Assembly (NCBI GenBank): GCA_026770025.1
Contig: JAMXDE010000006.1
Span: forward strand, 2,796,001-2,860,000
DNA from: Craspedostauros australis
Taxonomy: Eukaryota; Bacillariophyta; Bacillariophyceae; Mastogloiales; Achnanthaceae
Length of the DNA stretch: 64,000 nt
Direction: 5' to 3'
Shown here one piece after another: positions 1 through 64,000 of this stretch. A program made the position numbers and the translations under genes. The notes under the pieces are model-generated. The model saw only the letters and a program-made list of their open reading frames with translations, did no database searches and was not told where the DNA came from. Position 1 is the first letter of the stretch; the number at the start of each line of letters is the position of its first letter.

Positions 1-1883
1 CACATGAGCCTTGATGCGGCCATCTTGCTCATCCTCATGATCAGGTGTTTGGGAAGTAGTGGTAGCCCTTTCTCTTCGAGCAGTTCGTTGATGACCACAA
101 TCTTGCATGACACATCGAATGCTCCGTTGAAGCCGATTTGAGTCAGCATATAGTAGAGCTCTCGAGCTCCCATGCAGTTAGCTCCGTCTTCGATGGACTT
201 CTTCCTCACATCGAAACAGAGGAGCGCGTCGTTGATACACACGTCGTTGGCTGCCAACACGTTGGATAGAGAGACTCTGATTGCGTCTTCCAAACAGTTG
301 AACCTGCTCAGGATTGCTCGACGGCGGATCCTTTCAGGTTCCGTGGTTGTTGGGATGTCTCTGAACGCCCAACGTGCTCGAATCTTGAGCACGTCGAATT
401 CGGTGCATCCTGTGCACCACGAATACATCGCTCCACGCGCGAGGCAGATTGGACACCATGCATCCGTCCTGCTGCGTTCACACACGCGGTCGATTTCGTC
501 GCGCAGGAAGTAGTCGATGGCGTTACTCATCCGAGTGCCCGCTGCTTCCTCATCTTGCGCAGGTGGCGCATTGTTGATATCGACGCCTGGCATCGCGATT
601 TCGGTGTCCCCAATGCTCTCGTCTGATTCGAGCAAGTCACCGTTCATGAGGTCGCGGATGCCTTCGTTGGTTGGTGATTCGACTGCTTCAGTCGAAGGGA
701 ACGTCTCCATGATTTCAAAGAGATCCTCTTCGAGTGCGCTTTCGAGTTCGATCTCGTCGAGATCGTCAATCTCAACGAAATTACCGTCTGCGATGACGAG
801 TGCCATATCGTCCATCGCTTCGTCGCCGTCCATCGCCATGTTAGCGCTCTCAGCTTCCTTCATTGCTGCCTTCAGCTTGAAGCATTGGATGATCTTGTGC
901 CCTACCTTTCCGCAGTAGTTGCACTTGCCGTCGAATCCCCCTTTCTTGGATCCGCCCTTGGCGTCGGCGTGGTTGCCCTTCTTCTTGGACCCACCGCCTC
1001 TCTTGTTGTTGCCTCCCTTGGCTGGCGCACGACAGTCCGCCTTCTTGTGCCCGTAGGCACCGCAGTTGCGACAGTTTCCCTTGAACTGTCCAGCTCCGAA
1101 CAGAGCGAGCTCCTCGTTGCTGCTGTTGCCTGCGCGCTTATAACCATGTTTGAGATGGTGGCGGTCGTAGGTTAGGCTCACAGCTTCACGGATGTCGCCC
1201 ACGGTCATCTCTCGTTCCTTTCCGTGGAACTTGAGTTCGAGCAGCTTCACGTCCATCTCGTACTCGCGGCAGAGCGCGTTGAGCACGAGCATGTTGAACT
1301 GCTCCGCATCGATGATCACCTCCTGGTCGATCAATCGGTTGCGAAGGACCTCCATGTCCGTCAAGAAGAGATCCGGATTCTCTCCCTTCTTCAATCGCAT
1401 CGCATTGAGCTCCGCCAGCAACTTTGCCTTCATAGGCGCAGTGCGCTGCTCGTAGACGCGTCCGAGGGCCACCCAAGCTGCGTGAGGATCTCCTCCTCCA
1501 TTCAGCATGCCCTCGCATCCCCACACCGCCTCGAAGGCGATCTTGCCTTCCTTCGAATCATGGTTGATCGCCATGGTCAGTTCCTCGAAGGCGAACTTTG
1601 CCATTGCTGCCTTGTACTCCGCTAGATCCGCAGCGCTTGGTTTGGTACCAGACTTGGTACTCGACTTGAGTTTGGCGCCTGGATCAGGCTTGATGGTTGC
1701 GACCAGGGACTCGGCTGCGGCGGAGGGAGCAGTCACCTTCACATCGGAGTAGGGCTTCAAGAGCATGTTGCGGTAACCACGACGGTCAGCGCGACAGAGG
1801 AACTTGGCGTGCCAGAACTTCCAGTTCTCCTTTTTACCGTCGAAGTAGACGATACGGTCGGACTTGGTCTCGTAGGTACTCAT
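1..1883 (-). CDS. Gag-like protein of a Copia-type LTR retroelement (partial, 3' end outside the window)
   Basis: Read from the ATG at 1883 on the minus strand, the frame stays open for about 627 codons to position 1. The N-terminus carries the aromatic-rich Gag core usual in Copia-type elements (F-D-G-K near residue 19, then W-x-x-W-x-A-x-F). Two CCHC zinc knuckles, C-x2-C-x4-H-x4-C, lie at residues 271-284 and 321-334, separated by a Lys/Gly-rich linker; they bind element RNA during particle assembly. An acidic stretch follows, then a Cys-rich patch (C-P-I-C and W-C-T-G-C) and a helical-looking tail. No D-S/T-G protease motif is seen in the roughly 290 residues after the second knuckle, which is a long gap for a Copia Gag-Pol. 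Retroelement identity is well supported; the exact family is inferred. Pol and the 3' LTR would lie to the left of the window. Confidence 0.88.
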   Translation of the reverse strand, partial: MSTYETKSDRIVYFDGKKENWKFWHAKFLCRADRRGYRNMLLKPYSDVKVTAPSAAAESLVATIKPDPGAKLKSSTKSGTKPSAADLAEYKAAMAKFAFEELTMAINHDSKEGKIAFEAVWGCEGMLNGGGDPHAAWVALGRVYEQRTAPMKAKLLAELNAMRLKKGENPDLFLTDMEVLRNRLIDQEVIIDAEQFNMLVLNALCREYEMDVKLLELKFHGKEREMTVGDIREAVSLTYDRHHLKHGYKRAGNSSNEELALFGAGQFKGNCRNCGAYGHKKADCRAPAKGGNNKRGGGSKKKGNHADAKGGSKKGGFDGKCNYCGKVGHKIIQCFKLKAAMKEAESANMAMDGDEAMDDMALVIADGNFVEIDDLDEIELESALEEDLFEIMETFPSTEAVESPTNEGIRDLMNGDLLESDESIGDTEIAMPGVDINNAPPAQDEEAAGTRMSNAIDYFLRDEIDRVCERSRTDAWCPICLARGAMYSWCTGCTEFDVLKIRARWAFRDIPTTTEPERIRRRAILSRFNCLEDAIRVSLSNVLAANDVCINDALLCFDVRKKSIEDGANCMGARELYYMLTQIGFNGAFDVSCKIVVINELLEEKGLPLLPKHLIMRMSKMAASRLM

Positions 1884-4216
1884 GATGATGATGATGAAGG
1901 TGGATGATGGCTTGTTGGTGCGGGGTGAAACGTAGGATTTCAATCGTAACGTTTCGAAACGTGTTGGAAATCCGGGGTGGTGTGATAGTAGAAAGCTAAT
2001 CGTTTGTTAGAATCTACTTCTCTGAACTGTGAGCTCTTCATGGCTCTCAATTGCAAAGTCCAATCTCCTCTTGAGATTGCCGTGGGTCCCTCTGTTGGTC
2101 TAGCAGGCATCCATCTTGCATTCATCGCAAATTCATCATGGACATGCATGCACCACCGAGCACCCCATGTTCGTGCACATTAGCACGATGTCCTCCGCTG
2201 ATAGTTTCGATGCCGTAGACATCAACGAGTCGTAGGCATGACACAGATCGGCTCATTCGATCAGATCACGATATCTCATGCGTTGCGGGAACGCCTTGGT
2301 TGGGAGCTCGTTCAGCTCCTTGATCATCAAACATCTCCGATCATCTCCGATCTACTCCGGTCGACTCCGATCGTTTCTCTTTGTTTCTTCGCCGATCACT
2401 TCACCGGCTTCCTGGAGGTTCCTCATACCAGGTTCGTTCACAAGCCATCTCACACTTCGTGATGTTTGCGTTCTCCCAGTACTCTTTTCTTATTGGTTGC
2501 GACATGGGGGCCGTAGTCGCTCGTATCGTGATGTTGGTCACGATTCCAACATCCCTGCCCCCTGCGACATACACGTGTGATTGGCGTTCCTGCATTGGAG
2601 TCATGAACGCCAAAGTACGGTTCGCATTCGGCACGTGTCGTTCTCCACCGCATGAAACGTGCAGCTCACATTTTTCTGTGTCACAACGATCAAACGTGGG
2701 AGTTGCGGTAATGTAGAATATCCCGACGCTCGGTTCCTTACTCTTGGGAGGTGCGGCAATATGGTGTTTCAGAACACCCGATTCCTGACAATCGATGGCC
2801 ACATGCAGCATAGTAGGTACTACAATCGCAGCACACAAGGATGAAGATGATTGCATCAAATTCCACAAGTGGCATGCAGAACCATGATAGGTACAGTAGA
2901 CAGCAGCACAACGAGGTCAGTGGAACAGTCACTTTGCACGTGGCTTACTGATGAATTGGATGGAGAAAATGAAGTAGGATGAATTGCAAGAGTATGCAGA
3001 CAACTATTGGACCACAGGCAAGGGCGTTGGCGCAACCGTGCGTACGAATGTGAGTAGGAGCAGAGGGGAGAGCAAGGGAGCAGCAACTAGCAGGATCTGC
3101 ATGATGAAGCCTGAGGAGACGACAAGGATGACACGAGCAGGAAGCAGGCACCAACATGGATACCATGGACGATTATAGTATGGTGCAAAGTGACGCATTG
3201 CCTTTCAGTTGAGTCTGACGAAGGTAGGAGTGCGCGATGAGCAGCACGCTGTGTGTATGGATGTGCCTATGTATTTTAGTCTACTTCGTCACAGTGGGCA
3301 CGCACGGGAGAATAGCGGAGAACCCGATTCACTGCCGAAGATAAACTGAGTGTGTCGGATGAGGCGCATGCTCTATACGAATGGTATCACATCGAATTTG
3401 TAGTATCATACCAAGGTACTCGGTACATGGTATACACAGAGGAGCTCGAAGAGAGTTCAGAGGTCGCAGACGTTTCAACCCACGTCATCATGTCCAGCAA
3501 CGTGACAACCTGTCAGGCTTGCCGGGAACGTCATTGCGAAAGGCTCTCTCCAAAATTGCCGCGGATCCCAAAACACTGAACGGCAACCAACCGAACTGCG
3601 AGCCGGCAAGGTGCTGCAAACTCGTCCGAGCGGAGTAGTATGTCATAAGCAATCGGAACGAAGAAATGCCAACGAACCATTCATTGGCATCGTGGACATT
3701 GTAGTCGCCATCAGAATCCAACAGTGTTCCTTCGCTGTTTTCTTCGTGACTGTTCCTCCACGTAGTCGTGGACGCGTACATCGTGTCAGAGAGGCACACA
3801 TCATCCCTTCACGCCAGCCGTACCCTTTTTCGCTCACACACTTTCAAAGGCCTGACTTTCTCGAATTGTGTTGGTCTTCGTTTGATGGACGAGCAGCACA
3901 TGATCCTGGCCAACACCAATCTGAAGCTCAACATTCATCGGTGCGAGCATGAGTGCCAGCATCGATGATCTCATCGTCAGCATTGCCATCAGCACCAACA
4001 GGAATATCAGTCGCATGACGCTCGTCTCTCCACAGCGCACCACGAAGTTCGTTTTCATGGAGACCAGCACAGATGCACTATCGCAACGCGTGCGACAAAT
4101 CCATACATGCAAGTAGAAAAGGAGAAGAGTATCTGCAATATCGTATTATATTTGGCTAATACTTGATTCATTTATTACCCCAGCGGTCCATGTATTTCCA
4201 CCACTTTGATATTCGG
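1884..4216. other. Intergenic; expected site of the retroelement 5' LTR/leader, no gene supported
   Basis: For a minus-strand retroelement, the 5' LTR and primer-binding site should lie just right of 1883. I see no convincing match to a tRNA 3' end and cannot define LTR ends without the other copy. Short ORFs occur on both strands (for example 2401-2868 minus and 3834-4112 minus, the latter with a hydrophobic stretch). None shows a recognisable domain, and I do not call them genes. The segment 2320-2370 holds an imperfect GATC-rich, CTCCGATC-type short repeat. Confidence 0.5.
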
Positions 4217-4978
4217 TTACAGCCCAGCCTTTTTGATGACATCGTGGCCTTCCGATCGGAGAGGCTTATCCTTCTTGATGGCTTCCAAGATCTTGGTGTT
4301 CGAATTTGTGAAGTCTTTCTCAGAGCCAGTCTTGGCCTTGCTGCTCAGATCCTCCATGCTTTCCTTGATGTCATCATTGCGAGACAGAATCTCCACGAGA
4401 TCCTCTTCCATCTTTCCAAGCGTCTTCAGCCGTTTCTGCCGCTTGGATTTCGACGATGATCGGTATTGATTGCTTAATGAATCGCGCAGGTGCTGGCCGA
4501 CCTTCTCGCGGGCGATCGAATCACCGACCTCGTGCCATCTGCCGTCCTTGTACTTGACGAAACCGCCAAATGGACTGGCCTCACGAATCTCGTCGACGAT
4601 GGCCAGCACTATCCTACTCTTCTGAGTCTGGTTCGTGGCGTCAGCGTATGTGTCCGCATAGTGCTTGATCCGTTTGCGGAAATGCAGGTTCCCTGCGTGG
4701 TCCTTGACCTTCTTCCCGATCCCGCAAATCACATCGAACGGGCCCGGCGAAAAGCTTGTTGATAGCGGTGTCATCCGCTCCATCAGTCTTGGCGCCGTGT
4801 TCCCCAACGCCAGAATGGAAGCGAGAGTCACTTTCTGTTTCTGATGAGAAGATGATGATAGCAATGACGAAAGCGTCTGATCTGCGGAGGGGGGTTGCGT
4901 GGTGGATTGCGGCGTTTCGTCATTGTCACTTGCACTCTGGTCGCGAGTGGTGGGGACTGCAGGAGGTACTTTGTTCAT
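4217..4978 (-). CDS. DUF6824 domain protein (diatom-type)
   Basis: From the ATG at 4978 the protein is 253 residues. An S/T/Q/P-rich, probably disordered N-terminus (1-75) leads into a domain at about 82-170 that opens with D-V-I-C-G-I-G-K and has H-A-G-N shortly after. It continues with I-V-D-x-I and a W-H-E-V-G-D-x-x-A-R-E-K segment. This is the pattern of DUF6824, a family greatly expanded in diatoms and of unknown biochemical role; regulatory or DNA-binding functions have been suspected but not shown here. The C-terminus is Lys/Arg-rich and helical. The frame stays open upstream to an ATG at 5359, but that extension is low-complexity with no domain, so I chose the internal start. No intron is needed. 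Confidence is high for the domain and moderate for the start. Confidence 0.75.
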   Translation of the reverse strand: MNKVPPAVPTTRDQSASDNDETPQSTTQPPSADQTLSSLLSSSSHQKQKVTLASILALGNTAPRLMERMTPLSTSFSPGPFDVICGIGKKVKDHAGNLHFRKRIKHYADTYADATNQTQKSRIVLAIVDEIREASPFGGFVKYKDGRWHEVGDSIAREKVGQHLRDSLSNQYRSSSKSKRQKRLKTLGKMEEDLVEILSRNDDIKESMEDLSSKAKTGSEKDFTNSNTKILEAIKKDKPLRSEGHDVIKKAGL

Positions 4979-7806
4979 GATGGTCAATGCCGAGAGATTC
5001 TGGACACAATGAAACGCAACAGGCATACCTTGCTGATTTTGCTCTCTTCGTGTTGCTGTCAGCTGCATTGGAGTATCCCAATTCTGGCTGATGTAGAAGC
5101 GAGTGTAATAGCTCGATTGCTTGGCTACTCGATTGATGGCTGCGTCTTCTCGTGCGGGATTGCTTCCACAGGATGAAGTTTTGAGATGAGTTTGTGCTGT
5201 TGATGCTCGGAGATTGGCTCCAATCGAGGTGTAGGTTGCAACTGCGAGAATTGATCTGATTGCTCTTGGATCAATAACGTCGCTTTGTTGCGTCAGATGT
5301 ATCGTCTGATCTGGGCGATGTTCGTACGAAAGCTTGCTTTGCTTGTGCGGCTGGATCAAAGCTGCGGCAGGCTTTGTGTCGCTCGATTCTTGAGCTTGAA
5401 TGTCGGTTGTATTAGTACTCTAGCTCGCTGCTGTCGCCGATCTTTCGAAGATGATGTTGGTGGTGGTGATGGTGATGATACAATGCTGGGTGTGCTTGCT
5501 CAGATGTTGTTGTTGCTGCTTTGGTTGCTGATATTGCCGATAGCGATATTGTCGACGGTGATGGTTGCTCGAATGACTGTGTTTTGCGATGAGAGCTGGT
5601 TGGAGATATGAGTAGAGTATGGTCGATCAAAACTGAGGAGTTGGTTTGGTCGCTGCCAGCTCCATAGTATCTGGGACAGGCACTGTATTTCCTCGTGGCG
5701 TTGCTACTTCCGGCCTTGGCACGGGAGGAGCTGTGCCGATGATGTGAAGCAACGCAGCTCTTTGGACGCTCTCACCTTCGCTGATGGTACTATCAATGAC
5801 TTGAGCGATAAGTAGATGTGAATACGACTAGAGCAGAATAGAGCAGCAGAGGAGAGTGTGCTGAGCGCTCTACTTGAGTATACTATCGGCTACTTCACTC
5901 TGCTCTACTCCACTGGTATTGTTCTTTCGTTTTTGCTCTGTGCTGACTTTTGCTGCCGGTCCATTCGAGCTTCATGCCATGCGCGCTCGATGTTGGCAAT
6001 CCAACTCGGAAAACAGTGCACCGCTGTTACTTGGGCGATTTATTGCTGTGGCACCAGTCCAATCCATCGATTGTGCCTTTCTTGATGACCACGCCGATCG
6101 TGACAAGTACCAGCGAAGCAAATTCAGGCACGTGCTCTGTTGGCGACGGACACAATTGCATCCACTTCTGTGGAGCAGCCAAACCAAAGAGAGCAAGGGA
6201 AGATCTGGGCACATCTCCAGTACTCGACTCCCTACTCTGCTCTATCTCTAGTAGAGAGAAACACGGGCATTACAATATATTCTAATAGATATTGTATGTG
6301 GCCAACCAACAGCCGAAACGATCATCCGTGATCAGATCGAATGATTCATGATGAATAGCTGCATCATGGCACTCGCGTGTTTCACTCCTCCACCCTCAGT
6401 AGACTGGCTGCATGCGTAGCTGTCACAGTTCTTGATCTACTCTTTCTAGAACACCGGGAGTTGGAATTGAGGGTTCCAACTATACTCGCAACTTGGAACC
6501 AACGTGAACATTGCAAGCGCACAGGTGCACTTCCTTGGTTCTTCATCACTCCACGTATTCAATTTGCAGCGCGCTTCCGACTCCGGGCCTCTCCTTGCTG
6601 CATATTTAATACATTGGGTTGCAAGTAGTGTACGGTTATGTCTGGAAAATAGGGTGCGAATTCCATAGAGTATGAATGGTGACTCTGCTTTCCTCTACGG
6701 TGTTATACATTCTAGCGGAGAGGAGGAGTCTATCCCTGCAGTTTTGATGTCGATTTGGCCACAGGTGCGTTTCTGCGTTCATCTTGGCTCTGCAGCTGGT
6801 GCGCAGTATTCGTCGGCACAATCACGGGATTCAATAAAACTGCTTGGACGAATGATTCACGAACGCGTGTTGTGAAGAATGCTCAGATGTATTAGGCTGT
6901 CCTTGTTTTGCATGAGAGTTCGCGACGACCGTATTGGAGGAACACGGGATATCACAGAATAGCGGTTGTATTAACGTTATAAAATATCCAACATTAATGT
7001 GACAAGTGTCCAACCGTTAACACGCAACACAAGTTTGAGAAGTCACGCTGCTTCGAAAGATGTGATTGGAATCGGAATCGTTGCCCATCACCAACAAGTC
7101 GTGCAGCACCAGTGTCACAGGATGTCTCCACCCTATCCATTCGATTGTGTTCTCGCGCTTCTCGTTGCCACTCCGTCATGCAGCGAGGGTCATGGCAACA
7201 GACATCTGCGGAGACGATGCAGCAGAGCTCCGAAGAGTCCGGCGCACATGGCGACGCAAGAACGAGGAAGAAGCGACACGGAAGGAAAGCGGAAGCGAGA
7301 ACAAGCGAACTTGGGTGCTTCTCTTGCTGGTGGGAGCGGGCGGTTGCAACACACGTAGACGTACCTACCAATGGCATGCCTGCGGTTCGTACCTCCTGTG
7401 CCTCTAAGCTGTCGTCGAGTTGCTGTTTGGGTTCCTTTGGCTTGGATTGTGCCAAGTCCCACAAACCCAACAGCCCACGTCACAATACATCACATCACGC
7501 CGCATCTCACCACATCTGGCGACGTCTCCACAACAGCTCCACAACATCTCACAACAGCAAAGTAAAGCAAAGCACCCCCATACTACCACCGAGACCTCTT
7601 CTATCGGCGTCTGCAGATTGCCCATCAAAGCCATTGGAACACTATTAGTCATAGATCACCACGCCCACACGTCATCGTAGCACGCAACGAAGCACATCGA
7701 AGCGAACGGCAACGCAACGCAAGGCAACGCAAGACCAGACAGAGCACCATACTCTCCCATCCTCGTAGAATACAATACAATACATTGGATCTAGCACACC
7801 ACCGAC
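4979..7806. other. Intergenic, no gene supported
   Basis: The part next to 4978 is the presumed upstream region of the DUF6824 gene; the part next to 7807 is that of the membrane-protein gene. Between them many short overlapping ORFs occur on both strands without recognisable domains. Around 6280-6310 the sequence is AT-rich. Around 7480-7560 there is an ACATCTCACCACATC-like imperfect short repeat. I see no RNA gene or mobile element. Confidence 0.5.
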
Positions 7807-8820
7807 ATGATGAAGCCCAACAGCAACGAAGACGATCTTGACAGTGTCGAGGTGAGCACCCCGCCACAGAATCACATCGGCGAAAACAGGCCCAGCGGGC
7901 AGGGATACCCACCGGCCACGCCCACCAGCGAGTGGTACTACACGCAACAGCGCGACGACAGCACCATCAATGTTGCCGGAACAGAGGTCGCCAACGCACA
8001 GGTCCCCATGATGGCGCAGTTTTGCTGCGCTATCCTCGTGCTGGTCGCCATCACGACGGGCTTTGACAAGCACGAGACGAGCAACTACAGCTATGCCGTC
8101 GCCGCCTCCATCATCGCGATGATCTTTTCGCTGGCAGGGATCGTCTTCGCTGCCACGCCTGGCCTTGGTGGGCAGATGCTCTTCTCCGCGCCGATATTGG
8201 GTTCGGTTAGCGTCGGCTACCTCAACGCCCTCTTCCTCTTCGTTTGGTGGCTGGTCGCTGCCTGCGTTCTCACCTTCGACCATCCATTCCTCATCACGGG
8301 GAACGGATACTTCGCCTCGTGGGCAGGCTTCGTCTTCAGCATCATGGGATGCGGCGTATCGGCTTCGGCCGTGCGATCGACGCTCTCCGGCGTGGGTCCG
8401 TTGCTGGGACTCGTCGGTGCCAGCGTCATCCTCATCATCGCCACACCGGAAGAGATCGGCTCCAACCACGAGCACAACTCTGAGGCCGTCTACGCGCTCA
8501 TCCTCGGCATCTTCACTCCGCTTCTCGTCCTCGTCATCCTTAATGTGGGAGACACCACCTCGACCGTCGGGCCCATGAAGCTGCCCATCCTCGTCATCCT
8601 CTCGATCCTGTGGGTCGTCATGGCATCGCTGGTCACCTTCCGCGGGCCCTTCAAGGACACCGGCAACGGCTACTTCGCCGCCTGGGCTGGTGCCGGCATG
8701 TGCCTCTTGGCAACCCACCAAACGCGCGTCACGGCCAATGCCAACGATATGACGCAGATCCGCCAGACCAACAGCACGGACACGGCAGACACGGCAGAGG
8801 ATGACGTCGTCCGGGTCTAA
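7807..8820 (+). CDS. Multi-pass membrane protein with two internal G-N-G-Y-F-A repeats
   Basis: This intronless ORF encodes 337 residues. Residues 1-65 are polar and probably cytosolic. About eight hydrophobic segments follow (near 68-86, 95-117, 124-156, 158-180, 185-202, 218-238, 259-279 and 287-304). The body is an internal duplication: a W/L-V-x-A-x-x-V-T-F helix, a short loop and T-G-N-G-Y-F-A-x-W-A-G occur at about 145-164 and again at 276-295, roughly 131 residues apart. I recall similar G-N-G-Y-F-A-x-W proteins in diatoms and other stramenopiles, without an assigned function. The C-terminus is Thr/Asp-rich. The duplication suggests a pseudo-symmetric 4+4 helix fold, perhaps a channel or scaffold, which is inference. 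A second Met directly follows the first, so the start is uncertain by one codon only. Confidence 0.8.
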   Translation: MMKPNSNEDDLDSVEVSTPPQNHIGENRPSGQGYPPATPTSEWYYTQQRDDSTINVAGTEVANAQVPMMAQFCCAILVLVAITTGFDKHETSNYSYAVAASIIAMIFSLAGIVFAATPGLGGQMLFSAPILGSVSVGYLNALFLFVWWLVAACVLTFDHPFLITGNGYFASWAGFVFSIMGCGVSASAVRSTLSGVGPLLGLVGASVILIIATPEEIGSNHEHNSEAVYALILGIFTPLLVLVILNVGDTTSTVGPMKLPILVILSILWVVMASLVTFRGPFKDTGNGYFAAWAGAGMCLLATHQTRVTANANDMTQIRQTNSTDTADTAEDDVVRV

Positions 8821-10942
8821 CCGCGTCCCGGATCATCGGCATGTCCAGTGGTACCGGACAGCCCGTATCATACTGGTACCATGCACAGGTTTACCAATGT
8901 ACGTCATTCATTCTTTGGCACAAGAGAATAATCGATGAAACAACTGAATTAGTGAGCACTCGGCCATACCAATGCGGAAGGTCACGACGAACAATCAAAG
9001 ACAACATGCCAACAGCCGGACACCCCAGCAATGCAACGCGCACGCAGCAGATCTAACCGGAACAGGTCGGCGCGAGAAGCAAGGCAGCTGGTCCAACCCA
9101 AGCCGCAACTCCAGGAGCGCTAGTGCATCCGTCCATGTGATCAACTTGATCGGCGGCTGCATTTATTGGCGCACACAAAAATCTATAACATGTATAGTAT
9201 TCTACAATACTCGAATCATGTCATCCCCAACTGATTCCAGCGTCTGCGTCGCCTGTAGTTGGCACGATGGCTCACAGCTGGGACAGCGCAGGGTGCCGCA
9301 CTGCCTTGACTGTTGGATGTTCCTCACCCAAAACGAAGCCGTTGGTTTACCATGTACGAGGACGAGCCATTATCCTTTTGGAAGAAGACGCAATCCCCTT
9401 GGCATTCTGTCGTTGGGCGCCAGGAGCTGATTCGTCGTGAGCTGCGCACGAGCAGAAAACCAAGATGCAGTCTCACTTCCGACAAGTACGAATACGAGTA
9501 TCCACATGTTTGTACATGAATGAGCCTCGGATCATTTGTCTGCTTCTCGTCGCCTCTGCCATGCTATGCCGAAGGACGTGTCTCTCAAAGGTAGCACGGC
9601 ACAAAGGCTGCGCGAGCTTCGTCGCCACCAGTGCTCCTCTAGCTCGCCTCTCGCAAGTTTGCATCGTTTTCTACACTCGATCCCCTTGCAACTAGGTCTT
9701 GTTCGTATTGACTGATCTGACCTCGTTTTTCTCGACCAGATGGAATGATTCCCAAAAGCATGACCGGCGAGCGAGAACAGAACCGGTCGAATCTGAGGCC
9801 CAAGGGAGATACTTCGGGGCCATCAGCGAGAATCTTGGCTGGTGAGGGAGTACCCAAGACCAAACAGAAGGGAAGTCACAAACGCTCATCGCGTGAGAAA
9901 CCCCACGGCGAAGTATTTCTCGCTCCGGTGTCATCGATCCCGAATGACGCTTTTCTGATGAATCAATTCCCAGGCTGTTGATGGCATCATCGCCGCCATC
10001 ATCTTTTGTCAATGTCGGAAGTGCAGTGAGAAGGGAGGAAAGTGCCATGACAGTTGGAGTGCACCACCTGATGTCTCCCAGGCCACCCATTCCCATCAAA
10101 CGCGTCTGCGGGAACTTCGAAATGTCAGAATGAATACTATGAGCATGAACATAGAAAGAAGGCATCGACCACTGATCGATGCACTATCACATGGGTCCAA
10201 CATGAGGATGGAGCACACAATCACCTCCAACCATCAACCGCATTATTTGAATGAGCGTGCGCTGCACTTTGGACTAGCTAGCAGCTTGAATCAAATCTAA
10301 CAACACACGGAACAGATGGATGGATGATGACATGGAGGGCATTTTGTCGCGTCTGTCCGTCTGTTCCGGCGAGCTTCGCAGAACATGGTGGTCCCAACAT
10401 CCGTAATGAGTTCTCCGCAGGAATTCGCCAGGCGAAAAAGATGTGTGGTCTTTTTCATTCGCAAACCGTTGGGGTGGTTCGTCGTTGGCTTGTGCCTGAT
10501 TTCTCGTGTTGTTTTTGTTCTTCGTGAGTTTTCCTCCTTTCTCCTCTTCCAGTCCGGGCAGGTCGATGTCTTTGGTGTTGGGATGCGAGAATGAGTGAGG
10601 ACAAGAGGGCGTCGACGTCGTGCATTTGCGAAAGTGACACCACGCCGCATTGCCCAGAACCGCAATCGCGCAACCGCACAACCTGGGCGACCACGCACCC
10701 AACCAACGTCAAAGCCATCGCAATTCCATCCGAACGCACATAATTCCTTGATTGCGCAAACTGCTTGCACATCACAAGGTCGCCTCGTCTCACACTGCAA
10801 ATCACGTCAAGGGAATCTGTCACCAGCATCGCCATCATCATCACCATCTCGAGAGTGACACCTCCAGGCACCTTCCCCGCTACGACCGTTCCCATCATCC
10901 GAAACGGCTTCGCCACAACAGCGACGACAACACTTTCTCACC
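8821..10942. other. Intergenic, no gene supported
   Basis: This stretch lies between the membrane-protein gene and the glucanase. Short ORFs exist on both strands (for example 9692-10165 minus and 10455-10916 minus), but none has a recognisable domain or clear splice partners. The last 100-200 bp, with a CATCACCATCTC-type short-repeat stretch around 10828-10850, are presumably promoter and 5' leader of the glucanase. Confidence 0.5.
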
Positions 10943-13900
10943 ATGAAGTTCTCCTTGATGCCATCGGCCCTGACCGGCCTCATCATGGCCAGCGGCATCC
11001 TCAACAAGCAGGAGGCCGGACTGATCGCCGAAGCCGCCACGGCCACAGCCGGCGAAACGACCATGGAGGATCTGCTGGCCAACGGCGATCTACCAGAGAA
11101 CTCAGCCGTCTTCAAGCACTTCGTCGCCATGCATGACACGCACACCTGCGTGGGCGATGAGCACGCCTTTCCCTTCAACAATCAGATCCGGGGAGTCAAC
11201 CTCGGAGGGTGGATGGTCCTGGAGCCATGGATCACCCCTTCTCTCTTCTACCAATTCCTCGGGGGCAAGAAACACAACACCGCCATGGACAGCTACACCT
11301 TCTGCCAAGTCCTGGGCAAGGAGGAGGCCAACCGCCAGCTGAAGCGCCATTGGGAGACGTGGGTCACGGAGGACCACATCAAGGAACTGGCGAAGAGCGG
11401 CAACATCAACTCGCTGCGTCTTCCCGTCGGTGACTACATGTTCAGGCCATACGGCCCATACGGTACGTACCATGCAACTGCTCGCTCTCTTACAGCCCGT
11501 CGCATTGCGCGCCCTTTTTTGCCTTTGCTTTCCCGCATGTTATTTTCATTATTGTTCCTTTGTTGGAGTTGGAGTTGGTGATGTGTCGAAACTAACCCGC
11601 CATGTGTCTGTCATAAATTCCTACATTCCCGCCCACCATTTCCATGCCCACTTTCGCACATGCCCCCAAATGTAAAACACAAATGCCAATGCCAACGGCT
11701 TTGCAATGGCCCTTCGTCGTCTCGCGTCTGTCTTGGTTTGCCTACCCTCTTCTCGTTTGCTTCACCTTTCCTAACCAACCGATCGACCAATCAATCGATA
11801 AATTGGCCGACCACCCAACGTATTGTATCATCCATCCCATCCCACCCAATCTATTGTACAATCTACAGTCTCTGAAACTTCAGCGACGCTGGGCAGAGAC
11901 ATCAGCTGCTGGGATGGAGCGTTGGATTACGTCGACCAGGTCCTCGAATGGGCCTACGAATACGGACTGTCCGTCCTCATCGACATCCATGCCATGAAGG
12001 ACAGCCAGAATGGCTTCGATAACTCCGGACAGGCCATGGGCTTGGAGTGGACCGCCCAGTTCGGCGAAGAAACCTTCCAGCATTGGCCAATCCGCAAGGC
12101 GCAGTGGATGGGCGAATTCGATCCAGAAAGCAAGACGTATCCCGTCATCAATCACGACAACATCGACCACGCCTTGGATGTCATCAGCCTCATCGCCCAG
12201 CGCTGGGGCGATCATCCAGCCGTTCTTGGGCTGGAGCCAATCAACGAACCGTGGGAACTCACGCCCATCGAGGAATTGAAGCAGTTCTATTGGGAAGGAT
12301 ACCTCCGCGTCAAGGAACATGCACCAAGATGGAAGTACATTATCCACGATTCCTTCCGTTTGGATCCAGAAATTTGGGGAGGATTCATGGCTGGGTAAGT
12401 ATGGCACCATGCTCCTGTTCTGTCTTCTTTGAATGATTGAATACGTGAATTTCCGGATGTGCGGATGCACAAGATGAAATGAAACTGGATGGAGCAGAAT
12501 GCGCCGATCTACGAGTCTGCCTTGGCTTGAATGTCGCGCCCCCAAAGCATCAAGAGCTTCACTCACTCAAACTTCGTCTCATTCATGCATTCATTCATTC
12601 ATGTTCGCACTCTCCCCATTTTCTTCATTTGACGCGATCTGATACTGTACGCAACAAATTGATACACTGCAATGCAATCACTGTTGCATTGTACCGATGC
12701 ATTCTATCCCCCTCCCCCAATCATTTTCACATCCGCACGCATCTTTGCCAACGCAGCTGCCCCGACCGTGCCATGGATGCTCACATTTACCAGGCATGGG
12801 ACAAGGAAACCAGCAGACTCAAGTTTTACAACGAAGCCTGTGGCATGAAGGGAAAGCTCGCGGCCATTGAAGACGCTTTCGGTCCCGTCGTTCTTGGCGA
12901 ATGGTCCCTTGCCACAGACAACTGCGCCATGTGGCTCAACGGATTCAACGACAATCTTCCTGGATACCCAACCTTCCCGTGCAAATATGTCGAGTGCTCC
13001 GCTCCCTACATGGGGCTCGAGCAACCAGGCACACCAGTGGACACCACAAAGGGATTGCAAGGTCCCTTCGGCACAGCTGGATTGTCCGGCCCAATCTACG
13101 GCTTCTGCCCCATCGAACGTGACTGGTACAAGGAAGGACCACACACAATGGAGACTGGGCAAGGCAAGATCAAGGAATCCGCAGAAGCGCCACCGGAGCT
13201 GAGAGACACAGACAACGTGATGAAGAATCTCTACCGCAAGAAAATGCATTCCTTGACCACCGTGTCACACGGTCACTACTTCTGGAACTTCCGAACGGAT
13301 CTGCAAGAGCCTGCGTGGAGCTACCTTTTGGCCATGGAGAGGGGTTGGATTCCACGCAAGAGTGAGCAGTTCGTCGACATCGAGCATGCATGCGCCAAGG
13401 AGGATCTTGGGCTCTTCGTCTGCACACTGAAAGAAGAAGCTTCGGCAAAGAACATCATCGGAGCGCTGCAGTACATTGACTACGTCAACAACAAGGACCT
13501 TCCACCGGAGGATGTTATCGAGGTTGCATATGACGTCAACGACCCCAATCTTATCGAAAGCACAGGGGCCAACCAGAGAATCGATGATTTCTTCCAGGCT
13601 CATCGCCTGGAGGGTGCCACGTGTGATTTTGGCGGCATCGCTCTGCTCGTGGAAGAGAACAAAACGTTCTACCCATCCATGGCACCGACCATGCCACCGG
13701 GCTATGGACCATCCGGCCCGAGCCCCGTCGAGATGCTCGTCATCGTCCTGGTCGCTGTCATTTGCGGGTTCCTTGTCGGATTCGTCGTGGCCATGCGCTG
13801 CAGTCCAGGCTTCAACCAGCACGTGCGTGGCACTAAGTGGTTCAAGCCAATCACCAAATCCAACAGCAAGATCCTGCGATCATCCTTGGCATTGCCGGCG

Positions 13901-13981
13901 CTGGAGACGCAAGGAGAACTGGATGCCCTCATGAAGGATGTCAACGGAATGGAGTATCAGAACACAGGCACTTTCTCTTGA
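10943..13981 (+). CDS. Exo-1,3-beta-glucanase (GH5 family), secreted and C-terminally membrane-anchored
   Basis: Three exons fit canonical GT-AG introns and one frame: 10943-11462, 11884-12394 and 12757-13981 (751 residues). An N-terminal signal peptide is followed by the GH5 glucan 1,3-beta-glucosidase core: R-G-V-N-L-G-G-W near residue 82, V-L-I-D-I-H and S-Q-N-G-F-D-N-S-G in exon 2, the acid/base N-E-P (Glu about 295) and the nucleophile G-E-W (Glu about 392) in exon 3. Near the C-terminus is one transmembrane helix (M-L-V-I-V-L-V-A-V...) with a short basic cytosolic tail. The expected role is removal of glucose from non-reducing ends of beta-1,3-glucan at the cell surface or in a secretory compartment; in diatoms the obvious substrates are chrysolaminarin-like glucans or cell-wall callose. 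The C-terminal anchor is longer than in typical secreted fungal enzymes. Confidence 0.93.
11463..11883 (+). other. Intron 1 of the glucanase gene
   Basis: The 421-bp intron starts GTACGT and ends TTCAG. It splits a codon after its first base, and joining restores Y-G-P-Y-A with the catalytic-domain frame intact. It is pyrimidine-rich and contains no gene of its own. Confidence 0.85.
12395..12756 (+). other. Intron 2 of the glucanase gene
   Basis: The 362-bp intron starts GTAAGT and ends GCAG. It splits a glycine codon after its second base (G-F-M-A-G then C-P-D-R). The nominal ORF beginning at 12479 reads through the intron; its first 92 or so residues are not coding. Confidence 0.85.
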
Positions 13982-14442
13982 AGGTAACGGCGAGCCCGCA
14001 ATTCTGAGCGCAAGCCACACGCGTACATAGCCACACATTCGATCAATCAATGCTGTGCGCGGAAGTTCACAGCAGCAACAACAGCAATAACAACAACAAC
14101 AACAACACTCGTCCCAATTCAGTTCACAAGAACAAAGCGCAGACAAGCGTGCCGTCAGGATGCTGAAGTATCGCAATAACGGTCCCCAACATCACTGGCA
14201 GCGACAAACCAAACTGGCAAAAGCCGCAGTATATCTCCGTTTGCGCACCCACGCAACCGTAACAAAATAAATCTCCATTACATTCAGCAATGATTTTGCA
14301 GCCTCGTTGACTCTGCCTGCCTGGCGATCATTCACCAAAAACTATTGTGACCTGATTTACAACCCTACTCGTGCTTCATGCCTGTAGCCACCATGGAGGC
14401 GAAGTTTCACATTACCTCCCCTCACGCGTACTCCATTCAAAT
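13982..14442. other. Convergent 3' region between glucanase and alpha-kinase
   Basis: Both flanking genes end here, tail to tail. The region contains an AAC/CAG trinucleotide run at about 14073-14106 and otherwise looks like two facing 3' UTRs. Confidence 0.55.
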
Positions 14443-17151
14443 TCACTCTTCGATATCTGCGGCCTTCAAGCTCCATTCTGTGGCGCTCTTCATCTTGCCA
14501 TCCGCAATGGCACGGTCGGCTGCCTGCTGGTACAGCATGGCCGCTTCGGTCTTGTTGCCGTGCTCGGCCTTGAGATCTGCCAACTCGGCCTGCAGCTGGT
14601 AGACTGGGATCATGCATTTGTCATCGGAGCTTTCACAGCCGAGTGCCTCTTCATCGGACAAAGGTCCTCCCAAATTGGTCTGCGTGGCGGTGGGCGGGAT
14701 CAGGGGACGGACCTGGCTAGTGTCCAGCGTTTCAGTGGAACCATCGTCATCGTATTGAATCGTGATGCGACCATCGTCTGCATGAACGTCGACAATGGTG
14801 CCAGGATAAAACGAGCCCTCGAGGGCATAGTTGCCCTCCGCTCTGTCCCCGACAGCCACGATTTTCGCGTGGCAGCTTTTCTTTTCACGTTCCTGATGCT
14901 TCTGCCTCTCCTCGTCTTCCTCCTCCATGGCGTAGATGTGCTTCAGGGTATCCTCCAGCACCTCCATGAGGACCTTCGGCGAGGCGGCGTGCGTGCCACC
15001 CTTCTCCATGGCGATGTGCTGTCCTTCATCCAGCAGGATCTGGTAGAGGAGACAGCCGGCCGCTGCCTTGGGACCGGCTGGAGGGTACGGCGATTGCATG
15101 GCGCGCCGCAGAAACTCCTTGGACGCGTCAAAGTCGATGGGGACGATGTCCCGCAACAGATCGGACACGACCGAATCCAATCCGGAATGGATGCGTCCGA
15201 ATGCCAGGCAGGCCGGGACGTTGTGCAAGGACGCCGCATGCGACAGATGGAAGAGAACGGAGAAGCTGTCGTGGGAGGGTTGATCCTCGGCATCGTTCTG
15301 ATCTTTGCTGCTGGTGTTGCTGTTGCTGCGATCATTCTGGCTGTTAAGATTGTCGTCATGGTTGTGATTGCCGTCACCTGGAGACGCATCGTCCGCGGAC
15401 TCTTGGATTGCCGGATGGGCATGTGGCACGATCTCTGGGAATCGTCCCATGCCATGCAACACGGCCAGCTGATAGTGCACCTTGCCCAAGTTGATTCGCG
15501 TTTCGTCGGTGGGAACGATGGGATCAGAGATCCTGCGTATAAGTAGGCTGCGTCGCCGGCGTGGCTTGCGGTCGGTTTCAGAGGTGTTGCTCGTCGTGGA
15601 ATCACTGCGAGAAAGGGCAAGATCGTCGATGTGGCCGGGTCTGCCTCTGCCACTGTGTGTTTGACCGTGCTTGTTGCCAGCGTCGTCGCCGGTACCATCA
15701 CCGACGTCATCGCCATCGGCATCACTGCTCACGCCGCTGCTGGCGCTTCTGCTGTACAGCAACTCTCCCGATTCCTTGCGGTTGTACAGCGTCCTGTCAA
15801 ACTTGAAGTCCTTCTTGGCACGGTCCAAACAGAGCTTGACTTCATCCACGTCCGATGCGGTTCGATGCAGGATCATCTTCTTCCTGGCGGGCACGGGTGA
15901 TTTGGGGACCGCCTTCTCCATGCAGCGCTTCAACGTGAGCTGCACATCCTCTCGCATGGTGACGTTGGAACGCCTCTCCGTCTTGCGATCTTCTTCGGGC
16001 CGCAGCGCGTTGAGATCGAACGGCATCTGCAGCGCGCTGCATCGTCGCTGACGATTCTGATCCAACCTGGCAAAGTTGTTGTTGGTGTCAAGCTCGCTGC
16101 TGCCGTCCATGCCATCCGCGAGATCCTTGGCGGAGGATGCGTCCGATAACATGGAGTACACATCGTCCTCGAACTTGGCCTGGTGCTTGATTTCGTTCTT
16201 GGAGAGCGGAAAGACGGGAATGCCCAAGGCGTCCGCCAGCGAGTTGTGCCGGAAGGTCTTGAAGAAGAGGGCCATGCCGCGGGGTCCGAGATCGCCATCC
16301 CCGAATCGGTAGTCCGAGCTGAGCACCTGCGGATCGGTGAAGAGATCGCCGACGCCCTGGATGTCAGCGACGAGACGGTTGCCGGAGCTGACGTAGAAGG
16401 AGTGCGCCGAGAAGACCTGCGGCGTGACGCGGTGCAGATCCTCATCGACGAAGCCGGCGTTGGTGTTGTGCTTCGTGAAGCCGCAGCCGTAGGAATCGTG
16501 ACCGGCGATGAAGCGCTCCACCGCGAACCAGGGAGATCCGGGTCTGTCGGGGAATTCGACCGCGTAGGCCCGGATGAAGACGATCTGTTTGGGCGGTTCC
16601 TGGGCGTTGAAGTGCCCCGCCCACTGCGCGGCCTCGTACTGCAGCATGATGTCGTTCTGCACCGCTGCCTTGGCCTCATCGGAGGTGTCCACCACGCCAT
16701 CCTTGTGGTAGGCCTTGGCGACGTAGTTGGACGCCCTGGTCCATCCGTAGTTGTGAAAGCGATGGTTGGTGGCCGACATGGGAGGCGGGGACCTCTTCTT
16801 CATGCGGTAGCACCACCGCATGGCCCCGTGCGCGAAGGGCTGCTTCTCCATCTTGACGATGGTCTCCTCCGTGTGCCACGTGCGCGTGTGGGGATGGTAC
16901 AGATGGCGGATGATGCGCTCGGCAGGGATCTTCTCCATGTGGTGCTTGCACCATGGATCTCCCTCTGCGACAGCCAGGCTGGCCGCGTGCTTCAGCAGGC
17001 CGATCAGCCTCTCTCGTGCCGGCGACGATGACGGCTGCGACGATGGCTGTGGCTTTGCCGTCCCTGTCTCCTTGGCTCCCACCGACGTCACCACGGGATC
17101 TGCTCCGCCTCCTTCCGCCTCCAGCGGCTCAGCCACCACTCGCGACTCCAT
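14443..17151 (-). CDS. Alpha-kinase, eukaryotic elongation factor 2 kinase-like
   Basis: The single-exon product is 902 residues. Residues 46-68 (L-I-G-L-L-K-H-A-A ... D-P-W) resemble the calmodulin-binding segment in front of the eEF2K kinase domain. The alpha-kinase domain spans about 75-310: catalytic Lys in N-Y-V-A-K (146), V-A-D-I-Q-G-V-G-D-L with Asp 263, and G-D-G-D-L-G-P-R-G-M-A-L-F-F at 284-297. These match animal eEF2K very closely. A long acidic/basic, Ser-rich linker follows. The C-terminal third has SEL1/TPR-like helical repeats, as in eEF2K. An extra segment near 775-815 (Y-P-G-T-I-V-D-V ... I-Q-Y-D-D-D-G) looks like a Tudor-type barrel, which I do not know from animal eEF2K. 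The expected role is Ca/calmodulin-dependent phosphorylation of eEF2 to slow elongation. Four 17-bp repeats lie 7 bp before the start codon. Confidence 0.92.
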   Translation of the reverse strand: MESRVVAEPLEAEGGGADPVVTSVGAKETGTAKPQPSSQPSSSPARERLIGLLKHAASLAVAEGDPWCKHHMEKIPAERIIRHLYHPHTRTWHTEETIVKMEKQPFAHGAMRWCYRMKKRSPPPMSATNHRFHNYGWTRASNYVAKAYHKDGVVDTSDEAKAAVQNDIMLQYEAAQWAGHFNAQEPPKQIVFIRAYAVEFPDRPGSPWFAVERFIAGHDSYGCGFTKHNTNAGFVDEDLHRVTPQVFSAHSFYVSSGNRLVADIQGVGDLFTDPQVLSSDYRFGDGDLGPRGMALFFKTFRHNSLADALGIPVFPLSKNEIKHQAKFEDDVYSMLSDASSAKDLADGMDGSSELDTNNNFARLDQNRQRRCSALQMPFDLNALRPEEDRKTERRSNVTMREDVQLTLKRCMEKAVPKSPVPARKKMILHRTASDVDEVKLCLDRAKKDFKFDRTLYNRKESGELLYSRSASSGVSSDADGDDVGDGTGDDAGNKHGQTHSGRGRPGHIDDLALSRSDSTTSNTSETDRKPRRRRSLLIRRISDPIVPTDETRINLGKVHYQLAVLHGMGRFPEIVPHAHPAIQESADDASPGDGNHNHDDNLNSQNDRSNSNTSSKDQNDAEDQPSHDSFSVLFHLSHAASLHNVPACLAFGRIHSGLDSVVSDLLRDIVPIDFDASKEFLRRAMQSPYPPAGPKAAAGCLLYQILLDEGQHIAMEKGGTHAASPKVLMEVLEDTLKHIYAMEEEDEERQKHQEREKKSCHAKIVAVGDRAEGNYALEGSFYPGTIVDVHADDGRITIQYDDDGSTETLDTSQVRPLIPPTATQTNLGGPLSDEEALGCESSDDKCMIPVYQLQAELADLKAEHGNKTEAAMLYQQAADRAIADGKMKSATEWSLKAADIEE

Positions 17152-17158
17152 CGTGAAG

Positions 17159-17226
17159 GGTATGCCACGGATACGGGTATGCTACGGATACGGGTATGCT
17201 ACGGATACGGGTATGCTACGGATATG
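17159..17226. repeat. Four tandem 17-bp repeats in the leader of the eEF2K-like gene
   Basis: The unit GGTATGCTACGGATACG is repeated four times without gaps (17159, 17176, 17193, 17210), with one substitution in the first copy and one in the last. On the coding strand of the kinase gene the array ends 7 bp before the ATG, so it lies in the 5' UTR or core promoter. Confidence 0.9.
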
Positions 17227-17894
17227 TTGTGGTGTGCTGTGCTTCGACCTCATACGTTGCGGACAGCGTGCGAATATGTGGAGATCGGCGACGATGTGGA
17301 GATGGAGTTGTGATGTGATGCAGGCGCGGCTTCCGCACGAGATCGAACGCAAGGAAGATCACAACCGCAAGGAAGATGTTGCGTACTTGTGCACAAAAGA
17401 GAGGATTCGTGACCAACATCGGCGGAAAAGAACACCGAGGAACCGAACTCACGTTGCAGAAATAAGAACTCTGTGGGTGCATTCCATTGAGTCGAACAAT
17501 CAGTCGAATCGGTCGAACTCATCATTCGTGAAGATTCACGAAAACTACCTGAAAGTGCGAAGGAAGAAGAGAAAGCTACCCTGTGAAGAAACAGGTGCTC
17601 CTACGACTATGATGCAACAAATGAGACCTTGGGTTTCGCGAAAACTAAAGGCAGCTATGCTGCTACGCGTACTATTAACTTCATGTATACCGAGAGCACT
17701 CTCTGTGTACGACAATCATACGTTGAGCGCCACGGCGGCTTGTTACGCGCACTCTTCGTGAGAATTTGCTTCTGTCGCTTGAGGCAGGTCAAGCGATAGT
17801 CAGCGCCACGTCCATTTCTTGGACCGCCTGCACAAGGAGACTCGACGAGGTTCATCCAGGCCGAGCCTCCTGGGCGGCGATAGTTGCAACGCGC
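17227..17894. other. Intergenic, upstream region of the eEF2K-like gene and 3' region of the TPR-like gene
   Basis: No gene is supported. A plus-strand open frame runs through it from inside the kinase gene, but it is antisense to the kinase and has no domain. The left part should hold the promoter of the minus-strand kinase. Confidence 0.5.
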
Positions 17895-18959
17895 TCATGC
17901 TGCAGGCGCCGCGGCTTTCGTGCCGCTGAGGGACGTAAGCAGAAACGCAAAGATGAATTCCAGCGCCTTGGATGTATGTGATGGCGTGGCACCATCTAGC
18001 TCGACGAAGTACGCTAGTGCTTGCTGCAGATGCACCATGGATGCAGGGACGCAGTCGCCGCCGTGCACCAAGCGAACGAGATGTGCCATGTTGATGTTCA
18101 CCATGATCACAAAGATGGGGGAGGCGTGGATCTCGTTGGCCTGGCGTTCCCACAGCGACACCGTGTTTTGGTACAGCATCATGGCTTTCCTCACGAATTT
18201 GTCAGCGGCTGCAGGGTGTTTGCTGTTGCTGTCGATTCGATCGCATCTCTGTGCATGCTGCACCGCCTTCATGTGATACACAATCGAGAGGTTGAAGATG
18301 GTCACGAACGACAGCAGGTGCACAGCATTCGAGATGCTGTATCTGATCAAGTTGGGGCTTTGGCGCTGCTTATCGGCGACGTCGTTGTGGGGTTGGCTCG
18401 TGGATGGTCGACTACCAATGGAGACGCTCAGTAAACTGCTGCAGAAAGCGTCGTCCGACGGACCCTGCAGTCCAGACTGCTGTTGCTGGCGATGGTGGAG
18501 CATATGATCGTTCTGCAGCAGCGCATGTGCTTCATGCTTATCGTCATCAGCCGAGTGCACTTCTCCGCGACAGTCCTGTGGAGTGGGGTCGAAACTAATC
18601 TCAAGATCGACGCACTCATCGAGTGGGTGGTCGGTGATGTGTTGGGAAGGCAAGCGTGGCAGCGGTCGTTGCTCCTGTTGGTGCTGCGCTTGTTGCCGCC
18701 CTTCCTCGTGTTGCTCTTGATGCTGCTGTTGTTGTGACTGCGATGGTGGGTGCGCGGGTAGATGCGATGCGGACGGCGCCGCCACCATCTTCGGGACCAA
18801 CGTGCTTCTCGATTGGGATGCAGCGCCCAGCTTCGCTGTCAGCTGTCGCGCAAGCTTCAGACCATGGATGAGGTGATTCAGAGCATGATCGTAGTCGTTT
18901 CGAACGAAGCCGGCCATTGCCTGCTTGTTGTGATGAACGCAGCTCGTGATGATATTCAT
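17895..18959 (-). CDS. TPR-like helical protein with a glutamine/histidine-rich insert (diatom family), copy 1
   Basis: The single-exon ORF encodes 354 residues. Residues 1-45 form a helical N-terminus with repeated A-x-x-x-L-x-x-G-L-K-L-type spacing (N-D-Y-D-H-A-L-N-H). A low-complexity insert at about 65-165 is rich in Gln, His and Glu. The C-terminal half holds TPR-like helices: F-N-L-S-I-V-Y-H-x-K-A, then K-A-M-M-L-Y-Q-N-T, then N-I-N-M-A-H-L. The same order occurs in the protein at 33978-35000, so the two are paralogues in the same orientation about 15 kb apart. Families like this, with F-N-L-A-L-x-x-H followed by A-L-x-L-Y, are numerous in diatoms; the role is unknown, and protein-protein scaffolding is the usual inference. 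No signal peptide or membrane segment is seen. Confidence 0.7.
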   Translation of the reverse strand: MNIITSCVHHNKQAMAGFVRNDYDHALNHLIHGLKLARQLTAKLGAASQSRSTLVPKMVAAPSASHLPAHPPSQSQQQQHQEQHEEGRQQAQHQQEQRPLPRLPSQHITDHPLDECVDLEISFDPTPQDCRGEVHSADDDKHEAHALLQNDHMLHHRQQQQSGLQGPSDDAFCSSLLSVSIGSRPSTSQPHNDVADKQRQSPNLIRYSISNAVHLLSFVTIFNLSIVYHMKAVQHAQRCDRIDSNSKHPAAADKFVRKAMMLYQNTVSLWERQANEIHASPIFVIMVNINMAHLVRLVHGGDCVPASMVHLQQALAYFVELDGATPSHTSKALEFIFAFLLTSLSGTKAAAPAA

Positions 18960-20028
18960 GGTTGATACTCGATGGTTGATACTCGATGGTCAATGCCCGA
19001 TGTGCAGATTTGTGAAGTTGTGGGCGCTCCACGATTGCTCTCACGAGTATGAGCACGACTACCAGTAGGAATACAAAGTCCTCTGGCCGTGGCGGAATCG
19101 AACCAATTGGTGCTGCAAATGGCCTTGCCTTGCCGACGTGATGGGAGGGGTGTGAACTGGGGTCTCTCTCGTTCCTGGTTTGTTTCGAGGGGTCAATAAG
19201 TTCGGAATAATGAGACCGAAGATGACGGAAATGGTGACGATGGCAACGACAATCAAGATTACGTACTGGTGGGCGGTACAGTACTTGTTGTTTCACGGAC
19301 ATGCAAAAGGTCAAGTGCGGTTGTGGTGGCGTAGAAGAACTGCGGGGTGTGATCAATGCGCATCTGCCGAGTCGAAAAAATGAGACCGAGACAGAGAGAA
19401 AGGGAGCGGTACTTGTGCGGCGATGAGCGCCGCGGAGAGAAGACAAGAACGATCGGGCAGCCTGGTCTGACTTCTGTTGTTGTTCACGGCCGCAAAACGC
19501 GTGGGGAAACAGAATGGAGTAGAGTAGGGTGGAGCAGGTAACACTCATCCAACGTAATCCATGAAGAGCTCGGAGAACGATGCATGAGTCAACTGCTCGC
19601 GCTCATTTGCACTCGAACCAACGCATGCCGTGCACGGACTCGCCATGGGAACAAAAAGTTGACACAACCACACACTTGGAACTGACAAGTTGATGTCACA
19701 AGATTGCACAAGACGGAAAGTGCACGACCTGAGTGGGCAAGTGGAATATGCGTTCGTGTTCTGTCGTCGTTCTTCCTCTCGAAACCCGCAGTACTTCACA
19801 GGCAGTTGAGTCTCTCATGACGGAGTACCCCCCGAATAGATGAATCCACCATAAATAAAAGTGCACGTCATTGCACAAGATCGCGACAAAACAGGTCCAA
19901 GAGCGTGCGTATGAGCGTAACATTGCTGTCGTATGATTAGGTAGAGCATTGTGCTCCACCATAGCGTAGTCCACTGACAAGGACGCCCCTTTGAGCCTCT
20001 TATGGCAGCGCGCTTGTCCTTTTGCCAA
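18960..20028. other. Intergenic between the TPR-like gene and the transposon, no gene supported
   Basis: The segment adjoining 18959 is the presumed promoter of the TPR-like gene and contains a direct ATGGTTGATACTCG duplication at about 18958-18985. A pol III B-box-like word (19094-19104, minus strand) is not part of a foldable tRNA. The remainder up to 20028 has only short ORFs. Confidence 0.5.
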
Positions 20029-20067
20029 GGGGGGGAAGGGAAAACGGCGTTTTTTGCGAATTGCGAC
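20029..20067 (+). repeat. Left terminal inverted repeat of the 8.8-kb transposon
   Basis: The 39-bp repeat begins with seven G and contains AAAACGGCGTTTT, a near-palindrome that could be a transposase-binding site. It pairs with 28801-28840 on the opposite strand with two mismatches and one G difference. Confidence 0.88.
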
Positions 20068-20397
20068 GAAGGAAAACGAAAGTCGAAAAGGGATGCGGGC
20101 CACCAAATGGCGAAACATTCTTGCGTATTTTCCAAAACAACTTGTGGCATTTTTGCTCATTATCGTGTTGCGTACGGACTGCATCTTGTTTTTTTTTTGC
20201 TTTTTTCATTCTGGTCCACGGATCCTTCGCCTCTCCATGCGATTCCACACATTCGACAGCCGCAGAGCCAGCATGTTCCCCTCTCTTCGAAGGGGGGTTG
20301 CAGATGTTGTTCCAACTCTCTTGCCAGTTGGCTTGTTGCATTCCATCAGCAGGATTCATCTAGTTACAACAATCAAAAGTTGCACATTCTGACTCCA

Positions 20398-21537
20398 CTA
20401 TTTATGGTATGCTCGTTTGCCTTGCTGATGTGGTTTACTTGCATCACAGCGGCTCTGTCGTGCAGCCCTCCCCCGGGCCCTCATCCCAGTAGTAGCAGCC
20501 TCTCCTGGTTCTTTCTCTTTGTCATCATGCTGGTGTTGTGGTTGTTGTTCTTCCATACCTTCTTCTGCTGTTGGTGGTGGTGCTGCTGCAGGCTGCAGTG
20601 CTTGTTCCATACTTCCTTCTGCTGTCTCTCCTGTTCTTGCATCATCTTCAGGGACCGCTGCAGTTGATGCCAGTGTTGCGGTTGGCGATGGCATCCTGAT
20701 TCTAGATATTTTGGCTCCTGTTGGTGATGCTGGTGATCGTGGTGATGACATTGCCTGCGTCTCTGTTCGTGTCTCTGTTTGTGTTCTGTGATGGGCATCA
20801 ACTGCCTGGGCTGGTAGGATCCATTGAGATGATGGGAGAATGCAGCTTCTCTGGCTTCTTTTATCCATGTTAGGGCGTTGGTGCATGTACTGGTCTGAAC
20901 CAGCTCCCACACCTGCCACAACTGTTGCCACTGGACCTTGACAAGCTGATCTGCATGCCAACTGGCTAGCAACATCAACCAACGCTGCATCGAGGGAGAT
21001 CTCCTTGTGCTCCCACCATTTGTTGCCATTTGGGGAGACGTCAACATTGACTTCAGGGCCACCTGCCAGGGGCACTTGTTTTGCGAGGTGGGGCTTCCTC
21101 ATTTCTTGGATTTCTTCATTGACATCTCCAAACAATCTGGATCTCTGTTGCAAGGTGTCCTCCCGTGCCTGCTTTGCGTGCTTTGCCTCCACCTTGAGAG
21201 CCAGCTGAGACTCCATCATCTCAAACATTGCCCTCTGTATTTCAATGCAATCTCTCGTTAGTTTGGTACTGTCCATCAAGACTGACATGAAATCTTCAGT
21301 GGCAGTCAGGGTTGCTGTCTGATGACTGATTACAGAAACTGTGGGCGTGGCTTGTTGGCCATGCAGCCATGGCTGCATTGCCGATGGTAGTTGTCCGTTG
21401 CTGTTGTGCAGACTGTCCCCTGCCGGCGTGGAGCAGCGACCTCCTAGGTCGATTGTGGGTTGGGGTGTTGAGGGCGTCATGTTGTTGCCAGCCATGGCAG
21501 CTGTGGTGCCGACAGTCGTGTTCCTTGTGCTCGTCAT
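20398..21537 (-). CDS. Coiled-coil, Thr/Gln/Pro-rich protein of unknown function inside the transposon
   Basis: The ORF encodes 379 residues from the ATG at 21537. Residues 1-75 are T/P/S-rich. Residues about 80-150 form a strongly helical, charged, likely coiled-coil region (D-F-M-S-V-L-M-D-S-T-K-L ... M-F-E-M-M-E-S-Q-L-A-L-K ... H-A-K-Q-A-R-E). The C-terminal half is low complexity, with Q/H-rich stretches, and ends Arg/Lys-rich. The layout resembles the C-terminal part of the Myb/SANT-like second protein many PIF/Harbinger elements encode, but no Myb domain is visible here; that link is inference. It could equally be captured host sequence. No pseudogene lesion is evident within the ORF. 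Confidence 0.4.
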   Translation of the reverse strand: MTSTRNTTVGTTAAMAGNNMTPSTPQPTIDLGGRCSTPAGDSLHNSNGQLPSAMQPWLHGQQATPTVSVISHQTATLTATEDFMSVLMDSTKLTRDCIEIQRAMFEMMESQLALKVEAKHAKQAREDTLQQRSRLFGDVNEEIQEMRKPHLAKQVPLAGGPEVNVDVSPNGNKWWEHKEISLDAALVDVASQLACRSACQGPVATVVAGVGAGSDQYMHQRPNMDKRSQRSCILPSSQWILPAQAVDAHHRTQTETRTETQAMSSPRSPASPTGAKISRIRMPSPTATLASTAAVPEDDARTGETAEGSMEQALQPAAAPPPTAEEGMEEQQPQHQHDDKEKEPGEAATTGMRARGRAARQSRCDASKPHQQGKRAYHK

Positions 21538-21998
21538 GGTGTTGTTGATGTTGTGGGTGGCAATGTCCGTGCTTCAGTTAGATGTGTTCGTTGCTTCTGT
21601 ATTGCGATCCTGATGGCTTCCGTCACCATCTGTAAAGCCCAGACCATGGCATACAGAGAAGCGCTGGGTCACACCAACATTGGTTGCTTTCTTCAAACGT
21701 ACCAATATTGTAAAGATGTTGTGGGTGGCGCCATCATTATCCCTCACAACATGATGAAGCCAGACCACTCCTCCCAATCTTCAGCATGGTGTGTCACAGA
21801 AGATGGTGTCAATTGGAAATGGCATCGGTACCAGCATGTCGGATCGAAACGACTCTGTGAAGTCTTCATTCCAAAACTGTTGCATATGGGCAGAGCGTTT
21901 CTGGCCTGAATCTGAGAATGGATGTCCCAACTTGTCAATGGGCATGTCGAAAATGCTTCTGTCATGACCGAAAGCGACTGGTGGTTTGCATAGCAACG

Positions 21999-22439
21999 TC
22001 AGGAACATCCAATGTACTCCATCCACTTTCCGACTTTCGATGGTGACCATAGCATCATTCCTGGTTGTGCATGAAAGCATATGTAAATCCACCCCAACCA
22101 TGTAATGCCTTTCACCATGGGGTCTCCACACCTGGGTTGTGTGGAAGACCTCAATGATTCGACTCTGCTAATGAAACCTTGCAACTCATTGGGACTCTGA
22201 TACCTAAAAATTGTGGCCAATCTTGCGGGGATAGGGCCATAAGGGGTGGTTGTAAATCTGCTTGAGCCTGGTTTGTTGGTGGTGCCAGGGTACGCAATGT
22301 CATTGTTGGAATCAATGTCATCAATGTTGTCCGATGCTTTGTCATACCTATCCCATGCGCTGCTGCTGCTCTCATCTGTGTCATCGGCTCCAATAGGGGG
22401 CAATGTCACCTTCATTTGATGCTTCATACATGCTGCCAC
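21999..22439 (-). other. Coding-like stretch inside the transposon (unassigned)
   Basis: An open minus-strand frame of about 146 codons runs from 22439. It has an acidic start (D-D-T-D-E-S-S-S-S) and a more globular part (P-I-P-A-R-L-A-T-I-F-R-Y-Q-S). A neighbouring frame (22381-22686) carries a Thr/Asn-rich repeat, and frame 21781-22131 also reads like protein. Together with the exon-like piece at 22794-22885 this suggests an intron-bearing or frame-broken minus-strand gene between about 21.6 and 23.4 kb. I do not recognise the family. Confidence 0.3.
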
Positions 22440-22793
22440 GTGTCATTCGCCTGTTGGTGCTGTTCCTGTTGGTGTTGTTCCTGTTGGTTCCGCTCCTGGT
22501 GCTGTTGGTGTGGCTGTCGGTGATGTTATAACTGGTTGCAGTGTTGGTATTGTGATTGAAGGTTGCCAACTCAGCATCATTGACTGCCGGTTCATCCAAA
22601 GGACAGATGGTGGCACTAAGCCTATGGGTTGAGATCTCGTTCTGCGTGCCATCCTCTGCATTGGATGATGAAGAGGTGAAGGCCATATGTTGGAGTCATA
22701 GGAAAGAGAAAAAATAGATGAGAAGGCACCTGAATACAAGCAGACAAGTTCATGATGGAGCTTTGATTATGTGGCTGGGCATGCAGTACTTAC

Positions 22794-22885
22794 GGTGAAA
22801 CAAACCCTTCTTCACCAATGTCTGTTTGAACTTGCGTAGGGTCCGAACGAACTTCTTTGCATCGTACTTGAGTAAGAACGGATGC
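22794..22885 (-). other. Exon-like 92-bp segment inside the transposon
   Basis: On the minus strand the segment is bounded by CTGCAG before 22885 and GTAAGT after 22794, and in one frame reads a Lys/Phe-rich peptide (Y-D-A-K-K-F-V-R-T-L-R-K-F-K). This looks like an internal exon of an unassigned minus-strand gene. No partner exon can be fixed with confidence. Confidence 0.35.
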
Positions 22886-23424
22886 TGCAGACGCAAAGGC
22901 ACTGATTCTCAGTGCCATTTTGTGGGATCAGCCAAAAATGCCTTCATGAGTTCAGTGGCATCAGGCCCATTCTTGTAACAATGGTCATTGAAGCCCACCA
23001 TTGTGGAGTGTCTGCAATGTTGTGTTGTTGAATTGTTGGTTCTATGTGTTGATGTGTTGATGCGTGGACGCGTGGATGTGCCAATGTGCACAAGTGTTGT
23101 TGCACCAATGTGCTGATGTACCAATGTGCAAATGTGTTGATGGGTTGATGTGTGGATGTGCGTGTGAGTGTTGCATTTTTTATTGCATGGCAACCTTGAT
23201 TTGTTTTGGGCGGAACATGTGGACATTTGGGTTGATGATGCGGATATTGCTGTCATTTTCGAACACTTCTCCCTCTGTAGGCGTCATGGTCCATACAGGT
23301 ACGCTGGTGCGGGGTGTTTGGTTTCTCCCATTCTTACCTCATGCAAAAACAAACCAGCACGGTCTTGAGTTCTGCCACAATGCCAATACCTTCCCATGTG
23401 GCTATGTGGACCAATAGAAGCTGG

Positions 23425-24275
23425 CCCCAATGCATCGCAACTTCGCACTCCAAACCATTGGTGGTGAATGACTTGGAATGTTGCCAACAGGCCATGAAGT
23501 ATCGGACAATCTATTGGAGTGGTCGAATACAACAGGGTGAGTCAAGAACGAGCAAATTGCAATGTCGCATCCTGCAGCATTGGGTGTGAATGGCACGGAA
23601 TGTCGCAAACAGACCATGTAGTATCGGACAATCTATTGGAGTGGTCGAATACAACAGGGTGAGTCAAGAACGAGCAAATCGCAATGTCGCATCCTACAGC
23701 ATTGGGTGTGAATGGCACGGAATGTCACAAACAGACCATGTATTATTGGAAAATCTATTGGAGTGGTCGAATACAACCTGTGGAGTTGAGAACGAGCAAA
23801 TTGCAATGTCGCATCCTGCAGCATTGGGCATGAATGACATGGAACGTCGCGAACAGACCATGCAGTATCGGACAATTAGCTGGTATGGCCGAATACAACC
23901 TGTGGAGTCGAGAACGAGCAAATTGCAATGTCGCATCCTGCAACATTGGGTGTGAATGACATGGAATGTCGCGAACAGACCATGTAGTATCGGACAATTA
24001 GCTGGTACGGCCGAATACAACCTGTGGAGTCGAGAACGAGCAAAGCACAACTTCGCATTCCAGAGCAGTGTTCGCCGGTGACTTGGAATGTTGCGAACAG
24101 ACCATGCAGTATCGGACAATTTGCCAGTACAGTCGAATACCACTTGGTGAGTCGAAACCGAGCGAATCGCAATGTCACATTCCTCAGCAGTGTTCGCCAG
24201 TGACTTGGAATGTCGTAAAAAGACCTGGCGGGATCGGACAGTCCGTTCGTGTTGTCGAACACGCCCTAGTTGGAA
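23425..24275. repeat. Tandem array, seven copies of a 122-bp unit
   Basis: The word TATCGGACAAT or a close variant recurs at about 23500, 23622, 23744, 23866, 23988, 24110 and 24232, exactly 122 bp apart each time. Neighbouring copies differ by scattered substitutions; the first and the last two share a slightly different half (CTTCGCA and TTCGCC variants) from the central ones. Most frames are open through several units, producing long but meaningless ORFs. The array lies within the transposon. Confidence 0.93.
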
Positions 24276-24844
24276 TGGTCGCAACCATGTCGCACTACAT
24301 CACACACTAAATAGCGTCACCGAGACCCCAAAAGGCGACATTTTGGTACAAAATGGCACTTTCAATGACGTTGATAGCGCTGATATTGTCACAAGCAGCA
24401 CAACAAGCGACAAGAATGGGTCTAAGTAATGCTGTTTTTTTGTCAAGATGAACAAAAAGTCATGAATTAGTCTCAAAATCACATCAATCGGTGTAGAAAG
24501 GGGCTAACAAATGCCTGAATGTTGTTGCTTGAACCGCTCATTCTGAAACTGCTTATTCGGAACTGCAACAACCACAATGACATCCGTGGCAGATCGCGCC
24601 TTGGGGCGCAAACGGTTCAAAACTGCAGCGTCCGTACAAACCGACCAACATGTTCGGCGAATGCGCCAAAGGCGACGCCGTGGAAACACTGTTTCCGTCC
24701 GGCCAACGCAGAAAAAAAGGCATAAATGAGAACATGTTCCACGATTCGAGGGCGAGATGGAAAAAACGGTGCAAATGTCCGAGTGAAACAGTCACAGCCG
24801 AAATTTGCACACGACGAATAAATGTGACAAAGCGCTCCCGGTCT

Positions 24845-26000
24845 TCGTCCATGTCTGTGTGTGCCGGGTCTTTTTCATTCGCTACGATTTAGCCTGTCTG
24901 TGCTTGCTGATGTTGCACGTCTGACAACTCGGTTCGTTAAGCCCCTGTTTGTTGCGACGGTGCTGCACGGACATGACAGACACGACACGGACGATAACAA
25001 CAACATCACGCGCGCAACATCAGACACGGTGCTCGTCTGTGTCTGTGTCTGTGTCTGTTTGTGCCGGTCTCTTTTGTTCGTTGCGATTTAGGCTGTCTGT
25101 GCTTGCTGATGTTGCGCGTCTGACAACTCGGTTCGACAAGCCCCTGTTTGTTGCGACGGTGCTGCACGGACATGACAGACACGACAGACACGACAGACAC
25201 GACACGCACGATAACAACAACATCACGCGCGCAACATTGAACGCGTGCCATCAGTCTGTGTGTGCCGGTCTCTTTCGTTCGTGACGATTTAGCTTGTCTG
25301 TCTGTGCTTGCTGATGCTACGCGCCTGACAACTCGGTACGATCATCCCTGTTTGTTGCGACGGTGCTGCGCGGACATGACAGACACGACACGCACGATAA
25401 CAACAACATCACGCGCGCAACATCCGACATGGTCTTCTTGGTCTTCGTCTGTCTGTGTTTACCAGTCTCTTTCGTTCGTTACGATTTAGGCTGTCTGTGC
25501 TTGCTGATGTTGGGCGCCTGACAACTCGGTACGATCACCCCTGTTTGTTGCGACGGTACTGGTCTACATGACAGACACGACACGCACGAAACAAAAACAT
25601 CGCTCGCGCAACATCGATCGCACACCATCAGACACAGTCCTCCTGATCTTCGTCTGTTTCCGTGTCCGTGTCCGTGTGTACCAGTCTTTTTGGTTCGTTG
25701 TGATGTAGCCTGTCTGTCTGTGTTTGCTGATGCCGCGCGTCTGACAGGTCGGTACGATCAGCCCTGTTTGTTGCGACCGTATTGGTCTACATGACAGACA
25801 CGACACGCACGATAACAACAACATCGATCGCACACCATCAGACACAGTCCTCCTGCTCTTTGTCCGTGTCTGTGTGTACCAGTCTTTTTGGTTTGTTACG
25901 ATTTAGCCTGTCTGTCCGTACTTGTTGATGTTACACATGTGACTACTTGGCATGGTCGGCCCTGTGTGCCATGACTCCATACCCGGTTTGTTTCAGCAAT
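24845..26000. repeat. Tandem array, about six copies of a unit near 200 bp
   Basis: The core GATTTAGCCTGTCTGTGCTTGCTGATG, or a variant of it, recurs with its GATTT at about 24886, 25085, 25286, 25483, 25702 and 25900 (spacings 199, 201, 197, 219, 198). Each unit also has a GTCTGTGTCTGTG microsatellite of variable length, an ATGACAGACACGACACG stretch and an AACAACAACATC stretch. Length variation between units comes mainly from the two microsatellites. A weaker seventh copy may follow to about 26110. Confidence 0.9.
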
Positions 26001-26301
26001 ACTGCACGGACGTGCGACCCACGTACAGAATTGCGCAGGCACAATCAAACACAACATGTCCAATCCTCCTCTGTGTCTGTGTATGCAAGTCGTTTTGTGC
26101 CAGTTCAACATGACATGGACAGCCAAGGGAAACGAGCCAAACAACATGCTAAATTGTGCATGTCATTGTGTGTTCAGAACAAATCAACAATAGCAGCGCT
26201 TGCCCTGTTTGTTTTACTCTCTCTGTTGCTGAAATTGATGTTTCACTGGTAGGTGTCACATTTTTGTCCTCCATCCTGATGGTATACCAAGATACATCAG
26301 A

Positions 26302-27342
26302 ATGGCATCAGAGACAACAGAGACAACCATTGCAGGCATGGGCATGGAGCTTCTGGGACAAGCAATTGATCCTGGACTCCAGACTTCACCATCATATAGT
26401 GTGCAAACATGTGTCCGAAGCAACCTTGGAACACACACACAAGTGGTGGCAATGGCATGGGACAGACTGAATGAGAAGGACTTACTGCCTTGTAATGCAA
26501 CAATGGAGCACCTGCTGTGCACTCTAATGTTCTGAAACAATATCCAACATGGGGAGTGCTGGCAGGACAAATGGGAAAGGATGTGAAAACTGTACGGAAG
26601 TGGACACGGATTTTTCTTTGTGCATTGGGACTCCTCAGCCGTGAACTTGTAAGTGGCATGACGTTGGTACATCAACAGCCGGACTGCAACATACACAATG
26701 CAATTGATGAGCCACATGCTGTATCTCTCACAATCTCTGTATTTTCCAATGTTGCCAGGTGTTGATCCTATCCCAGATATGCTTTGAAGATCGGAAAATG
26801 GAATGTGCACAAGGAGCATCAAACATGGCATCCGTAGATGGCACGGACTTCTCCATCATAGAGCCTACATTGTATGACCCAGGCTGGTATTCCCACAAAT
26901 TCCAAGCTGTGAGTCTCGGATACAAAACCTGCATTTCCATTGCAAAAGGGCACCTTGTGTGGGTGGACGGACCGTATCCATGTGGGGAGTGGCCGGACAT
27001 CAGGATTTATTGAGAGAAGCTCCTACATTCATTGGATTCTTCCAAGAAGGTTGTTGCGGACTGAGGGTACAGAGGTGAGTCTAACTTCTGCTTGGATCGC
27101 ATGCAACGCAATGGCATGATTTGTGCATGCCATGAAGCTGTATATAAAAAAGGTTCAAGAACTGGAAGTGCCTGAAGCAAAAATGGCGGCACTGTTTGGA
27201 TAAGCACCAGTATGCAATGTACACGGTTGCTGCAATCACGCAATTGGAACTGAAACATACGAATCAGCTGTTTAACCTCACCCAAACGATGGGGATCATC
27301 CAAGAGATGGATGATTGGTTGGATTCCCTGGTGGAACCGTAG
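26302..27342 (+). pseudogene. Decayed PIF/Harbinger-type DDE transposase
   Basis: Pieces in several frames line up with this family in order. An N-terminal helical region (26302-26532) ends in L-L-C-T-L-M-F, where a one-base loss shifts frame. It continues as L-K-Q-Y-P-T-W-G-V-L-A and K-T-V-R-K-W. A 110-bp GT-AG intron (26649-26758) follows, then S-V-D-G-T-D-F-S-I-I-E-P, W-Y-S-H-K-F and P-D-I-R-I-Y. Two in-frame TGA codons come next, around V-V-A-D, then G-Y-R-G, a C-H-E motif where the family has R-x-x-E/R-H-E, another frame change, and a C-terminus ending at the TAG 27340-27342. The three acidic catalytic positions (D of D-G-T-D, D of V-A-D, E of C-H-E) are still present. It cannot encode a full protein. 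Several lesions look like CGN arginine codons changed to TGN. Confidence 0.85.
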
Positions 27343-27662
27343 GAATAAACAATAACCACATGCAAGAAACTACGATGCTCTAGAATAGAAACAACAAGCG
27401 CTGTTCAGTCTATTTGTCACTGTAATTGCTGGAAACAAACTGCAGTTGGCTGCACCAACCGAGAACGTATCCCAGGACGAACCAAGGTGGTCTGGAGGAA
27501 CGATCCTGGTCTCGAAAGGTAAAGACAAGGACAAGGACAAGACCAAGGAAGAGGAGAAGCAACAGCGGCATGAAGCACTTTGTATGCAATCATGATTGCG
27601 TTGTTGACAAACACATGGAAGAACAAGAAGAAGCAGCTTGTATGACATAAGAACAACAACCA

Positions 27663-27977
27663 TGTATAATACCAGGTAGTTTTGGACTCCTGCATCGAAC
27701 AAGTCTGGCACATCATCTGGCCATCAAGGTCCGTGGGGATTGGGCCGAGCATCTTGTCAAACCTCTCTGCATCCTGATGCAAGCCAACACTATGCCAGAA
27801 GGCAGCATCTGCATATCAACCGATGCCATCAAGGAGTCTTGGCAAGGAGCGGGCTGGGACGGCCTGATATGGACTGCATGGTTGGTGGAGTGGAGAAAGC
27901 ACGGCCCCAACCCTACTGGGTCATTGGAGCGCCAGAAACCCTTCCACTGGCAAACCAGAGTGACTCACACACTGTAG
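27663..27977 (+). other. Coding-like fragment downstream of the transposase remnant
   Basis: An open frame of 105 codons ends at 27977. It contains W-A-E-H-L-V-K-P-L, S-T-D-A-I-K-E-S-W and W-T-A-W-L-V-E-W-R, a protein-like composition unlike the surrounding DNA. No start or splice partner is defined and I do not recognise the family. It may be a fragment of a second element gene or captured host sequence. Confidence 0.35.
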
Positions 27978-28800
27978 CAGGTGGCACTACAATAGTGATC
28001 GAGCCGAAATCACAAGCTCCACAAAGAAGGCAAGCGCGGCATCATGCCACAGAGCATGGATGCCGATTGCTAAGCCTTTGTAGAGCTGCCTCAAAGATCT
28101 ATGCATTCCCACCCTGTGTAAGCTTGGTCAGCACCTACCAGGAACCCAGCCAAGGAGAGCAGAGTGACTGCTAGCTGTGACACATGGCAAGCCGCATACG
28201 GAGGCCATAGTTTCTTCAGAGCATCCAGCATAGCTGCACCATGCACCATCTGCACCCAACATCCTCCAGCGTGACCACACGCCCAGCATGCCAGGCAGGA
28301 GTCACTGCAAGGGCAGCTGGCGCCGCCACGCGTGTCTCTTGTATGTACATTGTATATGTACCAGCATACACAATTGTATGCAACCACACGGCAAGGCAAG
28401 ACCTGCCAACGTTATCCGTTCACACTAAATGACTTATGTGGAATAAACGAGGCGGTACGAAAGCAGCTGCAGCACATGGTTATGGATTATAGTCTATATG
28501 GTACAACAACAACAGAAAAAGAACTGTACACAGCATGCATGGGGAGGAAGAGAGAAGCAACTTGCATTGTCAGTATGGTAGGCTGGAGTATTATTAGTTG
28601 CTACAGGGAGGACCATGTTGAAGTGTGGATGGAAATTACGGACGAAGTCGAGATGGATGATGGGCTTGTTGTCCCAAGTCTGAGAACAGTGACAAATACA
28701 CGAGGAAAGTAACAGTGAATCTTATGAAATGGGTGATTCGAACGAAGAGCAAGGAAATTTGGAAAATGGCAACAATGGACCCACTTTCTATTCTTTCTGA

Positions 28801-28840
28801 GTCGCGATTCGAAAAAAACGCCGTTTTCCCTTCCCCCCCC
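28801..28840 (-). repeat. Right terminal inverted repeat of the 8.8-kb transposon
   Basis: The 40-bp repeat is complementary to 20029-20067. On the plus strand it reads GTCGCGATTCG, an A-run, CGCCGTTTTCCCTT and eight C. Confidence 0.88.
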
Positions 28841-30300
28841 AAGGGAAAGCCGGCTTCTCGCGAATCCCGAGACGCCCCCATCAGTCGTTCTTCCCATCAC
28901 TACAATGACGTCAGTGTTCATTGACAACAACTCGTGACTTTGGGTACCGCGCAAGTCTCATCTGTCCGATGTGCGCAAAGAGATCTGCCATGAGATCCAG
29001 CACACACTCAGAGAACACGCCGGTACTTCCGGCATGGCAGGTGTCGCGGCTCGTGCATCTACTCGTTGTCGGGTCTTGCCCAAGTCGCAATAGGTAGGTT
29101 CCTTTCCGGCAACAGCATTTGTACCATCATGCAGGTGTACCGGGAGCACAAAGCCTGCCCGATGTGGACATCATGTGCGAGGAGTGGCGAATGCGAGAGG
29201 TGGGTGGCGTTCCTGGTTGATGTTGAAAGAGTCCCAGAGTGCCTGGTACAACAATGAGGACCAGAACAGGGTAGGGCAGATAACTCGTACTCGACTCTAT
29301 TGTGGATACGGCATTCTCGCGAATGATAGTGGGAAAAGTTCGCAGTCGATGACGAGATGTGGCTCTGTCTCTCTGTCTCCATTGGTAGAGAGCGAGTACG
29401 TTGAACTGCCGCGTAGTGCTCACGGCAAAAAGATGAGAGAGCAACAGCAACACACACCAATGCCAGCAAGTTGGTGGTGACGATGTCGCGCCGAGATCGA
29501 GTCCATGAGTCTGTCGACCGAAGCCGCCAGCGTACCATACCTGTATCTACGGGTATACTCGTGTGTATACTGGAGCACAGCACATTGAGTCCGAACGGTA
29601 ATACTACCACCACACACTGCTGCATATGAGGAATTGTACGACTAGGGCAGAATGTTGCAGAGTATGGCACCATAGTACGGAGAGTAGATCGCATATTACG
29701 AGGTTCGTCAAAGCTATCTCTCTTTGAGGTTGATCGTGGTGGAACATAAATCTACGGCGTCTGGGTTTGGCACCGTGAATGGTGGCGAAACTGGGCCTCG
29801 ACGACTATTCTGCTCGTGCAAGTACTCGTAGGTATTATGGAATACATGCTTCTTCAACTGGAGTAGTGGTGCGAGTCGAGTGCACAATGTTCTTGGCGGT
29901 ACCGCTGATACCTCCGTGACGAATTCGCGCACCATTCAGCATCATCGAGGTTGATCAAATACGTGGCGAGCTGGCTTGGTTCGTTGTCGTGCCATCTTCC
30001 ACGGAACGAAACGACCCTGGAAAGTTCGGTGTACCAGAGTCCTTGTCGCGAATCGATACATGGATGCATCGCTTGAGCCATTCGTCAATGACGAAAAGTG
30101 CTGTCCGAACATCCTCTCTCCGGGATCTAAGCGGACTTTCCACGACATCAACCATTCTGCGTGTACCAAAGATCCGCCTGTCGTCCTTCTGGCGGTTCCT
30201 CCGCATGGTTCCTTTTGGGTGGTGCAGTCACATCTTCGCTGCGCACGAGTATGAGTGGTACCATCCTCTTCGGAGAACACGAGCGTGCATGCGATGAAGG
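28841..30300. other. Intergenic, no gene supported
   Basis: This stretch runs from the right end of the transposon to the 3' end of the HAD gene. Short ORFs on both strands (for example 29059-29694 minus) lack domains or splice context. Several TACTCGTA-like words occur, at a frequency not far above chance. Confidence 0.5.
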
Positions 30301-31976
30301 TTATGGCTGGAACTTGGGCTGTGGATCCTTTTGAGCTCCGATTCTGTCAAAGATCATCGAGAGTGCCTTTTCGGTGGCGACAACGCCGCGTTCATCCGGC
30401 GACTCACCGAAGCATTTCGTGAAATGGTCCGATTCTTCGTCGATCAGACGTGCCATACTGGCGGATGTAACCTCCGGAATGTAGGCATGGCGGCAAGTTA
30501 ATGCCATCTCGAGATCGTTGTCATCATCGCACATGCAGACCGCGTACGTTGCGAGGAAGTTGTCGCCGTCATCCTCGGCTGCGTTGTTGCCATTTTCATC
30601 GACAACTCGGTCTAGGTAGAAGACTTGTGCCAAATACTTGCAGCTGCTCCGATGGCCGAAGCAGACGTGCGAGCAAGCACGGTGGGTATGCAGGTAGGTA
30701 GGCGATACAGGCGCTGGTGAGCGACAGATCTCGCAGAAGAGAAGCAAGAGGCATGCATGCACAGCCATCGTAATGCATTGAACACGGAGGATACACGAAC
30801 CGGGGTGTGCCAACCATGATGGCAACCATGACGCGCGCTTCGTTTCCAGACGAGATATGAAGTGGCCGATCAAATAAAAGCAAGCATGGATCCATCGCGC
30901 TGCAATCGTGGCGGCATCGACAAACGCAACACTGTGGAGTAGGGTTGATTGACTCACCAGTTCAGCTTGCCGCTCTCCTCGGGATAGAAGTCCACGCATC
31001 CAAGATTGGTGCTGGTCGTGAGGCCTTTCCACGGTTGCACGGAGCCGTTGGCAAGCCTGTCGAAATTATCCTCCATGACCTCAGACTGTTGCTTGCGATT
31101 CACCCGAAAGCATGTGGAGTAACCCTTGGTATCCAGGACGTATCCTTGCTCCATGAGGCTGCGCGCGAAATCCCAAAGCAACCCATCGCGTTCGCAAACG
31201 TCGCTGACGATGGTGGAGTCCTTCATGGACTGATGCAGCTGCAGCAACGGATCAACCTTGCCGGATCTTTCCTCCATCCGGGACCTCCATATGGCATCCT
31301 CCTTCAACCCGAACGGCTTCAGATCCTGTGGGGTGGCACCTTGGAACCGCTTCGGCTTGACGATGAAATCGCACTTGTTCGGCGGCGCCTCCGTGGCATA
31401 AAAGATGCGTCCTCCGGCCTCGCTGCAGTACGCATCGGCGCGCGGCAGGAAGGGCAGCCGCGACAATAGCGTCGTCGTCCGCATCCCGCTCACGAGCACG
31501 ACCTTGGTGCCCGTCTTGCGGATGTCGCGAATCTTGACAAACGTCTTGGAGGACACGACGCCCTGCATACCGGTGGAACTCGGCGGCAGCCTCAAGATGT
31601 CGTTTCGGTCGTTGGCGTTCGATGCCAAGTCCGTGAGGGCTGGGTAATGGATCAAGGTGCCATCCAAATCGGAGAACAGAATGAGCGTCTCGTCGGTCGG
31701 TGGCCCGTCCCCATGATCCGACATCTCCCCTTTGTTCTTTCCTTCTGCCGCAGATGACCTGTTCTTTCTTCCAGAGAATGGGGATGTGATTGATGCAGTT
31801 CCCCCTCTTGTGGATACGATGGAATCCGGCACCGGAATGCTGTGAGGGGAGGATTTCGCTTGGGCGCCGCAGATGATCGCTCCACAGAAGATGCTGAGAA
31901 AGAGCAGAACGGAGGTGGATAGAACTTCGAACCGCTTGCTGGAATCCTTTGCTTCTCTTTGCGATCTATGGTTCAT
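30301..31976 (-). CDS. HAD-superfamily phosphatase (type IIB, sucrose/mannosyl-phosphate phosphatase-like) with N-terminal signal anchor
   Basis: Two exons, 31976-30958 and 30643-30301 on the minus strand, joined by a GT-AG intron, give 453 residues in one frame; the junction restores L-N-C-C-K-Y-L. Residues 18-40 are hydrophobic (S-V-L-L-F-L-S-I-F-C-G-A), a signal peptide or anchor. HAD motif I is F-S-D-L-D-G-T (Asp 103 nucleophile, Asp 105), motif II is V-L-V-S-G-M-R, and motif IV is C-D-D-D-N-D-L-E-M-A in exon 2. The cap, with E-A-G-G-R-I-F, is of the type II kind found in sugar-phosphate phosphatases. The substrate cannot be read from sequence; a phosphorylated sugar in a secretory or plastid-surrounding compartment is inference. 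The frame stays open to an ATG at 32216, but I chose 31976 because it places the signal anchor near the N-terminus. Confidence 0.82.
30644..30957 (-). other. Intron of the HAD phosphatase gene
   Basis: The 314-bp intron starts GTGAGT and ends GCAG on the minus strand. It interrupts a cysteine codon after its second base. The nominal minus-strand ORF 30301-31032 reads through it and its N-terminal half is not coding. Confidence 0.8.
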
Positions 31977-33977
31977 GGCTGGTTGGATTGCTGCTGGTTT
32001 CGTCCACTCCTGCTCGTACTCGTACTCGTCCGTGTGGCACGATTGCAATTGATGCCGCGTGGCGTTGTGCTCAAAAGAGTGATCAAGGTCTCGCACTCTG
32101 ATTGCTCGAATGTTGGATTGCTTGAATGTTTGGATGATGGACCGAGAGAGTATAATAGAATGGTTGGATGCTTGCTCGATTACTATTATATTATATAATA
32201 ATATGCTCCTGTTCACGTTTGGTTGAGGCTGTTGTTACGTTGGCGCCGTTGACCTCTTGTGTGTCATCCTGGTGGTAGGTTCGTTTCGTTTCGGATCTTT
32301 CTTTTGGCTTCTCTGTGTGATGGGGATGTGGCTGTTGTGATGGCTGTGGGCTGCTTCGTTGGATTTGGCTGTCTTGTGATCAGTTTCAGTGCCGACACGA
32401 TTGAAGATTCATGGCTCATTCGAGACTCATTTCATGATTGTGTCACGTGGAACACGAATCGTTTTGGAGCCATATGCGTACGAAGGACGGACGTGTACAA
32501 GCCACCAAAGACTGGTTCTGATCTCGACATCTTGCTGTTCTCGGTCGTTTGCACGAGTCCCCAAACGCTTCGCATCTTGCACGTGTGCGTGGACGAGTTG
32601 TTCCGTGGTCCTAGCAAAACAGCTGCAATTGCGTACGTCTGCAACGAGTATATATGGTGAAATATGAAGCCGTATGTTCGCTTTTGTGCGGGGAATCCGA
32701 ACAATGCCGCTGGCCGTTGTTTCCGACAGTCCGTTTCAAGAGGCGAAGTTTTTTAGCAAAGAGGACTTGGAGGTTCGGGCGACTACAGAAAACGAAGACC
32801 GCCGGCAGATGCGAGCTGCAGATGCAGATGCCGATGCGATCGGCTCAGCCCCCTTCGCAGGAAGCGCTATCGCAAAGGCGGCGCGACTGTGTTTTCGGTG
32901 GCGAAGATGCCAGCGGTGGGGCTGTTGAAGCGGACAGAGAGCGGAATAGAAACGCGAAAGGACCAGCGGTCGAAGCCCACCAGTCTTTGGTCGTTGGTGG
33001 AGAACTACAGGTCACGAGGCGATGTCCGTGATGAAAGAGGTGCAAGGTGTTACGTTTGTACAGGTACAGGACAGACATCACCAACAGACTGATGAGCGGA
33101 CGCCTTCGAATCGGATCTTGGGACTGAAAGAGGTCACACATGACCACGACAGGTGGTGTGTTCTCGTTTGGACGAGGACAGGCAGCTCTCTTCGTGTCGT
33201 GCACCAGTCACCGCCTTGTGATCCGTTGGGTCTTCGTGAGAAGAGGATGAAGCGCTGTGGTGTTGAGAGTGGGTTGGTCCACTCATACGAACGGGTGCTC
33301 CTTATCCGTGTGTGCGCTCGTGCTTCTACCTGCACGGAATCGTCCTTCCGCGCTGCCAACTCTTATTTTATCCTTGCGAGTTGCCACAGAGATCTATTCC
33401 TCCGCTTCACTCATTTGAGACACATGACCTTTGGGAGGGACGGATTTACTCTTCTCCAGTGCAACATGGAACTCCATTGCGCTATCGCCTTCACTGGAGA
33501 TGCAGATGAGACTATCCATCGGCAACCGTGATTCCTGTATCAGCATGGCAGGTTGATGTCTTTGTCTTGCAGAGAGAGAGAGAGAGAGAGGAATCCTGTC
33601 GATCCCATGAGCCGCGAGTGCCCCACGCGAATGAAAGGCCATGAGAATGGCAACGCGCAGGCGATTCGCGGACGCTGTGGGACAAGCTACGCCAAAGGTT
33701 GACAAATGACGCAGAAGTATGGTTGGTATGTCTGCAGATTCTTCTATCGAAGGCCAGGCCGGGTTGCATAGCTCTCCATCCGCACTCCTCAGACCTCTAC
33801 TCGTGCCATCCGAGCCATCGACAGTCTTGAAACAACAACGCATCGTGCGCACATGCTTTCTGGAACGTATGAGTGCACCATGAACTATTATAGTAGACTA
33901 ATTGATATTAGATGTAACTGTGCATGTGCATAGAGTATGCATGTGTATGTGTGAAGGTATTTGCGTGGATGAGATGA
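31977..33977. other. Intergenic, no gene supported
   Basis: Directly upstream of the HAD gene lies an AT-rich stretch (about 32180-32205) that could be its core promoter. A GA dinucleotide run is at about 33570-33590. ORFs at 32259-32660, 32654-33031 and 33022-33531 have no recognisable domains. Confidence 0.5.
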
Positions 33978-35000
33978 TCAAGCAACTGCAGCAGCCAATG
34001 CACATCGATCCTGTATGGCGCAGAGTATCATCATGTACAGACGATCAAAGACTCGAGCCTCGTCTTCATGCAGACTCTTGTAGTTCATGGACACCAGGAA
34101 TAGCAGGCCTTGGCGGTAGTGTTCGTGCGCTTCCTCCATGAATCCCAGCATACGGTGCACGTGGCCAATGTTCATCGACAGCGCGATGAGGGGTAGGAGA
34201 GGAGGGCCTTGATCCTGATTGGCCTGCACGTGCTGCAGCAGCAGCATCTGGGCTTGGTGATACAAAGCCAGTGTCTTGCGTGCGTGCTTGAATCGCTTGG
34301 CGACATCCTTTTCACAGAGCGCCCGTCGATGTGAGGTCAGCGAGAGGTTGTAGATGATGCAAAAGCTGGAGGCCATGACGGTAACCTCGGTGACTGCATC
34401 ATCACTGAGAGTGCTGCTGCTGTTGGTGCTGTTGCTGCCGCATCTCTCCTTCTGCGGTGCTCGTTGGATGCACGTGACAAGAGGAACATCGAAGATATCC
34501 ATCTGGTGGTTTTGCGGCTGCTGTTCAGTCATGCTTCCATTTGTATGAACTCTCCCATCGGTGTAGAATGAAACGCAGAAATCCTCTTGATGATCTGCTA
34601 ATTCATTCCACTGTTGCCCTGGATTCGTGATGACATTCTTGGGCGCCTGTTGTTGCCCCAGATGCCGTGTCTGCCACTGTGTCTGCACCTGCGCCTGCTC
34701 GTGAGCCGTTTGTGCGTTGGGACCTTTCCATATTTCGAGCTGTGGTGCTGTCTGTTGCATCTCACGTGCGCGAGAATTGGAGGATGCCGGCGATGTGGCT
34801 GTGGAGTGTGACGGAAGTGCAGTCGGCACTTTGATCGCAAGTGCTTGACATCTGCTTGTCACTTGCTTCAGCACCGTCAATGCTGGGATGAGGAGAGCAG
34901 CGGCTGCTTCGAAACGGCCGTGGGTGATGCATGAACATGCCTCGTTGTTGAGGTGCGCAATCTGTCTCATACTTGACGTTTGATGCGCGTGAGCCAGCAT
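33978..35000 (-). CDS. TPR-like helical protein with a glutamine-rich insert (diatom family), copy 2
   Basis: The single-exon ORF encodes 340 residues; a second Met at residue 11 (M-R-Q-I-A-H-L-N-N) is an equally good start. It shares its layout with the protein at 17895-18959: an N-terminal helical repeat (L-N-N-E-A-C ... G-R-F-E-A-A-A-A-L-L-I-P-A-L), a Gln/Ser/Thr-rich insert of about 120 residues, then I-Y-N-L-S-L-T-S-H-R-R-A, K-T-L-A-L-Y-H-Q-A and S-M-N-I-G-H-V-H-R-M-L-G, all TPR-like. The last repeat, E-A-H-E-H-Y-R-Q-G-L, is the clearest TPR helix. No targeting signal is seen. The function is unknown; paralogy to copy 1 is supported by motif order, not by a computed alignment. Confidence 0.72.
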   Translation of the reverse strand: MLAHAHQTSSMRQIAHLNNEACSCITHGRFEAAAALLIPALTVLKQVTSRCQALAIKVPTALPSHSTATSPASSNSRAREMQQTAPQLEIWKGPNAQTAHEQAQVQTQWQTRHLGQQQAPKNVITNPGQQWNELADHQEDFCVSFYTDGRVHTNGSMTEQQPQNHQMDIFDVPLVTCIQRAPQKERCGSNSTNSSSTLSDDAVTEVTVMASSFCIIYNLSLTSHRRALCEKDVAKRFKHARKTLALYHQAQMLLLQHVQANQDQGPPLLPLIALSMNIGHVHRMLGFMEEAHEHYRQGLLFLVSMNYKSLHEDEARVFDRLYMMILCAIQDRCALAAAVA

Positions 35001-38000
35001 GTTGGTTTGGAAGATCGGAGTGTTCTTTGAGTGATGGAGCTGAAGGAGTTGGCAGAATGGTTGATGCTATCGCTGCTGTCGCTGCTGTTGTTTGGTGTTG
35101 CTGTCTGATTTTGTGAGGAGATAGTTGTGGGGGACCGATCGCAAGGGGGTGCAAGAGAAGAATCATCGGAGTGGGTGGGAAGCCCCCAAGCATCCCCACA
35201 CAGCGTCTCTTGGTTCTTCCTCGACCTCCTTGGCCATCGTTTACACCAATGACGAGTGGTTGCTGTTGTGATCGTGGTGGTAGTAGCAGTGGTAGGATTA
35301 AGTCGTAGAGTGGACGCGAGAGTACCAGTAACAACAGCGAGGCTGTTCGCATTGTGTGGATCCGAGCATTGGGAAGAACTAAAGGCCAGACCGCTTCTCA
35401 TCCGGGCCTGTTTTGGGTCCAAAACCACCAGGGTCGGCTCCCCAGATAGATTCTTACCGGCAACATCATCACTGATAAAGGTACTATCCAGGCACAGAAG
35501 GAATTGTTGCGGACCCTCATTCGTGGTGGCAAGTGTGGTTGGTGAAACCGTCTCGGAATTTCAGCAATTCCTTTTGTACGGACTGCGAGGTCGAGAGGCC
35601 AGCAGCGCTCCACGGCGGTCATTGGCATCATTTGTAAATTTGCATTCTCAAAACACGGTTGGCCCAACTGGATCCATGGTACAGTTTATTTGTGGCTTTT
35701 TCTCTCGATTGGCGGAGATAGAGATAGTGGACAGTACTGGTAGGTGTGTGCAAGACAGCTGTCGTACATAGCTCATGTACTCTAGAGTACAATACGAACC
35801 AGGCGGTGGTGCGCAACTAGTCCCCACCGATCATTGCGCATTTTTGTCCTCCTTGGTGCTGCATCCGTTCCACCCAAGGCGCTCCAGTGGATTGCCATTC
35901 TCACATGATGCAGCACAAACTATTTCTCTGATGGTGATGCAAGTGTCCGTGGTGTATGGTGCCTGCAGCAGCAGCCGCCGACGTTACATATACGTGCACC
36001 TCCGAAGACACACCCTCCGCATCTCTACCTTGCCTCTTGCCAAAACTGGAGAATGAGCACATTCTCGAACGAACATGGCGACAATTCGCCGAATTCCATC
36101 ACCCCTTCTGCCGCCGACACAAGTTCTTCATGTTGGTTGGGAAGGACCACCGAATGCTCTGTAGAATGAATCATCACTTTTCACACATCCAAGAATAAGC
36201 ACCATTGCGGTCCTCCATTCTCGTACGCAACAGAACGTTGACGGCAACTCCCTGGAACGTCTTTATCCATGATGTCAAATGGGAACATCGTTGCAGCGCC
36301 ATGACGCACGAACAGGCAACGAAAAGCTCCACAGCGCAATCCCATGACGCACGAGGACTTGAATTGGTCTTGATTGTGAACCATGGACATCTCCCAATGA
36401 TCCGTTCGTCCCTGTCGAAGAGCGTGCAGAAGCAAACCGCGATTGCAAACCAGAAGTCAGGAAAAGACTCGACGCAAGATACGAGAAAACAATGATGTGA
36501 CGCACTGAAGTAGTATATAATAGAATAGGTGGCTTGTGCATCATCTCTACGAGTACCCCCTCAAGGAAGCCGAAGCGGGCGCTGGTCTTGTTTCTGTCAA
36601 GAATTCCCCGATTTCAAATATCCAAAACCATCGTTTTTGTCTCTCTGCGTTTGCCAGATTCATTGGCATTCTCGCATGCGCTCGTGCACACGAACCCCTT
36701 GTGGGTTCGAACCAACGATGGGTGGGGCAAGGGGGCATTTCAGGTAGTGTATGGGACGAACGACAACAGGACAGATTTTCAGTCCTTGTCCTTTTCATTT
36801 TGGGAAGGGCGCCGCGAAGCGCTCGCCACAGCATTGTACCTGCAAGTCTGCTGCGACTGTTTGGGCGTGGTTGTCGCGTTAGCGTGTTTCAAATAGTACC
36901 ATTCACACCTCCGTCGGTGGCGTGTTGGAGATGCGGGCGACCAAATCGCGGAAGCGAAGACATCGGATCTTCCCGCAGTTCCTTTGTTCCTCTTCCATTT
37001 CTTCCTTTTGTGCCATTGCTTCGCAAGTCAGCAACGGCATCACGCAACCATCGGTTTCCTCCGCTTCGTTCCTTGATTCCTTCGTCCATCCCCATCCTCG
37101 TTTTGCCTGTGCGAAGCATGCCACAGTATTTATGCGATACCCGGTGGGCTTTGACTTGACTTGACTTGACTTGACTCGACTCGATAATGTAATAATACTA
37201 TGCAAACATTCCCTCCATTGATGTACCATATCTGCGCCTGTGTGGGCATTGATCTAATTGTAAGACGAGCACCATACTCATCCTCGTACTCATATTCGTC
37301 CTCGTGGAGTGCACGGAAGTGTTGTCGTGATACTTCTTGTACAAGTGGTACATTCTTTGATCTACACAATCTCTCTAGACTGCGTTGTCCCTGAATGAGA
37401 CATCCACGAGCCACCCATCACGATCCATTTGACTATGGTAGTGTGACTAGATTACAACGTGACTCCCGTCCAAAAACCCTGACGGAACCAAAGAAAAGAG
37501 AGAGTCATCGGGACAAACACGTGACAGTTGCCAACCTGACAAACCAACATCTCCAATAAACTCCCCCAAACATGATGGCACAAGTACTCGTAGAGTATGG
37601 TGCGGCACACGATGCTTCCTGTATCTCCTGTCGAGACCGCTCGTGGTGCTCCCGTCGTTCTTGTTGATGCGGATTGGAATGTTGGTGGAGGGAGTTGAAT
37701 AATATAATAAGACGCACGCCATCGGTTGGCTGCGTGAAAACCTCTATCGGGATACGATTAGTTGTGCGATCCAGGCACAAGACACGACCATCAGAACCAG
37801 CCATAATACGATCTACAAGCCCACTGCGCTCTCGTAAGGCCAACGGCAGATGGGAAGCTGCGGAGAGAGGAGACGTCGCTGCGTCTCTGGCTCGTACGGG
37901 CACCAACGCCGACGCCGCACAACACGGACACTTCTTCAATTTATTTGAAGCGACGGCAAGACACGCGAATTCAGCTTCCATCGTTGATCGTTGCCATCGT

Positions 38001-38810
38001 CAACAGCGACACCAACAAAATACCATCGCAGCTTCAGACCGCTCTCGTCTCTTCGCCTCAAAGCACTTCCGTTGAACGGCCGTCAACAGCAGGATGGGCG
38101 ACCAGACAGTGACAATTGTCGACATTCCAAAGCCTACGAATCAGGACACGAAATCTTTCTCTCTTGAATCCAATCTTCGACCAAGCAGCTTTCTGGTCCG
38201 ACATGTCGGGTTTGAAGCACCACGCAACGCAAGACTTCCTGGAACGGCACGCCGCCGTATGAATGAAACGGGCTGGCATCGCCGCTTTCAATGAGACCGA
38301 CCTCCAGGAGGCATGTGAAAGTGTTGTTCCGAGGTAGAAGCAGGCCCGCCAATATGTTTTGAAGCAGGTGCGCAATAGCCAAGATGCTTCACAACCACAG
38401 AAGGATGTTGTGGACTACAACCTTGATCAAGGGGCCACCTCGGCGGGACGGTGGCTCTTCGCCTTCCTTTGTGTCCATGGACCAATCCCTGGATGTATCG
38501 TCTCCATTGCACGGCCATTCAATATCGACAGCGAACTCATCAATGTCGCCGAGCCGTACCAATCGATTCTCGAACTGCTCAAGGTGATCCGCAGTGGTGA
38601 CACCAACCTCAGTCGCTTTCGAAGTCTGCGCTGTACCTCGGCAAGTAACAAACCAGAGGGTACCGGTCACAAAGGAACGCTCCAGTGTCAGTTGGAGCTC
38701 CGCACTCTCCTCTCGTCAAGAACCAGGATATTCCGCACGTCGTCATGCGGACCGTGGACGCGCATCATACTAGCACAGTACATTTGAAATTCACCTCAAA
38801 CGTTGAATCT
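35001..38810. other. Intergenic, no gene supported; pentamer repeat
   Basis: The region holds many short ORFs on both strands. A simple (TTGAC)n repeat lies at about 37150-37180. Minus-strand frames at 37505-37981 and 38389-38670 (L-E-Q-F-E-N-R-L-V-R-L-G-D-I-D-E-F) read somewhat like protein but have no start, splice or domain evidence; they could be gene remnants. The last few hundred bases are the 3' region of the ATP sulfurylase gene. Confidence 0.45.
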
Positions 38811-41043
38811 TTAGATATTTTCTCTCAAAACTGAAACGACGCTCTTGAAGGCGAACCACTCTGGGATGTCCTCACCTCCACGGAGCATTTGGCGGAACTT
38901 GGTTCCGGAAAGCTTCTTGAGGGAAAGTCCCTTCTCCTTGGCTTCATCGGCCGTCACGTAACCCTCCTCGTCGGTGTAAACGAGGTTCAGGGATGGCACT
39001 GGTGTCACGCCGAGCTTCTCAGAACTCTCACGGGCAAAGTCCTGGGCGTCGTAGGCGCCATAGTAGTCCTCGCCAGTGATGCTGGACTTGGATCCGGCCA
39101 TGTCACGTCCGATGATAAAGTGTGTGCATCCGAAGTTCTTGCGGATGATCATGTGCTGGATGGCCTCACGTGGTCCGGCCATATGCATGGAGTATGGGAG
39201 GTACTCCCAGAAGACACGTGGGTTGGCGGTCTCCTCCTTGAGGACCTCGTAAGTCTTGTATCGGACGGTACCTGGGATATCGTCCGCCTGTTGTTGTCGA
39301 TGTATTTGCGATTGCAATGTCGCAGGCAGTACCAGGATCGATTTATTTTCATTTCAAGTTCGATTGATGCCGAAGACAAATGAGAGTGTGAGTTGTGGCG
39401 ATATCCCGGAATGTAATGTTGTGGTCGCAGTGGATGTCATGCAATTCTCCAACGGACGAGTGTGAAAGGGCTCCGAAACAGTCAGCTCTTCATCTCTCAC
39501 TTGCGGCGTGAAATCCATTTTATGATGTCTCCGAGCAGCAACAGCAGAAAAGGGAATGATTGTGCAATTCGTTCGTGTGTACAGTAACTCACCTGGGTTG
39601 GTCCGCAGGTTGGGTGGACGAGGACGATTCCTCCCTCGCCGATGAGTGGATCATCGAGGGCGCGGGTGAAGAGCTCGTAGTGAGCACGGTGGACTGGGTT
39701 GCGGCACTGGAAGGCGACGACGTCCTTGTCATCTGGGAGCTCGGCGCGGACCTCGGCTGGGGTCTTGCATGGGAAGTCGCGGACTGGGAAGTTCAGTCCG
39801 GTGACCTTTCCACCCATGTAGTAGGCACCACGCTCGGTGGCAACCATGAGGGTTCCTGGGTGCTCCAGCTCGGAAGTTCCGTAGCACTTCTTGGACTCGA
39901 CGGCCTTGTTTGGCTTGAACTTGTCGGTGAATTCGACCGTGGCAATTGGGAGGTCGCCCTGCGTGAGGAGGACTGTGGTTCCTGGCTCGAGGTCCTCGTC
40001 ATCGGTGTCGAAGATGACTGGAAGTCCGAACATGGTGCCGTCTGGGAGGGCGACGTCGTCGACGACACTGGTGTAGGTGGCTTCGTCCATGAATCCGGTG
40101 AGTGGGGAGAATCCACCGTTCATGATGAGCTCGAGGTCGCAAAGCTGACGGTCGGAAGCCTCGAGGGTGACGGTGGCCTTGGCGATGGCGGCCTCCTTCT
40201 CCTCGTCGCTCTTGATGACGAGGTCGATGAGGGTGCCTCCGTGTGGGGTCTGCTTGGCAGCCATGAAGAGAGCTCCGCTGCAGTTTCATGCGTAATAGAG
40301 ATTTCGAATGAGTTGTGCAGAGCACGGGAATGAGTGCGAGAACGAATGCGTGCAGATGATGTATGATTTGGCCGTTTCATGACGTTGGTGCATGCAGTTC
40401 GTTCGTTCGTTGGTGAATGTGGCATGGTGTCATTCATCGTTTTGGAGAGCGAGAATGCCAATGAATTGCGAATCAGAGAAAGTAAATTCAATTCAATTCA
40501 TTTTGCACGGATGCGTCGTCGCAGTTGCAGATCAACACCATACAATGCCATACATGGTGAGGGATGTGCATAGGATGAATGAATAAGTGAAAGATGGTGT
40601 ATGGTTGGGTGAGAAAGAGGAAGTGTCGGGGTGGTGATTGGCCATCGCATGAAGACTGAAGGGACACAAATAATTCGGAACGGTGCCGTTCGAAATGAAT
40701 CGAATGACATGCGACCGAATGGATCCGTCATGGTCCACAGCATTGATCCGAATGCCTCGACGCTACTCGGAACGCCATGCCGTCGATGGTGGATGCCGCC
40801 ACTTCTGAATGCCATGCAGCTGGTCTCTTCCTCTGTCCCTCGCAATCATCGGAGGATGCTCAGAGCAATGCTTGAGACGGCCGCACAAAGTGAGAATGGC
40901 AACGCAACATGGGTACAACAGACTCACTTGGTGGCTGGGGCAGCGGTGGCCAGGCTGTTGATGTTGACCGCACGGCGTGGTTGCATGGCGGTGAAGGCCG
41001 AGGCTCCGGCGGTGAGGAAGGCGGCAGCGGTGAGGAACTTCAT
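38811..41043 (-). CDS. ATP sulfurylase (sulfate adenylyltransferase), plastid-targeted
   Basis: Three minus-strand exons, 41043-40928, 40277-39593 and 39287-38811, join with GT-AG introns to 425 residues. Exon 1 encodes a signal peptide with the diatom plastid motif G-A-S-A-F at residues 13-17, followed by a basic, hydroxylated transit segment. The mature enzyme starts near M-A-A-K-Q-T-P-H-G-G. The catalytic Q-x-R-N-P-x-H-x-x-H appears as Q-C-R-N-P-V-H-R-A-H (about 239-248). L-V-H-P-T-C-G-P-T-Q and I-I-G-R-D-M-A-G-S-K are the other nucleotide-site motifs, the latter with Met where His is usual. It makes APS from ATP and sulfate, the entry step of sulfate assimilation. There is no APS-kinase or pyrophosphatase fusion in this frame. 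The gene is divergent from the kinase-like gene at 42045. Confidence 0.95.
40278..40927 (-). other. Intron 1 of the ATP sulfurylase gene
   Basis: The 650-bp intron (GTGAGT ... CTGCAG) separates the plastid presequence exon from the enzyme exons and splits an Asn codon after its second base. It contains no supported gene. Intron 2 (39288-39592, 305 bp, GTGAGT ... AACAG) lies between codons after G-P-T-Q. Confidence 0.85.
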
Positions 41044-42044
41044 CTTGACTATCTTCTTCTTCGATTTCAGAATGGTTACTTTCTGGTTTTATGACTCTCC
41101 ACGGGAGCAAGAGGCATACGGAACAACACACGGAGACACCACACAAAACAGACACAAACGCAAATGCAAAACCAATCTGAAGAACAGCATTGTTCTCACA
41201 CGCACACGAATGAACTGTCTGTGAGGTGCTCCGACGAAGGTGAGGTGTTGGCATGTGACTTGCGTTCGCATCACGGGGCACAACGTCTGTCACAAATTGG
41301 TTGGATGTCAAAGATTCGTTCTGTGTCCCACAGCCCTTCGTTCATTTTTTCGTGTGTTGCGTGGCCACGGAGGATCTTGGACTGACGTTTTGCTTTTTGT
41401 GAGTGCGCTTCATGGAGCTCGATGATAGACCTCGTACATACAGAATGGAGTTGGTTATGTTCACTCTTCTCCACCAATCATGATGCACTCGTCCATCTGT
41501 CTTCGCACCGCGTTTCAATCATGGCCAATTCATGATTGAAATAGTCCGATCGGTCAATTACAACGTCAATACAACGTCCGTATATTCTCAAGTAATCAGC
41601 ACTGATTGGTTGTATTGCAGCGCACGACGAAAACCATTTTGGCGCGCAAAATTGACTCCGACTTTCTTCTCTGTGCTGGTCGTGCGAATGAGGAGTTTTG
41701 TTTCCCGAAGCACGCTCGCGTTGTTTCGTCCTTGTTGATGTGCGCAATGGTGACATTCATCCATCCGTTTGTGTCTCATGCGGTACGCGTGTGGTATTAT
41801 ACAAACAAGCACACTCCATACTCCGTCGGTTGGAGAATCTTCATCGAACCTATGCTCTTCCTATGGTACATCTGAATGCGAAAGATCACCACAAAAGCGA
41901 CAAACAGCAGCGGCAAACAGCAGCACCAGCAATACGGGCACGCATTGTGCTCGTTTGCAGGCTGTGATCGAAGACACTGACGAACATCGAGTGATGTTTG
42001 AGTATGAGCTCACAAGAAGTGAAGCACAGAGAAGCGACGCGAAG
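41044..42044. promoter_or_regulatory. Divergent promoter region between ATP sulfurylase and kinase-like gene
   Basis: About 1 kb separates the two start codons, which face away from each other, so both promoters must lie here. I cannot assign individual elements. The kinase frame is open upstream to about 41769, so its 5' boundary is uncertain. Confidence 0.45.
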
Positions 42045-43910
42045 ATGATGGGCAATGGAACACGTCCACGGCGGATGGCAGCGAGGGCAGTGAGGACATC
42101 ACCTTGCGATCCTTCTCAACTCAACACGCAGAAGATGCCAACATCGACTTCAGCATCAACATCGACAATGTCATCGGCGTCCACAAGACGGTGGCATGCG
42201 CGCAGATTGAGCTGCTTTCTCATCATCGCGTGCTGCGCCACGCTCTTCGAACCCGCGCTCCACTTCGTGAGATACCAGGCCAGTCTGAAAGATTCCCTGT
42301 CAACGGCAGACGGATATGATTACGATTTGCCTTCTCCAATCCATCGACCGCAGCAGGATTCCGTGCCGACGCGCAACGGGATGGTCCCGCGATCTAAGCT
42401 GCGCAACAAGTTCATTCTGGACTCGGATCCGCTCATGCCTGACGTCGGGATCGAAGACGGCGATGCTCTGTCTTCGGATGATGCGAGTTCACCTCAGCCT
42501 GATCATCCATCTGATGTGCTGACGCCCACACAAACGCATGCCCGCATCGTCTATCTGCAACCAAATGAAGATGACAAATTGCAGCACACGGCAACGCGGG
42601 TCATGGAACTGCAGGCACCGCAACACAACGAAACGGGACGGGTACGCGAACGCAGACCCTTCGAGCGGCACTTTTATGACGAATGTGAGCCTATTGCCCA
42701 GTTGCAATTGCGACCATCCTGCAATGGGTTGCATGAGTTCGCTTTGCAAGATGGATATGCTGTCCCCAGTGGCGTGAATGCGACAGCAACAGCAACCACA
42801 TCTGCGACAACGCCTACAGACGCAACGAAGAGTATGGCAGCAATGAAAGAAGCCGAGAAATTCATTGCGACGTCGGATGCGGAGGCGAGCGCTTCGTTGC
42901 TATCGTTGCGAGGGTCATGGCGAAGCACGTGGAGGATGGAACGACGGCGCTCCATGCAATCATTGTCCACAGCGGATTCACAGACAGGCAACGCAGGAAG
43001 CCATGATGACAATCCGATCGTCATGAAGATGCTGCATTTACACCGCCGATTCGACGAGGAATCGTTTCAAAACAACAACCTCGACGCCATGGTCATGGAA
43101 CGATTGACGGCCAGCCCCTACGTTGTCACCGCATACGGATACTGCGGGCAGTCCATCCTCACCGAATGGGCTCCCACCGGCGGTCGCGAGCACATCAAAC
43201 AAACGTCGCTGCGTCCCAAGGAACGCCTCAAGATCGCGCGGGACCTTGCCAGGGGATTGGCGGATCTGCATGCCCTGCGATATGTCCGTACCTACACTGC
43301 CGAGGAGTACCGCAAAAGCCAGCGCTCTTTGCAGCATGGTCAAGTCTTTCGATTGTTTGCGCACAACGACATCAACGTGGCCAACACCGTTCAGATCAAG
43401 GGACGCGTCAAATGGAACGATTTCAACATTGGGGAACTGCAGCGGCATGCGCCATCACGTAGCGGCAGCAACGCGCACAAGCAGAACGCAACTCATGAGC
43501 ATTGCCTCGCGCCGGTGCGGTACCGAAGTGATCTGTGGAGATCACCGGAAGAGATTCGAAACAGCACGTCCGTCGATCTCGAAAAGACCGACGTGTACGG
43601 GCTGGGCAACATCCTCTTCCAGGTGCTCACGAAGCACCAACCATGGATGCAGATGGCGAATACGACCCAGACCCTGAACGTCACAACCCAGAAGTTGGCG
43701 GGACACATGCCGGATGTACCGGAAAAGTATCGCAACAGCACGCGTGCGGAAGTCCATGCCATGCTCTTCTCCACGATGTCCTGCTTCCGACCTCAGCCCG
43801 AATCAAGACCATCCGCCATGGAGTTGGCCTACAAACTGGGCAAGGTCTACGAATGGCTCAAAACGGGACGTCCACCAGCCAAGAAGGTCCGTGACTTGTT
43901 CACCAAGTGA
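42045..43910 (+). CDS. Membrane-anchored protein kinase-like protein with atypical HND and NDFN motifs
   Basis: From the ATG at 42045 the protein has 621 residues. One membrane helix (C-F-L-I-I-A-C-C-A-T-L-F) near residues 52-72 suggests a type II orientation with a long disordered lumenal stem. The C-terminal half is kinase-like: I-V-M-K-M with the likely ATP-site Lys, L-T-E-W hinge, A-R-G-L-A-D-L-H, then F-A-H-N-D-I-N-V-A-N (H440-N441-D442 instead of HRD), W-N-D-F-N-I-G (D459-F-N instead of DFG), R-S-P-E-E in the APE position and D-V-Y-G-L-G. The catalytic Asp, the Asn and the metal Asp remain, so activity is possible, perhaps as a secretory-pathway kinase. Related N-D-F-N kinases are known in stramenopiles. 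Upstream Met codons at 41994 or earlier are alternative starts. Confidence 0.78.
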   Translation: MMGNGTRPRRMAARAVRTSPCDPSQLNTQKMPTSTSASTSTMSSASTRRWHARRLSCFLIIACCATLFEPALHFVRYQASLKDSLSTADGYDYDLPSPIHRPQQDSVPTRNGMVPRSKLRNKFILDSDPLMPDVGIEDGDALSSDDASSPQPDHPSDVLTPTQTHARIVYLQPNEDDKLQHTATRVMELQAPQHNETGRVRERRPFERHFYDECEPIAQLQLRPSCNGLHEFALQDGYAVPSGVNATATATTSATTPTDATKSMAAMKEAEKFIATSDAEASASLLSLRGSWRSTWRMERRRSMQSLSTADSQTGNAGSHDDNPIVMKMLHLHRRFDEESFQNNNLDAMVMERLTASPYVVTAYGYCGQSILTEWAPTGGREHIKQTSLRPKERLKIARDLARGLADLHALRYVRTYTAEEYRKSQRSLQHGQVFRLFAHNDINVANTVQIKGRVKWNDFNIGELQRHAPSRSGSNAHKQNATHEHCLAPVRYRSDLWRSPEEIRNSTSVDLEKTDVYGLGNILFQVLTKHQPWMQMANTTQTLNVTTQKLAGHMPDVPEKYRNSTRAEVHAMLFSTMSCFRPQPESRPSAMELAYKLGKVYEWLKTGRPPAKKVRDLFTK

Positions 43911-44772
43911 TTGTGACACTCACAACTTCGTCCATGGTGACTCATCACGGCATTGCGAAACATGCCCGCGTGTTCGTACGCACGTCATGCCACCCACACG
44001 TACCCAACTCCATTTGTACAGTGTGGTACCTGCTGGAGAGCAGGGTAGTTCGTAGAGCATGGCACACAAAGTGGAAGAAGCTCCGTCTGTGTTGGCGTTT
44101 GGGGGAAGAACTCGTACTCCATGATCCGGCCCAACAACCATCAGGGACAAAACACGGGTGCTCATGAAGTGGAATGGAATGGTGTGGCATGCTACGATAG
44201 TCGTACTGCGATGCGGCGATGACCATACTCGTACTCTGCCACACCTGTTATGCACATCTATTCGTCACATCGCGCATTCTCTGCCGTACATCACACATCA
44301 TCAAGTACCAACGAGTACTCTACTATGAGAGCAGCGTGTGCAGACGAGGCTCGTGATCGACAGCCATCATGTCCATGTGCGGCAACCGCACCCGTAAGAA
44401 TCTACGAATACGAGGAAGCATAGTTGATGGGAGGTGGCGCCTGTCAATGGTTGAGTGGTGACACGAATGTTGTGATTTATTGTCACCAGGGTACACCGGG
44501 CTCTCGTCGCCTCCTCGTCCTTTCCGGACACAGCGGTCGTGTTCTCATTGGGGTATGGGCGATGCCAAGCACACACCAAAAGCAGACAGAGAAGCCCTTG
44601 CTCGCACAAATGCCCCCTTGACCAAGCCGAAAAAGTTCTTCTCGCAGAGGAACAGCATTGCTCACAAATTCCAAACACTGATGCGCAAAACCGAAACCCA
44701 CACACAAAAACTGAATCGACGCAGCCATCATCGACCAGGAGCACAAGAATACTAATCATCATCCCCATCATC
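43911..44772. other. Intergenic, no gene supported
   Basis: 3' region of the kinase-like gene and promoter/5' leader of the START-like gene. The frame of the START-like gene is open back to about 44539 but has no signal-like start there, so that extension is regarded as leader. Confidence 0.5.
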
Positions 44773-45765
44773 ATGACCCTGAATAAGTTGCTGCAAGGCA
44801 CGGCCATCGTTGTTGCGGCCGTCACAAGCGCCCACGCATCGCCATCAGCGACGATGACGGCAATGATGGAATCTCCATCATTCATCTCACACAGAATGGA
44901 CGGAACAATGCCACTGCGCACCGACAACCTCGCCTTCTTGATGAATCGAGAGCACATCGAAACGTGCACATCGTCCACTTCCGTGTTGACGACGCTGGCC
45001 ACCACGGCATGGACGCTGTCCTTGATGTTGTTGCCACCAACGCTGGCATCGTCAACGTTGCAACCTTCCAAGGCCCCATCGACGACGTTTGAACATCTCG
45101 AGGAGCGCGTGCGCAAGCTGTTCTCCTCCATCGACTTTCACCCTCACAAACGCACTCAAAGCCACGTCGAGTGGACAGATGATGGCACCATCGCTGCCGT
45201 TTCCCGTGGCATCACACACGACTTTGTCCCCAGTGACTTTGAAGGGTTTCTGAACAACTTTGTGGAAGAGTTCCCATTGATCCATCCGCTCTGCTGCTTT
45301 GCCGAATCGTTGGGATGCGACGAGTCTCATGTCGACGACAATGACAATGCTGGACGCGAAGGAATCAAGGCCTACTTGAGATTGCCGTTTCCGTTGCGGG
45401 AGCGCGTGCTGTACCCATGGCTACTCAAGCGCCTGCACGTCCGCCCCAACGAGCATCTCCTCGTCATGACTGAAGACGACAACGACGAGCTGATACGACA
45501 GCACTACCATGAGACGCCCGAGGCCAACAGCAAGCGAGTGCAGGCGCGCATGTTCCTGTGCGCCTACTGGATCCGTCCCCTTCACAACGATCGCCAGGAG
45601 ATCGTGGGGACGGAGATCCTGTACTGTTTCTCGGGCGACGCCGGCGGCGGTATCCCACAGTGCATCCAGAACACGTTGGGTCCCAAGGGCGCTCAAGACA
45701 GCGTGCAGGGATTGCTGAAGCACCTGCGGAAGCAACGCAGAGCGGCGTGCAAAGTGGTCGCGTAG
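44773..45765 (+). CDS. START-like lipid-binding domain protein with N-terminal signal peptide
   Basis: The ORF from the ATG at 44773 encodes 330 residues. Residues 1-23 form a signal peptide (L-L-Q-G-T-A-I-V-V-A-A-V-T-S-A-H-A). A second hydrophobic stretch lies near 80-100 (L-A-T-T-A-W-T-L-S-L-M-L-L-P). The C-terminal 200 residues follow the START pattern: V-E-W-T-D-D-G-T, L-P-F-P-L-R-E-R-V, C-A-Y-W-I-R-P-L, T-E-I-L-Y-C-F-S-G-D-A-G-G-G-I-P and N-T-L at the C-terminal helix. START domains bind sterols, phospholipids or ceramides in a deep pocket. The ligand here is unknown, and the presence of a signal peptide on a START protein is less usual. The domain call rests on motif spacing only. Confidence 0.6.
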   Translation: MTLNKLLQGTAIVVAAVTSAHASPSATMTAMMESPSFISHRMDGTMPLRTDNLAFLMNREHIETCTSSTSVLTTLATTAWTLSLMLLPPTLASSTLQPSKAPSTTFEHLEERVRKLFSSIDFHPHKRTQSHVEWTDDGTIAAVSRGITHDFVPSDFEGFLNNFVEEFPLIHPLCCFAESLGCDESHVDDNDNAGREGIKAYLRLPFPLRERVLYPWLLKRLHVRPNEHLLVMTEDDNDELIRQHYHETPEANSKRVQARMFLCAYWIRPLHNDRQEIVGTEILYCFSGDAGGGIPQCIQNTLGPKGAQDSVQGLLKHLRKQRRAACKVVA

Positions 45766-46310
45766 ATGGGTCGAACGGAGGGATGTGTAGAACAAAGAAG
45801 AGTGCGAACAAAACAGAACGGCAACAATAGAACAATAGTATAATAGCAGAGTAGTAGCACACGACACGCTGTCAATCATGGAACGCATCACTTGTATTAT
45901 GTTATTAGATCTGCCGTCAGAGGAGCAGGGACTGCGGGATCGAATGATAGAAGAGCGCTCTGCCAAGCACATAAGAATGCGCTGTATGACGGGCAGTCGC
46001 GGCATCAATGCGTTCCACATCGCACACCAGGGAATGGACGATCTATTCCATAGAATGCCACTTCTGCGACTGCTACCATGATACGATGTTCCGATTACAA
46101 ACAATCGCCAGTGGGAGAGGGTATTGCAGTTGGTCGCATACCACAGCGTACCAAACGAGTAGAACAGTCGACGCATTTATTCACATTTACCGCACACCAT
46201 GTCTAACCTGGCTAGCATGTACCAGCACCATCGTCAACGATCTACACTTGGCCTTCAGGGACACTCGGCAGAAAGTCGGGAGTTGCTACAACCGGTAACG
46301 TGTTAAGTAA

Positions 46311-46330
46311 CATAATATCATGATATTATG
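46311..46330. repeat. Perfect 20-bp palindrome
   Basis: CATAATATCATGATATTATG is its own reverse complement. It lies about 75 bp left of the first minisatellite. Confidence 0.9.
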
Positions 46331-46403
46331 AATTGGTCATACATCATTGCTGCGTATTGCGTCAATTACTCCCTTGAGAGAACCTTGAGTCGTAACAGAG
46401 AAA

Positions 46404-46475
46404 CTCCCGACATTCCCGACAAAGCTCCCGACATTCCCGACAAAGCACCCGACATTCCCGACAATCCCGACATTC
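46404..46475. repeat. Minisatellite of a 21-bp CCCGACATTCCCGACAAAG-type unit (array 1)
   Basis: Three and a half units. Each unit is a 9-bp CCCGACATT block plus a 12-bp CCCGACAA-type block. Plus-strand frames read P-D-I-P-D-K-A; one minus frame reads C-R-E-C repeats. Confidence 0.88.
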
Positions 46476-48413
46476 CTCACACAACAGTCGACATACTCGA
46501 CCAAAGTTGACAATCTGTTTGGATGACGTTGGCGGAGCGTGGGTGCTGTTGCGATCCATGAAGTTTCAACCCGAACACACACAAAATGCCACCCAAATCG
46601 GATGAGCGCGTTGTTTGTTGTTGCGGTTTGGACAAACAACGGGCAGCTTTTTCGCTTGACACCACAACAACGACACACCATGTCGCCTCGCATCACATCA
46701 CAGTCCATGTATGCAATGCAGGGTACTCATGCAGTGATTGTAATATTTAAATATAAGCACTTATATCATCCCATTATGGTGTTTAGAGTAGACTTGTAAA
46801 TTTTTAAGCTCCTGGGACTTGTAAAAACAAAGTTATTGTGTTGTTGTAGCCTATGGCTAGAAACGTTAGGCATGCGGACGCAAAGGGGCAGCTGCAGCTC
46901 AAAATCTCCAGTCGTGCTTCTACTTGTGCCGAGTCGTGTCCACCATGGACACACTCACATTTCTCGCGGGTGGGGCGGTTGGCTGCAAAGCAATATCATG
47001 GACTGCGCAGTGGCAGTAGACATGATGAGGCTGCTGCTTCGTCTGGGCTTTGGATTGGTGGAAGACATGTAGAGAGCTGTAAATACGTTGGTTGGCAGGT
47101 TGCAGGCTCCATGCTATCCACAGGTGGTACACCCCAATGTAGCCTTTCCCCTCACCCTTATCTTGACCTGGACCCTGCCTTGTTCTCGGTTCTGCCGCTG
47201 TTCATGGCCCAAGAGGTTGACCCTACTCCATGTCCCAATCAGCACACACTGCCTTCCCTCCATATTCCCACTCTATTCTGCAGCCTCGTCCTCGCTTCAG
47301 GTCTATTCCCTGCCAGCGTGTTTGGACCTCCTCTCTGCTTGTCGTCGCCAACAGCCATTGTTGGATTCTGGCCGTTGTTCATCTGCTCTCCTTGTGGCTT
47401 CTTATTTCGGTGTCAATGAACCTGCAAGCACACGAATCACAACACGAGAAACAACAAGGAAAGCAACACTGCCGCCACCAGTTGCTTTCCGCACCGTGCC
47501 AACAGCTTGCAGATGACCATGACGTCCCTTGTCCAATGGGAGCAAAGCAGGTTGCACAGGACTTTGTATTAACAAACTAAGCTAAGTGTTACAGAATATT
47601 ATATTTTGCATTCCCTCGGATACATCACTGTGCTCCATTAAATTATATTGTGTTGTGTAGTATTCGCAAGTGTCGCTGTTGCTGTGGATGCACAGGGATG
47701 CTACCACCAAGGCTGTGGTGATTGACACAACACGCACAAAAGAAGGAAACGCCCAACCGAGCCAAATCACCAACAGCGTGAGAATCAAAGAGGACACCAT
47801 CCATAACGTTGGATACCAACGCAGTCTGACATCGACCGTCAATGACGTCATCATTTTCGTCCACGGTGAAGACAAGCCAGCCAGGTAGTTGTGTCGTTCA
47901 ATAAAGCTAAAAACATCTAACCCTAATGAACAACACGCCGTATCGTTATCTAAAAATATCACGATGTACGATATCAAATCCGCAGGATCGTACGTGCGGA
48001 CGCTGAATGGGGCCAAACGTGGAAAAAGACAACTGATCAAGCCTGTTCTTCGTTTTGCTGATTGGTATTGCGCTAGGCTACTCTAGAGAGAGTGTTGCTT
48101 GATGGTATTCCAAATCTGCTTGCAGCTCTTCTTCTTTGGCGATGCTTGATGGATGACAAGATAATGAATAAACTTCTGATACAATCATCAATGTATAATT
48201 GATCAGCACTAGCAGAAGTGAAGTACATGAATGGCACCATTGCTTGGTTATTTACTGCACGGTGCTCTACTCTCTCCGACCGAGTCAAGTGCACATTCAC
48301 AACATGATCGCGAGTTTGTCTGTTTCGTCCGGTGTGCCACCACGCGTTTTTCGTTCTTCGATTGTTTCGTCTGTCCGTTTCCCGCGAACTCTGCCGGATG
48401 TCTGGTGCCGAGA

Positions 48414-48555
48414 CTCCCGACATTCTCGACAATCACCACAACACGCCCGACATTCCCGACAACACACCCGACATTCCCGACAACACACCCGACATTCCCG
48501 ACAGAACTCCCGACATTCCCGACAAAGCGCCCGACATTCCCGACATTCCCGACAA
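48414..48555. repeat. Minisatellite of the same CCCGACATTCCCGACA-type unit (array 2)
   Basis: About seven units, same orientation as array 1 and some 2.0 kb away. Units alternate between CAACACAC, AGAACT and AAAGCG joints. Plus frame reads P-D-I-P-D-N-T, minus frames read C-R-E-C or V-G-N-V-G repeats. Confidence 0.9.
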
Positions 48556-48969
48556 TGACACATGACAGCATGAGTTTATCAATTTCATTGTGATGACGTA
48601 ATAAATATCAATAGACGCCGGAGCTATTTATTTGGTTTAAGGAAAGAGGTTTTTTATCGTGCCAGACATTTTGCCGCGTGTCCCAGCTGCTCTCAATCTT
48701 GAATACCTCTTTTGGTACTATCGTTAATCCAATACAAACCAAAAACGACACTTTCTTTGAACCTGGCATGTTGGCCAAGTTCGGAATTGAAGAGAGGTAT
48801 GTCCCACACATCGTGTTGAAACGGCCGGTATCTTCGCGATTCAATAAAAGATCGCAGAACATGTCACACAAATTTAGCACCCACAATGCGACCACAGACC
48901 AAGGAATGAGATTGATTGTATTGCCAAAGCATAACATATTATACCTACTGTCACTACATCACCAACACC

Positions 48970-51900
48970 ATGAGCAACATCAAGGGCGGAGGACGCGCTG
49001 TCCTGAAGGAGGAGACGGAGAATGCTCTGGTGGATCTGATCATGGAACTGAAAGTTGGACAGATCCCAACGAAGGAGCACGATCGCAAGCGCGAGCGGCG
49101 CAGGTTCCTCAAGAAGCTCGTCTCCGATCATGAGCAGCAGACGCTGCAGAGCAAGTACAACAGCAAGGACAACAGCAAGGCGAGCACGCAACCCGCCGCA
49201 TCCCAAAAGCGCGTCGTGACGGGCGATCCCAAGGCCAAGGTGCGCATCGAACTGACGCAGGCCAAGTACCACAGCAAGAAGGGGACGTTGCAGGATGGCG
49301 CGAAGAAGGTCATGGTGCTGCCACGGTCCACCACGATTGCGGACGTTCTGAAGCAGGCCAAGCAGAAACTGCGATTGAATGCCACACGATGTTTCGTCGT
49401 GGAGAAAAAGCAGGAGTTCGATCTGCTCCACGATCTCATGGGCGTTCAGGATGGCGCGACTGTCTACGTGGCCAAGGTGGCTGGTGGCAAGGCCATGAAA
49501 CCGGATTCGAAGAAGGGGTGCAGCAAGAAGGGAAAGGAGGGAAAAGATGACAACAAGGCTGCTGCTGATGATGATGATGCTGATGATGATGACAATGGAA
49601 CCGAGACGGCTGCGACGGCGATGCGTGACCCGCTGGAGTCGGTCAAGCAGGTCTACCGATACAAAGCGGTCACGCAACGCAAACGGAGACAGAAAGATCA
49701 TTCCAAGACGGCCACGTTCTTGTCCACCTACCCGACCATATCGGATCATTTCGAAAAGCTGCCCAAGCTCTCGGAACGACGCGCCAAGTTGCCGGCCGCC
49801 AAGTGTCGCGAGGAGGTGCTGGACATGGTCGACAAGCACAGGGTCGTCATCATTTGCGGTGCGACGGGCAGCGGTAAATCTACTAACGTCCCGCACTTCC
49901 TCTATGAGGGCATGCTCGCAAGCGGTAATGCCGATGCTGCCAGCATCATGGTCACGCAACCACGTCGCGTCGCGGCCACCTCCTTGGCGCAGCACGTGGC
50001 GAAGGAGATGAACAGTCCTTCGGGACCGGGCAAGCCGGGATCCACGGTGGGGTACCACGTTCGTCTCGATCGGGCCGTCACCTCCACCACCAAGCTGGTG
50101 TACTGCACCATCGGTATCCTCGTGCGCATGCTCGTGTGTCCGCAAGAGAACGCCGACGATGCGGCCTGTTCCCAGGACGGCGGTGACGTGCCGCCCCTTT
50201 CGCAGTACACCCACATCGTAATCGACGAGGTGCACGAGCGCGATCTCAACACCGACTTCTGCCTCACGATGCTGCGTACCGTGCTCGTGCGCAACCCGAC
50301 GATCCGAGTCATCCTCATGTCCGCCACGGCCTCCGCGAGCCTGTTCGTCAACTACTTTAGTCGTTTCAACCCGCCCATCATCAACATTCCGGGGCGCACG
50401 TTTCCCGTCGACATTCGATGGCTGGAGGATTGCAACAAGGTGACAGGGAGCCGGTATCTCAACCAAGGTGCAGGCAACCGTGGAAAGGGTGGCACCCAAG
50501 ACGAAACCGACGAGGACAGCCGACAGCAGCGAGAAGCATCCGCCGAACACTTCAAGCTGTCACCGCGCGCCTACTCCAAGATCGATTACGACTACGTTTC
50601 CAGATTGATCAGACAAATTGTTCGCCATCCGACGCATTACATGGACGGCTCCACAAGCCCGTCCTGCGGCATCCTCGTCTTTTTGCCTGGCAAGATGGAG
50701 ATTGAACAACTAGAAAAGATCTTGGGCAAAAAGCGTGAATTGCACATCCTCAAATTGCATTCCGCGATCTCAAGGCGTGATCAGCAAAAGGTCTTTGATC
50801 CTGCGCCCCACGGTGCGGCGAAGGTGGTGCTGGCGACGAACATTGCGGAGACGAGGTGAGTTGTGGAACTGTGCGTATCCTGTGGAGCGCGGCACTTGAT
50901 GTGCGTTTGCGTTGTGAACCTCCGTACGTGCGAGTACTACTCTCGAAATACTGCCTCACCCTCGTGTCTGCAAATGCTCATTTCCATTTTTTTCGCACTT
51001 GTCCTTCGCTGTGCCTCGAATACGACCTACACATGTAATCCATAGTCTGACGATCCCTGGTAAGTGGTATGCTTCGGTACATCATCCTTGAGATCGCGAT
51101 TGCGTTGCGATGCACGAAGGATCCGAATTCTGAGCATCGCGACCGCCCATCTTACCAATGCCATCTGCCCGCTTTGGACTTTTTCTTTGACCATACTCGT
51201 ACGTACTTCGACGGATGATATTCTCACCAACGATGCGTAGACATTACCCACGTGATCGACTCCGGCTACGTGAAAGAAAGCCGCTTCAATTCCAGCACCC
51301 GCATTCGAGAGCTGGTCACGGTGTGGACGAGCCTCGCATCCGCCAAGCAACGCTCTGGTCGTGCGGGGCGTACCCAACCGGGCGTCTGCTGGAGATTGTA
51401 CTCAGAAGAGTTCGCCACGACCGACATGTTGGCGCAGACCACACCAGAGATCATGCGCTCGCCGTTGGACGAACTGATGCTGCAAGTATGTCTGTTGTTC
51501 GAGCACCATCGTGACGGCGCCGGCAATGGAAGTACGAAGCCAAGTGGCTTGTCGCCATTCAAGTTCTTGCAGAAGGTTCCGGAACCGCCACCGAAAGGGC
51601 GGTTGCAAGAAGCCTGTCTGCATCTGTTGGAAGTTGGTGGAATCGCGGCTGTGCCATCGCCAGAAGGAGAAAACAACGAGCATCAGGAGCAGAAGCAGCC
51701 GCAGCAAGAGAAGAGCTCTGACAGTGTACTGTACCGGCTCACACCACTTGGTTATCATCTGTCGAGACTGCCGATGGATGCAAAGGTGGGGAAGGTGCTG
51801 ATCGTGGGATGCATCCTGCAGTGTCTGGAGCCGGCGCTGACCATCGCGGCGGAGCTGTCCCACGCCAAGTCCATCTTCTTCGGCAAATTCAGCAACCTGT

Positions 51901-52739
51901 CTTTCAAGGAATGGCAGCCATACGTCGTTGCTCGGGAGGTGCTGGTACGAGATGGGTTCGGTGGCGTGGGCTGGCCCGGCGGCACGGTGAAGGGCGATCT
52001 GATCGCTGTCATCGCCGCATACAATGCCTGGAAGGCCCGACGAGACAATCCGACGCAGCAACGAGCGTTCTGTGTCGAACACGCGCTGGATCAGACGGCG
52101 TTGCGAGAGATCGACAGACTGCGCGAGCAATTCCGTGGTGGACTGCAAGAAGCGGGATTCGTGACGCCATCCTGCAATGAAAACAGCAATGACGCCATGC
52201 TGACGAGCTGCTGCCTCGTGGCCGGCCTGTACCCCAACATCGCGACGCTGCTGCGACCGCGCAAGGGCAAGCTGGGCCAGAAGGGCGGGCGGCTGTTCAC
52301 GAAGGACGGCGACGAGGCCATGCCTAGCAGCTCCTCCTTCCAACGCAAGCGCGTGCACAGCGCCGCCGAGACTGGACGGGACGCGTACGCCGTGTACCAC
52401 GCCAAGCACCGCAGCCTGAACTCCGCCAGCTCCGCCCAGACCGTGTACCTGCAGGAAGTGAACTTCGTGTCGCGCTTCTCGCTGATGCTGTTCGGCGGCG
52501 ACATGCGCATCGATCGTAACGCGCTCGTGGTGGACGAATGGCTGAAATTCAAGTGCGGGGAGGACAACGACGTGGCGCGGTGCATCCTGATTCAGGAGTT
52601 GCGCAACGAGTTGGATCGCGTGCTCCTATCCCACATTGCCGGCGGCGGCGGTGCTGATGATGATGCTGGCGACGAAGGCAGAACAAAACGCAACAAGGCT
52701 GTCCTCGACCTCGTGCGGCGCATGTTGCAGGAGGAGTGA
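48970..52739 (+). CDS. DEAH-type RNA helicase (DHX29/DHX57-like) with a 14-nt microexon
   Basis: Exons 48970-50855, 51046-51059 and 51241-52739 give one frame of 1132 residues. The basic N-terminus contains a ubiquitin-like or TGS-like stretch (about 95-180, V-M-V-L-P-R-S-T-T-I-A-D-V) and an acidic Asp-run. The helicase core follows: motif I G-A-T-G-S-G-K-S-T near 297, Ia T-Q-P-R-R-V-A-A, motif II D-E-V-H-E-R (Val for the usual Ala), III S-A-T-A, L-V-F-L-P-G, motif V A-T-N-I-A-E-T, V-I-D-S-G and VI Q-R-S-G-R-A-G-R. HA2/winged-helix and OB-fold regions make up the C-terminus. It should unwind or remodel RNA or ribonucleoprotein, perhaps in translation or ribosome work. Joining exon 1 directly to exon 3 breaks the frame; the 14-nt microexon restores it and the family sequence across motif V. 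Confidence 0.92.
51046..51059 (+). other. 14-nt microexon of the DEAH helicase gene
   Basis: TCTGACGATCCCTG is preceded by CATAG and followed by GTAAGT. Exon 1 ends two bases into a codon (AG before GTGAGT at 50856) and exon 3 begins with the last two bases of a codon (AC after GTAG at 51240). Inserting exactly these 14 nt gives A-E-T-S-L-T-I-P-D-I-T-H-V-I-D-S-G, the motif V sequence expected of DEAH helicases. Without it the frame shifts and 5-6 conserved residues are missing. The flanking introns are 190 bp (50856-51045) and 181 bp (51060-51240). Confidence 0.9.
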
Positions 52740-53366
52740 GACTATCTGATGCAATATATAATAAAATATAAGAATAATAGAATAGAATGGAAGGGTGCAG
52801 GTTTATGATCTGGTTGACAACCAGAGCGAAGAAGTTGTAGCCGTGACTCTCTGGCCTTGTCTCCGAAGTCTCCGAGGTCATCGTACCTGAGTGCGCGAGT
52901 GTAGAGACTGTTAGCGCCTGCCTCTTTGGTTGTGTGTGTTCGGAATCTTTGCCGATTTTGAACCATGTTAGTCGGAGATGCCACAAATTCGGCAGGTTCC
53001 ATTTCTGCCCATCGTGTAGTGGCGGAATCTTTCTCGCGTGACAACCCTCACACAGCACCACGATCCAAAAAAGGGAGGAGTGGAAACAACACAGAAAATA
53101 CAGACAAACGCAAACACAGGCGCAGGCACAGACACAACAGGCCGCCACTCTGCATACTCGGCTCTGTCTCAGGCCATCTATCAGAACAACAACTGAGGTG
53201 CGATCATCACAATTACAATCACAGATAACATCATCAGCCAACAGCATCAGCCATTCCGCAGAGAGCACAGTAAGGAGCCATCAAGAGAAGCCCCAAACAG
53301 AGATCTCGAGGCGAAGCAGACAACCGTTCCGATACGCGAACCAGTCACACCATTGATCGCTCGACC
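52740..53366. other. Intergenic, no gene supported
   Basis: 3' region of the helicase, with an AT-rich stretch at 52750-52785, and promoter/leader of the next gene, which includes a CA-rich stretch (53105-53145). Confidence 0.55.
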
Positions 53367-54960
53367 ATGACGGAAACGGAAGGCATCCCAGGCAACGTCG
53401 TGGCCATGATGACAAAGGCAGAGCAATCGATGGATGACCTGCTGGATGATTGCCTGGCTTCTCCGCCAGGGTCACCGCAACGCGCCCCGCCTGTGCAGAT
53501 GGTGCAGTCCCTGCCTCCGGAGCCAATCCCGCAGAGCTCTGCTTTCTCTGCACCTCCGCAGGTGCCAATCCAGCCTGTGCCCTCCTTCCCTCAGCAGCAG
53601 CCACGACTACAGCAGCAGCAGATGCCACCTCCAGCTCCAGTGGCAGTCGCTGCCTCCACCATAGCGTTCCCGCAACCGCCACCCATCGAACCCATAGATA
53701 TGCGCGCCGATGCGCCCGTCGAGATGCCTGTCGAGATGCCTGCCACCATGCCCACGGTCACTCCCAACACCACCCCCAACGCCAAAGCGTACGCCCCCAT
53801 GGCTGCCTCTCGTGGACCCCTTCCTCCCAAGGGCGCCGTAAGCAGCCGCAGCCACATCCCAACATCGCAGCGATCCACAACGTCATCCGGCCGACGCAAG
53901 GGAAACGCGTCGACTTCCAAACTGCGACGGCCCACCGCCTCCAGTCGCCTCAAAGCATCCGCGTCGAAGTCGTCGTCGTCATCGTACGCCTACACTACAC
54001 CCAAGTCAACGGCGGACCGATCGCGCGACAGCCGTCTGCCGACCGTGAGAGGTGGCGGCGGCGGTTCCGTCTTCGATCGATTGTACAAGACGCCGACGGC
54101 CGCCTCCAAGGGCTGGAACTCATCCGCAGGACACTCCACCATATCGTCCAACTACTACACCACCCCGCGCAGATACGACCAGACGCCAAAGGCCAAGCTC
54201 GACGACTCCGACCTCCAGGTCTTCTCCAGGCTCTACGTCAGCGAAACCGCATCGACATCGTCCAAGCGCAACCGCATCCGACCACCGACGCACACAACCC
54301 GACTGCAGCAGCCCAAGCGCACCTTCCGCGGCAACAAGCACACCGCCATCTCCACGGGCGTGCTCGTCTACTCGCCGCGCATGAAGCCAAAGACGAAGCT
54401 CCTGTGCAAGAGCAAGTACCATCCGGGATTGGACGGCTACGAGGAGATCATGCCCATCAAGCTCGGTTACACCTTCTTCCAGTCCTTCTGCGACTTTGAG
54501 GCCGGCAAGTTGGATCCGCAGACGTTGGCCAAGGAGATCATACAGGCATTCTTCAAGAAAGATTTCCCTGTTGAACGGTGAGTGTTCGTATTCGTCGCAG
54601 CGATTCTTGGTTGCCTGTTCATGTTACATGTGTTTGTGTGCGGCACGGTGCGGTGCGTGGGATCTGGATGTGTATGGTGCAAGTAAGCAGGAGCCGGTGC
54701 ATCCTGCAGTCCCCCTCACTGACCAACAATCCTTCCTTCCTTCCCTCCATTCTTGTGTTGAGTGCAGGCACTGGGATCTGCAGGAACCCACCGTGTCCCA
54801 ACGGGTCAGCGAACCGAACGCATTCGATGTCCGCATGGTGGCAACGTATCATGAACTGGGAGAAGATCAGGCCGCGACAGGCATGGGGATCGTCCGCTAC
54901 GCCGATACGCCGAAGCAAGTGCGCGTCGACAACTACTCCTACAGCGTCCGGAGGAGGTGA
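53367..54960 (+). CDS. Pro/Ser/Thr-rich basic protein with duplicated F-x-R-L-Y motif, function unknown
   Basis: Two exons, 53367-54577 and 54768-54960, with a 190-bp GT-AG intron, encode 467 residues; the junction restores V-E-R-H-W-D. The first 250 residues are low complexity (Pro/Gln then Ser/Arg/Lys), likely disordered and strongly basic. Two copies of a short motif follow: V-F-D-R-L-Y-K-T-P-T-A-A-S and V-F-S-R-L-Y-V-S-E-T-A-S, about 55 residues apart. The conserved-looking C-terminus has K-L-G-Y-T-F-F-Q-S-F-C-D-F-E-A-G and Y-H-E-L-G-E-D. The basic, repeat-bearing architecture would fit a microtubule- or nucleic-acid-associated protein, which is inference only. No signal peptide or membrane segment. 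Confidence 0.72.
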
Positions 54961-55443
54961 ACAACGAGGGAATTTAGAGCATGGGCGATGCGTCACAATC
55001 ATAATCACAGAAACAGCAGCAATTAAAACCATTTTTGGTCTTCGCTTGTCTTTTTTGGCGCCATCGTGGCGTGTTTCTCTCGTGTGTCGTATTGGAGCGA
55101 AGTGTCAGACATTTCGTCCGTTTTGATTGATTCGTTCCCGTCACGTTGACTGGTGGACGGGCAGACAGACTCAATGAATGATGCATTCTGATTTCTCGTT
55201 CGGAACGAAATCGGAACGCACCAACGTCAGCGTCTCGTTCAACGTCTCAGCAACAATGCCATTCCTCCCTTCCTTCATTCATCGCTGTTCCGTTCCACTT
55301 GCACATTCAACAGACGCAACGTCGGGAAAGCTGCAGGGTTACGTAGTATAATAGATTCCTTCTTCCATACTCTCTCTCTCCCTCTTGAGGTGCACAAGTC
55401 GTCTCCGATCGAAGAGCATCGCTCGCAGCAAAGCCATTCACCA
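54961..55443. other. Intergenic, no gene supported
   Basis: 3' region of the preceding gene and promoter/leader of the CDP-diacylglycerol synthase gene. A CTCTCTCTCCCTCTTG pyrimidine run lies at about 55373-55388 near the presumed transcription start. Confidence 0.5.
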
Positions 55444-57033
55444 ATGATGCCGTCAATCGTCAGAGGCGCGTCGGTCGCCGCAGTTGCTGCATTGCTCGCA
55501 TCATCCACCGTTGCAGCGACACCGCAATGCGCACGTGCCCTGGCACAGCGCGGGGGCAGCAAGACCAAGCCAGCGGCCGACGGCAACGACAGATGGCAGG
55601 TGCACGTCGATTCCAACTCCAAGCTGCCGCCCAAGATTGCGGACGGTGCTTTGTCGGCCTTCTCGGGAAAGACCAGCACCATCCATGGCAAGAGGCGCTC
55701 GCCACCAAGAACGGAAGGAACCGTGCGAGAGATCGTCGTGGACCCATCCACTCACATGTCTTCAGCCGCAGCATCTGCAGTCACGCAGGATGCTCAGGCC
55801 ACACAGGATGCTCAGGCCGCACAGGATGCTCAGGCCAATCTTGCGGATGGGACCAGCATGCCGCAAGCCAGCGTCAGCGCTGCCACTGTCCCATCGTCAC
55901 TGCGCGACACCCTGCGCTCCATCCTCTCCTCCAGCAAGTTTCAGAACTTCCAGAGCCGGTTGGGACCCGCCATCTTCATGATCCTCGCCATGTACACCTT
56001 CGCACGCAAGTTCAAGGAGGATGGACTCATTGTCCTCGCCGGCATCCTGCAGATGGGACTCTACAGCGAAACGAGTAGCACCATCGGCGGCGACAGCATG
56101 AATCGTATCAACCAGTGGTGGTGGTTTGCCACGTACGCGCACGCCACCAACGCGCCGCGTCTGTTCCCATGGTTGAGTTCCACCGTCGCCATGCGAACGT
56201 ACGGTATGGCGATGACAGGGTTGGTGGCCAATATCGTGCGGTTGAACGTGCAGCAAGGTGGCACGGAAGAGTTCCGCGAGTGGATCCGTGAGACGGTCGT
56301 CGCGGCGATCTCGTTGGTAAGTGAAAGTGAACGTGAACGTGAAAGTGAAGGCGGAAGTGAATACCGCTCCCTGGATAGGAAGCACCGTGATTGTATTGAT
56401 GCCGATAGAGTGCGCGGGACGTTTCGTAGTGCTTTGCGAGTGCCAACGTTCTGCTCGTACTCGCCATGAATCCGCTCGTACTCACATACCCACACGCATA
56501 CACGCACAAACATAAAACACATACTCTACATACATTGATCCGATCCGCAGATCCTGACGGTCGCACCATCAGCTTACTGGATCGCGCTGCTGGAGGAATA
56601 CAGCATGGCATACGTCTTCTTCGGCGCTGCGCTCATCGCAATCAATGATACCATGGCGTACGTCTTTGGCATGACCATGGGCAAGCACGCCCTCCTGCCA
56701 AACATATCCGCCAAGAAGACATGGGAGGGATTCATCGGCGGCGGCATCTCCACCGTGGCAGCGGGATACGCATTCATCCAGCACACGCCCATGAGCAAAG
56801 TCGTCGACCTCACGCCCACGGAGGCTGTCGTCGTGTCGCTCTTCGCATCTACCGTCGCACCCTTCGGTGGCTTCCTGGCGTCCGTCATCAAGCGGGCCTA
56901 CAACAAGAAGGACTTTGGAACGATCCTTGGCAAGGGGCACGGCGGGCTGGTCGACCGGTTGGATTGCCAGCTGGTGATGGCACCGTTCCTGTACCTCTAC
57001 CTTCGGCACATACCGGTGAAGACGTCGTACTGA
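55444..57033 (+). CDS. CDP-diacylglycerol synthase (phosphatidate cytidylyltransferase)
   Basis: Exons 55444-56316 and 56551-57033 with a GT-AG intron give 451 residues. An N-terminal signal-like segment (residues 6-25) precedes a low-complexity region containing a D-A-Q-A repeat (three near-identical 18-bp units, about 55787-55840). Several membrane helices follow. The family signature S-x-x-K-R-x4-K-D-F-G-x-x-x-x-x-H-G-G-x-x-D-R-x-D is present at residues 402-429, with the upstream K-K-T-W-E-G-F-I-G-G motif near 346-355. It makes CDP-diacylglycerol from CTP and phosphatidic acid, the precursor of phosphatidylglycerol and phosphatidylinositol. The N-terminal extension hints at secretory-route import, possibly to the plastid, but there is no clear ASAF motif. 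The first of two adjacent Met codons is taken as the start. Confidence 0.92.
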
Positions 57034-59045
57034 TGACACGTACGAGAACAGTAGATCCGGTCGTGCACTTCATTGATTCGATGTTTCGGGGAGAAAGATC
57101 GCAGGCAGTGCACGCAGCGTGGTATGAGTATGGTATGGTACGGTGTCATCGTTCCATCATGGTTGTTTTTGGTGCATCGAATATGTAGGCTGATTCGGCG
57201 GTACGTGTAGCACACAGGGCATTCGCCCATTCGTTTGCGCGTCGGTAGGCGAGTGCTAGTAGGCAATGCGCGAGGAGAGGCACTGGCTGGCACTCGCATA
57301 TGGAAGAAGGGACGGGAATGACTGAGCGGCTGGATGCGTGGTCTGTCCGAGGGGGCGATGGCTGACCTCACCTCGAACTGAGGGTAGAGTCTAACTATCG
57401 GACGAGCGACGGGACCAATCTCACTGCGACTTGCACCTGGGGACGATAGTGACAGCGCCGTGAAGTACTCACTCCTTCGAATATTCATCGAGCATGGCGC
57501 CTCTGCCTCCACCTTCTCAGAATACTCGTGCTCGTCAGAGCAGCTACATGGAGTGCACAAGATGTCGAACGGAGCATCGGGAGAGCAATGCAGTTTCTCG
57601 CAATTAGGGTGTATGGAAATTATCAGGTATCAGAACTTCCGTACCGCTCGTACCATGCCATTCTGAAGAGAAGAGCTCTGCGTTGCGTTTATGTTGATCC
57701 CATCGTGTTGCGCACCATGCATTGATGTTCTATTGGTACTGACGCTGATGCTAGAACGGGAACTGTGTCACGCACAACGGACGCGATGTATCGAGAAGAT
57801 CATTTGCGCAGCGCCGCACTTGTACTCGTAGTATTGTATGTATGTGACTATGAGTACGACTACTAGTGATGTTCTTTACGTGTAATAAGACTGCAACGCA
57901 GCCTTTCGTTTCGAAGGGCCATGCATTGGTATCAACATGAGCATCGTTGCGCCTCGCATCAGAACCAACAGATGTTCTGAAGGACGGACGGATGGATAGA
58001 TTCATGCGTGGATTGGAAGCACCGAACCCCTTTTCAGTGTCTCCTGTATTTGGCGTTGGCAACGAACGACGCCTTCGTGAGGCATGCGGCGTTTGCCATC
58101 TTGGTCCGGCTGGCTGGCTGCTGCCTCATGGCGCAATGCCCACAGTCCCCCCACGTTGATGTCATTTATTGAGATAATTTGGTCCTCGTCCTCGAGGTGT
58201 TTGATGCATAGTCATAATAGACACACGCACACACACTCCGCTTCAACACGAGTCAACTCAATCCAATAGAGCGCACTTACTGAGCTTCCTCTGAGTACCC
58301 CCACCAATGTTATACTCGTACTCGATCGGATGTTGTTCATGACATCTTTCACCTTCAACGGTTCGCGGTGATCATGTTGATCAGATGCTTCCAACTGAGG
58401 TTTTCCTGTGATCCCAAGAAAACCCGAAATTCCTTTGATCGGTTACAAGTGAATGGTTCGTGCGATACTGCCGCAACGTGCAGACTTCCTCTGCGAGTAG
58501 AGCACATGCCCGTGCCTGTGTTATGGCAATACGGGATCCCAACGTACGACTACGAGTGAAGAGAGATACAGACACAAAACGATACAGTTGTTGCTCAAGT
58601 CTCACAACTTGGGTACTTGTATTACTCCACTGCCGCTTCCCGTGTGTCACCATGCGTCACATCACCATCCATCGCATCTTGTGGACTTGCATCGCATTGC
58701 TCCACACCCTACCATACTCGTCCTGCTACACATGCTGCCATCATGCTCGTACTCGAACCAGACTTGCAGCGCTCCTTGGCGCTCCACCATACGCACATCG
58801 CTCATCCAACGACAACAACAACAAAGCCCATCAGAGACAAAGCCTACAACATGCAATCCGCTCGTAAGTCCACAATCATGCATCTCTCAGCTGCACTGAC
58901 TTGACCATGAAGATCATTCAACGCCGTTGGCGCGGAGCCATGGCTGCTCTCACGATCCTTGTCTGCGCCACACTCGCATCAAAACTCACGACTCCGCAAC
59001 AACGATGGTCAGAAACGACCATCCCTTGTCCTCTTGCCACCCATT
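57034..59045. other. Intergenic, no gene supported
   Basis: About 2 kb between two plus-strand genes, with only short ORFs. ATGCAATCCGCTC followed by GTAAGT at about 58851-58869 could be a small first exon, but I found no acceptor that puts it in frame with the next gene. Confidence 0.45.
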
Positions 59046-61649
59046 ATGCATTCATGCAGCCTCTCCATGAACACGAAGATGAGCGCACACCGTGAATCGG
59101 AACCACATGCAGAACACATGGCGGAGAGTGACCCGTATCGATTCCTGAAGGCGAACGATGAAGCTTTGAGCGATTTGAAGAAGCAGCTGGTTGATCCAGC
59201 ATCGCCGCTCTCATTCGGTGACTTCGACAAGCAGCTCAACGACATCCTCACCACGAACCGAACTGTCAAAGCCACCTACGACTCTGAGTTTACGGATGGC
59301 CAGGATGGCACCAAGCCAGCCAACAAGATCCTTTACGATGCCATCCGATGCGAGGTGCTCTTTAACGACCGCGGGATTTGGAATCACAAGCTGGATGAGG
59401 CCGCGATGCGAGAGAAGTTGAAGCCCCACCCTCAAGAACTCCACAAGGGTGTGCAAGGTGCGAGATACGTGATCATTGGAATTGTGAGAGGCTTTGACCG
59501 CACTCCGTCTCAGATCTCCTCTGATTGCGAACGTTTCGTCGCCATGTCCCCATCCAACCTCCTTTTCAAGTGGCTCAAATGGGAGGAACATGTGAGCAAG
59601 ATCATCGGTCACATCCATGAGCCAGACCACAGCAGCAAGGCTGATACGGCTGATACAGCAAGCCCCGTTGAGGTAGTCAAGCTCCCACCGAAGCAAGTTG
59701 TGAAACCGCCGGTGTCCTTTCCACCCAGGTATCTTGTGATTCGCTTTGGAAACCAGTTTGGGATAACTACCGAGAGAACGAGCTACATTGGAGAAGGCGA
59801 TTCGAGGCTCGAGAAGTGCATCAATGGGCTGAGCCCTCTACGCTTGAATCGGCCAGACTGGTCAGAATACAGCCGCAACGACTTTGAAGATCCCAAGATG
59901 TTTGTATACCTTTCTGCAAGCGGCACGGGGAAGAGCATCGATCTCGCAGCGAGTTCCCACCTTCGCAAATGCTGTTTGACTATGATGCTCAGTATCGAGG
60001 AAGACATGCCTGCATGCAATGACATGTTTAAGTATCGCGGAAAAGTTGTCGAGTTCCTGGAGAAGCCCATCCATGAAGTTGCAAAGAAACATTCCGAAGT
60101 CATCAAGGAGATCAACAAACAGTTGGCCATCATGGATGAAAGCGCCAGGATCAGGAGAAGGATGAGATGTGACCCAGACCCCGGATGCAACCAAGTTACT
60201 TTCATGATCGCGATTGACAATGCATACCACCTGACAAACCTTGTCAATATGATCGCGCTATGCACCCATGACGACTATTTTGAACATGAACTCGCAGAAT
60301 ACATCTCGGGGGGCTGTGGTGGCGCCGTGGCACAGCAGGAACTTAGAACTGTGGAGTTTTGGCAATACAAAATACAATTCGCCGTCGTGACGAATGGCGT
60401 AGTCGAAAAGCCACAATGGAAAAACCGCAAACGAGTTGTATACACCAAACCATGTGCCATTCGAGAACCTGAAAAGACTTACAATGCCATGTGCGAACAA
60501 TACAAACATGATGAAGGTCGATACCCTTCTTGGGAAGGCCTGAGTGAGCACCCCATCCTGAAGACCATCGTGATGAACAATCCAACGATGGCATCGATCA
60601 TGCTGTCCTCACTCTGTTCCACAACAGCACAGTGCTACCAAACGCCTGCAGGACAGGATGCGCTCATCTCCACCGTGCTCCACAACTTCATGCAGACCAA
60701 TGAGATGCAAACACTGTTGGACCAACCTGGGGATCGGGCAAGAGTGGCAGCACGAGTACTCGCCACACATCTATTCCAGTCGGAGTACACAGGGGAGCTT
60801 TCGTACGAAAATGCTTACGTGATTGCGCATGATATGGAGTACGGTATCGACTTGGATATCTTCGATGATGAAGACAAGTATCCAATGCGAGAGCTTGCCA
60901 ATCGTTACAAGATGACAACACCAACCCCGTTCATAGATTGTGAATGGGACTATTGTGAGATCGAACGTCCTCTACCATTCGAGGTTGATCCCGCAATGCA
61001 GCTTCTATGTCTTTGGATGCTGGTGGGATGCAGGGATGAGGGTTCGTTGGAAGGATCTTTGGCAGACACGTCTCTTGCGTCCAGGTCGATGGCGAGCACC
61101 CTTGTCAGCTGTGCCATCATGTCCTCGATGGCGGTGAAGGAAACGAGCCGACCTGAAATGAAGACTATTCTGTGGCACACTCTCGGAATGCATGCCAACA
61201 TAGACGACGACAGGCGCCGGGATAGCAGAGATGATGAAGATTCCGAGAGTAGCAAGGCGCAGGTGATCCTCGGTCCCCTTGATGGCGTCGTTCCCATTTC
61301 TACGCCATCCGACTTTGATCATCTCGCGATGTACTTTGAGAAGGATGGAATGACCAAGACTAGTTGGGATGGTTCGGATGCGAAGGAAGCCGTGATCATC
61401 GACGTATCGTCCTTGAAGAAAGGAAGGGAAGGATTCAGACTCGACGACACCCTGTTCGAGAGTCTCATGTCGATGGGACACAGCAAGTCCAGCACAAATG
61501 ACGAGATGGTGGATTCATCGAATGCAACCAGCAGTACTGTTGATGCCTCAAACGAGCTTGACGAAAGCAGCGAGGTCACGTTCTTCGGTGCCAAACGTGA
61601 TGATGCTGGCAGCCTGGGAGACGCCGAGCTGTACATCATCCGTTTCTGA
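59046..61649 (+). CDS. Large protein with Walker A-like motif, putative P-loop NTPase of unknown function
   Basis: The frame is open from upstream of 58959; the first in-frame ATG is 59046 (867 residues), with others at 59067 and 59079. A region at about 265-300 leads to M-F-V-Y-L-S-A-S-G-T-G-K-S, a Walker A-like loop near residues 294-301. About 90 residues later V-T-F-M-I-A-I-D-N-A has the hydrophobic-plus-Asp look of a Walker B strand, and S-G-G-C-G-G follows. The rest is helical. The C-terminal 150 residues are acidic and Ser-rich. The loop recalls the ATPase modules seen in Crinkler- or RHS-type proteins of protists, but this is pattern recall, not an alignment. No membrane segment or targeting signal is evident in this frame. 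Another frame (58907 ATG) encodes a hydrophobic leader but does not connect. Confidence 0.6.
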   Translation: MHSCSLSMNTKMSAHRESEPHAEHMAESDPYRFLKANDEALSDLKKQLVDPASPLSFGDFDKQLNDILTTNRTVKATYDSEFTDGQDGTKPANKILYDAIRCEVLFNDRGIWNHKLDEAAMREKLKPHPQELHKGVQGARYVIIGIVRGFDRTPSQISSDCERFVAMSPSNLLFKWLKWEEHVSKIIGHIHEPDHSSKADTADTASPVEVVKLPPKQVVKPPVSFPPRYLVIRFGNQFGITTERTSYIGEGDSRLEKCINGLSPLRLNRPDWSEYSRNDFEDPKMFVYLSASGTGKSIDLAASSHLRKCCLTMMLSIEEDMPACNDMFKYRGKVVEFLEKPIHEVAKKHSEVIKEINKQLAIMDESARIRRRMRCDPDPGCNQVTFMIAIDNAYHLTNLVNMIALCTHDDYFEHELAEYISGGCGGAVAQQELRTVEFWQYKIQFAVVTNGVVEKPQWKNRKRVVYTKPCAIREPEKTYNAMCEQYKHDEGRYPSWEGLSEHPILKTIVMNNPTMASIMLSSLCSTTAQCYQTPAGQDALISTVLHNFMQTNEMQTLLDQPGDRARVAARVLATHLFQSEYTGELSYENAYVIAHDMEYGIDLDIFDDEDKYPMRELANRYKMTTPTPFIDCEWDYCEIERPLPFEVDPAMQLLCLWMLVGCRDEGSLEGSLADTSLASRSMASTLVSCAIMSSMAVKETSRPEMKTILWHTLGMHANIDDDRRRDSRDDEDSESSKAQVILGPLDGVVPISTPSDFDHLAMYFEKDGMTKTSWDGSDAKEAVIIDVSSLKKGREGFRLDDTLFESLMSMGHSKSSTNDEMVDSSNATSSTVDASNELDESSEVTFFGAKRDDAGSLGDAELYIIRF

Positions 61650-61866
61650 TCTACTAGTATAGCAACTGCGTTGCTCTGCGCAGCAGTGTGTTGGGTGGTA
61701 GTGATACAATTGTACTGGAGGCTGCGCTGTACAATGTATTATATAATATGAGCTACTTGATCCTATTCTGTGCGCCCTGATCAACTCATAGGACATAATA
61801 GGAACATGAGCTCCATGCCTGTCTCCCCATGTTTTTTGGGGTACGATCGCGAGTACAGAGTGCTTG
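61650..61866. other. Short AT-rich intergenic region
   Basis: 3' region of the NTPase-like gene, with an AT-rich palindromic TATTATATAATA stretch at about 61737-61748. Confidence 0.5.
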
Positions 61867-62338
61867 CTATGTTTTTGCGGTTGGACCACGACACCTGCTC
61901 AACGCTTCCATCGAAGTGTCCACGATAATGGACTTGTCCACCACGAAAGGAATGTACGGAAAGTCTCCTCCAGTGCAGCCCCCAAGAAACTGCTCTTTGC
62001 GTACCTGCAACGGTGTCCTACTATATATATCCAGTCTTTGCCAAAGAGAGGGTCTAGTCCCACGCTCGCCACTACGAGGGCATTTATCAGGTCGTCTTTC
62101 TTGTTTGGATGTGCGTCCTTTGCGAGATCTTTGGCTTGGATGCAGATCGATCGCAAGCTGTAGCGCTTCCCACCTCCTTCGGTGGTCGGCGAGGTGATGT
62201 ACAATACGCATCTGCAATCTTGCTTCTACCATCCACGACGCTGATGAGTGGAAGATCTCTTGCACGCCTTGAGATGTGTCGGCGAAGTTGACGACTTCTA
62301 TCGGCTCATTGCTCTCGATGGATCGTTGGTTGAAGTAA
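61867..62338 (-). CDS. Weak gene candidate, minus strand, family not recognised
   Basis: On the minus strand the frame from about 62338 to the stop at 61867 reads protein-like sequence (I-E-V-V-N-F-A-D-T-S-Q-G-V-Q-E-I-F-H near the start; Y-I-P-F-V-V-D-K-S-I-I-V-D-T-S-M-E-A-L at the end), directly after a possible acceptor (TCTCAG at about 62345-62340). In the middle, another frame (62204-61899) reads better (A-K-D-L-A-K-D-A-H-P-N-K-K-D-D-L), so there is either an intron or a frame break. No start codon is fixed; the first in-frame Met is near 62233. It may be a small gene with undetected exons or a pseudogene. Confidence 0.3.
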
Positions 62339-62678
62339 TCCCGCTGAGATCAATCTGTCGACACCGGATACTCCTTTGCCAGAATGCTCAGCTTCTGCCC
62401 TCGTCTCTCTCCCTCCTTGTCTAGCTCTCAAGTCGTAGGCAGCTCAATCGTTTGGTATCTTCGCGCCACACAAACAGCCTGTTGTAGCAACACAAACAGC
62501 CTTGTGGATGCAAAGAAACCGACACAAACAGAATCCTCCTGGTTTCACACAGAGAGAGCGATGGAGACCACCCACAACAACACACACGAAAGGCCATCAA
62601 CAGCACAGTCACTGCTGTTGGTATTGCTGCGGATCCTCGAAGAATTGCAGAGCAGATCACTCTGCAACAATCAAAGGC
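62339..62678. other. Intergenic, no gene supported
   Basis: Leader/promoter region of the plus-strand acidic protein. A direct repeat CACAAACAG occurs at about 62468, 62489 and 62523. Confidence 0.45.
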
Positions 62679-64000
62679 ATGAGCGCTGCAAAAGAGCGCA
62701 CTGCCGACTCCGCGGCTGGTGCTGACAAGCGCAACGATGACGATCACAAGCGCAACGCCATGACGGAGGAACCGCAGTCGGACGAGCACGAATCGGAGGA
62801 TGAAACCGACGAAGATGACGACGACGATGACGACTATCAAGATGATCAGGAGGATCACGACGATGAAGACGATGAGATCGATGACACCTACGACCGACGT
62901 TGGACGCCGCGTCAGATCTATGCCTTCGCGAGATCACGTCGCAACGTCAAGCCGCCGCAGGTCTACACGGCCGATTCTGGTTCGTTGCGTGTCAGGGCGG
63001 CACCTGCTTCGGTTGCTCCTGATTCTGATGATGGCAGCAACGGTGAGGACTCCGACGCCAGTCATGCATCTGCAGACGAGGGGATTGGTGGCAATGTCCA
63101 TGACAATGCTCATGATGATGTTCAAGACAATGCTCATGATGATGATGATGATCGTTCCACACCTCGCGTTGCTGCGCATCATGGGGACGGCATCCGCCAA
63201 AAGGGTGATGATCGCATTGCGAATGCCGCAAGCACACTCGCTGGAGGCATCAAGCACAGCTCGACCTCAACCTCTGCGTCTACCTCTGCGTCAGTGTCTG
63301 CGTCTGGCACCAATGAAGATGGGCGCCTATCTCCATCGATGCATCGACGAAAGAGGCAAAAGCAAAAGCATCAACTCTCGCAAGAGAACCCGGAGGTCCA
63401 GCGAAAACCAACACGCAAGTCCCCACCCAGTAAGAAGCCCAGCCGATCTGGTTCAGACGCTCAACCAACGAGACAGATGGACTACCTCTCCAACCTCCCC
63501 AAAACCATGAGGGATCAACGACGCTTCGATGTCTCCATGCTGCGCCCGCTCACGGTGGACTGCGATGAGAGGCATGAGGAGGATCAGGGCCAATCGATCG
63601 AGCTCATCTGCCGCGGATCCGGCCGCGTCTTCCTCTCCTTCACCAACCGCGGTCACGCCGCTCACGCACTCGGCATCACGACCGACCTCGTTGCCCAGAC
63701 ATGTCTGGCATACGAGCAGCGCAAGGAGCTCAGTCATCCACGCTGCCAAACCTACTGGCTTCGCCTCGTCAGCGAGACCAGCGCCTACATCTACGGCCGC
63801 CACGAGCGGGATTATCACCACATCGAGGAGACGCATGACGAGCGTCTACGCAAGTGGTCGCTGCTCGATCCAAACGCATCCATCGACTTTGCGCCGCGTC
63901 TCAAGCAGCTCGCCAAGCCGAAGACGCATGCCAATGCGAAGTCGCAACCGGAAGTCCCCAAAGTCAACAAGAAGACAAAGGACAAGTCCCGATCCTCCAA
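62679..64000 (+). CDS. Acidic low-complexity protein, partial (3' end outside the window)
   Basis: From the ATG at 62679 the frame is open for 440 codons to the last base, so the stop lies beyond the window. Residues about 28-75 are almost entirely Asp/Glu. Y-D-R-R-W-T-P-R-Q-I-Y-A-F-A follows, then His/Asp- and Ser/Thr-rich stretches, and a very basic Lys/Arg region at about 220-265. From about 270 a more globular part appears (M-D-Y-L-S-N-L-P-K-T-M, I-E-L-I-C-R-G-S-G-R-V-F-L-S-F, Q-T-Y-W-L-R-L-V-S-E-T), ending in another Lys-rich tail. Acidic and basic low-complexity blocks suggest a nuclear or chromatin protein, which is inference. I do not recognise the globular segment. Confidence 0.7.
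   Translation, partial: MSAAKERTADSAAGADKRNDDDHKRNAMTEEPQSDEHESEDETDEDDDDDDDYQDDQEDHDDEDDEIDDTYDRRWTPRQIYAFARSRRNVKPPQVYTADSGSLRVRAAPASVAPDSDDGSNGEDSDASHASADEGIGGNVHDNAHDDVQDNAHDDDDDRSTPRVAAHHGDGIRQKGDDRIANAASTLAGGIKHSSTSTSASTSASVSASGTNEDGRLSPSMHRRKRQKQKHQLSQENPEVQRKPTRKSPPSKKPSRSGSDAQPTRQMDYLSNLPKTMRDQRRFDVSMLRPLTVDCDERHEEDQGQSIELICRGSGRVFLSFTNRGHAAHALGITTDLVAQTCLAYEQRKELSHPRCQTYWLRLVSETSAYIYGRHERDYHHIEETHDERLRKWSLLDPNASIDFAPRLKQLAKPKTHANAKSQPEVPKVNKKTKDKSRSS

What the first reader, a model, noticed from the sequence alone, without database searches (positions are those of the whole stretch)
50856..51240. A 14-nt microexon completes motif V of a DEAH helicase
Direct joining of the two large exons at canonical GT-AG sites breaks the frame and drops conserved residues between A-E-T and V-I-D-S-G. 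A 14-nt segment at 51046-51059, preceded by CATAG and followed by GTAAGT, fixes both phase (2 to 1) and protein sequence (S-L-T-I-P-D). Its precision is high because length, phase, both splice sites and family motif all agree. Exons this short are hard for annotation pipelines and for exon-definition splicing; skipping it would frameshift the helicase, giving a possible on/off switch.
Basis: partly seen in the sequence, partly recalled or inferred. Interest (0 to 1): 0.85.

Follow-up and report, generated by a model that had tools for sequence, protein, structure and literature searches.

The report
Fourteen-base exon in diatom helicase gene
A diatom RNA-helicase gene appears to have a 14-base exon that must be spliced in to complete the enzyme's core, and two other helicase genes in the same genome have similarly tiny exons at or beside the same spot; the thing is of a known kind, and the proposed on/off switch is untested.

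Summary
Three exons (48970-50855, 51046-51059, 51241-52739) with canonical splice sites give an open 1132-aa DExH helicase closest to DHX36/DHX29. Restoring the frame proves little: about seven frame-restoring segments are expected by chance in such a stretch. The encoded motif is the evidence: it appeared in 1 of 20,000 simulated stretches, and none of 25 in-frame single-intron models keeps it.

New here: of 14 places encoding DEAH-type cores in this genome, 5 carry introns inside motif V. One paralogue has its own 21-nt microexon there and shares our downstream intron in position and phase; another shares that intron without a microexon. An SNF2-like helicase has a 22-nt microexon just after motif V. 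Best reading: a constitutive microexon left between two short introns, probably spliced by intron definition. New member of a known kind; the clustering of introns at motif V, seen in a sample partly chosen for truncated matches, is the more interesting lead.

The parts
48970..50855 (+). exon 1: start codon, N-terminal extension, helicase motifs up to ATNIAET of motif V; ends in phase 2 (AG|)
   Evidence: open frame; Pfam DEAD and first part of Helicase_C
50856..51045 (+). intron 1, 190 nt, GTGAGT...CCATAG
   Evidence: sequence; in-frame stop directly after AETR if retained
51046..51059 (+). 14-nt microexon TCTGACGATCCCTG; with 2 nt on either side it encodes S-L-T-I-P-D of motif V
   Evidence: aligned with 13 paralogues
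51060..51240 (+). intron 2, 181 nt, GTAAGT...GCGTAG; same position and phase (G|AC) as an intron in two paralogues
51241..52739 (+). exon 3: rest of motif V, motif VI (QRSGRAGR), HA2 region, C-terminal region, TGA stop
   Evidence: open frame; HA2_C

Best explanation
A constitutive 14-nt coding microexon in a DExH (DHX36/DHX29-type) RNA-helicase gene of a diatom. It is the coding scrap left between two short spliceosomal introns that both lie inside motif V. The downstream intron is probably the older one, because two paralogues share it in position and phase; the upstream one differs between the two microexon-bearing paralogues and was probably gained separately. Splicing most likely proceeds by intron definition, one intron at a time: removing either intron first fuses the 14 nt to a long exon and takes away any steric problem. 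Shown from sequence: anatomy, frame, motif, comparison with paralogues. Inferred: use in RNA, order of splicing, constitutive inclusion, age and separate origin of the introns.
For: Exact anatomy and open frame. Gap-free motif V alignment with 13 paralogues and with DHX36. Motif in 1 of 20,000 simulated stretches. None of 25 in-frame single-intron models (donors 50760-50930, acceptors 51100-51330) keeps motif V. Paralogue L043 has a 21-nt microexon, L042 and L043 share the G|AC intron, L042 lacks the upstream intron. A 22-nt microexon just after motif V in an SNF2-like gene. Flanking introns are short and their donors typical of the 16 resolved introns. A paper on worm and mouse cells proposes, in its own words speculatively, that exons too short for exon definition are spliced by intron definition aided by PRP-40 (PMC8378409, passages read); two FF-domain matches in one 651-aa open frame make a Prp40 candidate here.
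Against: No RNA evidence of any kind; no orthologue from another species could be reached (a viral-contig scan confirmed no relative). The pyrimidine fraction before both 3' splice sites is modest (0.59), though ordinary for this genome (0.35-0.76). In the worm the need for PRP-40 lapses with unusually short flanking introns (an example of 49 nt is named); ours are 181-190 nt. Sharing of intron 2 could be parallel gain. Our gene is one of four long branches in the tree, so its place is unsure.
Confidence: 0.8

Rival explanations
1. Regulated on/off switch: the cell includes or skips the microexon according to conditions; skipped transcripts make a truncated, inactive helicase or are degraded.
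For: 14 nt is not a multiple of 3; skipping gives a stop after 719 codons. Condition-dependent microexon switches exist, e.g. Xlr2 in Trichoderma virens (PMC11121469, abstract and outline seen).
Against: Splice sites are typical of the genome. The paralogue's microexon is 21 nt, so skipping there would keep the frame; a frameshift switch is thus not shared by the two genes. Regulatory elements were not searched for.
Confidence: 0.1
2. The microexons of our gene and of L043 are one ancestral microexon whose upstream boundary slid by 7 nt, and L042 lost the upstream intron.
For: The three genes fall in one six-member group (98/95 support) and share the downstream intron exactly.
Against: The upstream sites differ in position and phase (G|AA of Glu against AG|T of Ser, 7 nt apart). 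The branching inside the group is unresolved, so this is not excluded.
Confidence: 0.2
3. Spurious exon: the gene has a single intron, or is decaying and lacks motif V.
For: No transcript evidence; 25 in-frame single-intron models exist on paper.
Against: None of those 25 keeps motif V; both long exons are open throughout; the motif is found in 1 of 20,000 simulated stretches; a sister gene shows the same arrangement.
Confidence: 0.03

Closest known systems
Plant coding microexons of 1-15 nt (PMC8831610; start of the abstract and passages seen)
   Same: Very short internal coding exons, some not a multiple of 3 (sizes 1, 4, 8 and 14 are named in the passages), often missed by annotation; the helicase RECQ3 belongs to two of the clusters.
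   Different: Those were found with RNA-seq and shown conserved across plants; this one is in a diatom DExH helicase, and its transcripts and orthologues are untested.
Animal microexons that depend on PRP-40/PRPF40A (PMC8378409; passages seen)
   Same: The same mechanical problem, an exon too short for exon definition, and the proposed solution, intron definition.
   Different: Regulation and the part of Prp40 are not shown here; our flanking introns are 181-190 nt.
4-nt microexon of MPC1 (PMC9929638; start of the abstract seen in the listing)
   Same: Not a multiple of 3 and, by its abstract, constitutively included.
   Different: A mitochondrial pyruvate carrier gene, unrelated.
DHX36 and DHX29 RNA helicases
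   Same: Best matches among solved structures over helicase core and C-terminal part.
   Different: The first 280 residues have no Pfam match at E 0.1; the exact subfamily was not settled.

Membership tests
Coding microexon (30 nt or less) | internal exon of 30 nt or less flanked by AG and GT | tested here: met
   14 nt, CCATAG|...|GTAAGT
Coding microexon (30 nt or less) | needed for the reading frame and a conserved protein motif | tested here: met
Coding microexon (30 nt or less) | included in spliced transcripts | not testable with these tools
   no RNA data at hand
Coding microexon (30 nt or less) | conserved in orthologues of other species | tested here: inconclusive
   only paralogues of the same genome were reachable; the viral-contig scan confirmed no relative
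Regulated microexon switch | inclusion changes with tissue or condition | not testable with these tools
   no RNA data at hand
DExH (DEAH/RHA) helicase, DHX36/DHX29-like | motifs I, II (DEVH), III (SAT), V, VI (QRxGRxGR) and HA2 region in order | tested here: met
   motif names are recalled
DExH (DEAH/RHA) helicase, DHX36/DHX29-like | groups with RHA-like rather than spliceosomal-type members | tested here: inconclusive
   falls in a six-gene group (98/95) as one of four long branches in a tree without named reference sequences; best matches DHX36/DHX29

The most novel reading that the evidence does not exclude
Motif V of superfamily-2 helicases is a recurrent landing or retention site for introns in this diatom, across DEAH, SNF2-, RecQ-, DDX6- and Dicer-like genes, and microexons arise there repeatedly (14, 21 and 22 nt seen) whenever two introns hit the same short stretch. 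An intron at this spot puts the activity of several unrelated helicases under the control of splicing at once.
Probability: 0.25. Interest if true: 0.6.

Novelty: new member of a known kind. Interest (0 to 1): 0.36.

Why it matters
If used, it shows that ultra-short coding exons occur in diatom housekeeping genes, where standard annotation would lose or mis-model them. Within one genome there is a series of natural variants at the same codons (no intron, one intron, two introns with a 14-nt or a 21-nt exon between), which makes the birth of microexons by a second intron landing beside an older one testable. My searches of the held open-licence papers for 'microexon' with 'diatom', 'stramenopile', 'Phaeodactylum' and 'DEAH', and 'micro-exon' with 'diatom', listed 1, 2, 0, 6 and 1 papers; judged by titles and starts of abstracts, none is about diatom or DEAH-helicase microexons; none of these was opened.

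Tried and rejected
Frame restoration as proof: rejected, since about seven frame-restoring segments arise by chance. Single-intron models: 25 in-frame ones, none keeps motif V. A repeated 'introner' origin: the 701-nt piece with both introns matches only itself in the genome (that search skips simple repeats and very common words); the introns of the different genes were not compared with one another. A chaperonin gene with a 9-position profile gap looked like another microexon but reads as a plain 687-nt intron. Four truncated Helicase_C matches (L053, L054, L055, L057) show no intron in the 420 nt printed. Introns away from motif V exist too: L056, L061, L062, L063, so motif V is not the only site. 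No structure prediction was run.

Full report
Observation. The coordinates in the finding are exact. Exon 1 runs from ATG 48970 to 50855 and ends in phase 2 inside a serine codon; the 14-nt exon is 51046-51059; exon 3 starts at 51241 and ends with TGA at 52739. The joined frame has 1132 codons before the stop. Skipping gives a frameshift and a stop after 719 codons; retention stops immediately after A-E-T-R. The spliced protein matches DHX36 (E 1.2e-100) and DHX29 (6.4e-97) best among solved structures and aligns with DHX36 through motif V without a gap. Helicase_C grows from 27.6 bits (profile 17-76) with exon 1 alone to 59.7 bits (17-109 of 110) in the spliced protein.

Chance. AG|x|GT segments of up to 60 nt that restore the frame average 7.16 in 500 simulated stretches of the same length (385 nt) and dinucleotide habits; the real stretch has 7. 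Length and phase alone therefore prove little. What counts is the protein: of the seven, only the 14-nt one encodes six residues that all lie within the set seen in the 13 paralogues, and such a segment occurs in 1 of 20,000 simulated stretches (281 of 20,000 if 4 of 6 residues suffice). Of 25 in-frame single-intron models with donors in 50760-50930 and acceptors in 51100-51330, none keeps motif V.

Host. The species was not identified.

Paralogues. A search with 153 residues around motif V gave 18 matches, which I group by position into 14 places encoding DEAH-type cores. After splicing, all 14 align over motif V without a gap. In nine, motif V is uninterrupted. In five it carries introns: our gene (190 and 181 nt), L043 on contig C2 (244 and 243 nt), L042 on C5 (232 nt), L044 on C9 (332 nt) and L045 on C3 (264 nt). 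Relative to our upstream site the positions are -7 (L043), -4 (L044), 0 (ours), +2 (L045) and +14; the +14 site, phase 1 in an Asp codon, is shared by ours, L042 and L043. L043 thus has its own microexon, 21 nt, at the same place; L042 has the downstream intron only and carries E-T-S-V-T-I-P in its first exon. Our gene, L042 and L043 fall in one six-member group and L044 and L045 in the other, a split with 98/95 support; branching inside the groups is mostly unresolved, the bootstrap had not settled, and our gene is one of four long branches whose place is unsure.

Clustering. I count ten introns in the conserved cores of the 14 genes (from; one in L036 and one in L045 are inferred from frame breaks, not resolved to the base). 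Seven of the ten lie in this 21-nt stretch; counted as distinct positions, five of eight. Under uniform placement over about 1,290 nt (an approximate core length that I chose), five of eight within 21 nt occurred in 8 of 400,000 trials. This null ignores sequence preferences of intron insertion and was framed after seeing the data, so the figure is only a guide.

Other helicases. The genome has 92 Helicase_C matches, among them those of the DEAH genes. Of the rest I looked at 12 places chosen for truncated matches and three more later: 15 places that hold 17 of the 92 matches, so not an unbiased sample; other truncated matches, mostly in long open frames, were not looked at. Introns inside or directly at motif V were seen in seven of the 15: DDX6-like L046, SNF2-like L047, L048, L049 and L050, RecQ-like L051 and Dicer-like L052/L060; for L050 the donor is clear but no acceptor was identified in the piece. 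L048 has a 22-nt microexon just downstream of motif V, borne out by the next exon: G-I-N-L-V / E-A-N-K-V-I-I / F-D-V-E-W-N-P. Introns at other places were read in four (L056, L061, L062, L063) and none in four (L053, L054, L055, L057). The gene labels rest on recalled motifs. In the DEAD domain 37 matches were listed (36 of 98 candidates scored): 25 span nearly the whole profile, and 6 stop at positions 132-138, perhaps another recurrent intron site that I did not follow. Kinesins also show break points at like positions in several paralogues, so recurrence of intron positions is not peculiar to helicases; this weakens the hotspot reading.

Mechanism. The 16 introns that I resolved have donors GTAAGT (6), GTGAGT (5), GTACGT (3), GTGAGC and GTAAGC (1 each), acceptors CAG (12) or TAG (4) and lengths of 181-687 nt; our two are the shortest. 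Work in worm and mouse cells proposes, as a speculative model, that exons too short for exon definition are spliced by intron definition with the help of PRP-40, a need relieved by unusually short flanking introns (PMC8378409, passages); ours are short for this genome but not that short. Two FF-domain matches in one 651-aa open frame are a Prp40 candidate here. I infer constitutive inclusion by intron definition, one intron at a time. That motif V contacts RNA and couples it to ATP use is recalled, not tested.

Origin. The review PMC3488318 (passages) says that most intron positions shared by distant orthologues are ancestral, that parallel gain accounts for about 8% on average, and that introns are preferentially inserted or fixed at (A/C)AG|G sites. 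I read the shared G|AC intron as older and the two upstream introns as separate gains; sliding of one ancestral intron by 7 nt is the main rival.

Verdict. By sequence a real microexon and a new member of a known kind; use in RNA is untested, and so is the switch. The recurrence at motif V is the lead worth following.

Noticed in passing
own genome, many contigs, e.g. L002, L003: 88 matches to the silicon-transporter family PF03842; 27 of them score 800 bits or more over nearly the whole profile (2 of the 27 with one in-frame stop), which seems a large number of copies.
   Followed up: no
L043:4924-4944 (contig C2): A 21-nt microexon in motif V of a second DEAH-type helicase, sharing its downstream intron position with the window gene.
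   Followed up: yes
L048/L058 (contig C57, minus strand): A 22-nt microexon just after motif V of an SNF2-like helicase.
   Followed up: yes
G000:C7:677316-677693 minus: Two FF-domain matches in a 651-aa open frame: a candidate Prp40, the U1 component tied to microexon splicing in animals; other Prp40 domains were not checked.
   Followed up: no
own genome, DEAD-domain matches: 6 of 37 listed DEAD-domain matches stop at profile positions 132-138, perhaps another recurrent intron site.
   Followed up: no
window, roughly 48380-48560: Short tandem repeats of a CCCGACATTC-like unit upstream of the helicase gene, seen in the sequence and the translations; not measured.
   Followed up: no
window 48970-49809: The first 280 residues of the helicase have no Pfam match at E 0.1 and include an acidic low-complexity stretch.
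   Followed up: no
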